From Acetobacter sp. (lineage in GTDB: Bacteria > Pseudomonadota > Alphaproteobacteria > RF32 > CAG-239): a stretch of 44,551 bases of DNA. Positions 1 to 44,551 of the stretch are shown here, one piece after another; position 1 is the first letter of the stretch, and every line of letters starts with the position of its first letter. Location: positions 1 to 44,551 of the forward strand of contig JAMPED010000013.1 in the NCBI GenBank assembly GCA_023665325.1. The letters are read 5' to 3'. The translations under genes were made by a program, and so were the position numbers. The notes beneath the pieces are model-generated. The model was not told where the DNA came from. It did not search any database and saw nothing but the letters and a program-made list of their open reading frames with translations.

Positions 1-68
1 TTATTCATAATTTATAATCCTTTTATTCTTTTTCTAGAAAAACGGTGATTTTTGTATATGGCGGACTT

Positions 69-656
69 ATGATTCTAGGGTACTTGGACAAGAACGAAAA
101 GAATATTAATGTTGAGAACCAACGTCAATATATTCAACAATATGCTATAAAAAATAACCTAACGATTGAGAGGTTTGTTCAAGAAACAAACATCAAAACT
201 TTAATATCAAACTTAGAAACCACCGATTACACATTGATAATTGCCAATATAGTATCATTAGGCACCTCTCTTCAGCAAATCAAAGAAAATATCTCTCAGT
301 TGGGAGATCTGAATTTGACGCTCGTTTCCGTTAAAGAAAGCTATATTTGGAAACCTAATGATTTACATTTTATGCCTAAATTCCTAGACTTAATAATCAG
401 TATAAGGAGTTCTCTCACCTCAATCGTTACCTGTAAAGCTTTATCTGAACGTAAATCTCAAGGAATTCGTCTAGGTCGGAAAACGCCAAACAAACAACGC
501 GTATTTGACGGAAAAGAAGATGAAATAAAGCAAAAGCTTGTCGCTGGAATAACGAAGAAGCAGATTGCTAAGGATTTGGGCGTTTCGCAAGGACATTTAT
601 ATGTGTTTTTGCGGATGCATCCTGAAATAAAACCAGATTTTAAGGGAGATTTGTAG
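69..656 (+). CDS. Catalytically degenerate serine recombinase homologue (Mpi/Hin type), putative locus regulator
   Basis: About 195 residues laid out like Mpi/Hin invertases. The N-terminal fold opens with GYLDKNEKN where active enzymes have GYxRVSTxxQ, followed by the family-typical VENQRQYI. The block that should read D/E-x-S/D-RLGR reads IANIVSLGTS. The C-terminal part has ERKSQGIRLGRK and then a helix-turn-helix (KKQIAKDLGVSQGHLYVFL). The nucleophilic serine and the catalytic arginines are therefore missing, so recombination is unlikely; DNA binding may remain. I infer a regulator of the glycan operon that begins one base after its stop. I prefer the ATG at 69 because it matches the family N-terminus (MxxGY); a GTG at 45 would add eight residues. 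A strong AAGGGAG inside its 3' end serves the next gene. Only 68 bases of upstream sequence are visible, so its promoter cannot be judged. Confidence 0.75.
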   Translation: MILGYLDKNEKNINVENQRQYIQQYAIKNNLTIERFVQETNIKTLISNLETTDYTLIIANIVSLGTSLQQIKENISQLGDLNLTLVSVKESYIWKPNDLHFMPKFLDLIISIRSSLTSIVTCKALSERKSQGIRLGRKTPNKQRVFDGKEDEIKQKLVAGITKKQIAKDLGVSQGHLYVFLRMHPEIKPDFKGDL

Positions 657-2291
657 ATGAATAATGTCAACACTCTAATTTTGGCGGCTGGAAAATTTGA
701 TGCTAAGAATATTTCTGCTGGTTTAATCACTGAAGTTGGATTGTTGCCTATTCGTGGTAAACCAGCAATTGCTTGGGTTATTGACTCGGCAAAAAAAAAT
801 AATGCTGATAAGGTTAAAATCATTATTCGTAAAAACAACACACGTTTAAGTCGCTTCTTGGAATATCGTTATCCTGAAATAGCGCAAGTTTTTCTTAATG
901 ATAATGATGATATGTCTGTTTCACTTTTAACCTTACTTAATGAGTGTGATGACAATAAGCCTACGCAAATTATATTAGGTGATACGCTTATTAACGAGGA
1001 TTTTCCTATGGAAAAAGATGTTTTTTTATCTTCGTCTAACATTAAAGCATCTAAAAATTGGTGTTTAGTTTCTAAAGATGATAATGGACATATCCAACAT
1101 ATTTACAACAAAGAGCGTGATATTTCATTAGTCGGAAAAGAGGCATTAGTTGGGTATTATAAATTTTCAGATACAAAATTATTAAAACAGATTGCAATGA
1201 CAGAGGTATTGCAAGGTAATTATAATTTTATGCAAATCTTAGCCAAATACAATGAAGTAAACCCTGTTTTAATTAAATCAACGAATAACTGGTTTGATTT
1301 TGGACATATTAGTGGGGCTGTAAAGGCAAGATTAGAGTTGTTTTCCGCTCGTGAATTTAACAGTTTGCAAGTTGACGCTGTGCGTGGAACCATTACTAAA
1401 ATATCTACTAAAAAACAAAAGCTATTAGATGAAGCTAATTGGTATCAAAAATTACCATTAGAAATTTCTTGCTATGCTCCCCGTGTTTTTAAGGTTGAAG
1501 AAAATGATAAAGTTGCTAAAGTTGAGATGGAAATGTATGGCTATGCGAACCTTGCTGAAACGCTGATTTATGGTTCAAACAACCTTGAAGATTGGTATAA
1601 TATTATAGAATCACTGTTAAAAGTTCATAAAACCTTTGAGAAATATACAGAACCAGTAGATAAAAGCGAATATTTGGAAATCTACGTTACTAAAACAGAG
1701 CAACGTCTAAGTGATATGCACATAAAAGCACCGCAAGTATTAGAAATGATGCAAAGCGATTATCTTGTTATTAACAATTTGCATTATAAGAACTATCCTT
1801 TGCTCAAAAACAAACTTCATTCAGCGCTTGAGAAATTGGTATGTTATGCTCAACGAACAATCGTTCATGGGGATTATTGTTTTTCTAATATTTTGTTTGA
1901 TCCGATGCACTATATCTTTAAGTTTGTAGATCCGCGCGGACGTTTCAAAACACAGACAATCTATGGCGATCCGCGTTATGATATAGCTAAATTGCGCCAT
2001 AGTATTGTTGGGCTTTATGATTTTATTGTAGCGGGATTGTATAAGTTTACTAATTTGGGAAATAATAGTTACGAATTTCACATCTCCACCCCAATTTTAG
2101 CTGATAAGCTTGAAACTTTTTTTGATGAGCTTGTTATTGCTTATGGTTATAACAACAAAGACATTAAACTCATAGAAGCTGTTTTATTTTTAACAATGAT
2201 TCCCTTACACGGAGAAGACAGCTTACGCCAACAAGCTTTTTATTTAACAGCAATAAAGAAATTAAACGAGGTATTAGACGATGAGCAATAA
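657..2291 (+). CDS. Nucleotidyltransferase-kinase fusion of surface glycan synthesis
   Basis: A 544-residue two-domain protein. Residues 1 to about 235 resemble sugar-phosphate nucleotidyltransferases: LILAAG at the start, LGDTLI as the metal-site region and WFDFGH near residue 212. The usual GxGxRxxxxTPK loop is altered (AAGKFDAKN, later TEVGLLPI), so activity or substrate may be unusual. Residues about 265-540 are an aminoglycoside-phosphotransferase/choline-kinase-like domain, with the Brenner motif HGDYCFSN near residue 404 and a metal-binding DPRG near 424. Such a pair could phosphorylate a small alcohol or sugar and activate it as a nucleotide. It starts directly after the recombinase-like gene and overlaps the HAD gene by 11 bases, so it is translated as part of an operon. 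The substrate is not known. Confidence 0.75.
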   Translation: MNNVNTLILAAGKFDAKNISAGLITEVGLLPIRGKPAIAWVIDSAKKNNADKVKIIIRKNNTRLSRFLEYRYPEIAQVFLNDNDDMSVSLLTLLNECDDNKPTQIILGDTLINEDFPMEKDVFLSSSNIKASKNWCLVSKDDNGHIQHIYNKERDISLVGKEALVGYYKFSDTKLLKQIAMTEVLQGNYNFMQILAKYNEVNPVLIKSTNNWFDFGHISGAVKARLELFSAREFNSLQVDAVRGTITKISTKKQKLLDEANWYQKLPLEISCYAPRVFKVEENDKVAKVEMEMYGYANLAETLIYGSNNLEDWYNIIESLLKVHKTFEKYTEPVDKSEYLEIYVTKTEQRLSDMHIKAPQVLEMMQSDYLVINNLHYKNYPLLKNKLHSALEKLVCYAQRTIVHGDYCFSNILFDPMHYIFKFVDPRGRFKTQTIYGDPRYDIAKLRHSIVGLYDFIVAGLYKFTNLGNNSYEFHISTPILADKLETFFDELVIAYGYNNKDIKLIEAVLFLTMIPLHGEDSLRQQAFYLTAIKKLNEVLDDEQ

Positions 2292-2661
2292 GAAACTGCG
2301 TATTTGTATAGATTTAGATGGAACAATTTGTGACATTCGCCAAGAAGGACAAACCTATGCTGATGTGAAGGTTAAGGATGGTGCAGCTGAAAAAATACGT
2401 CAACTACGCGCAAAAGGACATACAATCATCCTTCATACAGCACGCAATATGGGATCAACTGGTCATAATGTCGGTAAAGCCCTTAAAAATGTGGGAAAGA
2501 TGACATTTGAGTGGCTGGAGAAAAATGGTATTGAATACGACGAGATTTTTTTTGGCAAGCCGAATGCTGATATTACGATTGACGACAGGGTTATTCGGTT
2601 TCAAGATAATTGGGCAGAGATGACTGAGGAAAAACTGGAACTTATTGCAAAGGCTAAATAG
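2281..2661 (+). CDS. Small HAD-family phosphatase of capsule/surface glycan synthesis
   Basis: A 126-residue HAD-fold hydrolase. It shows motif I DLDGT (nucleophile and acid/base aspartates) in the first 20 residues, a motif II-type threonine in ILHTARN, and a C-terminal KPNADITIDDR carrying the motif III lysine and motif IV acidic residues. It has almost no cap domain, like the small HAD phosphatases found in capsule loci. Its start overlaps the preceding fusion gene by 11 bases, and its TAG is followed at once by the ATG of the next gene, indicating coupled translation. A likely role is dephosphorylating an intermediate on the way to the glycan substituent; the substrate is an inference from context only. 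Confidence 0.8.
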   Translation: MSNKKLRICIDLDGTICDIRQEGQTYADVKVKDGAAEKIRQLRAKGHTIILHTARNMGSTGHNVGKALKNVGKMTFEWLEKNGIEYDEIFFGKPNADITIDDRVIRFQDNWAEMTEEKLELIAKAK

Positions 2662-3384
2662 ATGATAAATATTGTAATTCCAATGGCAGGAGCTGGTTCG
2701 CGTTTTAAAGCAGAGGGATATGAGTTGCCAAAACCGTTTATTGATGTGAATGGGCGAATGATGATAGAACGTGTTCTTGATGGCGTGAATTATCCTAATG
2801 CGCATTATACGCTTATTATACAGAAAGCGTTTGAAGAGGAAAATAGAGAGCAGTTAGAAAAACTTATTAATCGTTATCATATAGCTTTTATTAGTGTAGA
2901 GAAATTAACACAAGGAGCTAGTTGTACGGCTTTAGCTGCTCACGAAATAATTAACAACAATCTCCCTGTCGTGTTTGCTGATTCGGATAACATTTTTGAT
3001 AATCTCGTATTTAAATCTTTTGTTGATGATTGTTTAAACCGTCAGCTTGACGGCAGTTTACTGACATTTAATACGAATAAGGATTGCTTTTCTTTTGCTA
3101 AGACAGATACTAACGGTATTGTTTGCGAAACGAGAGAGAAAGAAGCAATATCCAATCACGCTATCACTGGTGTTTATATGTTTACGCGTGGGGCAGACTT
3201 TGTTAAATGCGCGATTGAGATGATGATTTATGGCGACAAAACGAAAAACGAATTTTATATGAGCAATGTATATAATTGGACAGCAAAAAAAGGACTGAAG
3301 ATCGGTGTTTATGACATAAATCCCAGCGATTGGAACTGCGTTGGTACGCCAGAGCAGCTGAGAGAATATTTGAGAAAGGAGTAA
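2662..3384 (+). CDS. Sugar-phosphate or polyol-phosphate nucleotidyltransferase
   Basis: A 240-residue GT-A-fold nucleotidyltransferase. The N-terminus carries PMAGAGSRFKAEGYELPKPF, the complete nucleotide-binding signature with the conserved arginine and lysine. FADSDN near residue 110 supplies the metal-binding aspartates, and DWNCVGTPEQLREYL closes the domain. Unlike the N-terminal domain of the gene two upstream, this copy has intact motifs and is probably the active activating enzyme of the cluster. The product (CDP-, GDP- or UDP-linked) cannot be told from sequence. It abuts the HAD gene without a gap and ends with an AAGGAG that is placed to initiate the short ORF behind it. Confidence 0.82.
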   Translation: MINIVIPMAGAGSRFKAEGYELPKPFIDVNGRMMIERVLDGVNYPNAHYTLIIQKAFEEENREQLEKLINRYHIAFISVEKLTQGASCTALAAHEIINNNLPVVFADSDNIFDNLVFKSFVDDCLNRQLDGSLLTFNTNKDCFSFAKTDTNGIVCETREKEAISNHAITGVYMFTRGADFVKCAIEMMIYGDKTKNEFYMSNVYNWTAKKGLKIGVYDINPSDWNCVGTPEQLREYLRKE

Positions 3385-3388
3385 AGAT

Positions 3389-3481
3389 ATGTACTATAGA
3401 ATTACAAAGAGTTACAATAACGCATCAGGAACAGAAGTTTTTCAAATTTCTTTTGCTACAAAAGAAGACGAGGTTGATTAA
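3389..3481 (+). CDS. Short 30-codon ORF with strong ribosome binding site
   Basis: An ATG at 3389 opens 30 codons (MYYRITKSYNNASGTEVF at the start, ending KEDEVD). AAGGAG lies at 3376-3381, seven bases before the start, as good as for any gene in the operon. The sequence is polar, with no signal or membrane segment. It could be a real small protein, a leader coupling translation into the LicD gene 21 bases downstream, or the stub of a longer gene lost here. I do not recognise it. Confidence 0.4.
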   Translation: MYYRITKSYNNASGTEVFQISFATKEDEVD

Positions 3482-3502
3482 CAAAGTTTAGGACTAAATA
3501 AT

Positions 3503-4876
3503 ATGAAAAAAAAATTAGTTAAGTTGGTAAGCTGTTTTATATTCAACAAAGGTAAAAGACGTGCATTCAGGGATAAATATTTCCAAAAAACTAATTCCAA
3601 GGTAACAAAATCTTATCCAATTGAAGAACTCAACTCAAGGCTTGATAGGATAGAAAAAGGGCTTTTATATTCTATGCCTCAGGCCAAAGGAAAACTTAGG
3701 GATATTCAATTGAATGCTTGTGAATTATTAGTATTTTTAAAAGAAATTTGTTATAAAAATGGTCTTACGTTTTGGATACAAGGAGGAACTCTTCTAGGAG
3801 CGACAAGACATCAAGGTTTTATTCCCTGGGATGATGATATCGATTGTGGAATGCTTAGAAGCGATTTAGATAAACTTAAAAATCTTTTAAAAGATAATGA
3901 TACGATAGAATATGTAGAATGTTACAATATTATATCTTGTGAATCTTTTGCGTGCAGAATGCCGAAAATACGTCAAAAAAATAACCATAATGTCTTTGTT
4001 GATGTCTTTCCTTATGATTTTATAAATATTACTAATGAAAAAAACGAATGGGAACATTTTTTGGTATGTAGAAAAGAACTTACAAAAGATATTTTAGACT
4101 TCGGTATAGATATTCCAGACGAGCCGATTGAAGATGAAACTTTAAGGAAAAAATTCGAAGAGCTTATAGGGAAGTATATTCCTTCAGAAATTAAAAAAGA
4201 AGATGCAACGCATATAATATGGGGAATTGAAAATTTACCTACAAAATTTTGCCGTTTGTATAAAATGGAAGAGATTTTCCCCACTAAGTTAGGCTTATTT
4301 GAAAATGCATTATACCCGATGCCGAATGAAAGTAACTCATATTTAAAAAGACAGTATGATAATATATGGAGATTGCCTCAAGATATTGGGTTCCTTCATC
4401 ATCTTACATTTCTCATAAATAGACACCCTCAACAACAAAAATTTTCAGATAGCGAAAAAATAGTGGGATATACAGCAGGCGTTTTTGATTTATTTCATAT
4501 AGGTCACCTCAATCTGCTTAAGAATGCAAAAAGTAAGTGTGATTACCTAATTGTTGGAGTAACTTCTGATGAACTTGTTGAAAAGACAAAAGGTAAACGT
4601 CCTTTTATTCCGCTATCAGAACGTATGGATATATTGAAAGGCTGCAAATATGTTGATGAGATTGTTGTACAAGATGATTTAGATAAATTTGAAGCGTGGA
4701 AAAATTATAAGTACCATATTCTTTTTTCTGGAAATGATTGGGAAACATCACCTCGTTGGCAAGAATACGAGCGAAAACTAAAGGAAGTAGGGGCTACGCT
4801 GTGTTATTTTCCTTATACGAAATCTACGTCATTCAGTAGAATACAAAAAATTATCACTGAATATGAGGACTACTAA
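3503..4876 (+). CDS. LicD-family phosphotransferase fused to TagD-like cytidylyltransferase
   Basis: A 457-residue fusion. Residues about 65-300 are a LicD/fukutin-type domain with the hallmark IQGGTLLGATRH followed by GFIPWDDDID, whose aspartates bind metal. From about residue 320 a cytidylyltransferase domain begins with AGVFDLFHIGH (the HxGH nucleotide site), continues with LSERMDILKGCKYVDEIV and ends with KSTSFSRIQKII, the equivalent of the TagD ISTT region. By family knowledge the C-terminal half makes a CDP-alcohol (CDP-glycerol or CDP-ethanolamine type) and the N-terminal half moves the phospho-alcohol onto a sugar. Having both on one chain suggests direct hand-over. It ends in TAATG shared with the next gene, and its codon use is as AT-rich as its neighbours. 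Confidence 0.85.
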   Translation: MKKKLVKLVSCFIFNKGKRRAFRDKYFQKTNSKVTKSYPIEELNSRLDRIEKGLLYSMPQAKGKLRDIQLNACELLVFLKEICYKNGLTFWIQGGTLLGATRHQGFIPWDDDIDCGMLRSDLDKLKNLLKDNDTIEYVECYNIISCESFACRMPKIRQKNNHNVFVDVFPYDFINITNEKNEWEHFLVCRKELTKDILDFGIDIPDEPIEDETLRKKFEELIGKYIPSEIKKEDATHIIWGIENLPTKFCRLYKMEEIFPTKLGLFENALYPMPNESNSYLKRQYDNIWRLPQDIGFLHHLTFLINRHPQQQKFSDSEKIVGYTAGVFDLFHIGHLNLLKNAKSKCDYLIVGVTSDELVEKTKGKRPFIPLSERMDILKGCKYVDEIVVQDDLDKFEAWKNYKYHILFSGNDWETSPRWQEYERKLKEVGATLCYFPYTKSTSFSRIQKIITEYEDY

Positions 4877-5703
4877 TGAAAATAGCAATACTTTTGTTTG
4901 GACACCTAAGAACTTTTGAGTATTCAGGCAAATATTTGATGGAAAATTTAGCAAATAAATACGATTGTGATATTTTTATTCATACTTGGGATGAGATAGA
5001 TAGTAATACTAAGTGCTGGGAAAATAGAAAAAGGCATAATCTACAACTTAATGACGTTGTAGTTAATAAAATAAAGGAAATATATAAGCCTAAAAAGTTA
5101 GAAATAGGACATCAGGATATTCAAAAAGACTGTCTTGTTGTTTCGTCTGATGGAAGAAAAGAGGTTTCCCTAACAGGGATGAAATATATGTTTGAAAGTA
5201 TGAAAAGTGCTAACAATTTAAGAAAAGAGTACGAACAAGCCACAGAAACAACATATGATTATGTATTAGTAACAAGACCAGATGTAGCAATATATAATTA
5301 TTTAGATATAGCCGAAACAATAAATGAAGCAAAAAGTTTAAATATTGATATAAAAAACGCACGGTTCTTTTGTGGTCTATATGGTAGTAGTAAAACAAAT
5401 GTCCGTCTCTTAATAAATAGGGTATGTGATATCCTTTTTTTTGCTGTATCGGAAGTTATTGATAGATATATTTCGGCTAATAGCAATCTTATTTTTGATG
5501 ATATAAATAAAAATTTCAAAAATGTAGTTTCTATTTATGTAGGCAATGAAATAAAAGCAGGAATTATTCCTTATGAGTGTTGTTTTGAAATAGATAGAGA
5601 TTGGAAAAACCATACTCCAGAAAGCTTAAAAATACTTTTCAAGACAAAAAAATCAAAATTCTATAAATTTTTCCATTTTTATTGGCTGAGAGGAAAGAAA
5701 TGA
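4876..5703 (+). CDS. Putative glycosyltransferase of surface glycan locus
   Basis: A 275-residue protein beginning MKIAILLFGHLRTF with CDIFIHTWDE around residue 35, a pattern of poorly described glycosyltransferase-like proteins in capsule and O-antigen loci. A central DYVLVTRPDVAIYN resembles the region that carries the metal or sugar contact in GT-A folds. It ends in a basic stretch with no clear membrane segment. It starts within the stop of the LicD fusion (TAATG), with GAGGA at 4865-4869, and overlaps the next gene by ATGA. The assignment rests on context and these two patterns; donor and acceptor are unknown. Confidence 0.6.
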   Translation: MKIAILLFGHLRTFEYSGKYLMENLANKYDCDIFIHTWDEIDSNTKCWENRKRHNLQLNDVVVNKIKEIYKPKKLEIGHQDIQKDCLVVSSDGRKEVSLTGMKYMFESMKSANNLRKEYEQATETTYDYVLVTRPDVAIYNYLDIAETINEAKSLNIDIKNARFFCGLYGSSKTNVRLLINRVCDILFFAVSEVIDRYISANSNLIFDDINKNFKNVVSIYVGNEIKAGIIPYECCFEIDRDWKNHTPESLKILFKTKKSKFYKFFHFYWLRGKK

Positions 5704-6911
5704 TGCAAAATATCATTATTACACCAACATATGTCGGTCATTTTCAATTTATACCAGCATATTTAAAAAGTTTCAAAAAGTATGCAAGAGGTAATAATTA
5801 TTTGATTAGTTTTTTAATATCTAAATCCGAAGAAAAAAAATTTCTTAAAATATTAGAAAGATTTCCTTCTCTTCCTATAGATGTTTTGTACTTTGAAGAC
5901 ATTTTACAAGAATTTGCCATTAGTGAAGCTCCAGAAATGTTACTCAGAAAATATGGCAAATTTTCCTATCAGACTTTGAAGAAATTTTACGCTATGTTAC
6001 ACTATGGCAAAAATGCTAGATTTTTAGTATTAGATTCAGAATCAATGCTAATTCGCCAGACTAATATCAATCAATTATTTGATAATTTTTTTACTACTCC
6101 GTTTATTTCTTATACACATCTTAACAAACGACTTTCTGTTTCCACTTTTGTACAGCGAGTAGTTGATAATAATACATTTTTAGGTTTAGATAATGGTATT
6201 TGGTGTTTGGAAAACTTTGTGTGGTATTACGACTATAAGATTTTATCTGATATGTTTAAACACTTAGGAACGCCATTCGAAATTATCGAGAAAGTACATA
6301 TGCATAATGTGAGTAATTCACTTCTTGCAGGTGTTTTTGAAATAGAACTGTATCAAAATTGGATATATCAAAATGCTAAGAAATATGGTTATATGTGTAT
6401 TGATGTTGATAATGAAATAGAGCAAAATATTCCACAACACGAACTAGACAACTATAAAACATTATTTTTTAATACATACAATGGTAATTGTGGTATGCTT
6501 GAAAGGAGTATGATTTTTTTGCATTCAGAGAATGTTAATTATTTTGCAAGTTTATTCAAAAAAAATAATTTTAACATTATTCGTTGTAATGATAGCAATA
6601 TTAAGAATTATGCTTTTCAGAAGCAATTTATAGATATTGTTCAACCTAATATTTTAGCTGCCTCTCAAAACCATTGCTTTGGTATAAATAATACATTCAA
6701 AAAACGATGCACGGTATTGCTTGGAAATAACAAATATATGATTAAACTTAGAAAACACTGGGGTTATTTTATAGATCCGATAAAAAAATATATACTCAAT
6801 CCTGTATGCAATTTTGTAACTTGGTTGACACAGCCATTTGCGCTTGTGATATATATCATAAAGCTATTTATCGAGTTATTAAAAAATCTACATCTGATAT
6901 TATTGGGATAA
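5700..6911 (+). CDS. Putative membrane-associated glycosyltransferase (DUF6492-like)
   Basis: About 403 residues starting MMQNIIITPTYVGHF. LVLDSESMLIRQ near residue 110 looks like the acidic D-x-E/D sugar-nucleotide site of GT-A proteins, and ISYTHLNKR and DNGIWCLENFVWYY follow. The last 40 residues are hydrophobic and basic in alternation (VTWLTQPFALVIYIIKLFIE), suggesting peripheral or single-pass attachment to the inner membrane. I chose the ATG at 5700, overlapping the previous stop as ATGA, because GAGAGGA stands 6 bases upstream; an in-frame TTG at 5682 has no such support. The DUF6492 comparison is from memory and uncertain. Confidence 0.55.
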   Translation: MMQNIIITPTYVGHFQFIPAYLKSFKKYARGNNYLISFLISKSEEKKFLKILERFPSLPIDVLYFEDILQEFAISEAPEMLLRKYGKFSYQTLKKFYAMLHYGKNARFLVLDSESMLIRQTNINQLFDNFFTTPFISYTHLNKRLSVSTFVQRVVDNNTFLGLDNGIWCLENFVWYYDYKILSDMFKHLGTPFEIIEKVHMHNVSNSLLAGVFEIELYQNWIYQNAKKYGYMCIDVDNEIEQNIPQHELDNYKTLFFNTYNGNCGMLERSMIFLHSENVNYFASLFKKNNFNIIRCNDSNIKNYAFQKQFIDIVQPNILAASQNHCFGINNTFKKRCTVLLGNNKYMIKLRKHWGYFIDPIKKYILNPVCNFVTWLTQPFALVIYIIKLFIELLKNLHLILLG

Positions 6912-6915
6912 GAGA

Positions 6916-7911
6916 GTGTTTACGGTTTCCGACATAAGCATTATTATTCAAGGCTCATATTATCCGATGGTAACGGAAAAGGTTATCACTAGTGTACGAG
7001 AGCATCTTCCGCAAGCAAAAGTGATTGTGTCAACTTGTGATAAAAACTTTCCTGAACAGATGGAAGGTTGTGATGAATTTATTATTTCTCCTGACCCTGG
7101 AGGCTATACCTATGCTGATCGCCCAGGGGAAAAGGAAAATAATATCAATCGGCAGATTGTTAATACCTTAACCGGTTTGAAATATGTTAAAACAAAATAT
7201 ACGCTCAAACTCCGCTCGGATTTCTTATTGACAGGAAATAGCTTCTTAAATTTCTTTGATAAATTTCCACTTGCAGAACCAAATTATCAAGTTTTCGGAC
7301 ATAAAATCCTTGCCTGTTGTTATTTTGCACGCAATCCGAATTCGGATATGCCTTTTCCTTTTCATCCATCAGATTTGGCTTTTTTCGGACAAACTGAGGA
7401 TTTACTTAAATTATTTGATATTCCGCTGATGACCAAAAATCAGGCCTATTGGAATTTGAAGGACAGACACCAATATCAATATATTCCTGAGCAATATTTG
7501 TTTATTAACTGTTTGCGTCAAAAAGGATTTCAAGTGGATTGCAACTTCTATAATGATTGTAGATCTGAGGGAATTGAACAGACGGAGCGTTTCTTTGCTT
7601 CAAATTTTATTTTCTTGACGTTTGAACAATTTAATCTACAGCCAACAAAACAAACGTTTAATATGAAAGTTCACCCTAACGCTTTCAAAAGTTGTTACAC
7701 ACATATTGAATGGCAGGCTATCTATAAAAAATATATCGATGAGAACTATGATGTTCCACTTATTGATGAAGAACGGTTTAAAATTGAAAAATATTACAAA
7801 AATTATAAAAAATACCGATTTTTAAGTAATTTGTGTGCTCTTCCTTTTCGCAATAAAGCAAAACGCAGACAAATTCGTAATGCTGTTTTGGAATATTTTC
7901 TTAACAAATAG
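6916..7911 (+). CDS. WavE-family lipopolysaccharide synthesis protein
   Basis: A 331-residue protein with ISIIIQGSYY at the N-terminus, PDPGGY around residue 58, YTLKLRSDF near 95 and HPSDLAFFG near 155, a pattern I recognise from the WavE family (LPS core/O-antigen synthesis in Vibrio, also many capsule loci), thought to be glycosyltransferases. The GTG at 6916 is the only start that keeps the domain intact; it lies four bases after the previous stop. It is the last gene of the glycan operon: the next 226 bases have no gene and contain a weak hairpin. Confidence 0.75.
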   Translation: MFTVSDISIIIQGSYYPMVTEKVITSVREHLPQAKVIVSTCDKNFPEQMEGCDEFIISPDPGGYTYADRPGEKENNINRQIVNTLTGLKYVKTKYTLKLRSDFLLTGNSFLNFFDKFPLAEPNYQVFGHKILACCYFARNPNSDMPFPFHPSDLAFFGQTEDLLKLFDIPLMTKNQAYWNLKDRHQYQYIPEQYLFINCLRQKGFQVDCNFYNDCRSEGIEQTERFFASNFIFLTFEQFNLQPTKQTFNMKVHPNAFKSCYTHIEWQAIYKKYIDENYDVPLIDEERFKIEKYYKNYKKYRFLSNLCALPFRNKAKRRQIRNAVLEYFLNK

Positions 7912-8018
7912 ATATTATCATAGTTGATTTGATGTATTTCCATTAAGTGATATTGGTTTTATTTATGTTGAATAATTTTGAAAATTGACTTTTGGAAAAT
8001 AAATATTCTGAGTTAACT

Positions 8019-8055
8019 TCTGCTGATTTCGAAAATTAGGCAGAATAAATCTTTT
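8019..8055 (+). terminator. Weak possible terminator after the glycan operon
   Basis: TTCTGC at 8019-8024 pairs with GCAGAA at 8041-8046, with further partial A/T pairing inside, followed by a short T-run (TCTTTTT). The stem is weak and lies 108 bases after the last glycan gene; the rest of 7912-8137 shows nothing I can assign. Confidence 0.25.
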
Positions 8056-8137
8056 TGTGCTAATATACTTATTTTGCTTGAAAAAAATATTGTTTTCAAA
8101 TATATTGAGGTTAATTATAATTTATCTGGAACTTAAA

Positions 8138-8968
8138 ATGACTGGTACCACAATTCAAATACATTTACCTGATGACGATCCTAAAAGTATAAAAAAAGCA
8201 AAAATGACAACTAAAATGATTGAAATTATACAAATTCCAAGATCTAAACTTTCTGGAAATTATAACCTTTTAGCGTTTAATGGGATTTATATTTTAGTTG
8301 ATAGCCTTAGACGAGAAAAACCTGAAATTTATATTGGTAAAGGAGATGTTCAGGATAGAGCGCGTAAAAACGATAGAAAAAAAGATTTTTGGACAATGAT
8401 GTTCGCTATCCAGTTAAAGAATGAGAGTGGATTTAATGATGCGCATAATAGCTATCTTGAACATTATTTTGTTAAAAAAGGAAAAAAATTGAATTTAGCT
8501 ATTATGAACGAAAACAAACAAACTCCTAAATGTCCAATTCTTACTGAAGAAATGTTATCTGAACTCGAAAGTTATATTGATACTATTGAAATCCTTCTTT
8601 CAACATTAGGATTAAAATGTTTTCAGCCACTTGAAGATATTTCTTCTCCTCAAAAAGATATATTCACTTGTTCTGATAAATATGGGAACTTTGGTAAGGG
8701 AGAATATACGGAAGATGGTTTTCTTTTATATAAAGGTTCTATTTGCAAATTGGAATTACATAAAGGAACAAAAAATCTTCCGCAACGTGATGAAATGATT
8801 TGTTCTGGTCAACTTAAATCTATAGATAATCATTATGTTTTGCAGGAAGATAAGCTATTTTCTTCTGTTTCATCTGCGGCATCAATTGTTCTGGGGCGTA
8901 TGGCTAATGGTTGGCTGAAATGGAAGAATCAAGCAAATATAACATTAGATGAATTAGTTAGAAGTTAG
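8138..8968 (+). CDS. GIY-YIG nuclease family protein with DUF4357 C-terminus
   Basis: About 276 residues from the ATG at 8138. The start MTGTTIQIHLPDDDPKSIKK matches a recurrent N-terminal module of this family. NGIYILVD followed by EIYIGKGDVQDRARKN supplies the GIY and YIG strands and the catalytic arginine region, and the later NSYLEHYFV fits the glutamate-bearing helix. The C-terminal 90 residues (GFLLYKGSICKLE through ASIVLGRMANGWLKWKN) fit DUF4357, common in accessory and defence genes. A longer in-frame start at 8057 would add a hydrophobic stretch unlike the family, so I reject it. It lies 38 bases before an O6-alkylguanine methyltransferase gene on the same strand. Role: DNA cleavage or repair; target unknown. 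Confidence 0.75.
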   Translation: MTGTTIQIHLPDDDPKSIKKAKMTTKMIEIIQIPRSKLSGNYNLLAFNGIYILVDSLRREKPEIYIGKGDVQDRARKNDRKKDFWTMMFAIQLKNESGFNDAHNSYLEHYFVKKGKKLNLAIMNENKQTPKCPILTEEMLSELESYIDTIEILLSTLGLKCFQPLEDISSPQKDIFTCSDKYGNFGKGEYTEDGFLLYKGSICKLELHKGTKNLPQRDEMICSGQLKSIDNHYVLQEDKLFSSVSSAASIVLGRMANGWLKWKNQANITLDELVRS

Positions 8969-9006
8969 ATAAAAATGAGTATATTTTATAAAAGGTATGT
9001 ACAGTA

Positions 9007-9540
9007 ATGCAATATACGAGTAAGTATCTTTCTCCTTTAGGAGAGATATTATTAGCTGCAGATGATGTTGGACTGACTGGTTTATGGTTTGAAGGACAAA
9101 AATACTTTACATTATCTTTAGATAAAGAACACAAAGAAAAAGATCTGGCTATTTTTAGTGTTGCAAAGCGTTGGCTTGATATATATTTTTCTGGAAAAGA
9201 ACCAGATTTTAAACTTCCGCTCCATTTTACAGGAAGTCTTTTTCAAAATGAAGTTTGGGAGATTTTGTCTTCTATTCCCTATGGAAAAACGATGACATAT
9301 GGTCAAATTGCACAAATTCTTGCTCAAAAAAGAAAAATAGAACGAATGTCTGCTCAAGCTGTTGGTGGTGCTGTAGGGCATAATAAAATATCTATCATTG
9401 TTCCTTGTCATAGAGTTATCGGAACTTCTGGTAGCCTTACTGGTTATGCTGGTGGAATTAGTAAAAAAATAGAATTACTCAAACTTGAAGGTGCTTTACA
9501 AGACGGATTTTTTGTTCCGAAAAAAAGTACCGCTCCTTAA
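9007..9540 (+). CDS. ogt: Methylated-DNA-[protein]-cysteine S-methyltransferase
   Basis: A 177-residue O6-alkylguanine-DNA alkyltransferase. The catalytic cysteine is in IVPCHRVIG near residue 133, preceded by the DNA-binding helix in TYGQIAQIL and AVGGAVGHNKI, and followed by GYAGGISKKIELLKLEG. An N-terminal SPLGEILLAADD domain completes the usual length of Ogt. It transfers alkyl groups from O6-alkylguanine or O4-alkylthymine to itself, acting once per molecule in the cytoplasm. It follows the GIY-YIG gene with a 38-base gap and may be co-transcribed with it. The ribosome site is modest (AAGG about 12 bases upstream). Confidence 0.93.
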   Translation: MQYTSKYLSPLGEILLAADDVGLTGLWFEGQKYFTLSLDKEHKEKDLAIFSVAKRWLDIYFSGKEPDFKLPLHFTGSLFQNEVWEILSSIPYGKTMTYGQIAQILAQKRKIERMSAQAVGGAVGHNKISIIVPCHRVIGTSGSLTGYAGGISKKIELLKLEGALQDGFFVPKKSTAP

Positions 9541-9678
9541 TTTTTCATTTCAACTTCGCTTTATCTATTTGTCTACAGCTATTTTATTTGTAATATATAT
9601 AAATTTTAAGTGATTTGTTTTTTTTATTTTTTTCCGTCAGAGTATTTACATAAAAGTTAAAAAACTGGAGGGATTTTT

Positions 9679-10197
9679 ATGAAACACGGAAAAAATTTTA
9701 CACTGGGAGAATATGTAATTATAAAAAAACCGGATTTAATTTCTACTGGTGATAATGTACGTATTTCTGATTTTTGCCGGATTTCTTCGGCTTGTGAAAT
9801 TGGTTCAGACTGTGAAATTGCTAGCGGGACATATATTTCGGGTGGTGATGGAAAATTTAAATTTAAGATGGGTGATTGTTCAAGCCTTGCTGCTGGTGTT
9901 AAGATTTGGCTCAGTTCAAACGACTATGTTAATGAATTGGTGACACATTCTGTACCCAAAGTTAAGGAAATTCAAGGTAATGTGACGATGGAAAAATACA
10001 CAGGTATCGGCACAAACTCAGTAGTGATGCCGAATAACCATATCCCAGAAGGTGTTTGTATTGGAGCATTGAGTTTTGTACCATCTAACTATCCGTTTGA
10101 GCCGTGGACTGTTTATGCTGGACGCCCGATTAAACCGATAAAAAAACGGAACAAACAAAATATTATCAACGTGTTAAAAGATTTAGGCAAACTTTAA
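9679..10197 (+). CDS. Left-handed beta-helix acyltransferase (hexapeptide repeats)
   Basis: A 172-residue hexapeptide-repeat protein: successive strands such as GDNVRISDFCRISSACEIG, SDCEIASGTYISGG and VTMEKYTGIGTNSVVMPNNHIP show the [LIV]-G-x4 periodicity, and AGRPIKPIKK closes it. This is the trimeric LbetaH fold of sugar N- or O-acetyltransferases. GGAGGG at 9667-9672 gives a strong ribosome site. It lies 15 bases before glmS, so together they may supply an amino sugar and acylate a sugar of the surface glycan; this pairing is inference. The 138-base upstream gap is very AT-rich with no clear promoter. Confidence 0.8.
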   Translation: MKHGKNFTLGEYVIIKKPDLISTGDNVRISDFCRISSACEIGSDCEIASGTYISGGDGKFKFKMGDCSSLAAGVKIWLSSNDYVNELVTHSVPKVKEIQGNVTMEKYTGIGTNSVVMPNNHIPEGVCIGALSFVPSNYPFEPWTVYAGRPIKPIKKRNKQNIINVLKDLGKL

Positions 10198-10212
10198 GCG
10201 GAGGAAACTGAG

Positions 10213-12048
10213 ATGTGTGGAATTGTGGGATATATTGGAAATAATGCTGTAACGGAAAACCTTATTGGCGGGCTTAAAAATTTAGAATATCGCGGATATG
10301 ATTCAGCAGGGATTGCTCTTAATGATAATCAAAATATCAATATTTTCAAAGCAGCAGGAAAGCTTGGCAATTTATGTGATATTTTAACAAAACAGACAAA
10401 TGTTCATTCTGCTCCGTCAATGGGAATTGGACACATTCGCTGGGCTACGCACGGTGATACAACTACAACGAATGCACACCCACATCAATCTAACGATGGT
10501 AAGCTGGTGCTGGTGCATAATGGTATTATTGAGAATTATAAAGAATTAAAAAATGAACTCATTGCTATGGGCTTTCATTTTTCATCACAGACAGATACAG
10601 AAGTTGCCACTCATCTCATTAGTTTTTATTATAACTGTACACATAACCTTGAAATGGCAGTTCTTAAAGCCGTTAAACGACTTAAAGGTGCTTTTGCATT
10701 TTGTATTATGCATAAAGATGAGCCGGATAAAATTATTGCTGTTCGGCAAAATGCACCGTTAATAATTGGACTCGGTGATAACGAGAACTTTATTGCTAGC
10801 GATGTGCCAGCTATTATTGGAAAAGTTAGTAAAATCATTTATTTGGATGATTGCGAGATGGCAATTGTAACTCGAAACAATGTTATTGTTAAAAATTTTG
10901 ATGGAGTTGATTTACACAAAGCACCTGAGGCTATTACGTTTACACCTGATGCAATTGACAAGCGTGGCTACAAACATTTTATGCTTAAAGAAATTAACGA
11001 GCAATCAGATATTATCCGTAATCTACTCGCAGAAAGAATGCCGGATATACATATACCGTTACAGATGGAAGATTTGCATTGGACAACTATTTTAAACAAG
11101 AAGCATATTGAAATTGTTGCTTGCGGAACTTCTTTGCACGCTGCAAATGTAGCAAAATATATTTTTGAAAAGCTTCTTCGTGTTCCGGTGACAGTGGTAG
11201 CGGCAAGTGAATATATTTATCAAGAAAATTTAACAAATAATAACACTCTTACCATTGGAATTTCACAATCTGGTGAAACTGCTGATACGATTACAGCATT
11301 GAAATTAGCGAAAAAAAATAAAGCTCATATTGTTGTTTTGACCAACCGTCCAGACTCTAGCATTGTACGATATGCGGATGATGTTTTGGAGCTTAAAGCT
11401 GGTATTGAAGTGAGTGTTGCGGCGACAAAGTCTTATACAGCACAGCTTATTTCCCTCTATATGTTTGCTATCAGCTGGACTGAGCATCTTAATCCTTCTT
11501 CTGAAACTTTGACTATTAAACAAGAGTTATTGATGCTCCCGACAAAGATTGATGAGATATTGAGTAATCCGCAGCATATTAAGCACTGTGCAGAGAAATT
11601 TTGCCACTACAAAAACTTTATTTATATTTCTCGAGGTGTCAATATTGCTACAGCATTAGAAGGAGCGTTGAAACTAAAGGAAATCAGCTACATTAACGCA
11701 TCTGGATATGCGGCAGGAGAGTTAAAACACGGTCCTATTGCTCTTTTGGATAAGTCGATGCCTGTATTGGCTATTCTTATTGCTAAAAGTAGCACATATC
11801 ATAAGGTACTCTCTAACTGTGAAGAAGCTAAGGCTCGCCAAGCACCATTGATTGCCATCAGTTCAGGAGATGATGAACATCTTAGCGATGTATTTGATGA
11901 AGTTATCTATATTCCTGATATTTCTGAAGAGTTATCTCCTATTTTGGCAAATATTCCTTTACAGTTACTAGCGTATTATGTAGCAGATAATCTGGGTAGA
12001 GAAATTGATCAACCGCGCAATCTTGCTAAATCGGTAACGGTAGAATAA
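10213..12048 (+). CDS. glmS: Glutamine-fructose-6-phosphate aminotransferase
   Basis: A full-length 611-residue GlmS. Cys2 of MCGIVGYIG is the glutaminase nucleophile, and LEYRGYDSAGIA, RWATHGD and HNGIIENYKELK belong to the N-terminal amidotransferase domain (1 to about 240). Two SIS domains follow (VACGTSLHAANVAKY, ISQSGETADT, SRGVNIATALEGALKLKEISY), and the C-terminus DQPRNLAKSVTVE is the conserved tail that caps the active site. It makes glucosamine-6-phosphate for UDP-GlcNAc and so for peptidoglycan and LPS. GCGGAGGAAACTGAG precedes the ATG. I see no glmS ribozyme in the 15-base gap upstream. Confidence 0.97.
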   Translation: MCGIVGYIGNNAVTENLIGGLKNLEYRGYDSAGIALNDNQNINIFKAAGKLGNLCDILTKQTNVHSAPSMGIGHIRWATHGDTTTTNAHPHQSNDGKLVLVHNGIIENYKELKNELIAMGFHFSSQTDTEVATHLISFYYNCTHNLEMAVLKAVKRLKGAFAFCIMHKDEPDKIIAVRQNAPLIIGLGDNENFIASDVPAIIGKVSKIIYLDDCEMAIVTRNNVIVKNFDGVDLHKAPEAITFTPDAIDKRGYKHFMLKEINEQSDIIRNLLAERMPDIHIPLQMEDLHWTTILNKKHIEIVACGTSLHAANVAKYIFEKLLRVPVTVVAASEYIYQENLTNNNTLTIGISQSGETADTITALKLAKKNKAHIVVLTNRPDSSIVRYADDVLELKAGIEVSVAATKSYTAQLISLYMFAISWTEHLNPSSETLTIKQELLMLPTKIDEILSNPQHIKHCAEKFCHYKNFIYISRGVNIATALEGALKLKEISYINASGYAAGELKHGPIALLDKSMPVLAILIAKSSTYHKVLSNCEEAKARQAPLIAISSGDDEHLSDVFDEVIYIPDISEELSPILANIPLQLLAYYVADNLGREIDQPRNLAKSVTVE

Positions 12049-12053
12049 GTTTT

Positions 12054-12731
12054 CTAGAAGCGACCACCTGCACCGCCTCCACCAAAGCTACCACCGCCAC
12101 CTCGGAAACCGCTGAATCCTCCGCCAAAACCACCACGCGGTAGAAAGAAGCCACCTCCTCCACCACGTCCTTTGCCGGAAAGTAACAGAAATAAAAATAA
12201 TAAAAACAATACTGTGGATATGGCATCACCAGACATTTCGTCTTCAGCGTATGCGTTTGGATTAGTAATGACTGACATCACAGCGGCGGTTCCGTTTAAT
12301 ACTGCTTGATTATAATCATTATCTTTTTGTATTGGTGGAAAAATAATCTCTCTTAATATACGTCCGGCGAGACTATCTGGTAATATTCCCTCCAGCCCAT
12401 AGCCAACCTCTATCCCAGCATAGCGATCTTGGGGAGAGATGAAAATCAGTACGCCATTGTCTTTCCCCTTTTGTCCTAATTGCCAACGTCGGGCTAGTTC
12501 TATGCCATATTCCCTGCCATTTTGTCCACGTAAATCTTTTAAGACTGCAATGGCTATTTGGTTATCTTTATCTAAAGAGAGCATTTTTAGTAATTCGGCT
12601 TTGGTTTGCGGCGTCAAAATCCCTACCTCATCTACCACCTGCCCACTTAGCACTGGATAGTCTACTTCCGCAGCAAAAACTGAAGAACAGAAAAACAGAA
12701 CTGATAGTAGAAGTGCTAAAAACTTTTTCAT
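12054..12731 (-). CDS. TPM-domain envelope protein (YgcG type) with glycine-rich tail
   Basis: A 225-residue protein with a signal peptide (MKKFLALLLSVLFFCSSVFA), a TPM domain from about residue 24 to 155 (VVDEVGILTP, GIELARRWQLGQKGKDNGVLI, ALDRYAGIEVGYGLEG-like region), one membrane segment near 172-185 and a glycine/phenylalanine-rich tail ending GGGGAGGRF. This is the usual architecture of TPM proteins encoded beside LemA. Function is not settled; roles in photosystem repair and acid phosphatase activity are known for plant relatives. It follows lemA by 11 bases on the same strand and converges on glmS with a 5-base gap, leaving no room for a terminator between them. Confidence 0.88.
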   Translation of the reverse strand: MKKFLALLLSVLFFCSSVFAAEVDYPVLSGQVVDEVGILTPQTKAELLKMLSLDKDNQIAIAVLKDLRGQNGREYGIELARRWQLGQKGKDNGVLIFISPQDRYAGIEVGYGLEGILPDSLAGRILREIIFPPIQKDNDYNQAVLNGTAAVMSVITNPNAYAEDEMSGDAISTVLFLLFLFLLLSGKGRGGGGGFFLPRGGFGGGFSGFRGGGGSFGGGGAGGRF

Positions 12732-12742
12732 TCATTGCCTGC

Positions 12743-13312
12743 TTAAAATGCTACTACAGGTGCAGTTTGAGCTGCTGGTGCGGCATCAAACACCGGTTTT
12801 GCTCTTAGACCTGAAAGCATTGCCCAGATAATTCCAGGAAATGTACGGGCAGTTTTATTAAAGCTTTTTACGATAGCGATATAATCTTTACGGGCAACGG
12901 CAATACGATTTTCCGTTCCTTCAAGTTGATCTTGCAGAGCCATAAAATTTTGATTTGCCTTTAAATCCGGATATTGTTCTGCAACTGCCATCAACCGAGA
13001 AAGAGCAGAGCTAATGCCACTTTGTGCGTTCATATACTCTTGTACTTGCTTAGCATCATCCAGATTAACGGTTACCTTTGTTGCATCAGCACGAGCTTGT
13101 ATCACCGCTTGTAAGGTTTCTTTTTCGTGAGTAGCATAGCCTTTAACCGTTGAAACTAAATTCGGAATTAAATCCATTCGGCGCTGATATTGATTTTGTA
13201 CCTGTGCCCAGGCGGCTTTGACGTCTTCATCTTGTTTTACAAGACTATTAACCCCGCCAACGCCCCAAAAGAGTAATAATCCGATAATTGCAATTGCTAT
13301 AATCGCTTTCAC
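12743..13312 (-). CDS. lemA: LemA family protein
   Basis: A 189-residue LemA protein: one N-terminal membrane helix (AIIAIAIIGLLLFWGVGGVNSLV), then a helical bundle with the family hallmarks AWAQVQNQYQRRMDLIPNLV and ENRIAVARKDYIAIVKSFNKT, and FPGIIWAMLSGLRAKPVF. It is membrane-anchored with the bundle outside the cytoplasm; biochemical role unknown. GAAAGGAAAG precedes its start. It forms the common two-gene unit with the TPM protein downstream. The 75-base gap to the hydrolase gene upstream could hold its promoter, but I see no clear match. Confidence 0.92.
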   Translation of the reverse strand: MKAIIAIAIIGLLLFWGVGGVNSLVKQDEDVKAAWAQVQNQYQRRMDLIPNLVSTVKGYATHEKETLQAVIQARADATKVTVNLDDAKQVQEYMNAQSGISSALSRLMAVAEQYPDLKANQNFMALQDQLEGTENRIAVARKDYIAIVKSFNKTARTFPGIIWAMLSGLRAKPVFDAAPAAQTAPVVAF

Positions 13313-13387
13313 TTTACTTTCCTTTCAAAACATCAAACAATTACAGACAATATATGTTTGCAGTGGATGGATTAAAAGGGGCGCAAT

Positions 13388-14152
13388 TTAGTTATCTGCA
13401 TAAATCTGCGGATAAATACTCTCCCAACCTTTTATGTGGGTAGCATTTGGGATGATGATTAAATTTTCTGGTGTATTGATAAATTGTTGAGAAAGTGATG
13501 GCGGGATTATATCATCTTTCTCTCCTACATAATGGATTTGCGGAATTTTAGCAAATTGACTTTGATAGTCCGCTAAATTCATTGATTCATTAAGTGGTGG
13601 AAGATTATGATATTGCGTCCACACAAGGTGGTCTAAATTTCCGGCGATAGTGATGATTTTTTTGATATTTAACCCTGTTTTTGCAGCTGCTAATAATCCT
13701 ACAATTTGCGCTCCACCGGAATAACCTATCAATATAACAGGATTTGTACCTGCGATTTTTTTTATGACCTCATATTCGGCGTTAATAATCTCTGGAGCAA
13801 AGCGAGCACTTGTCCAATGTCGTTGTTGACAAATTCCTCGTTTTATATATTGGCAAGGGCGAGCGAGATATATCACATTTGGTTTTGTATCTGCAAAAGC
13901 CAGATTTCGCATAAATATTCCTTTAGGCGTTGGATCTGTGGTGGGTTTACCGTATGCATTAAAAGCATTACCATCTCCCTCAATATATATCCGATATGTT
14001 GCGGTAGGATTGGTGATTTTTTGCCAAGAAGCAATCTCAAAATTGGTGGTTTTGATTTGCTTATAGGTAAAACTCTCCGGAATTACTAAAGTAGTACAAC
14101 CGGCTAATAAGACTATTAAGCTTAGGACTTTTTGCATTTTGACTTTAGGCAT
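13388..14152 (-). CDS. Putative alpha/beta-hydrolase lipoprotein
   Basis: About 250 residues with a lipoprotein signal (LSLIVLLAGC, lipid-modified cysteine near residue 18), then an alpha/beta-hydrolase core. GYSGGAQIV near residue 144 holds the nucleophilic serine; EKDDIIPPSLSQ gives the acidic residue and NATHIKGW the histidine, so the catalytic triad is complete. YRIYIEGDGNAF fits the oxyanion-hole strand. It should sit in the periplasm, anchored to a membrane. Substrate unknown. Its ATG lies inside the last codons of the 780-residue gene upstream (8-base overlap); a second in-frame ATG five codons later gives a more usual lipoprotein N-terminus. Neither has a strong ribosome site. Confidence 0.75.
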   Translation of the reverse strand: MPKVKMQKVLSLIVLLAGCTTLVIPESFTYKQIKTTNFEIASWQKITNPTATYRIYIEGDGNAFNAYGKPTTDPTPKGIFMRNLAFADTKPNVIYLARPCQYIKRGICQQRHWTSARFAPEIINAEYEVIKKIAGTNPVILIGYSGGAQIVGLLAAAKTGLNIKKIITIAGNLDHLVWTQYHNLPPLNESMNLADYQSQFAKIPQIHYVGEKDDIIPPSLSQQFINTPENLIIIPNATHIKGWESIYPQIYADN

Positions 14153-16487
14153 AATATATATGTTTAAGTTCTTTCATCTTCATTTTTAACTTCTTGCTCT
14201 TTTCTTTATATTTGCGGCGTTTTTTACCAAAACAAATCTTAGATAAAAATCTATACCATTTATATTGACGTTTGGATTTCTGATAATTTATACGAGCAAT
14301 ATCTCCTTTCAACTCTGAAATTTCAGAATATAATTGCTCAATAATCGTATAATTTTCACTTTGTGTATACTCTGATTTTTCTGCATTTATAGCATCTGAT
14401 AACCATTTTTTAGAGCGTTCTACTTCTTTTTCTTTAATTGTATTTATCTTTTGATAATCAATCTTTTGTGATACAATATCCTCAATATTTTCATTATTGT
14501 CAACAACACTTCTCTGTTCAATCCCAAATAGTTTGAATAGCGATTTAAATCTGCTATAGCCTCTTGATTTATTCGCAATACAAATAAATGGTTTATTAAA
14601 TATAATAGCAAAACAAGCTCCGTGAAAACTATCTGTAATAAAAAATTGGCAATTTTTTATTGTATAAATCCAATTTTCAATGGATATATTTTCTCCTTTC
14701 ATACCATCTGTCATATCTATGCTATCTATTCCTGAAAAGCATTTTTTTACTTGATTTAATATATTATTTGATTTTTCATTTCTATCTAAAACATACGAGG
14801 CGATGAAAGTTCCTTTAGTTAAAGAAATTCCGTTTACCATATCATCCCATAATTTTGTATCTGCTAAAAATACCGGATCTAACACATATGTTGCTTTTAC
14901 CCCAAAAGTTTTTGAGCAAATATCTACACCATCATCTTCTCGAACGGAAATATTATCAAACTGCTGCATATAATATTTGGTTTTCATTATGTCCGAATAA
15001 TTTCCCTCGAAAGAATCTGTTCCGAAACTAGCGGCATAAGCAATTTTTTTCTTATCGTTGTTTACAAAATTCAATTGGAATATATTATCTCCATTAGGCC
15101 AAAAATATATATACCTCCAAATTTGGTCTGATCCGACGATGAATGTATCAGTTTGTTCATTTAAGATTTGTAATTCTTTTTTATTAGTGCAGCACGTTGT
15201 CAACGATAGATATTTCGCTGAAAACTTATCAGCTATGCTGTTTTTGAAGCGTTTTATCTGAAAAGGAGGAATGTAATTTATCACTTTGGGATTTTTACCG
15301 AATGATTTTATTGTTTCTTGTAGGGCATAACAAGTTAACATTGCGCCGTAATTGCTACAATACCAAAAATTTAATATCCCGCAATCATACTTTTTGCCTA
15401 ATGTTATATTAACATTGTCTGCTAAAGAAGTATTATTTAATCTTGCGAAAAAGTTTGTTCTCTCGCTATGCGGAATGGATGGTTTGATTAAACAAGGATT
15501 TCCTTTTATTGCATATTTTAAGGGAACTTTAGCAAATATTTTAGCTTTTTTCTTAAGAGCATTGATATATTTTTTTCCCTTTGATGTGTTAATTAAAACG
15601 GCTGATGTTCCTTTTTTGTCATTTAATTTTTTAGAATATTTATCAATTCCCCAGAAATCCCCAAGTGTTATATCTCCCTGACGTGGTAATTTGGCAAAAG
15701 GACATTGAGCGCAAGATTTATTCAGACATAAATTTTTAAGAAATGCCTGCATAAAAATATCTTTCTCGGAAGAATCTGTATAGGTAGTAGTTGCTGTAGT
15801 TGTTGTAATGGTAAGATGAGGTTTCCAGCCATTTACTTTGTCTCTAAAATTTGTTTCAAGAACTTTTTCTTCTGCGTTTTGAACTAACTCGGAAAGGTAT
15901 TTTTTATAGACCTTTGGAGATGGAGTTCCGTGACAAATAATATCAACAGTCAGAAGTTTCTCGTATGTTTTTCCAAGATACGCATTTAACCCGGCTACTT
16001 GACAAGGTGTACCGGTAAACATAACGATTTTATCTTTTTTAAGTAATGATTTTATTTTTGTATAACACTCATTTGTGTTACTCTGTAAATATTTTGAGCC
16101 TTTTAATTTATTTAAATCAGCTTTATCTGAGATGATGATATGCTCAACAAGATTCTGCTCATTCCACGAGGCGCCGCACACATATCCGCCATTATCCAAT
16201 ACTAATTCTGCCAAAAGAGGGAAAACAGCACCGGAAGAACTTTGCTTACGTAAGTCATCTTCTGCGGCAAGTGCCAGACACATAGGCTTTTCATTGTTTA
16301 TATAAATCGGATGTTCCGCCGGACATTTGTTATAGCATAAGCCACAATCAACACACTTTGTTTCATCAATTTCAGGAGATAAAAAGCCTTCTCTGTTCAT
16401 CTGCATAGAAATTGCTTTATGCGGGCATATATTGTAGCAAGCACCACATCCCGTACACTTTCCTTGTTCTAGTTCTTTTATATTCAT
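14145..16487 (-). CDS. Ferredoxin / F420-hydrogenase-beta-like / polysaccharide pyruvyltransferase fusion
   Basis: A 780-residue fusion. Residues 1-60 hold two 4Fe-4S motifs (CTGCGACYNICP and CVDCGLCYNKCP). About 70-360 match the coenzyme F420 hydrogenase/dehydrogenase beta-subunit family, with SSGAVFP and FTGTPCQVAGLNAYLG and further cysteines (CLNKSCAQCPFAKLPRQGD). From about residue 365 a polysaccharide pyruvyltransferase domain begins (ILNFWYCSNYGAMLTCYAL), with FIVGSDQIW and TDSFHGACFAIIF near 620. The last 80 residues are charged and helical. The two halves are usually separate genes next to each other in gut-bacterial glycan loci. By family, it should modify a surface polysaccharide, with the Fe-S half in some redox role. 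GGTGGA precedes the start, and a promoter with an operator-like site lies upstream. Confidence 0.82.
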   Translation of the reverse strand: MNIKELEQGKCTGCGACYNICPHKAISMQMNREGFLSPEIDETKCVDCGLCYNKCPAEHPIYINNEKPMCLALAAEDDLRKQSSSGAVFPLLAELVLDNGGYVCGASWNEQNLVEHIIISDKADLNKLKGSKYLQSNTNECYTKIKSLLKKDKIVMFTGTPCQVAGLNAYLGKTYEKLLTVDIICHGTPSPKVYKKYLSELVQNAEEKVLETNFRDKVNGWKPHLTITTTTATTTYTDSSEKDIFMQAFLKNLCLNKSCAQCPFAKLPRQGDITLGDFWGIDKYSKKLNDKKGTSAVLINTSKGKKYINALKKKAKIFAKVPLKYAIKGNPCLIKPSIPHSERTNFFARLNNTSLADNVNITLGKKYDCGILNFWYCSNYGAMLTCYALQETIKSFGKNPKVINYIPPFQIKRFKNSIADKFSAKYLSLTTCCTNKKELQILNEQTDTFIVGSDQIWRYIYFWPNGDNIFQLNFVNNDKKKIAYAASFGTDSFEGNYSDIMKTKYYMQQFDNISVREDDGVDICSKTFGVKATYVLDPVFLADTKLWDDMVNGISLTKGTFIASYVLDRNEKSNNILNQVKKCFSGIDSIDMTDGMKGENISIENWIYTIKNCQFFITDSFHGACFAIIFNKPFICIANKSRGYSRFKSLFKLFGIEQRSVVDNNENIEDIVSQKIDYQKINTIKEKEVERSKKWLSDAINAEKSEYTQSENYTIIEQLYSEISELKGDIARINYQKSKRQYKWYRFLSKICFGKKRRKYKEKSKKLKMKMKELKHIYYA

Positions 16488-16500
16488 AGTCCACCATCTG

Positions 16501-16518
16501 TTAGCATAAATCGTTCGT
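16501..16518 (+). promoter_or_regulatory. Operator-like half-site over the minus-strand transcription start
   Basis: TTAGCATAAATCGTTCGT is an inverted copy, with three mismatches in 18, of the sequence at 16605-16622. It overlaps the predicted start of transcription of the minus-strand fusion gene. Confidence 0.45.
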
Positions 16519-16521
16519 TTT

Positions 16522-16551
16522 TTTATAATGCTTTTACTGCCAGTGTTTCAA
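16522..16551 (-). promoter_or_regulatory. Putative promoter of the pyruvyltransferase fusion gene
   Basis: Read on the minus strand, TTGAAA (16551-16546) and TATAAA (16527-16522) are separated by 18 bases. Transcription would begin near 16515, inside the TTAGCAT-containing half-site, and reach the gene start at 16487 after a short leader. Confidence 0.45.
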
Positions 16552-16594
16552 TAATAAACTATTATTTCTGCACAATTTTATAGTTTCAACTCTA

Positions 16595-16622
16595 TTAGCA
16601 TCTAACGAACGTTAAATGCTAA
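16595..16622. promoter_or_regulatory. 28-bp near-perfect palindrome, putative operator
   Basis: Arms TTAGCAT and ATGCTAA bound a centre reading CTAACGA-ACGTTAA; of 14 base pairs only two mismatch (position 8 and the centre). It ends 21 bases before the TTGACA of the ELM1-like gene, in a divergent promoter region. With no T-run and an even-spaced dyad, a dimeric regulator site is more likely than a terminator. No regulator gene is adjacent. Confidence 0.55.
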
Positions 16623-16643
16623 TGGTTATGATAGAAATTTTAT

Positions 16644-16679
16644 TTGACAACTTTACCTGTCCCTTATACATTGTATAAT
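16644..16679 (+). promoter_or_regulatory. Putative promoter of the ELM1-like gene
   Basis: A perfect TTGACA stands at 16644-16649. The -10 is ambiguous: TATACA at 16665-16670 has a 15-base spacer; TATAAT at 16674-16679 is a better hexamer but too far from TTGACA and would need TTTACC (16652-16657) as its -35. Either gives a leader of about 15-25 bases to the ATG at 16701. Confidence 0.45.
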
Positions 16680-16700
16680 TATAAGTATATAGGAGAAATT

Positions 16701-17996
16701 ATGAATTATAAAGATTTACGGGCGTTTGCATTAGCCACCCCTAATATGGGAGAACTTAATCAAATTTTGGGTGCGCTAAAAGCTATTTCTGATTTGACAG
16801 ACGGCATCAATAATTTTGAAGAGTCTTTTTTATTGCCTTATGAAGCAAAAGTACTTTCTGAAGTGAAAGATCCTTTATATTTCTCGACGTTTACTAGTTT
16901 TGAAGCATATTATACTGAAGTCGAAAAGCTTTTAGATACTTATATGGCTAAGGTTAATATTGTTCCACAAATTTTTATTACCGCATATACTCAGGGATTA
17001 AATGAAAAAGCGGCTGAGAATGTGGATATGCTCTGTAAAGCGGTTAAACTTTATTATAAACAACATAAACTCGGAGTAGTGATTACCTCTGTCTTAACAA
17101 GTCGGGTACATAAATATAAATATATTGATCTAATTAACGTTCCGAAACATTTAATGACTTTTAAATCGCGTATTCGACTGTTGCAAGACAAAGAATTGCG
17201 AAAGAAAACTTTGGTTACAATTGGAACAATTCATAACTTTAGCCGTAAAAAAGTTAATGAAAAGCACAAATTTTTCCTAAAACAGCTCAATCAGTTTAAG
17301 GAAAATGGTGAATTGCAAACGTGGAGAAAAAAGTTTGATAATTATCTCTCAACACCTAAAAAGGTCGTTATGTGTTTGGGAGGACGCGTGGATGGTGCTG
17401 AGATTGTATTTGATATTAACTATGCTAAAAAACTATTGGCTGATGCTGAACGATTAGTTCAAGCTGGCTATGGAGTGATTATTGTTAATGGTTCGCGTAC
17501 TCCAAATGATGTGACGGATTTTTTATATGAACAAACATTTACATCTTCAAATATTATTTTTCAAAATTGCAAAAAAATTGCAGTTGATGAAAGTGACAGA
17601 ACTGCTGCTCGTTGGCGAATTTATTCGGGCAAAAATGAAGAAAGCTTCCGTGAGCTAGAAAGAATCGGCAATATCTATCCGGCAATTTTAGGTTTTGACA
17701 ATACTTTAGTTATGCATACAACTGATAGCTATGGCTGTTGTGAAACGGCTTGTGCTGCTATTCCAACTGCAATCAGCAGCAAAGGACTTTATATTGATAC
17801 ATTACTAAGATATGATTGTCTAAATTTACAGCAGCTGCTTTGCCCCAAATATGCTATTGACTGGGATGAATTTGTAAATCTCGCCTGCAATATGCGCATT
17901 GAGCCCAAAGATTTAAATCCACAAATTCTTTCTAATCCACTTAGAGTGTTTGCTGAAACAATAATCAACCGACTTAACCTATTGATTAAAAGTTAA
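16701..17996 (+). CDS. ELM1/GtrOC1-like putative glycosyltransferase
   Basis: About 431 residues. The C-terminal half fits the ELM1 (mitochondrial fission ELM1/GtrOC1) family: VVMCLGGRVDGAE near residue 230, GYGVIIVNGSRTPNDV (the family S-R-x-T/P element), and HTTDSYGCCETACAAIPTAIS near 350, equivalent to the TxDSxSMxxEA motif that contacts a nucleotide sugar. The N-terminal 200 residues are mostly helical with no motif I recognise. AGGAGA at 16691-16696 fixes the ATG at 16701; the longer in-frame start at 16644 lies within the promoter. Bacterial relatives act in LPS outer-core synthesis. Its stop overlaps the convergent gene by four bases. Confidence 0.7.
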   Translation: MNYKDLRAFALATPNMGELNQILGALKAISDLTDGINNFEESFLLPYEAKVLSEVKDPLYFSTFTSFEAYYTEVEKLLDTYMAKVNIVPQIFITAYTQGLNEKAAENVDMLCKAVKLYYKQHKLGVVITSVLTSRVHKYKYIDLINVPKHLMTFKSRIRLLQDKELRKKTLVTIGTIHNFSRKKVNEKHKFFLKQLNQFKENGELQTWRKKFDNYLSTPKKVVMCLGGRVDGAEIVFDINYAKKLLADAERLVQAGYGVIIVNGSRTPNDVTDFLYEQTFTSSNIIFQNCKKIAVDESDRTAARWRIYSGKNEESFRELERIGNIYPAILGFDNTLVMHTTDSYGCCETACAAIPTAISSKGLYIDTLLRYDCLNLQQLLCPKYAIDWDEFVNLACNMRIEPKDLNPQILSNPLRVFAETIINRLNLLIKS

Positions 17997-18643
17997 TTTA
18001 TCCACGTACAAACATAAGCCACAACATTTTCGATGGCGGTATCAATATTTGGTATCGTTTTTTCATCGACTTTGGATATCTCTGCTTTGAAATGTATTGG
18101 TTGTTGTGTTAAAGCAATGCTTTTTAAGATGGCGACAACAGTCAACGCTTCTTCTTTGGTCTGCGCCGTTAAAATATGAGCTTCTTCTGCTGAGGGAAGT
18201 TCCATATAGAGTTTATTTTCAAGGTAATCCTCTTTAATATCTAGCCCTAGATAAGATAAGCCTGCAATTTCTTTATATATATTATCTAGCTCTTCCTGAT
18301 ATAGGCGAATGATATATTTGATACCGATAGTCAGTGCTATAAATGGTTTATATGCTTGCAGTGCCTTTTCGCGATTTTCTACCTTAAATACGACACATTC
18401 TAACTTATTTTTGATAAAGCACGATTCTACAAATAATGCTACTGCGAACCAATTATTGGAAAAATTTGGATTGTTATTACGGATTATAATAATTGGCATA
18501 TCACCGTACATTGTTATTACTTTGCGGGCGAGCTCGCGATATTCTTTCCACGTTTTTTCGAACGTATCATTGATGATGTATGTGGGACGTTCTGCATTCA
18601 GAAATGTATTTTCAATATTTTCATCTAGAGCTATTTCTATCAT
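17993..18643 (-). CDS. Hypothetical protein
   Basis: A 216-residue cytoplasmic protein with AAGGAAT ahead of its ATG. No signal peptide, membrane segment or motif I recognise; it alternates acidic helices and beta-strands (MPIIIIRNNNP, HILTAQTKEEALTVVAILKSI). Its 3' end overlaps the convergent ELM1-like gene by four bases, so neither gene has its own terminator. Coding quality looks normal. Confidence 0.65.
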   Translation of the reverse strand: MIEIALDENIENTFLNAERPTYIINDTFEKTWKEYRELARKVITMYGDMPIIIIRNNNPNFSNNWFAVALFVESCFIKNKLECVVFKVENREKALQAYKPFIALTIGIKYIIRLYQEELDNIYKEIAGLSYLGLDIKEDYLENKLYMELPSAEEAHILTAQTKEEALTVVAILKSIALTQQPIHFKAEISKVDEKTIPNIDTAIENVVAYVCTWIN

Positions 18644-18796
18644 TTTTTATTCCTTACACTTTATTTTGTATGATTTTAATGTATTTTTTTTAATTTTCGG
18701 TTAAACCTGTGGTTTATTTGAACTGCTAAAGTTTTATTGGAATATAGCTCTTTACTGATTATTTTTACATCGTCAAAACGCTTGAGGAGATTGCTT

Positions 18797-19483
18797 ATGA
18801 GCAAAAAACTAACATATTTTTCTGCAGCAGCGGTTTGTTCCGCCTGCCTTTTTGCAGCTGGTAATGCAGATGCATATAACGCAGATTTCTCACACAATGC
18901 AGAAACTATACAACACTTTCATCAAGGTAAATTCAGTTCAGAAAAAGGAGAATTTAAAATGTCACAGAATAATGTTAATGACGAAACTCTTTGGGAAAAG
19001 ACCAAAGAAATGGGAGCCAAAGCTTGGGAAGCTACGAAAGAAGGTACAGCTAAGGCTTGGGACAAAACTAAAGAACTTAGTAGCGACGCTTGGGATAAAA
19101 CTAAAGAATTAAGTGGAAATGCTGGTGAGACTGTTGCTGATAAATCTGAAGATGCGTGGGAAGCAACAAAGGATGGTACAGCTAAAGCTTGGGACAAAAC
19201 CAAAGAAGTGAGTGGTGATGCTTGGGAGGCTACGAAAGAAGGTACCGCCAAAGCTGGTGAAGCTATTTCTGATACAACTTCTGATGCGTGGGAAGCAACA
19301 AAGGATGGTACAGCTAAGGCTTGGGACAAAACTAAAGAAGTGAGTGAAGATGCTTGGGAAGCTACGAAAGAGGCTGCTGATGATGCTGGCGATGCCTTAA
19401 GCGGAGATCGATATGATAATCCAATGTATAATCCCCAAAATGGTAATACTGATACCCATTACAAACATCATTCTGACAACTAA
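18797..19483 (+). CDS. LEA-like protein of thirteen 11-residue repeats, probably exported
   Basis: From the ATG at 18797 (GAGGAG at 18784-18789) the protein begins MSKKLTYFSAAAVCSACLF with a signal peptide ending near ADA, then a 50-residue linker. From 18989 to 19417 there are thirteen consecutive 11-residue units without a single gap: LWEKTKEMGAK, AWEATKEGTAK, AWDKTKELSSD and so on. Trp is the second residue in ten of them; units 5, 9 and 13 begin AG, giving a 44-residue higher period. The tail is DNPMYNPQNGN and histidine-rich. This resembles group 3 LEA and apolipoprotein/synuclein 11-mers that form amphipathic helices on membranes or in drying cells. A second in-frame ATG with its own strong ribosome site lies at 18959. 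An in-frame ATG at 18737 has none. Confidence 0.8.
   Translation: MSKKLTYFSAAAVCSACLFAAGNADAYNADFSHNAETIQHFHQGKFSSEKGEFKMSQNNVNDETLWEKTKEMGAKAWEATKEGTAKAWDKTKELSSDAWDKTKELSGNAGETVADKSEDAWEATKDGTAKAWDKTKEVSGDAWEATKEGTAKAGEAISDTTSDAWEATKDGTAKAWDKTKEVSEDAWEATKEAADDAGDALSGDRYDNPMYNPQNGNTDTHYKHHSDN
18945..18961 (+). promoter_or_regulatory. Internal ribosome binding site and alternative start
   Basis: AAGGAG at 18945-18950 lies eight bases before an in-frame ATG at 18959. Starting there gives a 174-residue repeat protein (MSQNNVNDET) without signal peptide, so one gene could give an exported and a cytoplasmic form. Confidence 0.45.
19151..19372 (+). repeat. 132-bp imperfect tandem repeat inside the LEA-like gene
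   Basis: The stretch beginning GATGCGTGGGAAGCAACAAA at 19151 recurs at 19283, a period of 132 bases (44 codons, four 11-mers), with only a few silent or conservative changes over the first 65 or so bases. It indicates recent expansion by duplication. Confidence 0.8.
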
Positions 19484-19506
19484 TTTTTTTATCAGAATAA
19501 CTCCAG

Positions 19507-19538
19507 CCCCCCGTGGTTATCCATACGGGGGATTTTTT
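19507..19538 (+). terminator. Rho-independent terminator after the LEA-like gene
   Basis: CCCCCGT (19508-19514) pairs with ACGGGGG (19525-19531) around a 10-base loop, followed by a run of six T. Confidence 0.85.
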
Positions 19539-19608
19539 GTTTTGACAAAGAGGTTGTTTTTAAGCAAATTAGTATTAAATTATCGTTTGTTTTTTTAAGG
19601 ATATTGTG

Positions 19609-22011
19609 ATGTATATTGCTAAAATTTTGTTATTTGTTTTAACGCTTTTGTCTGTACCGGTGGCTGCTGCACCAGTTTCTTTATCTGTAGAAACTAATGA
19701 AGAGCTTGCATTTGATGCTGTGGCTATAAACAAAACGCTAGATAACCTGACAGAAAAACTAAATACGAATAAAGTCAGCCGTGATGAGACTGACGATTAT
19801 ATGGATACGTTAACAGAGCTTCAAACTCAAACACAAAATGCACAAAAACAAATAGCTGCTGAGCTTAGCAATATTTCTAAAAAAATTAGTGCCTTAAATA
19901 GTAGTTCAGTGGAAGGTGAAGAGGATTTACCTGAGATTATTAAAGAGCGAGCAAAATATGAGGCTAAAGCGGGGAAGTATAAATCTCAGCAGGCACAATC
20001 TGCTTTGATTTTAACTAAGATTGACGAAATTAACAATCTAATCTTAAAAAAACGCAATCAAGACCTGATTAACGATATTTTAGCAAAACAAAGTTCTATT
20101 TTTCAACCAGAAGAATTTTGGCAATCTTTGCTTAGCTTTGGTGGCTTTTTGAAGGGAATTTTAGTTTCACCCTTAAACTGGTATCAACAGTTAAAACCCG
20201 AACAGCAAGATAATGCGCGACGTAGTTTGGGGATTCTTTCTATTATGATTGGTGCGGCGTTTGTTGTTGCAGTTCTTATTCGTCAATATCTTCGCAAAAA
20301 TTTTGGTTATAATCTTGATATCAACGCCCCAACATACGGACAGAAATTTCGAGCTGCAGTTTGGATTTTTATTGCTAACGGAGCTATTCCTGCAGCCATC
20401 ATCACTGCATTTTGGACGTGGATTAACAATTATGAACTAATGGCGGGAAGCGATTTTGCCATATTACTCAAAAATTTTGCAATTTATTTGTTGTATTTTC
20501 TTATCTTTCGTGCTGGTGTATTGGCAGCGTTTGCCCCTCGTAATCCGGATTGGCGGATTTTTAACATTGACGCTAAAAAGGTACGCAGAGCTTCCAATGC
20601 CCTCATTACTGCGGCGGCAATGATTACGGCGGTATCTTTTTTTCAGAGGCTTGCTACGGAGATGTCGCATCAACCAGAAATTATTTATTCTATGCAGATT
20701 TTTGCCAATGCTATTAAAGCTTTTGCGGTTATTTGGGTTGCATTTCGAGTATTATATGATGTTAAAGATTTATCTGAAGAAGAAGTTGAAAGCGAAAATA
20801 TCCAAAAACTTTCAGTTTCCTCACAGGCAGCACTTGCAATTATCTTATTTATGACAATCGCCTTTGGTTTTTCTCTCTTTGGATACATCAGTTTCTCTGC
20901 ATATTTAATCAATCGTTTTATTGTTTCTGTAGCAGTTATTAGCGCTTTATATATTGCTTATAATCTTTTACTGATGCTTTATCATAATATTATCCGCTGG
21001 CGTTTTTGGATTACGGCATTTCGAATTAACCGGCGGACGCTGATTAAAAGCGAGGTTTGGTTTGGAATTATTTTAACACCGATTGTATATATTTTTGGCG
21101 CTTTGGTATTGTTGGCGGTTTGGGGAGTTTCGGTTGATATTTTGATAGCCAAGACAAAAGGTGTTCTTACCGGCTTTAATATTGGTGAAGTTCACGTTTC
21201 GATTACATCTTTATTACTTGGAATTATTGCATTTTGGGTAGCTATGCTATTAGTGAAGATGCTTAAAAGCAGTATTCAGCAAGGTGCTTTAAGCAAGCTT
21301 GACTTTGATGATGGAATGAAAAATTCGATTATTTCTGGTGTGGGGTTCTTTGGCTTTATTTTCTCGGTAATTTTAGGTATTGCTGTGGCTGGAGGAAGCT
21401 TTAAGAGCTTGGCTATTATGGCGGGGGCTTTGTCATTTGGTGCCGGTCTCGGTTTGCAGAACATTGTCAGCAATTTGGTTGCCGGTATCACGATTTTGTT
21501 TGAACGCCCAATTAAGTTGGGGGATGTGGTGATTATTAACGGCTATGAGGGAACGGTTAAGCAAATTAGTATGCGCTCGACTATTTTGGAAATGGGAAAC
21601 AAATCAAATGTGATTATTCCAAATTCGGCGATTATCTCTGGCAGTGTGGTTAACAAAACGCACGACAATCGGATGTCTCGCATTGAGATTAAAGTCGGGG
21701 TAGACTATGACAGTGATATTGCTAAAGTACGTGATATTTTGCTTTCAATTGCACAAAATGACAGCGGTGTACTTAAAACCCCTGCTCCAGTGTTAACCTT
21801 TACAGACTTTGGGGATAGTAGTTTGGATTTTCAACTTAACTGCTATATTTCTAATGTTTCAAAAACTGCTGAGGTTACATTCAGATTAAGGGAAAATATT
21901 ATCAATGCCTTCAGAGAAGCGGGAATTGATATTCCGTTTCCGCAGAGAGTTGTGCGTCCACTGGTTGATGGTGTAACTGAAGGTAATCTTGGAGAAACAC
22001 TTACGGACTGA
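19609..22011 (+). CDS. Large MscS-family mechanosensitive channel
   Basis: About 800 residues. Signal peptide (LLFVLTLLSVPVAAA), then a periplasmic, partly coiled-coil region to about residue 150 (DUF3772-like), several membrane helices, and a C-terminal MscS core from about 540. The pore helix reads AGALSFGAGLGLQNIVSNLVAGI, followed by ILFERPIKLGDVV, INGYEGTVKQISMRSTIL and the C-terminal alpha/beta part (VGVDYDSDIAKVRDIL, DSSLDFQLNCYI). This is a YjeP/KefA-type, multi-helix member rather than the small MscS; it opens under membrane tension to release solutes on osmotic downshock. AAGG at 19597-19600 suits the ATG at 19609; GTG at 19606 is also possible. Confidence 0.92.
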   Translation: MYIAKILLFVLTLLSVPVAAAPVSLSVETNEELAFDAVAINKTLDNLTEKLNTNKVSRDETDDYMDTLTELQTQTQNAQKQIAAELSNISKKISALNSSSVEGEEDLPEIIKERAKYEAKAGKYKSQQAQSALILTKIDEINNLILKKRNQDLINDILAKQSSIFQPEEFWQSLLSFGGFLKGILVSPLNWYQQLKPEQQDNARRSLGILSIMIGAAFVVAVLIRQYLRKNFGYNLDINAPTYGQKFRAAVWIFIANGAIPAAIITAFWTWINNYELMAGSDFAILLKNFAIYLLYFLIFRAGVLAAFAPRNPDWRIFNIDAKKVRRASNALITAAAMITAVSFFQRLATEMSHQPEIIYSMQIFANAIKAFAVIWVAFRVLYDVKDLSEEEVESENIQKLSVSSQAALAIILFMTIAFGFSLFGYISFSAYLINRFIVSVAVISALYIAYNLLLMLYHNIIRWRFWITAFRINRRTLIKSEVWFGIILTPIVYIFGALVLLAVWGVSVDILIAKTKGVLTGFNIGEVHVSITSLLLGIIAFWVAMLLVKMLKSSIQQGALSKLDFDDGMKNSIISGVGFFGFIFSVILGIAVAGGSFKSLAIMAGALSFGAGLGLQNIVSNLVAGITILFERPIKLGDVVIINGYEGTVKQISMRSTILEMGNKSNVIIPNSAIISGSVVNKTHDNRMSRIEIKVGVDYDSDIAKVRDILLSIAQNDSGVLKTPAPVLTFTDFGDSSLDFQLNCYISNVSKTAEVTFRLRENIINAFREAGIDIPFPQRVVRPLVDGVTEGNLGETLTD

Positions 22012-22121
22012 ATTATATAATAAAGTTGAGGATAACTAATCTTTTATTTTGCAAATACGGAAAAAGGCGAAAAGAGTGATTATATATTCAGAGCAAATTT
22101 TGTTTAATTTATAGGAGAAAT

Positions 22122-22487
22122 ATGATGAAAAAATTTTTAGCTGTATTAGCGCTTTCATTAACTTTTGCTGCTGCTGGAAATGCTGTAGCAAAAAAAGCAA
22201 AAGGTGGTTTTCAAGGACCAAGCACTGCTAGCACATCTGTTGCTGAGGCTTTGAAAATGAGTGATGACACACCGGTTGTATTACGTGGTAAGATTGAAAA
22301 AAGTTTAGGTGATGAAAAATATCAATTTAACGATGGAACTGGTATTATCGTTGTTGAAATTGATGACGATGAGTGGAATGGCGTTGTTGTTAAACCGGAA
22401 AACACAGTTGAACTTCGCGGTGAAATTGACAAAGATATGATGCAAGCTCCGGAAGTTGATGTTGATGTGGTTATTTTGGTTGAGTAA
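22122..22487 (+). CDS. YgiW/YdeI-family periplasmic OB-fold protein
   Basis: A 121-residue protein with a signal peptide (MMKKFLAVLALSLTFAAAG, cleavage after AVA) and a single OB-fold: GFQGPSTA, SVAEALKMSDDTPVVLRGKIEKSLGDEKYQFND, TGIIVVEIDDDEWNG and VELRGEIDKD. These are the landmarks of the YgiW/YdeI (BOF) family, periplasmic stress-tolerance proteins known in enterobacteria. TAGGAGAAAT precedes the tandem ATGATG. It is monocistronic: a gap of 110 bases precedes it and a strong terminator follows. Confidence 0.88.
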   Translation: MMKKFLAVLALSLTFAAAGNAVAKKAKGGFQGPSTASTSVAEALKMSDDTPVVLRGKIEKSLGDEKYQFNDGTGIIVVEIDDDEWNGVVVKPENTVELRGEIDKDMMQAPEVDVDVVILVE

Positions 22488-22501
22488 TTCAGCTCTTAAT
22501 T

Positions 22502-22533
22502 AAAAAAAAGGCTTCTTTTGAAGCCTTTTTTTA
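22502..22533. terminator. Bidirectional terminator
   Basis: AAAAAAGGCTTC (about 22504-22515) pairs with GAAGCCTTTTTT around a TTTT loop. A- and T-runs flank both sides, so it can end the YgiW-like gene and the convergent MBL-fold gene. Confidence 0.88.
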
Positions 22534-23304
22534 TATTTCTATATGCATTCCATCATAGGCTAATATACAGTTTTCTGGAAGTTTCTGACTTAAGGTCTCA
22601 TAATCTACCCTGATGGATAAATGAGTTAGAACAGTTTGGCGAGGGTTTATTTCTGCCAAAACTTCTTTGACCTTAAACAAATCACTATGCCCATTGTCAG
22701 CTGGCTCCGTGCCGTTATTACATTCTAGAATTAGTAAATCTAAATTTCGCAGTTGATCTTTAACTGTTTCAGGCATTTGCTGCCAATCAGTCACATAAGC
22801 AACGTTTTGATAACGAAAAGCAGAAGAATGCATAAAATGATGAGGCAGTTGAAAAGTTTTAAATTCCAACCCTTCGGCGGTAAACTTACCCTCATTTGGT
22901 AATAGTTTCCAATTTAGGCTTTTACTATCTGGTTCAGCTGCTGTTACTGCTTTAAACAGGTAGCCATAGCTATTTTTTAGCTCTGTCATTGTCTCTGAAG
23001 CTGCGTAAACATTTATTGAATGCCCTAAAAGTTTAGTTGCGCGAGGGAGTTCTGGCACGCCTCCGATATGATCGTAATGTCCGTGTGTAATAAATACCGA
23101 ATCGATATTTTTGATATTATTTTTATTTATTTGCTCACGAAAATCTGGTCCTGCATCAATTAGGATATTTTTTCCTTTTATTTCAAGAAGAATTGAGGCA
23201 CGGGTGCGGTTGTTTTTAGGGTTAGTTTTTTCTGCGTTTCCCCAAGTATTAAATATCATCGGCACGCCATAAGCTGCTCCCGAACCTAAAATAGTGATTT
23301 TCAT
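22531..23304 (-). CDS. MBL-fold metallo-hydrolase (PhnP-like)
   Basis: A 257-residue metallo-beta-lactamase fold enzyme: LGSGAAYGVP at the start, LIDAGPDFREQ, the metal motif THGHYDHIGG near residue 75, LPHHFMHSSAF, AYVTDWQQMPE, LLILECNNG and VLTHLSIRVDYE. This pattern is that of PhnP-like phosphodiesterases (cyclic phosphate hydrolases); in alphaproteobacteria the gene often follows tatD, which is not here. Two metal ions are expected. AAGGAAG precedes the ATG. The upstream frame ending 11 bases earlier looks decayed. Confidence 0.88.
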   Translation of the reverse strand: MKITILGSGAAYGVPMIFNTWGNAEKTNPKNNRTRASILLEIKGKNILIDAGPDFREQINKNNIKNIDSVFITHGHYDHIGGVPELPRATKLLGHSINVYAASETMTELKNSYGYLFKAVTAAEPDSKSLNWKLLPNEGKFTAEGLEFKTFQLPHHFMHSSAFRYQNVAYVTDWQQMPETVKDQLRNLDLLILECNNGTEPADNGHSDLFKVKEVLAEINPRQTVLTHLSIRVDYETLSQKLPENCILAYDGMHIEI

Positions 23305-23315
23305 TTTATCTTCCT

Positions 23316-23744
23316 TTAACGTTGATTTGATAAAATATGTACAAACAAAGGAGTTAAAATTTCTTTACTTAAACGCTCTTTAGAGGTTTTTTCTTGCTCT
23401 ATATTTTCAATAAACATTTTTACGCCTTTGTCTTGTCTGGCGGGTTCACGTTTAGCTAAAATGCGCAAACAATCTATTGTGTTATCTCTATCAGTTGAGG
23501 ACGTATGCGCTATTACCAGTTCTAAAAGTTCTTTTTGGGTTGTACTTTGTGCTAAAGTTGGTGAGGCTTGAAAAATCGGACGATTAAAGATTTTGTGCAT
23601 TTCTGGAAAAACTCTGAAGAGTAAGCCCTGTTCTCCTAGATTTTTAACATATTCCGAATGATTTTTACTACGTTTTAAGCTTGAAAACAAACAAGACAAG
23701 CAACGAACTTTATCTTGCGGGATGAAGTGTCTACCTTTTTTAAA
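23316..23744 (-). pseudogene. Probable decayed 3' part of the adjacent hypothetical gene
   Basis: An open frame of about 140 codons ending at 23316 (readable as FKKGRHFIPQDKV, then LFSSLKRSKNHSEYVKNLGE). It has no ATG in its first part and no ribosome site before the only early start (TTG at 23699). It lies in exactly the same frame as the 327-codon gene upstream, separated from it by a TAG at 23745-23747 and a TAA at 23850-23852 with 34 sense codons between them. The simplest reading is one former gene of about 505 codons cut by two nonsense changes; an independent small gene is possible. Confidence 0.45.
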
Positions 23745-23849
23745 CTATCCTTTTATCTCGTCTATGACGGTTTGATTTGCACCATTTTTCGAGATATCTA
23801 AGCCATATTTACCAGTAACAGCTAAGAAACGGCGGAAAATGTTATTTGT

Positions 23850-24833
23850 TTAATAATTTTTAGATTTTTGCGTTACCAACATCATTTGCGCCAATTCTTC
23901 ACGGTTATGCTGTTGAACTTTATCTGCAATAAACGAGTGAATATCTATAATAGCACATATTGTAGTCCTTTCCAAATTCATCTCTTCCTTATTTTTTGTT
24001 GGTGAAAATTCTAAAAGTAGAGGAGTACCATTTTCATTAAAACCTGATATCATTCTGGCGTGTCTATATTCTCTTTTTTCCTTACTCTGATTTTGAAAAA
24101 TTATTATATTTCCAAGTTTTAAATCTTCGGGTTTAAGTTCATTTATTGGCGTTTCTTTTACATATTGCGCCCCTAGACTATGTATTAAATCTTTGGGGTG
24201 AGCTAAATTTTCTTTATTTAGATTGTCTGGAAACAATGAAACACCAAATTCCTTTTCTGCGTGCAGAAGTGATACGGTAATACCTTTGGTGCAATTTCCT
24301 TTATCTTTTGTGCTATCAACTTCATTGAAAAAACTATCGTTTATGGTTCTGCGATGAAATATTTCCGTTGACTTCTCAATAAGTTTATCTAGTACGACTT
24401 TGTCTTCTAACTTCTTACTGGCGATTTCATTCCCGAATGTTACATATAAACCGTCTATTATTTCTTTTAGAGCTTTATCATCACCATTTTCTCGAGCGGC
24501 TATCAAATCTTCTTTTACAGCCAATGTTTCTGGATGATTGGCAAAGTTATCAATAATGACATTAACCCTGATATTCTTTTGAAACATCTCAAAATCATTA
24601 TTATCAGTCTTTGGCGTTGTCTTTTGTTCTTTCTTGGGTTCTTCCTTGGTATGCGGCATATGGTATTCATTGTCTTCTTTATACCTTTTTTCAAGAATTG
24701 GTAAGAGTTCTTCTGCAGTTCGAGCACTAAATAATTGGCGACATTCTTCTTGAAAAGTTATTAAAGTATCATTGCGCTTGATGACATCTTGCACATACCA
24801 ATCATACATTTCTTCAGCGTTAACTTGGCTCAT
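23850..24833 (-). CDS. Hypothetical protein with possible Cys-His peptidase/amidase region
   Basis: A 327-residue protein with no signal peptide; residues 60-80 are lysine/proline-rich. In the C-terminal half, KGNCTKGITVSLLHAEKEFG near residue 180 and REYRHARMISGFNENGTPLLLEF near 260 have the order and spacing of a nucleophilic Cys followed by a His on a strand, as in papain-like or NlpC-type folds. This is a weak structural guess. The frame continues past its stop through two further open stretches down to 23316, so it may be a truncated or broken gene. It diverges from the NAD operon. Confidence 0.5.
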   Translation of the reverse strand: MSQVNAEEMYDWYVQDVIKRNDTLITFQEECRQLFSARTAEELLPILEKRYKEDNEYHMPHTKEEPKKEQKTTPKTDNNDFEMFQKNIRVNVIIDNFANHPETLAVKEDLIAARENGDDKALKEIIDGLYVTFGNEIASKKLEDKVVLDKLIEKSTEIFHRRTINDSFFNEVDSTKDKGNCTKGITVSLLHAEKEFGVSLFPDNLNKENLAHPKDLIHSLGAQYVKETPINELKPEDLKLGNIIIFQNQSKEKREYRHARMISGFNENGTPLLLEFSPTKNKEEMNLERTTICAIIDIHSFIADKVQQHNREELAQMMLVTQKSKNY

Positions 24834-24893
24834 TTATTTTCTCCTTTAAATAAATTGTAACACAAGTTTACTTGATTGACAATTCTTTTATGC

Positions 24894-24921
24894 TTGACAT
24901 TTGGGGGAGAGCGGATATTAT
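24894..24921 (+). promoter_or_regulatory. Promoter of the NAD salvage operon
   Basis: TTGACA (24894-24899), a 16-base spacer, then TATTAT (24916-24921). Transcription would start near 24927, which is exactly where the first stem of the structured leader begins. A second TTGACA at 24876 has no matching -10. Confidence 0.65.
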
Positions 24922-24926
24922 AAAAT

Positions 24927-24986
24927 TGTTCTTGATGCTTGCAGGGCTTATAAGCATAGAACAGATACTAACCAGAGCCGAGGTTA
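24927..24986 (+). promoter_or_regulatory. Structured leader RNA, copy 1: candidate riboswitch aptamer
   Basis: Hairpin 1: TGTTCT (24927-24932) with AGAACA (24958-24963) and TGCTT (24936-24940) with AAGCA (24952-24956), an internal loop between them and an 11-nt apical loop GCAGGGCTTAT (24941-24951). Hairpin 2: TAACC (24969-24973) with GGTTA (24982-24986), loop AGAGCCGA. GGCT of loop 1 can pair with AGCC of loop 2, giving a kissing-loop pseudoknot. A second copy with the identical 11-nt loop but different stem bases lies at 25658-25724. The genes controlled all make NAD, so NAD or a precursor is the likely ligand (inference). Confidence 0.6.
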
Positions 24987-25028
24987 ATGAGATTTTAGAC
25001 TGTATTGGTTTATTTAAATTTCGTTTAG

Positions 25029-25053
25029 CGGCTCCTAAGATAGGAGTTTTTTT
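25029..25053 (+). promoter_or_regulatory. Terminator-like hairpin that buries the nadM ribosome site
   Basis: CTCCTA (25032-25037) pairs with TAGGAG (25041-25046) around AGA, followed by seven T. The 3' arm is also the Shine-Dalgarno of the ATG at 25055. CGGCTC (25029-25034), overlapping the 5' arm, is exactly complementary to GAGCCG (24975-24980) of the aptamer's second loop, so the two pairings exclude each other. Confidence 0.6.
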
Positions 25054-25054
25054 A

Positions 25055-25597
25055 ATGTCTAATTACAAATATAAACACGGGCTTTCCATTATGCGGGCGC
25101 AACCGTTTCATATCGGTCACCAGAAGCTCGTTAATAAGATGCTTTCCGAATGTGAGCGAGTAACGATTGTACTTGGTTCTATCCAAGAACAAGGGACAGC
25201 ACGCAATCCACTCAACTACACTACCCGCAAAAAAATGATTCAAAACATCTACCGTTCAAAACCAGAATATGAACGCTTAAAGATTATCGGCTTGTTTGAT
25301 ATTAACAATCCGGCTGAATGGGGTGAGTATGTTCTTGACTTCATCAAAGAGAGCTTTCCGGATATGCCGACGCCTGATGTTTATTATGCCGGGTCTTCTT
25401 ATGATGCGCATTGGTTTAGAGAATGTTTTAACAATATTGAGCTAGAAGACAGAACAGACCCGAATTTTCCGTTTGTTACTGGGACGATGGTTCGAGATAT
25501 GATAAAATTCGGTGATAATCGTTGGAAGAATTTTATTGCGCCGGAAAACCATCACATCGTTGAGGAATATTTTAACAAGAAGAAAGGTATAATCTAG
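25055..25597 (+). CDS. nadM: Nicotinamide/nicotinate-nucleotide adenylyltransferase (NadM type)
   Basis: A 180-residue nucleotidyl transferase of the HxGH class. MRAQPFHIGHQKLVNKML carries the ATP-binding HIGH near residue 20; VLGSIQEQGTARNPLNYTTRKKM follows, and FPFVTGTMVRDMI stands where ISxTxxR occurs in other members. Length and motifs fit the compact NadM type rather than NadD. It joins NMN or NaMN to AMP, giving NAD or NaAD. TAGGAG at 25041-25046 fixes the ATG at 25055; an in-frame start at 24872 would run through the structured leader. First gene of the NAD operon; no nadD is present in this window. Confidence 0.85.
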   Translation: MSNYKYKHGLSIMRAQPFHIGHQKLVNKMLSECERVTIVLGSIQEQGTARNPLNYTTRKKMIQNIYRSKPEYERLKIIGLFDINNPAEWGEYVLDFIKESFPDMPTPDVYYAGSSYDAHWFRECFNNIELEDRTDPNFPFVTGTMVRDMIKFGDNRWKNFIAPENHHIVEEYFNKKKGII

Positions 25598-25657
25598 GTA
25601 GCTGCGCCACCTGCAACAACATAATGCAGTAATTTTAAGTTTTATTTTCACTTTTTA

Positions 25658-25724
25658 CCGTCTGCGTCTTCTGCAGGGCTTATGGAAGACAGACGGCGAC
25701 ATAACCCTAATAAGCCTGAAAGGG
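25658..25724 (+). promoter_or_regulatory. Structured RNA, copy 2: candidate riboswitch over the pncA ribosome site
   Basis: Hairpin 1: CCGTCT (25658-25663) with AGACGG (25691-25696), and GTCTTC (25666-25671) with GAAGAC (25685-25690), a two-base bulge GC on the 5' side, a closing T-G pair and apical loop GCAGGGCTTAT (25673-25683), identical to copy 1. Hairpin 2: CCCT (25705-25708) with AGGG (25721-25724). Its loop contains ATAAGCC (25710-25716), a perfect 7-base complement of GGCTTAT in loop 1. AAAGGG (25719-25724), the Shine-Dalgarno of pncA (ATG 25733), lies within the 3' arm, so forming the element should block translation. Confidence 0.65.
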
Positions 25725-25732
25725 ATTTTAAG

Positions 25733-26356
25733 ATGAATAACCGTATTTTAATGCGGATTGATTTTCAAAATGATTTTGTACATCCGCACGGTGCACTTTC
25801 CATTGAAGCACCGGAATTGATTAAAAAACAGCAGAAATTTGCTGACAACCTATTCAAAGGCAGTTTTGACAAGATTATAGATACTTACGATACACATTTT
25901 CAAGAAACATACGGCCAAACTGCCGAGGCTATGGATTATCCACTACACTGTGTTTTTGGCAGTTGGGGCTGGCAACAAGCGACGCCGTTTAAACCAGAAC
26001 TTAATGTGACAAAGATGTATAAATCTACAACCAATATTTGGAATGAGGTACGGCAATATCGTGATTTAGCAGCAGATTGGAGCGGAAAAGAAGTTTACCT
26101 TTGCGGTGTATTGAGTGATGTTTGTGTTCAGCAGGCGATGAATGGATTTTTGAAAAAAGGCGCTAAGGTGGTGATTTTGGAGGATTTATGCCAAGGATTA
26201 AATCGACAAATTAGCGATATTTTACAAGATGATATCTACAGTTCATTTATTGAAAATGGTAAACTTAGAAGTATTAACAGCGCACAGTTTTTTCGCAAAA
26301 ATCTTTTAGACAAGAAAATTGAGCATAATTTAGTTAACAGAACTATGGGAGAATAG
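25733..26356 (+). CDS. pncA: Nicotinamidase
   Basis: About 207 residues of the isochorismatase/nicotinamidase fold. MRIDFQNDFVHPHGAL has the catalytic aspartate, IIDTYDTHF and YPLHCVFGSWGW the metal-side region, KSTTNIW follows, and LCGVLSDVCVQQAMNGFLKKG carries the nucleophilic cysteine. It converts nicotinamide to nicotinate, the first step of the salvage route here. I start it at 25733 because AAAGGG at 25719 fits and because the longer frame (25682) would translate the structured RNA element. It is followed after two bases by the phosphoribosyltransferase gene. Confidence 0.9.
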   Translation: MNNRILMRIDFQNDFVHPHGALSIEAPELIKKQQKFADNLFKGSFDKIIDTYDTHFQETYGQTAEAMDYPLHCVFGSWGWQQATPFKPELNVTKMYKSTTNIWNEVRQYRDLAADWSGKEVYLCGVLSDVCVQQAMNGFLKKGAKVVILEDLCQGLNRQISDILQDDIYSSFIENGKLRSINSAQFFRKNLLDKKIEHNLVNRTMGE

Positions 26357-26358
26357 AG

Positions 26359-27843
26359 ATGAGAGAGAACAATACAAGACCGAATATTTTAGCTAACGGC
26401 ACACCGCTTTTTTGTGATTTGTATCATTTAACAATGGCGCAGGCGTGGTTTATGGATGGTAAGGCAGAAGAAACCAAGACCTCTGAGGCTTTTTTCCGCA
26501 AATGTCCGTTTGGTGGGAGTTATCTTATTGCCACTGGTCAGGCAGAATTTGCCCAATGGCTCAAAAATTGGCGTTTTGAAAAAGAAGATATTGATTATCT
26601 TAGAACAGTGATGAATCCAAACGGTAAACCCAAATTTAATGATGATTTTCTTCAATTTTTAGAGGGGCAGAAACCACATATAAATATTCGTACGGTACGT
26701 GAGGGAGAAATTGTCTTTCCGAATGAACCAGTATATTCGGTATCTGGACCTTGCTGGCAGGTTGATTTGGTGGAAGCGGCTTTATTAAATATCTTTAACT
26801 CCCAAAGCCTTATTGCAACAAAAGCATCTCGTATGGCGTATGCGGCAAGTTTAGACGGAAAGAAACGTCCATTGCTAGAATTTGGCTTACGTCGAGCGCA
26901 AGAGTTGGGGTGTTTCTCACAAACACGCGCTGCTTTCATCGGTGGATCTGCTGGCACATCTAATACAGCGGCGGCTAAGCATTATAAAATTCCTGCAAGC
27001 GGTACTATGGCTCATTCGTTTATTATGAGTTATGAAAATGAACTTGATGCTTTCAAGGCTTATATGAGAGCCTCAGAGGGCAACACAATTTTATTAGTTG
27101 ATACGTACGATACCAGAGAGGGGGTAAAAAATGCTATTCGTGCATCTAGGGAAACAGGTGTTGATCTGATGGGGATACGTATTGATTCTGGTGATTTAGC
27201 CTATTGGGGAAAAGAGGCTAGACGAATTTTAGATGAAGCGGATATGCCGTATGTTAAGTTGGTAGCGTCTAACGACCTTGACGAACACTTGATTGAAAAT
27301 CTGGTTATGGTTCAAAAAGCACCTTATGACATCTTCGCTGCTGGAACAAAGCTAGTAACAGCATACGACACCCCTGCTCTGGGTGGTGTTTTTAAAACTA
27401 AGTCCTATATGGGCGAACCTAAAATCAAAATTGCCGAAGGGAAAACGACGATTCCAGGGGCTACAGATATTTTACGTATTGTCCGTGAAGGCAAATTTGA
27501 AGGAGATATTATTGTTCGGGCGGATGTGCAAGATATTCTTGACGGGACGCAGCTGGCGCGTGATGTTACTTCTTATACGCTTGGTAGCCCAAACGGGGCA
27601 AAAGTTATATTCCCCAAAGGAACAACGGCAACCCCTCTCTTGCAAACAATTATGCAAAATGGTAAGTTTACTTATCAACCTGAGACAAATCTTCAATTTT
27701 TGCAATACGAAGCAGAGCGTAATCTTTTAATGCTTGATAACTCATATAAAAGACTTTCTAACCCACATATTTATGGTGTAGGTTTGGAAAGCAGCTTATA
27801 TGGAATACAACAAAATTTAATTAAAGCGCACCAAGGGAGATAA
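26359..27843 (+). CDS. pncB: Nicotinate phosphoribosyltransferase
   Basis: A 494-residue NAPRTase. DLYHLTMAQAWF at the N-terminus, EAFFRKCPFGGSYLI, ALLNIFNSQSLIATKASRM, LEFGLRRAQ, GGSAGTSNTAAAKHYKIPASGTMAHSFI (the phosphate-binding region and the catalytic-site histidine), LLVDTYDTREG, MGIRIDSGDL and ASNDLDEHLIENL are the family blocks in order. It forms nicotinate mononucleotide from nicotinate and PRPP with ATP. GGGAGAATAGAG just before the ATG, inside the pncA end, provides the ribosome site. Four bases separate it from nadE. Full length, no lesions seen. Confidence 0.95.
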   Translation: MRENNTRPNILANGTPLFCDLYHLTMAQAWFMDGKAEETKTSEAFFRKCPFGGSYLIATGQAEFAQWLKNWRFEKEDIDYLRTVMNPNGKPKFNDDFLQFLEGQKPHINIRTVREGEIVFPNEPVYSVSGPCWQVDLVEAALLNIFNSQSLIATKASRMAYAASLDGKKRPLLEFGLRRAQELGCFSQTRAAFIGGSAGTSNTAAAKHYKIPASGTMAHSFIMSYENELDAFKAYMRASEGNTILLVDTYDTREGVKNAIRASRETGVDLMGIRIDSGDLAYWGKEARRILDEADMPYVKLVASNDLDEHLIENLVMVQKAPYDIFAAGTKLVTAYDTPALGGVFKTKSYMGEPKIKIAEGKTTIPGATDILRIVREGKFEGDIIVRADVQDILDGTQLARDVTSYTLGSPNGAKVIFPKGTTATPLLQTIMQNGKFTYQPETNLQFLQYEAERNLLMLDNSYKRLSNPHIYGVGLESSLYGIQQNLIKAHQGR

Positions 27844-27847
27844 GGTT

Positions 27848-28621
27848 ATGGAGAAAATTTGGAACAAACTCAAAAATGGTTTACGGCAATATTGCGATGA
27901 GAATGGCTTTAACAGTGTTATTCTCGGACTTTCGGGGGGAATGGATTCTGCGTTGGTTGCCGTGCTTGCTGCAGATGCACTTGGAGGAAAGAATGTACAG
28001 GCAATTATGATGAAGACGAAATACACTTCTGATTTGAGTCTTAAAATAGCCCGCCAGATTGCTGAACTTAGCGGGCTTAATTATCAAGAATTGGACATTC
28101 AGCCACTTGTAGATTCAGAAACTTCTTTTTTAAAACAATCATTTGACAATGATATTAAAGGTATCGTATTAGAAAATCTACAAGCACGTATTCGTGGGCA
28201 GCTGTTAATGGCTTACTCTAACCAATTTGGTGGATTAGTTTTGGCTTGTGGCAATAAATCAGAAACGTTAACAGGATACTGCACGCTTTATGGTGACACT
28301 TGCGGAGGGCTTGCACCGATTGGTAATATTTATAAAACCACAGTATTTGAACTTGGTAAATGGCGAAACACCATAAGTAAAGCTCTTCCTGAGGAAGTTA
28401 TTTCTCGTGCGCCGTCTGCTGAGCTTGCGGAAGGACAAAAAGATGAAAACTCTCTTCCTCCCTACTCTGTTTTAGATGCTATTTTAAGGCAGTTGGTTGA
28501 TGAAGGCAAAAGTGTTGCGGAAATTTCTTATGTAGATAAAGTGACGGTTAAACGTGTAGCTCAACTTGTCAAACGTTCAGCTTTTAAACGAAAGCAAATG
28601 GCAGAAGCTTTAACTATTTAA
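27848..28621 (+). CDS. nadE: NAD synthetase, single-domain (ammonia-type length)
   Basis: A 257-residue N-type ATP pyrophosphatase: PP-loop LGLSGGMDSALV near residue 26-37, NLQARIRGQLLMAYSNQFGGLVLACGNKSE near 110-140, GYCTLYGDTCGGLAPIGNIYKT and SRAPSAELAEGQKDE near 195. There is no nitrilase-type glutaminase domain, so by length it is the ammonia-dependent kind, although this cannot exclude an unlinked glutaminase. It amidates NaAD to NAD, or NaMN to NMN if it is the NadE* kind. AAGG stands seven bases before the ATG. Last gene of the operon; a strong inverted repeat follows. Confidence 0.93.
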   Translation: MEKIWNKLKNGLRQYCDENGFNSVILGLSGGMDSALVAVLAADALGGKNVQAIMMKTKYTSDLSLKIARQIAELSGLNYQELDIQPLVDSETSFLKQSFDNDIKGIVLENLQARIRGQLLMAYSNQFGGLVLACGNKSETLTGYCTLYGDTCGGLAPIGNIYKTTVFELGKWRNTISKALPEEVISRAPSAELAEGQKDENSLPPYSVLDAILRQLVDEGKSVAEISYVDKVTVKRVAQLVKRSAFKRKQMAEALTI

Positions 28622-28623
28622 TT

Positions 28624-28650
28624 ATAATCCCCGCTTTATGCGGGGATTAT
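28624..28650. terminator. Inverted repeat ending the NAD operon, shared with the convergent gene
   Basis: ATAATCCCCGC (28624-28634) pairs perfectly over 11 bases with GCGGGGATTAT (28640-28650) around TTTAT. T-runs are short on both strands, but the stem is strong and lies between two convergent genes. Confidence 0.7.
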
Positions 28651-29760
28651 TTATCTTCCTTGTTTTTTAGAGGCTTTTATTATTTTTTTGACTTTAATAA
28701 CTTTTTTCTGTGGTTTGTTGTCATAAAGCAAATTTCCCGGTTTGTTTCTGATTTTGGTTATAGCCTCTTTAACTTCTGGTTGATTATCTATATCGTTATA
28801 TTTTGTTCCATAAGGAAAATCATTTATTCCCAATTCCATTTCTATGTGTTGTTTAAAATACCGATTCAAATTGATAAGTTTTCCATCTTTTACGAACGTA
28901 TAACATATATTTAATGCTCTTTCATAATTTTCTGGATTTCGTGGATAATTTATTGCCCATTTATTATTAGTCAGATATGTTTCTATCCTCTGGTTACTAA
29001 TATGAACATTCTTGGTATATTCGTTTTTCATCCACCAGTTAAAAACTGTTTTGCTTATCAAATAATTATCTTCTTGTTCATTATTCAACAATACATTATC
29101 AAGATGTACTTTTTGCTGTTCAACTGCATCCCAATATTCACTGAAACGCTTACTTATCATATTTCTCCAAACTGATGCTGGTAATTTTATGATTACCTGC
29201 TTGACAATCTCGCGTTCATATAAGAGTGTATTTGTATATGCGGCTATTTCATTGTGTGCACAAAGTCTGGCATAATCTTCTGCAGAATTAGGCAGACTAA
29301 AAACTCCTTTTTTGTGAATATAACGATGATGGGATTCGTGTGCTTTATCGGTCATTTTCAGCACCCTGTTATTCCATTTACGCACTGAAGCAATAATCAT
29401 CTTTTCTTGCTCGGGTGTACAATCTGTTAAATCAGGTACAAAACATTTCAGATAAACTTTATCTTTTCCTGGTTGATATAAACCAGCACATAAACGTCCT
29501 TTATAATTATCTTTATTGACAATTACCGTATCTGTTATATGCGGGGATTTATTAACAAAATCATCCAAACTTTTAATTTCACCAGCATTAAATGCATCTA
29601 TAATTGTGGCTTCGTCCCAGTCAAATTTTCTGCTTGCTGTGCGGGAGGAATACTCTTGTTTGGGATTATCGTCCCTTTCTTGATTATTAACGCACGAGGT
29701 TGCAGCCAAACAGAAAACCATTAAATTTATTATAGTATGGTTAGATGTTTTTTGTTTCAT
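28651..29760 (-). CDS. Lipoprotein with HExxH motif, putative zinc metallopeptidase
   Basis: A 369-residue protein. The N-terminus IINLMVFCLAATSC is a lipoprotein signal with the modified cysteine near residue 23. Near residue 140, DKAHESHHRYIH contains HESHH, a fit to the HExxH zinc motif, and ARLCAHNEIAAYTN about 30 residues on offers a glutamate as third ligand, as in gluzincins. A possible disulphide pair lies in the neighbouring region (CAGLYQPG, LKCFVPDLTDC). The tail is rich in lysine (KKVIKVKKIIKASKK). AGGAGG precedes the ATG. I do not recognise the family; peptidase activity is inferred only from the motif. Expected location: periplasm, membrane-attached. Confidence 0.65.
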   Translation of the reverse strand: MKQKTSNHTIINLMVFCLAATSCVNNQERDDNPKQEYSSRTASRKFDWDEATIIDAFNAGEIKSLDDFVNKSPHITDTVIVNKDNYKGRLCAGLYQPGKDKVYLKCFVPDLTDCTPEQEKMIIASVRKWNNRVLKMTDKAHESHHRYIHKKGVFSLPNSAEDYARLCAHNEIAAYTNTLLYEREIVKQVIIKLPASVWRNMISKRFSEYWDAVEQQKVHLDNVLLNNEQEDNYLISKTVFNWWMKNEYTKNVHISNQRIETYLTNNKWAINYPRNPENYERALNICYTFVKDGKLINLNRYFKQHIEMELGINDFPYGTKYNDIDNQPEVKEAITKIRNKPGNLLYDNKPQKKVIKVKKIIKASKKQGR

Positions 29761-29917
29761 TTCTGCCTCCTTTTTTATGATAGCATATCACTTTTTTTAT
29801 TTTCTTGCAAATATATTTTATTAAAATTTTAAATTTAGATTACTTTTATTTTTTTATAAATTTTTCTCAAGCACACTGAAAAATCGTTATTTTTTTTGCT
29901 CATCATTAAAAGAGATG

Positions 29918-29945
29918 TTGACATTTCTGAAATATATATTATAGA
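29918..29945 (+). promoter_or_regulatory. Putative promoter of the CorC/HlyC-type gene
   Basis: TTGACA (29918-29923), 16-base spacer, TATAGA (29940-29945). It lies in a 232-base, very AT-rich gap that otherwise shows no gene. Confidence 0.45.
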
Positions 29946-29992
29946 CTGTTTGATATGTTTAATATGATGAGGTAAAAAATAAAAGAACAGAT

Positions 29993-31324
29993 ATGAGTCC
30001 GGCGTATAGTTATGTTATCAATTTAGTATTGGTTTTAGTTTTAGTTTTTTGTAATGCTTTCTTCGTCGTTTCTGAATTCGCTATTGTAAAAATCCGCCGT
30101 ACACGGCTGGAAGAGCTTGCTCATACAGGCAGCAAGCGTGCGAAAATTGCGCTTAAAATTAGCGAACATTTAAATACATATTTAAGTGCAACACAGCTCG
30201 GTATTACACTTGCATCCCTCGGACTTGGTTGGCTTGGTGAACCAGCTGTTTCGCGCTTGCTAGAAAATATGTTTGCTGATTATTTTGCTGATAATCCAGT
30301 TTTATTGCATTCGCTTGCTTTTGGTGTGGCTTTTACTTTTATTACATTATTGCACGTTGTACTAGGGGAATTAGTTCCAAAGTCTATGGCTATTCAAGAT
30401 ACAGAGCGTTATACACTTTTAATTGCTGTTCCACTTTATACTTTTAACAAGATTTGCACACCAATTATTTGGTGTTTTGATCACGTATCGCTATGGATTT
30501 TGAAACTGATGGGCGTGCAAGCTGCTGATGAAAGCGATGAAGCACACTCTGAAGAAGAAATTAAGCTCATTATTGATGCATCACAAAAAGGTGGAGTGAT
30601 TGATGATACTGAGAGTGAGATTATTCAGAATGCTATTTCGTTCTCTGAAATTTTTGCTCACGAGATTATGATTCCGCGTCAAGAAATGAAATGTATTTAT
30701 CAAAACAGCAGTTTTAATGAAGTGATGGAATTTGTTAAGCAAAATAAACATACACGTTTTCCTCTTTGTGCTGGTGATAAAGATCAAATTTTGGGAATGA
30801 TACATATTCGTGATTTACTAGAGTGTAAAAATGCTCAGCATAAAGATATTTTAAGTAAAATTGTTCGTAAAATTTTATTTGTACCGGAAAACAAATCTAT
30901 TTCTGAAATTTTGCACGAAATGATGAAAAAACGTATTCATCTGGCGATTGTAGTGGATGAATATGGTGGAACCGCAGGTTTGCTCTCTATGGAAGATATT
31001 TTAGAAGAGCTTGTTGGTGAAATTCGTGATGAGCACGATGAAGTAACTGAGGAACCAGTTAAGATGATTAACGAGAGAGTTTGTGAATTTGATGGTTTAT
31101 ATTTGGTTGAAGATGCATACGATTGCCTAGATTTGCCTTATTGCGAGCACGAAGAAAGCACAATGGGCGGGTATGTATTTAACTTACTCGGTCGTGAACC
31201 TCAGGTAGGAGATAAAGCGGAAGATGAGTATTGCTATTATGAAGTTATGAAAGTAGATAATATGCGCATTGCTCGAGTTAAAACTACCGTCAAAGAACGC
31301 CCTGTTGAAGATGATGAGGAGTAG
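29993..31324 (+). CDS. CNNM/CorC/HlyC-family membrane protein
   Basis: A 443-residue protein: DUF21 (CNNM) membrane domain in the first 180 residues (VLVFCNAFFVVSEFAIVKIRR, TYLSATQLGITLASLGLGWLGEP, VLGELVPKSMAI), then a CBS pair (EIMIPRQEMKCIY, FPLCAGDKDQILGMIHIRDLL, VDEYGGTAGLLSMEDILEELVGEI) and a C-terminal CorC_HlyC domain (MGGYVFNLLGREPQVGD). By family it is linked to Mg2+/Co2+ export or resistance; the haemolysin name is historical. Full length. Ribosome site is weak. A terminator follows at 31349. Confidence 0.93.
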   Translation: MSPAYSYVINLVLVLVLVFCNAFFVVSEFAIVKIRRTRLEELAHTGSKRAKIALKISEHLNTYLSATQLGITLASLGLGWLGEPAVSRLLENMFADYFADNPVLLHSLAFGVAFTFITLLHVVLGELVPKSMAIQDTERYTLLIAVPLYTFNKICTPIIWCFDHVSLWILKLMGVQAADESDEAHSEEEIKLIIDASQKGGVIDDTESEIIQNAISFSEIFAHEIMIPRQEMKCIYQNSSFNEVMEFVKQNKHTRFPLCAGDKDQILGMIHIRDLLECKNAQHKDILSKIVRKILFVPENKSISEILHEMMKKRIHLAIVVDEYGGTAGLLSMEDILEELVGEIRDEHDEVTEEPVKMINERVCEFDGLYLVEDAYDCLDLPYCEHEESTMGGYVFNLLGREPQVGDKAEDEYCYYEVMKVDNMRIARVKTTVKERPVEDDEE

Positions 31325-31348
31325 TAATAGAGTTATACCTTATTTTTT

Positions 31349-31382
31349 GAATGCTGTTAATATATTGACAGCATTCTTTTTT
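31349..31382 (+). terminator. Rho-independent terminator
   Basis: GAATGCTGT (31349-31357) pairs with ACAGCATTC (31368-31376), followed by six T. Confidence 0.88.
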
Positions 31383-31479
31383 GTACAAAATAAAAATTTA
31401 TTTTTTCAGTTCTTTTTTAACCTTTTGTTAAAACCACAGGACTAGTATTGCGCGCGAATATTTTTTATGGAGAGATAAG

Positions 31480-32367
31480 ATGGAGCAATATTGGTTTATT
31501 GTAGCAATTTTTTGTAGTTTACTAACGGGAATTTTTCTTTATACCAATCAAGTCTTTAAGCTTTCAGGACCATTGTTTATGGTGTTTCGTGGCGTAGGAC
31601 AATTTTTAGCATTATTGCCATTTGTAATGCTCTTTCAACCGGTTCATAATATTGCATTTTATATATTATGTGCTACACAGGGATGTTTGATTGCTTTCAA
31701 TGACTATCGTTTGTTTAGATCATCTAAAGCTTTTGGTGCTGAGGTAACAAGTTCGTTACAACCACTTGCTATTGGACTAATTTTTATTTTGTGGCTAGTG
31801 GTTAATCCGGCTGATCTGAAAGCGATGTTAAATGCACCAATACATTTGGTTTTAGTTATTCTTTGTCTTTTAGGAATTACTGTTTCTATTTTGAAAATGA
31901 AAAGTGCCAAAACATCTTCTCGTGCGATGAAGTATCTACTACCGTGTTTATGTTTACTTTCTATCAATGACGTTATCAATAAAGAGGCAATGATGTCTGG
32001 TGCGGAAAATCTTGTATCTGCAATTTATTTTTATTGCTTGATAACAGCTTTTGTATCTGGGGGCGTGAATTTGTATGTTTACTTAAAAAAACATCAATTT
32101 GTAGAATTGCTAAAACCGCAATACCGTATAAAGGCAGTTGTTATAGTTTTTTTGGTAACAATGTCAATGATTTGCAAAAACTATGCGATGTTTTTAGCAC
32201 CTAATCCAGCGTATGTTTCAGCAATTATCTTTCTTTATCCGCTCTGGATTGTGTTAGGCAATATGCTTTACCGACATTTTGGTGGTCATATTGCTTGTGC
32301 GAGTGTACGTCTGTCTACCGTTTCAGTATTACTCACTTCTGTTATCGGATTGATTTTACTTAAATAA
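31480..32367 (+). CDS. DMT/EamA-like inner-membrane transporter
   Basis: A 295-residue hydrophobic protein with about ten predicted membrane helices in two halves of five, as in the drug/metabolite transporter superfamily. The N-terminal half contains FMVFRGVGQFLALLPFVMLF and LQPLAIGLIFILW; the second contains NPAYVSAIIFLYPLWIVLG, matching the EamA pattern of a conserved late Pro-containing helix. GGAGAGATAAG precedes the ATG. Substrate unknown. It lies alone between two terminators. Confidence 0.75.
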   Translation: MEQYWFIVAIFCSLLTGIFLYTNQVFKLSGPLFMVFRGVGQFLALLPFVMLFQPVHNIAFYILCATQGCLIAFNDYRLFRSSKAFGAEVTSSLQPLAIGLIFILWLVVNPADLKAMLNAPIHLVLVILCLLGITVSILKMKSAKTSSRAMKYLLPCLCLLSINDVINKEAMMSGAENLVSAIYFYCLITAFVSGGVNLYVYLKKHQFVELLKPQYRIKAVVIVFLVTMSMICKNYAMFLAPNPAYVSAIIFLYPLWIVLGNMLYRHFGGHIACASVRLSTVSVLLTSVIGLILLK

Positions 32368-32387
32368 TTATTTTCGATTTGAATATC

Positions 32388-32409
32388 GGCAGCTTCGGCT
32401 GCCTTTTTT
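32388..32409 (+). terminator. Rho-independent terminator
   Basis: GGCAGC (32388-32393), TTCG tetraloop, GCTGCC (32398-32403), then a run of six T. Confidence 0.92.
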
Positions 32410-32489
32410 ATTGCTTTAAAAATAGGTACGTTTAAAAGTTGCAGTTTTGCTTTGTGGTAAATGATTGTTTTTAAAGGAATTAAATGTTG

Positions 32490-32518
32490 TTGACAATTGC
32501 TACAAAAAAACGTACAAT
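32490..32518 (+). promoter_or_regulatory. Promoter of ankyrin gene 1
   Basis: TTGACA (32490-32495), exact 17-base spacer, TACAAT (32513-32518). The same hexamers and spacing occur before the second ankyrin gene (36747-36775). Confidence 0.65.
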
Positions 32519-32561
32519 ATTTTATAGCAATTGTGCCAAATTTAATTATGAGAGAAAGATA

Positions 32562-33617
32562 ATGACTAATGAAGAACAGAATGCATTAAATGAGAGTTTA
32601 TTTGATGTGCTAGGTGAAGGAAAGCCTATTGAGGAGATAAAGTCACTTATTGAAAAAGGGGCTGATGTTAATGCTCGGGAGGAAGAGTGTGGATATACAC
32701 CGTTAATGATGACGCGCGACCTTAAAGAAATAAAAGTCTTAATTAATGCAGGGGCTGATGTTAATGCTAAAGATTTTGACGGAAAAACAGCTTTAATTAA
32801 GGTTGGGGGGCAATTTTGGACTCCAGATGGTCCCTTTTTCTATGACGAAAGTAAAAAATATTTGCTTAAAATAGCTAAACATACGAAACTTTTGATTAAA
32901 GCTGGAGCAGATGTCAATGCTGTCGATAATTACGGAAGAACCGCTATAATGAATGCCGTTACTGTTAAGCAAGCTAAACTTTTGTATAAAGCAGGAGCGG
33001 ATGTTAACCGTTCTGTTTTAGAAAGATTGATGATGGGAATTGATATTAGAATTAAGAAAACCATTCAAAGATATGTAGAAAATAAAGAACACGAGGCTTT
33101 AAATGAAAGTTTATTTATAGCTATAAAAGAAAATAAGCCTATTGAGGATATAAAAGCACTTATTAAAAAAGGTGCTGATGTTAATGCGTGTGATGAGGAT
33201 GATGGGACGGTATTGATGTGTGCTAAAACCGCTGAACAAACAAAACTTTTACTTGAGGCTGGGGCTGATGTTAATGCGAAAAATGTTTTTAATGAAACAG
33301 CATTGATGTGCGCCCAAACGGCTGAGCAAACAAGATTGCTGCTTGAAGCTGGAGCTGATGTTGATGTTTATGACATTAAAGGACGGACAGCATTATCAAT
33401 AGCAAAAACGGCTGAGCAAAAATCTCTTATAAATGCTGTAATTTATGAGGCATCAAAAGAAGAAGAGCGCCTTGGGGTTAAAGAGCATATTTTAGCACAT
33501 AAAGAACAAGTTTTGAAATGTCGTAAAGCTAAACGTTATTCTCGAGCCAAAACAGCCGATGATTTTTCATTTGATTTTTCAGCAGAAATTAAACGACGAA
33601 AAGCTTTTGAAAAGTAA
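32562..33617 (+). CDS. Ankyrin-repeat protein 1, with internal duplication
   Basis: About 351 residues. The protein is built of ankyrin units ending in AGADVNA (IEKGADVNA, INAGADVNA, IKAGADVNA, IKKGADVNA, LEAGADVNA, LEAGADVDV). The module NALNESLFDVLGEGKPIEEIKSLIEKGADVNA at the start recurs around residue 180 as EALNESLFIAIKENKPIEDI, so the gene holds a head-to-tail duplicate. The C-terminal 60 residues are charged. There is no signal peptide. The start at 32562 has GAGAGAAAG upstream; an in-frame ATG at 32484 lies before the promoter. A protein-binding role, in the cell or secreted by an unrecognised route, is all that can be inferred. Paralogue at 36810. Confidence 0.85.
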   Translation: MTNEEQNALNESLFDVLGEGKPIEEIKSLIEKGADVNAREEECGYTPLMMTRDLKEIKVLINAGADVNAKDFDGKTALIKVGGQFWTPDGPFFYDESKKYLLKIAKHTKLLIKAGADVNAVDNYGRTAIMNAVTVKQAKLLYKAGADVNRSVLERLMMGIDIRIKKTIQRYVENKEHEALNESLFIAIKENKPIEDIKALIKKGADVNACDEDDGTVLMCAKTAEQTKLLLEAGADVNAKNVFNETALMCAQTAEQTRLLLEAGADVDVYDIKGRTALSIAKTAEQKSLINAVIYEASKEEERLGVKEHILAHKEQVLKCRKAKRYSRAKTADDFSFDFSAEIKRRKAFEK

Positions 33618-33634
33618 GTGTTTGTTTTAGTTAG

Positions 33635-33656
33635 GGGCGGAAATATCCGCCCTTTT
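33635..33656 (+). terminator. Rho-independent terminator after ankyrin gene 1
   Basis: GGGCGGA (33635-33641), AATA loop, TCCGCCC (33646-33652), four T. Confidence 0.85.
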
Positions 33657-33660
33657 ATAG

Positions 33661-33681
33661 ATTGCGTCGCTACGTCGCAAT
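33661..33681. repeat. Small REP-like palindrome
   Basis: ATTGCG and CGCAAT bound a 9-base centre TCGCTACGT between the convergent ankyrin and pyrG genes. Only one copy is in the window, so a repeat family is a guess; it may simply assist pyrG termination. Confidence 0.3.
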
Positions 33682-33694
33682 GATATTTGTATAC

Positions 33695-35338
33695 TTACAC
33701 CAATCTGCTTTGTTTGATAGAGGCCTTAACGAATTCTACAAACAATGGATGTGGCGCAAATGGTTTGGATTTTAATTCCGGATGGAACTGAACTCCAATA
33801 AACCACGGATGATCTGGACGTTCAACAATCTCTGGTAATTTACCATCGGGCGAAGTTCCAGAAATCATCATTCCTCCTTGGGCTAATTGGCTTTTATACT
33901 TAATATTTACTTCATAACGATGACGGTGACGTTCAGAAATATGCGTAGAGCCATAAACTTCTGCTGCTTTGGATGTTGGCGACAACACCGACTCGTATGC
34001 TCCCAAGCGCATTGTTCCGCCTAAATCACCATCTTTATGACGGATTTGCTTTGCTCCATCTTTATCCCACTCCGTCATCAATCCAACAACGGCTTCACAA
34101 TCTTCGGCTAACTCGGTAGTATTAGCATTTTTAATTCCCAATACATTACGCATTGTTTCTATTACAGCCATTTGCATACCAAAACATATCCCTAAAAATG
34201 GAATATTATGTTCGCGAGCATATTTGACCGCAGCAATCTTTCCTGCTGTACCACGCAGTCCGAAACCTCCTGGAACAAGGATGCCGCTAACATCATTTAA
34301 CCACTCATCTACAGAACTCTTTTCTAATTCTTCAGCATCAATCCATTTGATTTTTACTTTATATTTATTGGCAATGCCTCCGTGATTTAGAGCCTCACCT
34401 AAAGATTTGTATGCTTCCAACAATTGAACATATTTGCCAACCACAGCTATACGAACCTCACCTTCTGGGGCTTTTAAGGTTTCGACAATCTTTTCCCAAC
34501 GACTTAAGTCAGCCTCTGGACAGGGCAATCCAAAATAACGACATACGGCTTTATCCATACCCTCTTTAGAATATGCTAGAGGTACTTGGTATATATTGCT
34601 GACATCTAACGCTGCAATCACGTTTTCTTCCTTTATATTGCAGAATAACGCCAATTTCTTTCTCTCGTTTTCGGGAATCGGCATTTGAGAACGGCAGAGC
34701 AACATATCTGGTTGGATACCATATTCTTGCAATTTCTTTACAGAATGCTGCGTTGGTTTGGTTTTTAATTCTCCTGCTGTTGGGATATATGGTAACAAAG
34801 TTAGATGTAAAAACATTGTACGTTCTCTTCCCAAGTCATACGCCAACTGACGAATCGCCTCAAGATATGGTTGTCCCTCAATATCTCCAACAGTTCCACC
34901 AATTTCACATAATACGAAATCTTCATCTTCTAAATCACTAATTATAAAATCTTTTATTTCATTAGTCACGTGGGGAATAACCTGTATTGTTGCCCCTAAA
35001 TAATCTCCGTGGCGCTCTTTATCAATCACACGTTGATAGATTTTTCCAGTGGTAATGCTGTCTGTTCTCTTTGCTGCCACACCAGAAAAACGTTCATAGT
35101 GACCTAAATCCAAATCAGCTTCTGTGCCATCATCTGTTACAAACACTTCACCGTGTTGAAACGGACTCATTGTTCCTGGGTCAACGTTTAAATATGGGTC
35201 AAGTTTTCTCAAACGAACTTTAAATCCGCGGCATTGTAACACGGACGCCAAAGATGCAGAAGCTAGCCCCTTCCCTAATGAAGAAACGACACCACCTGTA
35301 ATAAAAATAAATTTAGTTTTTGGATTTAGTTCAGACAT
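33695..35338 (-). CDS. pyrG: CTP synthase
   Basis: A 547-residue CTP synthase. The synthetase domain begins [20 protein letters not shown] with the ATP loop; [21 protein letters not shown] and [20 protein letters not shown] follow. The C-terminal class I glutaminase has [21 protein letters not shown] with the nucleophilic cysteine near residue 380, and [16 protein letters not shown] with the His-Glu pair. It makes CTP from UTP, glutamine and ATP. Located after secG in the tpiA-secG-pyrG order usual in alphaproteobacteria, but a terminator lies between secG and pyrG. It also supplies CTP for CDP-alcohols such as those inferred at the left end. Confidence 0.97.
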
Positions 35339-35370
35339 TTATCTATCCTTTATCATTTATAATTGTAGTG

Positions 35371-35399
35371 AAAAAGGCACCTCCTTGAAAAGGTGCCTT
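35371..35399 (-). terminator. Terminator after secG
   Basis: AAGGCACCT (35374-35382) pairs with AGGTGCCTT (35391-35399). Read on the minus strand the stem is followed by a run of five T (complement of 35371-35375). Confidence 0.85.
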
Positions 35400-35425
35400 A
35401 TTTTGAGTTCTTATTCTCATCCGAT

Positions 35426-35800
35426 TTATTCCGCTGCCGGAACATCTGGTGTTGTTACCGGTTCACTTGGTACTGCTGGTGTTTCAGCAGCAGCGTCTGG
35501 AACTGCTGGCACAGATGGTACGGTTTGGGTTAATGGTGCAACATCCGTAATTGACTCGTTGGTTCTAGTTTCACCTTTATAATACAATGAGAGTAAAATA
35601 GAAGTGCAGAAGAAAATCGTTGCTAATATTGCTGTTGTACGGGTTAGGAGGTTACCTTTACCACGGGCTGATAAAAAACTATCCGCGCCATTTCCCCCAC
35701 CTAAACCGCTTAAAGCATTACCCGAATTGCGTTGCATCAAAATCAGCACAACTAAAAGAATTGCAACCATTAAATGAATTACTAACAATACTGATCCCAT
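35426..35800 (-). CDS. secG: Protein translocase subunit SecG
   Basis: A 124-residue SecG: two membrane helices (LLVIHLMVAILLVVLILMQ and TAILATIFFCTSILLSLYY) joined by the conserved loop SGNALSGLGGGNGADSFLSARGKGNLLTR (given in part), then an Ala/Pro/Val-rich tail of 45 residues that is typical of alphaproteobacterial members. It is the small auxiliary subunit of SecYEG. AAAGGAAAG precedes the start. It lies 19 bases downstream of tpiA. Confidence 0.95.
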   Translation of the reverse strand: MGSVLLVIHLMVAILLVVLILMQRNSGNALSGLGGGNGADSFLSARGKGNLLTRTTAILATIFFCTSILLSLYYKGETRTNESITDVAPLTQTVPSVPAVPDAAAETPAVPSEPVTTPDVPAAE

Positions 35801-35819
35801 TTTTCTTTCCTTTTTTTAA

Positions 35820-36581
35820 TTATTGTTTACAAGCTTCGCCGATTGCCATAAAATCTGCAACTTTAAGGCTGGCTCCTCCAATTAAACCACCATCTACATC
35901 TGGCAAAGCCAAAAGCTCTTTAGCGTTGGACGGTTTCATACTACCACCATACAAAATACGCATTTTGTTAGCATTTGCACGACCAAGTTTTTGAGCTACA
36001 ACTTTGCGAATAGCCGCGTGAACCTCTTCAACTTCTGCAGCTGTTGGTGTTCTTCCCGTTCCGATTGCCCAAACCGGTTCATAAGCTATAACGGTATTCT
36101 GAGCTGTTGCTATCTCTGGAACTGACCCCATAATCTGCTCTGCACAAACATCTATCGTTTTACCAGCATCTTTCTCTGCTTCAGTTTCACCTATGCATAT
36201 AATCACTTTTAGACCAGCGTTAATAGCTGCTGCGGCTTTTTTAGCAATCAACTCATTTGACTCGTGATGATCTGTACGGCGCTCAGAGTGCCCCACAATA
36301 ACGTATTGGCACCCTAAATCTTTAAGCATTAGCGGGCTGATATCCCCTGTATGTGCACCTTTTTCATCAAAATGGCAATCTTGCGCACCAAGCATCACAC
36401 GAGAGCCTTTAATCGCCTTTTTAGCAGAAGTCAAAAGTGTGAAAGGCGGACAAATTAAAAATTCACAATCTTTGCGCGCAGCCTTTTTAGCCTCAACCGC
36501 AACACCTTTTGCTAAAGCAACGCCGTCTTCCAGCAGACCATTCATCTTCCAGTTACCGGCAATTAAAGTTTTTCTTACCAT
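35820..36581 (-). CDS. tpiA: Triosephosphate isomerase
   Basis: A 253-residue TIM barrel. AGNWKMNG carries the substrate-binding Asn and Lys, VIVGHSERR the catalytic histidine, AYEPVWAIGTGRTP the catalytic glutamate and the flexible loop, and YGGSMKPSNAKELL plus DGGLIGGASL the phosphate-binding end. It interconverts dihydroxyacetone phosphate and glyceraldehyde-3-phosphate. AGAGGA precedes the ATG. In many alphaproteobacteria tpiA faces ppiD directly; here ankyrin gene 2 lies between them. Confidence 0.97.
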   Translation of the reverse strand: MVRKTLIAGNWKMNGLLEDGVALAKGVAVEAKKAARKDCEFLICPPFTLLTSAKKAIKGSRVMLGAQDCHFDEKGAHTGDISPLMLKDLGCQYVIVGHSERRTDHHESNELIAKKAAAAINAGLKVIICIGETEAEKDAGKTIDVCAEQIMGSVPEIATAQNTVIAYEPVWAIGTGRTPTAAEVEEVHAAIRKVVAQKLGRANANKMRILYGGSMKPSNAKELLALPDVDGGLIGGASLKVADFMAIGEACKQ

Positions 36582-36746
36582 TGTATAATCCTCTTTAAAT
36601 TACAAAACTTTTTCTTTTTTAACACAAGCATTTTTATTTTCCAGCCAAAAAGTGAAGTTGTTTACAGGAAAGTGTGGATTTTCATTTTCTAATATGTGGC
36701 ATTTTGAAGGACATAAGACTTTGTTTCTAAATAAATTAAAAATATT

Positions 36747-36775
36747 TGACAAATTATCCTAGATAATGTACAATT
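36747..36775 (+). promoter_or_regulatory. Promoter of ankyrin gene 2
   Basis: TTGACA (36747-36752), 17-base spacer, TACAAT (36770-36775), identical in hexamers and spacing to the promoter of ankyrin gene 1. Both are followed by a TTTAATTATGA stretch. Confidence 0.65.
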
Positions 36776-36809
36776 TAATTATGATTTATTTGAATTTATG
36801 GAGGATAAA

Positions 36810-37424
36810 ATGATAACTAATGAAGATCAAAAAAAACTTAATGAAGATTTATTTAAGGCTATAGCGCGTGTACGTCCTCTTGAAGAAATAGAAAAACTTA
36901 TTGAAAAAGGTGCTGATGTAAATGCAATAAACGAAAAAGATGAAATGAAGACAACACCTTTAGTATGGTGTAGAACAGCTGAACAGGTTGAAGTATTGGT
37001 TGGTGCTGGCGCTGATGTGGATTATCAATCAAGTTATAATGGAATGACTGCTTTGATGTGGGCTAGTCAAAAGGGAAATACAGAGACTGTAGAGGCTTTA
37101 ATTGATGAAGGCGCAGATTATGAAGCAAGCGATATTTCAGGAAGGACCGCAATTTCTTATGCTGGTAATCTTGACACTCTAAAGGTTTTCATTGATAAAG
37201 GGGCTGATCCTTTTAAACAAGATGTATATGGAACGGATGTTTCAGAATATATTTCAACAAATGATATTATCGATCCAGAAATGAAACAACAAATGCTTAT
37301 TTCTTTAGATAATTATAAAAATACCTTCACAGATGAAGAAGATACGATGGAGCTTTCGACAGGTCTTAGCGATGAGCAAGATTTTATGAGAAGCTATTAT
37401 AATAGAACAAGAAATTCAAGATAG
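36810..37424 (+). CDS. Ankyrin-repeat protein 2
   Basis: About 204 residues. It opens MITNEDQKKLNEDLFKAI and LEEIEKLIEKGADVNA, clearly paralogous to the start of ankyrin protein 1. Further units are VEVLVGAGADVDY, TALMWASQKGNTETVEALIDEGADYEA and TLKVFIDKGADPF. The last 60 residues are acidic then basic and unlike protein 1. No signal peptide. GGAGG at 36800-36804 supports the ATG at 36810; the in-frame ATG at 36798 overlaps that site. It sits alone with its own promoter and terminator between tpiA and ppiD. Confidence 0.85.
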   Translation: MITNEDQKKLNEDLFKAIARVRPLEEIEKLIEKGADVNAINEKDEMKTTPLVWCRTAEQVEVLVGAGADVDYQSSYNGMTALMWASQKGNTETVEALIDEGADYEASDISGRTAISYAGNLDTLKVFIDKGADPFKQDVYGTDVSEYISTNDIIDPEMKQQMLISLDNYKNTFTDEEDTMELSTGLSDEQDFMRSYYNRTRNSR

Positions 37425-37432
37425 ATATATTG

Positions 37433-37458
37433 AGCGGAAGTTTTTCCGCTTTTTTTTG
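37433..37458 (+). terminator. Rho-independent terminator after ankyrin gene 2
   Basis: AGCGGAA (37433-37439) pairs with TTCCGCT (37444-37450), followed by seven T. Confidence 0.9.
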
Positions 37459-37490
37459 ATTTAAATATAGTAATAATTTACATTCTATTT

Positions 37491-37631
37491 ATGAGTTACA
37501 ATAATGTAATCCCAATAATGATGGCAACTGATAAAAAAGTATTGAACAGATTTATAATTGAGATTGCATATTTTTTTTTGGCTTTTATAATGGGTGCAAT
37601 TAAGTTATTTTGGGATGAAAAAAATGATTAG
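37491..37631 (+). CDS. Possible small membrane protein overlapping the ppiD start
   Basis: A 46-codon ORF (MSYNNVIPIMMATDKKVLNR at the start) with one hydrophobic helix, FIIEIAYFFLAFIMGAIKLFW. It ends eight bases inside ppiD, which would couple the two. There is no recognisable ribosome site before its ATG, so it may be chance. Confidence 0.25.
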   Translation: MSYNNVIPIMMATDKKVLNRFIIEIAYFFLAFIMGAIKLFWDEKND

Positions 37632-39495
37632 TAAATTAGCTAAAGCAAAAGATAATTGGTTTTTCAAAATTATTTCAATCGCCGTTGCCGTCAGCTTTGT
37701 TTCGCTGTTTGGGGTGACTGGATATATCAGCACAGCAAGCCAAAACCAGACTGTTGTCAATGTCAATGGAGAAAAGACATCGCAGAGTGAGTTTTCATAT
37801 CGTTTACAAAAAGAACTCAGTGCCATAAAAGGTATTGCTGGTGAAGATTTTGAAATCACCGATGAGATGCGTAACACTTTGGCTGAGGGTGTTTTGCGCC
37901 AGATTGTTAATGAAAGTGTGATTGATCAGGCTATGGTGAAATATGGCATTCATTTTCCGAAAGCTTTTGTTCAACAAGTTATTTTTAATCGCCCTGAATT
38001 TATGAATCCGGCAAATGGACAATTTCATCCAGAATTATTCAAACGTTATCTCTCTTCGGTTGGGATGAGCGAAAATGAATATGTGGCGTCTATTAAACGA
38101 ATGATGGCGCAGAAATTACTTGTTGCGGATATGGTCGCTGATTTTGGTGTGCCACAGGTTTTGAGTAACGCTATTCATAAAATGGATAACCAAAGAAAAT
38201 CCTTTAAATATGTCACGATTTCTCCGGCAGATATCAAAATTGAACGAGCAATTACGGAAGATGAAATCAGACAATATTATGACGATTTTTCTGAAAATTT
38301 CACCATCCCTGAAACAAGAGAGGCTGAAGTTTTATTTATACCAAATGAGATTATTTTGAAGAAATTTGCTGCTAGTGATGAAATGGTTGAAGATTATTTT
38401 AAACAGCACAAAAAAGAGCTTGATCAACCTGAAAAACGTGAAGTTTTACAGATGGTATTTACAGATAAGGCTATCGCCGAAAAAGCTTTTGAACAAGTTA
38501 AAAATGGTAAGATTTTTGCTGATGTTGCTAAAGAACTTAAGGCTGAAAATGCAGCTGAACCTACATTAGGGCTAGTTTCTCAAGATGAATTGGCTGACGA
38601 TTTAGCGAACAATGTTTTTGATTTGGAACTTCACACACCTACATTATTAGAAGTTGCGGATAGCTGGCAAGTTATTAGTGTAAAAAATGTGATTCCGGCA
38701 AAAGAAGCTGTTTTTGCAGAAGTTAAACAAGAAATTATTGAGCTTTTGCAAAATGAGAATCTATATGATGCTTTACGCGAGGCAAAAGCTGAGATTGATG
38801 ATGCTAGCAATGCGGGAAAATCATTAACCGAAATTGGAGCAATGTATGCCGTTCAACCGATAGTAATTAAAGATATTCGTGAAGAGACTCCAGTAACTGA
38901 GACTCCTGAAAGTTTACAAACGCTCGATTTTAATGAAATTGTTTTCTCATACGGTCAAGATGAAGTAAGCTCTGCTGAAGAGTTTGATGATGGTGTAGCC
39001 TTGGTTAAAGTGATTAAAATTATTGATGCACATTTACCAGAAATGGATACAATTAAAGAACAAATTATTGCCCTATGGTCTGTGCAAGAAAAAAATGCTC
39101 TTGCTAAAGAAATGGCTGAAAATATTATCAATGATACCGAAGATGGTAGTGAGTTAGCTGATGCTGCAAAAGCACGAAACTTAGAGATTTTCCGCTCTGA
39201 GCCTCTAAGCCGTAATGAAACCTTTGCAGGCTTATCTAAAAGTGAAATCAATGATTTATTCCTCACAGAAGAAGGTAGAGTTATGCTTTTTGAACGTGCT
39301 GGAAATGCGTATATATTAGCAACTCCATTTGAAACTGTTAACTTTAAAGATGAACTCACTGAAGATAAATTAGCAGATATTCAAGAACGGGCTAAAGCTT
39401 CGATTGCAGCAGATATGGGTAAAGCGGCTATGGACAGCTATACATCTGATTATAAAGTCAAAATTGATTATGATTTAGCAGGATTTTCTGAGTAA
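37624..39495 (+). CDS. ppiD: Membrane-anchored peptidyl-prolyl isomerase PpiD/SurA-like
   Basis: About 623 residues: one N-terminal membrane helix (IISIAVAVSFVSLFGVTGYI), a SurA_N-type chaperone region with QTVVNVNGEKTSQSEFSYRL and NESVIDQAMVKYGI, a central parvulin-like section (REVLQMVFTDKAIAEKAFEQV, LELHTPTLLEVADSWQVISVKNV), and a long helical C-terminus. It helps folding of exported proteins at the periplasmic face of the inner membrane. GGGA eight bases before ATG 37624 favours that start; ATG 37615 and GTG 37594 are in frame. It ends in TAATG shared with fmt. Confidence 0.88.
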   Translation: MISKLAKAKDNWFFKIISIAVAVSFVSLFGVTGYISTASQNQTVVNVNGEKTSQSEFSYRLQKELSAIKGIAGEDFEITDEMRNTLAEGVLRQIVNESVIDQAMVKYGIHFPKAFVQQVIFNRPEFMNPANGQFHPELFKRYLSSVGMSENEYVASIKRMMAQKLLVADMVADFGVPQVLSNAIHKMDNQRKSFKYVTISPADIKIERAITEDEIRQYYDDFSENFTIPETREAEVLFIPNEIILKKFAASDEMVEDYFKQHKKELDQPEKREVLQMVFTDKAIAEKAFEQVKNGKIFADVAKELKAENAAEPTLGLVSQDELADDLANNVFDLELHTPTLLEVADSWQVISVKNVIPAKEAVFAEVKQEIIELLQNENLYDALREAKAEIDDASNAGKSLTEIGAMYAVQPIVIKDIREETPVTETPESLQTLDFNEIVFSYGQDEVSSAEEFDDGVALVKVIKIIDAHLPEMDTIKEQIIALWSVQEKNALAKEMAENIINDTEDGSELADAAKARNLEIFRSEPLSRNETFAGLSKSEINDLFLTEEGRVMLFERAGNAYILATPFETVNFKDELTEDKLADIQERAKASIAADMGKAAMDSYTSDYKVKIDYDLAGFSE

Positions 39496-40403
39496 TGCGC
39501 ATTGTTTTTATGGGAACACCGGATTTTTCTGTTCCGGTACTAGAAAAGTTGATTGCGGAACATACTGTTGTAGCAGTTTACACACGAGCACCTAAAGTGA
39601 GTGGCAGGGGTAATAAGGTTAATAAAACACCTGTTCACTTGGTTGCAGAAAAATATGGAATCGAAGTGAGAACGCCTCGGACCCTTAGAAACGACGAAGA
39701 GCAAGCTGTTTTAAGAGAATATAATGCTGATTTGGCTGTGGTTGCTGCATACGGTTTACTTTTGCCTCAAATCGTATTAGATATGTTTCCGAAAGGGTGC
39801 ATCAACGTTCACGCATCTTTATTACCCAGATGGCGAGGTGCTGCTCCTATTCAAAGAGCTATTGAAGCTAGAGATACTCAAAGCGGGATTTCAATTATGC
39901 AAATGGCTTTGGCCCTTGATGCTGGGGATGTACTTAGTCAAGAATCGGTTGCTATTACCGAAGAGATGACTGGAGGAGATTTGCACGATGCTCTTTCCGC
40001 TGTTGGTGCATCTTTATTGATTGATACTTTGGCTGATTTGGATAACATTTCTCCTCAAAAACAGGATGAAGCATTGGTAACATATGCTGAAAAGTTGGAT
40101 AAGGCAGAATGTAAACTTGATTTTAATGCTCCAGCAAAAGACTTAGCAGCTAAAATCAGAGCATTTTCCCCCTACCCTGCTGTCTACTTTATATATAAAG
40201 GTGAACGCTTTAAAATTTTGAAAGCCGAAATTATTGCTCAATCAGGCGTTTCTGGAGAAATTTTAGAGAGCGAAAATAAGCTTGTTATTGCAACTGCTGA
40301 CAACGCTTTAAATATCATCAGAATCCAGCGTGAAGGGAAACAACCGATGGCAATTTCTGATTTATTACGTGGTTTTAAATTTGAAAAAGGAGTGTTACTT
40401 TAA
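39495..40403 (+). CDS. fmt: Methionyl-tRNA formyltransferase
   Basis: A 302-residue Fmt. MRIVFMGTPDFSVPVLEKL starts the formyltransferase domain; the active-site set is seen in GCINVHASLLPRWRGAAPIQRAI (Asn, His) and MALALDAGDVL (Asp). The C-terminal domain (AKIRAFSPYPAVYF) binds the tRNA. It formylates initiator Met-tRNA with 10-formyl-THF. Its ATG overlaps the ppiD stop by one base. The partner def is not next to it here. Confidence 0.96.
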   Translation: MRIVFMGTPDFSVPVLEKLIAEHTVVAVYTRAPKVSGRGNKVNKTPVHLVAEKYGIEVRTPRTLRNDEEQAVLREYNADLAVVAAYGLLLPQIVLDMFPKGCINVHASLLPRWRGAAPIQRAIEARDTQSGISIMQMALALDAGDVLSQESVAITEEMTGGDLHDALSAVGASLLIDTLADLDNISPQKQDEALVTYAEKLDKAECKLDFNAPAKDLAAKIRAFSPYPAVYFIYKGERFKILKAEIIAQSGVSGEILESENKLVIATADNALNIIRIQREGKQPMAISDLLRGFKFEKGVLL

Positions 40404-40441
40404 AATTTAAGCAAAAACTATTCACTCTGCTGATTTTTTGC

Positions 40442-40469
40442 TTGATTCTATAAAAATGTTGTATATACT
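40442..40469 (+). promoter_or_regulatory. Putative promoter of tRNA-Leu
   Basis: TTGATT (40442-40447), 16-base spacer, TATACT (40464-40469), with the tRNA beginning 25 bases further on. Confidence 0.5.
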
Positions 40470-40494
40470 CGGAGCAAATTTATTGTTGCAATCC

Positions 40495-40578
40495 GCGGGC
40501 GTGGTGAAATTGGTAGACACGCTAGACTTAGGATCTAGTGGCTTTGCTGTGAGAGTTCGAGTCTCTCCGCCCGCACCA
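40495..40578 (+). tRNA. tRNA-Leu (anticodon UAG)
   Basis: Acceptor stem GCGGGCG (40495-40501) pairs with CGCCCGC (40568-40574), discriminator A, encoded CCA to 40578. The anticodon arm CTAGA / TCTAG encloses CTTAGGA with anticodon TAG. It has a long variable region and GTTCGAGTC for the T arm, as in class II tRNAs. Confidence 0.95.
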
Positions 40579-40601
40579 TCTTTTTTAAGATGGCTTTTTT
40601 T
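40576..40601 (+). terminator. Terminator that begins within the tRNA CCA end
   Basis: CCATCTT (40576-40582) pairs with AAGATGG (40587-40593) around TTTT, then C and a run of seven T. Its 5' arm begins at the CCA of tRNA-Leu. Confidence 0.85.
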
Positions 40602-40618
40602 AGAGAAGAGTATACCTA

Positions 40619-41947
40619 ATGAATATTAAAGAAGTTAAATCTGAAGGCTTGAGCCGTGAATATGAAGTTACTGTCAGTGCCGCTGATTTTGATGCTGAAG
40701 TTCAGAAAAAATTAAAAGAAATCTCCAAAAACGTTAGTATGGCTGGATTTAGAGCTGGCAAAGTTCCGTTTGCGATGATTAAACAAAAATATTTAGGCAA
40801 TGCGATGAGTGATGCTGTTGATAATTTGTTACGCGATGGTGTTAACGAAGTTTTGAAAGAGAAAAAAGTTCGTCCGGTATTTACTCCTGATGTTGAATTG
40901 AAAAAATTTGAAGAAGGTAAAGATATTGAATTTACTGTTTCTATGGATATTATGCCCGAGATTGAAGTAAAAGATTTCTCTTCTATCAAAATTGAAAAAC
41001 CGGTTGCAGAAGTTCCAGCTGAAGAAGTTGAGAAAGCTCTTAACTATATGGCTGAAAGTCGTCGTGATACTATTAAAGTTGAAGAAGACCGTGCAACAGC
41101 TAAAGGTGACGTTGTTGTTATTGATTTTGTTGGGTCTATTGATGGTGTTGAATTTGCAGGTGGTAAAGGTGAGGCTTATCCTTTGGAACTTGGTTCTAAC
41201 TCTTTCATCCCTGGTTATGAAGATCAACTTATCGGCAAGAAAGTTGGCGATGTTGTTGATGTTAAGGCTACATTCCCTGAGACTTATCACGCAAAAGATT
41301 TAGCAGGTAAAGAAGCTTTGTTTGTTACCACTATCAAAGAAATTCGTGAGATTAAAAAAGCAGAAATCAATGATGAATTTGCAAAATCTATGGGCGAAGA
41401 AAGCTTAGAAAAATTGAAAGAAACTGTTAAAAACAGAATCGCTCAAGACTATGAAAATGCTTCTAAGATGAAGACAAAACGTGCATTACTTGATGCTTTG
41501 GATAAGGCTTATAAATTTGATGTTCCTGCAAAATTAGTTGATATGGAATATGATGCGATTGTTAAGCAATATGAAAATGCTAAAAAGAATAATCAACTTG
41601 ATGAAGATGAAAAGAACAAAAAAGAAGAAGATTTGCTTAAAGAATATAAAGAAATAGCTGTTCGTCGTGTTAAACTTGGTTTATTATTGGCAGAAGTTGG
41701 CAATCAGGCTAAAGTTGAAGTTAATCAAGAAGATATTAACAAAGCTATTATGGGTGAAGCTCAACGTTATCCGATGCAGGCAAAAGCTATTTTTGACTTT
41801 TATCTGAAGAATAAAGAAGCTATTGAGCGCTTGCGTACTCAAGTTTATGAAGAGAAAGTTATGGATTATGTTCTCTCTCAAGTAGAAACAAAGGAAAAGA
41901 CTGTTTCTGTTGAAGATTTATATAACTTTGATGAGAAAAAAGCTTAA
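40619..41947 (+). CDS. tig: Trigger factor
   Basis: A 442-residue ribosome-associated chaperone. The N-terminal ribosome-docking loop reads AGFRAGKVPFAMIKQKY (the GFRxGxxP signature near residue 45). The FKBP-type isomerase domain runs from about residue 150 (AKGDVVVIDFVGSIDG, LELGSNSFIPGYEDQLIG, PETYHAKDLAGKEALF), and a helical C-terminal domain follows. It binds emerging chains at the exit tunnel. GAGAAGAG lies upstream of the ATG. It usually stands before clpP; here a small lipoprotein gene and the rplS operon follow instead. Confidence 0.96.
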   Translation: MNIKEVKSEGLSREYEVTVSAADFDAEVQKKLKEISKNVSMAGFRAGKVPFAMIKQKYLGNAMSDAVDNLLRDGVNEVLKEKKVRPVFTPDVELKKFEEGKDIEFTVSMDIMPEIEVKDFSSIKIEKPVAEVPAEEVEKALNYMAESRRDTIKVEEDRATAKGDVVVIDFVGSIDGVEFAGGKGEAYPLELGSNSFIPGYEDQLIGKKVGDVVDVKATFPETYHAKDLAGKEALFVTTIKEIREIKKAEINDEFAKSMGEESLEKLKETVKNRIAQDYENASKMKTKRALLDALDKAYKFDVPAKLVDMEYDAIVKQYENAKKNNQLDEDEKNKKEEDLLKEYKEIAVRRVKLGLLLAEVGNQAKVEVNQEDINKAIMGEAQRYPMQAKAIFDFYLKNKEAIERLRTQVYEEKVMDYVLSQVETKEKTVSVEDLYNFDEKKA

Positions 41948-41974
41948 TTAGCTGAAACACTCTTTATTTAGCTT

Positions 41975-41998
41975 AGCCCTCGGAAACGAGGGCTTTTT
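41975..41998 (+). terminator. Rho-independent terminator after tig
   Basis: AGCCCTCG (41975-41982), GAAA loop, CGAGGGCT (41987-41994), then T-run. Confidence 0.92.
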
Positions 41999-42064
41999 AA
42001 TTGACAATATTGAAAAAATAAGATATTTTTTGCGTGATTATAAATTCTTTAAATATTATTTTAT

Positions 42065-42397
42065 ATGAAAAAAATTATTTTTTGTGCATTTATCACAATG
42101 CTTATATTCTGTATCAGTTGTGCAGATTTGGAGAAAACAATCACTAATGATGAGATTGAAGTAATAGACGAATCTTGTTATATGGATGCCAGAGTCGTTA
42201 ATGTCTTACTTACTACTGGAATAATAGGTTATGGGTCATCATCTGTTGTGTATTTATTACTTGATAATGGCGATGTGATTATCTATGGAAATCGTAACAC
42301 TAAAATACCCTTAACAAAAGATGAGGCTCGCGATATTATGAGGTTTCAGCTTGGTGATACTGTTGTTGTAAAAGTGCCTCAACAGCAAGTTCGTTAA
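42065..42397 (+). CDS. Small putative lipoprotein
   Basis: A 110-residue protein: MKKIIFCAFITMLIFCISC is a lipoprotein signal with the modified cysteine at residue 19, followed by an acidic linker and a beta-rich core (ARVVNVLLTTGI, SSVVYLLLDNGDVIIYGN, QLGDTVVVKVPQ). No family recognised. The gene lacks an obvious ribosome site and lies alone between terminators. It should be membrane-anchored in the periplasm. Confidence 0.6.
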   Translation: MKKIIFCAFITMLIFCISCADLEKTITNDEIEVIDESCYMDARVVNVLLTTGIIGYGSSSVVYLLLDNGDVIIYGNRNTKIPLTKDEARDIMRFQLGDTVVVKVPQQQVR

Positions 42398-42477
42398 CTT
42401 CCTCGCTGTATAATAAGTTTTTTCTATTTTATGGCTTGTGTCCTTTTATGATTTCTCCGTTTTTTATTTTTAGTAAA

Positions 42478-42515
42478 TTAAAAACCCCCGTTTTAATAGC
42501 GAGGGTTTTTATTTT
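42478..42515. terminator. Bidirectional terminator
   Basis: AAAACCC (42481-42487) pairs with GGGTTTT (42503-42509), with A- and T-runs on either side; it lies between the small lipoprotein gene and the convergent rplS. Confidence 0.75.
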
Positions 42516-42531
42516 ACCTATGAGCAAAGCC

Positions 42532-42918
42532 TTATGCGTTGTTCTTTGCTTTTGCCTGAGCGGACAAATCGTCTGCAATACGAGCAGAACGACCACGCAA
42601 AGCACGCAAGAAGTACAATTTAGCTCTTCTTACTTTACCAATACGGGTTACTTCAATTTTCGCAACGTTTGGAGAATACAGAGGGAATACACGCTCTACA
42701 CCTTCACCAAAAGAAATTTTGCGAACGGTGAATGAAGAATTCAAACCATCATTTTTGCGGGCAATGCAGATACCTTCATAAATTTGGATACGCTCACGAT
42801 CACCTTCTTTTACTTTGGTGTGAACTTTAAGGGTGTCACCAGCTTTGAAATCAGGAATATTCTTTCCTTCTGTCAATTTGGCAACTTGCTCTTTTTCAAT
42901 GTTTTCTAAAATGTTCAT
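42532..42918 (-). CDS. rplS: 50S ribosomal protein bL19
   Basis: A 128-residue bL19: [29 protein letters not shown] and [28 protein letters not shown] (parts of the signature) are fully conserved. It sits at the subunit interface. Last gene of the rpsP-rimM-trmD-rplS operon, 39 bases after trmD. Confidence 0.97.
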
Positions 42919-42957
42919 CAGTTTTACCTTTTATATAATTTTTTTAACTTTATACAC

Positions 42958-43650
42958 CTAACTATTTTTAGAATCAAGATATTTCTTGAATAAGTCAGGG
43001 CGTTTGGCTTTGGTTGCAATTTCGGACTGTGCTTTTCGCCAATCGGCTATTTTTTGATGATGCCCTGAGAGTAATATTTCTGGAACACTTCTCCCCTCCC
43101 ACTCTATTGGGCGAGTATATTGAGGATATTCCAAAAGGCAATTCTCAAAACTTTCATCTTCCAGCGATGCTTCATTTCCTAATACGCCGGGGAGCAACCT
43201 AATAACGGTGTCCAGTAAAATCTGGGCTGCTTGCTCACCACCGGTTAAGATGTAGTCACCGATACTTATCTCTTCGATATCAAAGGCCTCGATAACACGT
43301 TCATCTATTCCTTCAAATCGTCCACAGATAACTGTCAACTCTGTTTCTCTGGCGAGCTCGTGTGCTTTTTTTTGAGTAAGTGGCGCACCTTTGGGGGACA
43401 TATAAATTATCCGCCCGCCAGTATGATTTTCCGCTATAGCACGTCCTAAGACGTCTGGGCGCATTATCATTCCTGCACCGCCACCACAAGGCGTATCATC
43501 TACAGATTTGTGCTTATCAAATGCATAATCTCTGATATTGATTGCCTGAAGCTGCCATTTATTCTCTTCCATTGCCTTTCCTGTTAATGAGTATCCTAAA
43601 AAACCAGGAAACATCTCAGGAAAGATGGTTAAGATCTTAACTTTCAGCAT
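42958..43650 (-). CDS. trmD: tRNA (guanine-N1)-methyltransferase
   Basis: A 230-residue SPOUT methyltransferase: LTIFPEMFPGFLGYSLTGKA, DDTPCGGGAGMIMRPDVLGRA, YMSPKGAPLTQKKA, CGRFEGIDERV and ISIGDYILTGGEQAAQ form the trefoil-knot SAM site, and PEILLSGHHQKIADWRKAQS the tRNA-binding C-terminus. It makes m1G37 in tRNAs with G36, including the tRNA-Leu(UAG) in this window. Its start overlaps the rimM end by 14 bases. Confidence 0.97.
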   Translation of the reverse strand: MLKVKILTIFPEMFPGFLGYSLTGKAMEENKWQLQAINIRDYAFDKHKSVDDTPCGGGAGMIMRPDVLGRAIAENHTGGRIIYMSPKGAPLTQKKAHELARETELTVICGRFEGIDERVIEAFDIEEISIGDYILTGGEQAAQILLDTVIRLLPGVLGNEASLEDESFENCLLEYPQYTRPIEWEGRSVPEILLSGHHQKIADWRKAQSEIATKAKRPDLFKKYLDSKNS

Positions 43651-44179
43651 CTTTTAAGTCCTCATCGTCCTCAAAAAATACCATTCCGGTTGACGCAACA
43701 ATAATATAACCATCTTCAAGATTTATCTCTGGTACATAGCTCTTATTAAACGGCAGCATTTCAGCCTTGCCAGTTTTGAGTTTGATTTCCAAAATATCGC
43801 CAGCGCCAAAGTTATAAAAACCAACTACTTTCGCTACTTCGTTTTTTTGTTCATCAAATACCTTTAAGCCAACCAAATCCGCTTCGTAATATACCTCATC
43901 GCTTTTGAGCTCAGGTAATACGCCGCGAGGAGCATAAAGCTCCTTACCAATCAGGGATTCAGCTGTTGTTCTATCATCAATTCCCTTGATTTTGATACGG
44001 AGTAAATCTTTTGAGTGTCCTGTAACCTTAAGAGCAAATTTACATTCGCCGGTTTTGTCTTCAAGCTCACCATAAGCGGCAATATCACGGTCTATAGCTG
44101 TGTAGCTTTTAACCTTAAATTCACCTTTTATGCCGTGAACACCGACAATTTTACCTAAACAAACTCTTTTTTCACTCAT
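43637..44179 (-). CDS. rimM: 16S rRNA processing protein RimM
   Basis: A 180-residue RimM: N-terminal domain CLGKIVGVHGIKGEFKVKSYT and C-terminal PRC-barrel (YYEADLVGLKVFDEQ, GFYNFGAGDILEIKL, LPFNKSYVPEINLEDGYI). It assists 30S head assembly by binding uS19. It lies between rpsP and trmD and overlaps trmD by 14 bases. Confidence 0.95.
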   Translation of the reverse strand: MSEKRVCLGKIVGVHGIKGEFKVKSYTAIDRDIAAYGELEDKTGECKFALKVTGHSKDLLRIKIKGIDDRTTAESLIGKELYAPRGVLPELKSDEVYYEADLVGLKVFDEQKNEVAKVVGFYNFGAGDILEIKLKTGKAEMLPFNKSYVPEINLEDGYIIVASTGMVFFEDDEDLKDAES

Positions 44180-44225
44180 AGTGTTACCTATTGCAACATA
44201 AATTTAATTTATAATTGGAAAAAGA

Positions 44226-44551
44226 TTATGCTTCTGCAGATTCTGCTGCTGCAGCAGCGGCAGCCTCTGCGGCAGCTTTTGCTTTTTCTTCTTTTTCTTT
44301 AATTCTTTCCAAAGCTTTAGCTTTTGGAGCAGATTTTTTCGGCTGATTGCGAGTTGCCGGAGCTTCGCAGATACCTAAGTTTGCAAATAATTTTTGCAAT
44401 CTGTCAGTTGGTTGAGCGCCTTTAGCAATCCAAGCTTTTACTTTTTCAACATCAAGAACTAATCTTTCTTGATGATCTTGCGGCAATAATGGATTGTAAG
44501 AACCCAATTTTTCAATAAATCTACCGTCACGAGGAGCTCTCTGATCAGCAG
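44226..44551 (-). CDS. rpsP: 30S ribosomal protein bS16, partial (5' end outside the window)
   Basis: The frame is open to the right edge and reads [20 protein letters not shown], the conserved bS16 interior, so the start lies beyond 44551; the TTG at 44507 is an internal leucine codon, not a start. The C-terminal extension is rich in alanine, lysine and glutamate ([17 protein letters not shown]), as usual in alphaproteobacterial bS16. First gene of the rpsP-rimM-trmD-rplS operon. Confidence 0.96.

Follow-up and report, generated by a model that had tools for sequence, protein, structure and literature searches.

Why does one operon for NAD synthesis carry the same structured RNA element twice, and what could such an element sense? 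We examined this question in a window of 44,551 nucleotides, which is the whole stretch of DNA analysed here and to which all coordinates refer. Our answer, which we hold to be probable, is that the element is an OFF riboswitch for NAD+ or a close compound of the same pathway, distinct from the NAD+-I and NAD+-II classes. The genes concerned are the following:

25055..25597, + strand: nadM-like gene of the nucleotidyltransferase family, passing Pfam CTP_transf_like and falling under the NCBIfam NMN adenylyltransferase cut-offs
25733..26356, + strand: pncA-like gene for an isochorismatase-family hydrolase, passing the Pfam cut-off and far under the NCBIfam nicotinamidase cut-off
26359..27843, + strand: pncB, nicotinate phosphoribosyltransferase, passing NCBIfam TIGR01513
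27848..28621, + strand: nadE, NAD+ synthase, passing NCBIfam TIGR00552

The names nadM and pncA rest on broad Pfam family membership and on context, curated cut-offs being reached by pncB and nadE only. Together, nadM, pncA, pncB and nadE form the pathway from nicotinamide via nicotinate, NaMN and NaAD to NAD+. A divergent gene beside the operon (23850-24833, minus strand) matches nothing in Pfam or NCBIfam at E 0.001, and elsewhere in the window a predicted protein at 18737-19483 consists mostly of repeats of the AWEATKEGTAKAWDKTKE kind.

The element precedes nadM as copy 1 (type A) and pncA as copy 2 (type B), one element per leader and about 730 bases apart. Its parts are as follows:

24926..24989, + strand: copy 1 (type A), match to model R1 with 59 bits, the window copies having belonged to the training set
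24928-24932/24958-24962, + strand: copy 1 lower stem, followed by the bulge UG at 24933-24934
24935-24940/24952-24957, + strand: copy 1 upper stem, with the loop at 24941-24951
24969..24986, + strand: copy 1 second hairpin, UAACC 24969-24973 with GGUUA 24982-24986
24975-24979, + strand: copy 1 kissing strand GAGCC, able to pair with GGCUU of the loop at 24945-24949
25658..25721, + strand: copy 2 (type B), match to model R1 with 67.2 bits, again with the window copies in the training set
25658-25664/25690-25696, + strand: copy 2 lower stem, followed by the bulge CG at 25665-25666
25667-25672/25684-25689, + strand: copy 2 upper stem, with the loop at 25673-25683
25705..25725, + strand: copy 2 second hairpin, CCCU 25705-25708 with AGGG 25721-25724, the latter being the pncA ribosome site
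25710-25716, + strand: copy 2 kissing strand AUAAGCC, pairing with GGCUUAU of the loop at 25677-25683

Both copies follow a common plan of a lower stem, a two-base 5′ bulge NG, an upper stem of six pairs, an 11-nt loop and a downstream hairpin which pairs with this loop. A preliminary description of this DNA had reported an identical loop in the two copies, and GCAGGGCTTAT is indeed found at 24941-24951 and 25673-25683. The differing but complementary stems, the second hairpins and the AGCC able to pair with the first loop are all present as described. The break between the stem halves, which had been left as either an internal loop or a 5′ bulge, turned out in each copy to be a 5′ bulge of two bases, NG, which places the copies in exact register. 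The seven-base loop pairing proposed for copy 2 was recovered, and in copy 1 the pairing is limited to five pairs, GGCUU/GAGCC, one of them G-U. The degenerate pattern GMAGGGCYTAT matches the window twice, both times in these loops, with 0.07 matches expected and none of 100 shuffles reaching two.

The preliminary description had left a match to a known RNA class to be checked, and no such class was found at either copy. The sole match of the window to Rfam 15 (cmscan, all 4227 families) was a tRNA. In the element region (24850-25800), a scan with E up to 10 returned no NAD riboswitch and three weak unrelated matches far under their cut-offs, the best with 20.9 bits versus a cut-off of 55. Divergent copies from five other sources, scanned at E up to 1, matched no known family; a Phe_leader match at L034:98-214 (29.6 bits versus a cut-off of 55) lies away from either element. 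NAD+-I and NAD+-II, which we assume to be among the 4227 models, gave no Rfam match. Our literature search found no NAD riboswitch of this kind, the motifs of 10.1093/nar/gkx699 being covered only via Rfam, and the available portions of two surveys (PMC8632094, PMC11109978) mention neither nadM nor pncA.

A search for nadM in genome contigs gave 57 loci, whose titles name Alphaproteobacteria (including Azospirillum CAG:239 and Rhodospirillales) or an unplaced proteobacterium, and several of which come from the rumen or gut of deer, sheep, buffalo and yak. Within the order, model R1 gave 94 matches in 54 of 153 genomes, with two copies in 40 genomes and one in 14 and a weakest score of 46.1 bits. 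All 94 flank nadM: 54 sit 47-195 bases upstream of it and 40 sit 10-32 bases past its matched end, where pncA comes next in the loci read. Nowhere else in the 54 carrier genomes did R1 match, and no match precedes a transporter or another pathway. Among the fetched loci, which were mostly picked via nadM and are biased to it, with the four window proteins as the only neighbours tried, 115 matches reduced to 99 non-duplicates, of which 56 precede nadM and 43 precede pncA. This link to the genes bears on what may be sensed. The ligand of the same RNA could instead be nicotinamide, nicotinate or NADP, perhaps with binding that turns expression on, or a metabolite or ion unrelated to the pathway, and as the genes span the route from nicotinamide to NAD+, an end product and a precursor would suit them equally. 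However, the confinement of all matches to nadM argues against such ligands, as does a predicted docked state that covers the ribosome site in both platforms and fits feedback by the end product, and we consider them quite unlikely.

Relatives of nadM were found in 80 of the 153 genomes, including all 54 carriers. The best identity to the nadM of the window is at least 68% in carriers and at most 64% in the 26 nadM genomes without the element. Twenty of these 26 were examined by a full-model search, which gave nothing above 9 bits and no such leader upstream; the element therefore characterises a clade and does not accompany nadM everywhere. The expectation that homologous operons keep both elements and their pairing held within the clade and failed in the 20 more distant relatives. 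Six genomes carry a second, diverged nadM relative (G001, at G001:C10:174024-174530, L145; G010, G012, G013, G041 and G095), 47-51% identical to that of the window, and no element match was found beside it.

Beyond the order, R1 was run on 385 genomes of the class and 398 of the phylum, and the only new carrier was G184, the sole genome of its order in the sample. Its two copies, one before nadM and one before pncA, scored 36.8 and 26.6 bits and provide an independent test, since G184 was not in the R1 training set. Its locus L117 shows the operon start with both elements in a genome of 900 kb, with a nadM 63% identical to that of the window. Two further matches, L122 and L123, score 24.4 bits (E 0.03-0.04 per genome), which over so many genomes we attribute to chance. 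A second model, R2, added no carrier in a second draw of 347 genomes of the class, in which the genomes listed had already been sampled and 324 were unlisted. Searches of more than 40 genomes used stricter filters, by which weak copies can be missed. No nadM relative was found in viral contigs and nothing matching 24900-25760 in plasmids, and neither search lends support to viral or plasmid spread. Moreover, the nadA family was found in none of the 153 genomes of the order, which do not include the window's own genome, compared with 12 of 14 controls. Judging from this absence alone, these bacteria probably lack the usual de novo NAD route, so that salvage would probably be essential.

Evidence for the structure comes from a joint alignment of 88 sequences (86 distinct; 50 of type A, 38 of type B), in which the plan is kept in exact register, with the loop GMAGGGCUUAU followed by a hairpin with (AUA)AGCC in its loop. 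Two-sided compensatory changes occur in all 13 hairpin pairs and amount to 388 cells versus a shuffle average of 119, tallies which count sequences and not independent events. The covariation score was reached by none of 500 shuffles, the bare number of pairs with two-sided changes by 20 of them. Furthermore, 94.2% of cells pair, compared with 44-49% after one strand has been shifted by 1-3 columns, a control that preserves relatedness yet favours a structure derived from the same sequences. The covarying stems around a constant loop noticed in the two window copies thus extend, beyond chance, to the aligned copies. The kissing helix is likewise kept. In type B, GGCUUAU/AUAAGCC is retained in 98.9% of cells. 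L019, L034 and the distant L117 have C-G in place of one U-A pair, both strands having changed, and L026 shows this exchange next to a mismatch. The type A helix GGCUU/GAGCC is retained in 98.8% of cells and nearly invariant, with covariation only in L117 (GGCUA with UAGCC) and a weakened helix in L039 and L051. The second hairpin of type A covaries only weakly, the mean stem in 46 leaders being 5.17 versus 4.82 upon strand swapping, with 5.15 as the top of 500 shuffles. The bulged hairpin and the kissing helix are thereby shown at the level of sequence.

Constancy is not confined to paired positions. The second base of the bulge is G in 90 of 91 distinct copies, and the AU of the loop is constant in all 50 type A copies despite having no partner there. 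These unpaired bases are candidates for a binding core, and a conserved structured domain with constant unpaired bases is what is expected of a riboswitch. Small hairpins with a constant loop and a bulge are also typical of protein-binding sites. A repressor, an enzyme of the pathway or some other RNA-binding protein could read the loop and the bulge and set the same switch, and the evidence for the nadM platform given below would suit any binder. Yet the loop covaries with a partner in the same RNA, so that intramolecular pairing accounts for much of its constancy, and the fold has the compactness of an aptamer; we therefore regard a protein-bound leader as unlikely. The same observations bear on two options that would work without a ligand, a thermosensor and a target site for a small RNA acting in trans. 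The short, marginal ribosome-site hairpins would suit such an element, but neither would need a bulge G and unpaired loop bases conserved beyond pairing, or a loop that covaries with a partner in cis, and we consider both highly improbable.

For a riboswitch, the binding domain must be connected to gene expression, and in the nadM leader three further features are relevant:

24894..24921, + strand: promoter-like site, TTGACA 24894-24899, a 16-base spacer and TATTAT 24916-24921, with 11 of 12 consensus letters
25029..25034, + strand: switch strand CGGCUC, alternative partner of GAGCCG 24975-24980
25032..25053, + strand: ribosome-site hairpin, CUCCU 25032-25036 with AGGAG 25042-25046, then U7 at 25047-25053, with nadM at 25055

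Of the 52 type A copies whose site scores at least 9, 48 have a −10 box that ends 1-7 bases upstream of the element, and the mean best promoter score is 9.9 for type A versus 8.4 for type B. Given this near-fixed distance, the nadM transcript would begin at the first stem, near 24928 in the window. A stop-free frame started by TTG (24872-25597) crosses copy 1 into nadM, which could lead an automatic gene caller to place the start of nadM upstream of its true position and so obscure the leader. A coding origin of the leader was rejected: open frames around nadM in the order are mostly 184-210 aa versus 180 aa for the query, showing that the frame from 24872 is not conserved.

In 52 of 53 distinct type A leaders, a run of 7-9 U stands between a G-rich ribosome site and the start codon; L040, the exception, has six U and a C. 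GGCUC precedes the ribosome site in 56 of the 57 type A rows listed (exception L039). As both the loop and GGCUC are complementary to GAGCC, this strand has two mutually exclusive predicted partners, and the CUCC of GGCUC is otherwise able to cover the ribosome site AGGAG-U7. The pairing with GGCUC is extended by covariation of a flanking pair: U stands before GGCUC in 6 of 11 leaders with A after GAGCC and in none of 40 with G. The p value of 2.6e-5 is optimistic, the sequences being related and 5 of the 11 A-leaders being mismatched. Folding of 52 leaders, which omits the kissing helix that folding cannot model and whose values come without a shuffled control, gave a mean of 0.97 for GAGCC/GGCUC in the prefix before AGGAG (above 0.5 in 51). 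In full leaders this pairing and the ribosome-site hairpin both reached 0.54, and when the loop and GAGCC were kept from pairing to mimic docking, coverage of the ribosome site was 0.95. In a separate run, the docked ribosome site was less open in 45 of 52 leaders, by more than 0.2 in only 24. Minimum-energy folds of 46 leaders contained the anti-terminator in 33 and the ribosome-site hairpin in 15. At equilibrium, the window's own nadM leader is predicted to be OFF whether docked or not (0.99 and 1.00), with the anti-terminator at 1.00 in the prefix, and switching there would have to be kinetic. In the L117 leader of G184, the anti-terminator does not form even in the prefix (0.01). With these two leaders as exceptions, the predicted nadM platform has the mutually exclusive pairings that characterise riboswitches.

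The pncA copy appears to be connected in a different way. In 37 of 38 copies, the 3′ strand of the best stem around the type B kissing strand includes the GG of the ribosome site, a count without a control, and this inclusion of the ribosome site is the only evidence for the putative pncA platform. The second stem of type B mostly has three pairs, CCY/RGG, and would need the kissing helix to hold.

How could such an RNA regulate its operon? We infer that it binds a ligand through a core made of the loop, the bulged G and the kissing helix to the second hairpin, and that binding turns expression off. Without ligand, GAGCC of the nadM leader would pair with GGCUC once the latter is made, leaving AGGAG free. 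With ligand, the loop would hold GAGCC, CUCCU would pair with AGGAG, and the resulting U7 hairpin would hide the ribosome site. This hairpin may also end transcription, and its roughly five pairs are short for a terminator. In the pncA copy, the kissing helix would prop the short stem containing the ribosome site and block translation directly. NAD+, as the end product, is the simplest candidate ligand, and NaAD, NMN and NaMN are candidates as well. Of the earlier proposal of a ligand-binding RNA tied to NAD genes, the conserved, structured cis-regulatory RNA and its link to these genes were borne out, and the proposal as a whole is partly supported.

Taken further, and with somewhat more in its favour than against it, the element could be a third, structurally unrelated natural class of NAD+ (or NaAD) riboswitch, in which ligand binding fixes the loop of one hairpin to the hairpin next to it. 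In the same joint reading, one aptamer would serve two platforms per operon, a co-transcriptional switch involving the nadM ribosome site and the U tract and a direct capture of the pncA ribosome site, in bacteria apparently without a de novo NAD route. If true, this third and very small class (about 65 bases), with its deep covariation, would represent another RNA route to sensing NAD and would reveal how NAD supply is controlled in gut and rumen bacteria that seemingly live on niacin salvage. The small size of the element should facilitate probing and crystallisation, and with one aptamer driving two platforms, the operon would be a natural experiment on the coupling of aptamer and output.

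Known NAD-related RNAs provide both parallels and differences, here as far as the consulted parts of the cited papers describe them. The pntA motif, a weak riboswitch candidate, has likewise been proposed as a sensor of nicotinamide dinucleotides with the Shine-Dalgarno sequence in a stem (P2), but is set apart by its description as a motif found only in Streptomyces before NAD(P) transhydrogenase (PMC11109978). NAD+-II (pnuC motif), found before pnuC in Streptococcus and Haemophilus, is a small pseudoknotted RNA thought to be a translational OFF switch, whose pseudoknot overlaps the ribosome site and whose A5 strand takes part in a triplex with P1 (PMC7749635, PMC10085692). Our element is also a small pseudoknotted RNA 5′ of NAD-related genes. 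In contrast to NAD+-II, these are nadM and pncA, the loop pairs with a second hairpin, and in both types the partner (AUA)AGCC lies upstream of the ribosome site. NAD+-I (nadA motif) consists of two bulged hairpins with the ribosome site in a stem and gene-off control (PMC10702441), features which our element would share beside an NAD gene. However, NAD+-I has two tandem domains in one leader with a ACANCCCC bulge (PMC7297122), whereas here the bulge has two bases and the two copies precede two different genes. ACANCCCC was found in none of 91 distinct copies, each searched with 60 bases downstream, and its three matches in the window are all on the minus strand and away from the elements. The preliminary description had recognised neither class, and we file the element with neither because the ACANCCCC bulge, the tandem layout, the ribosome-site pseudoknot and any Rfam match are absent; yet, judged by its predicted pairings, it would work like both.
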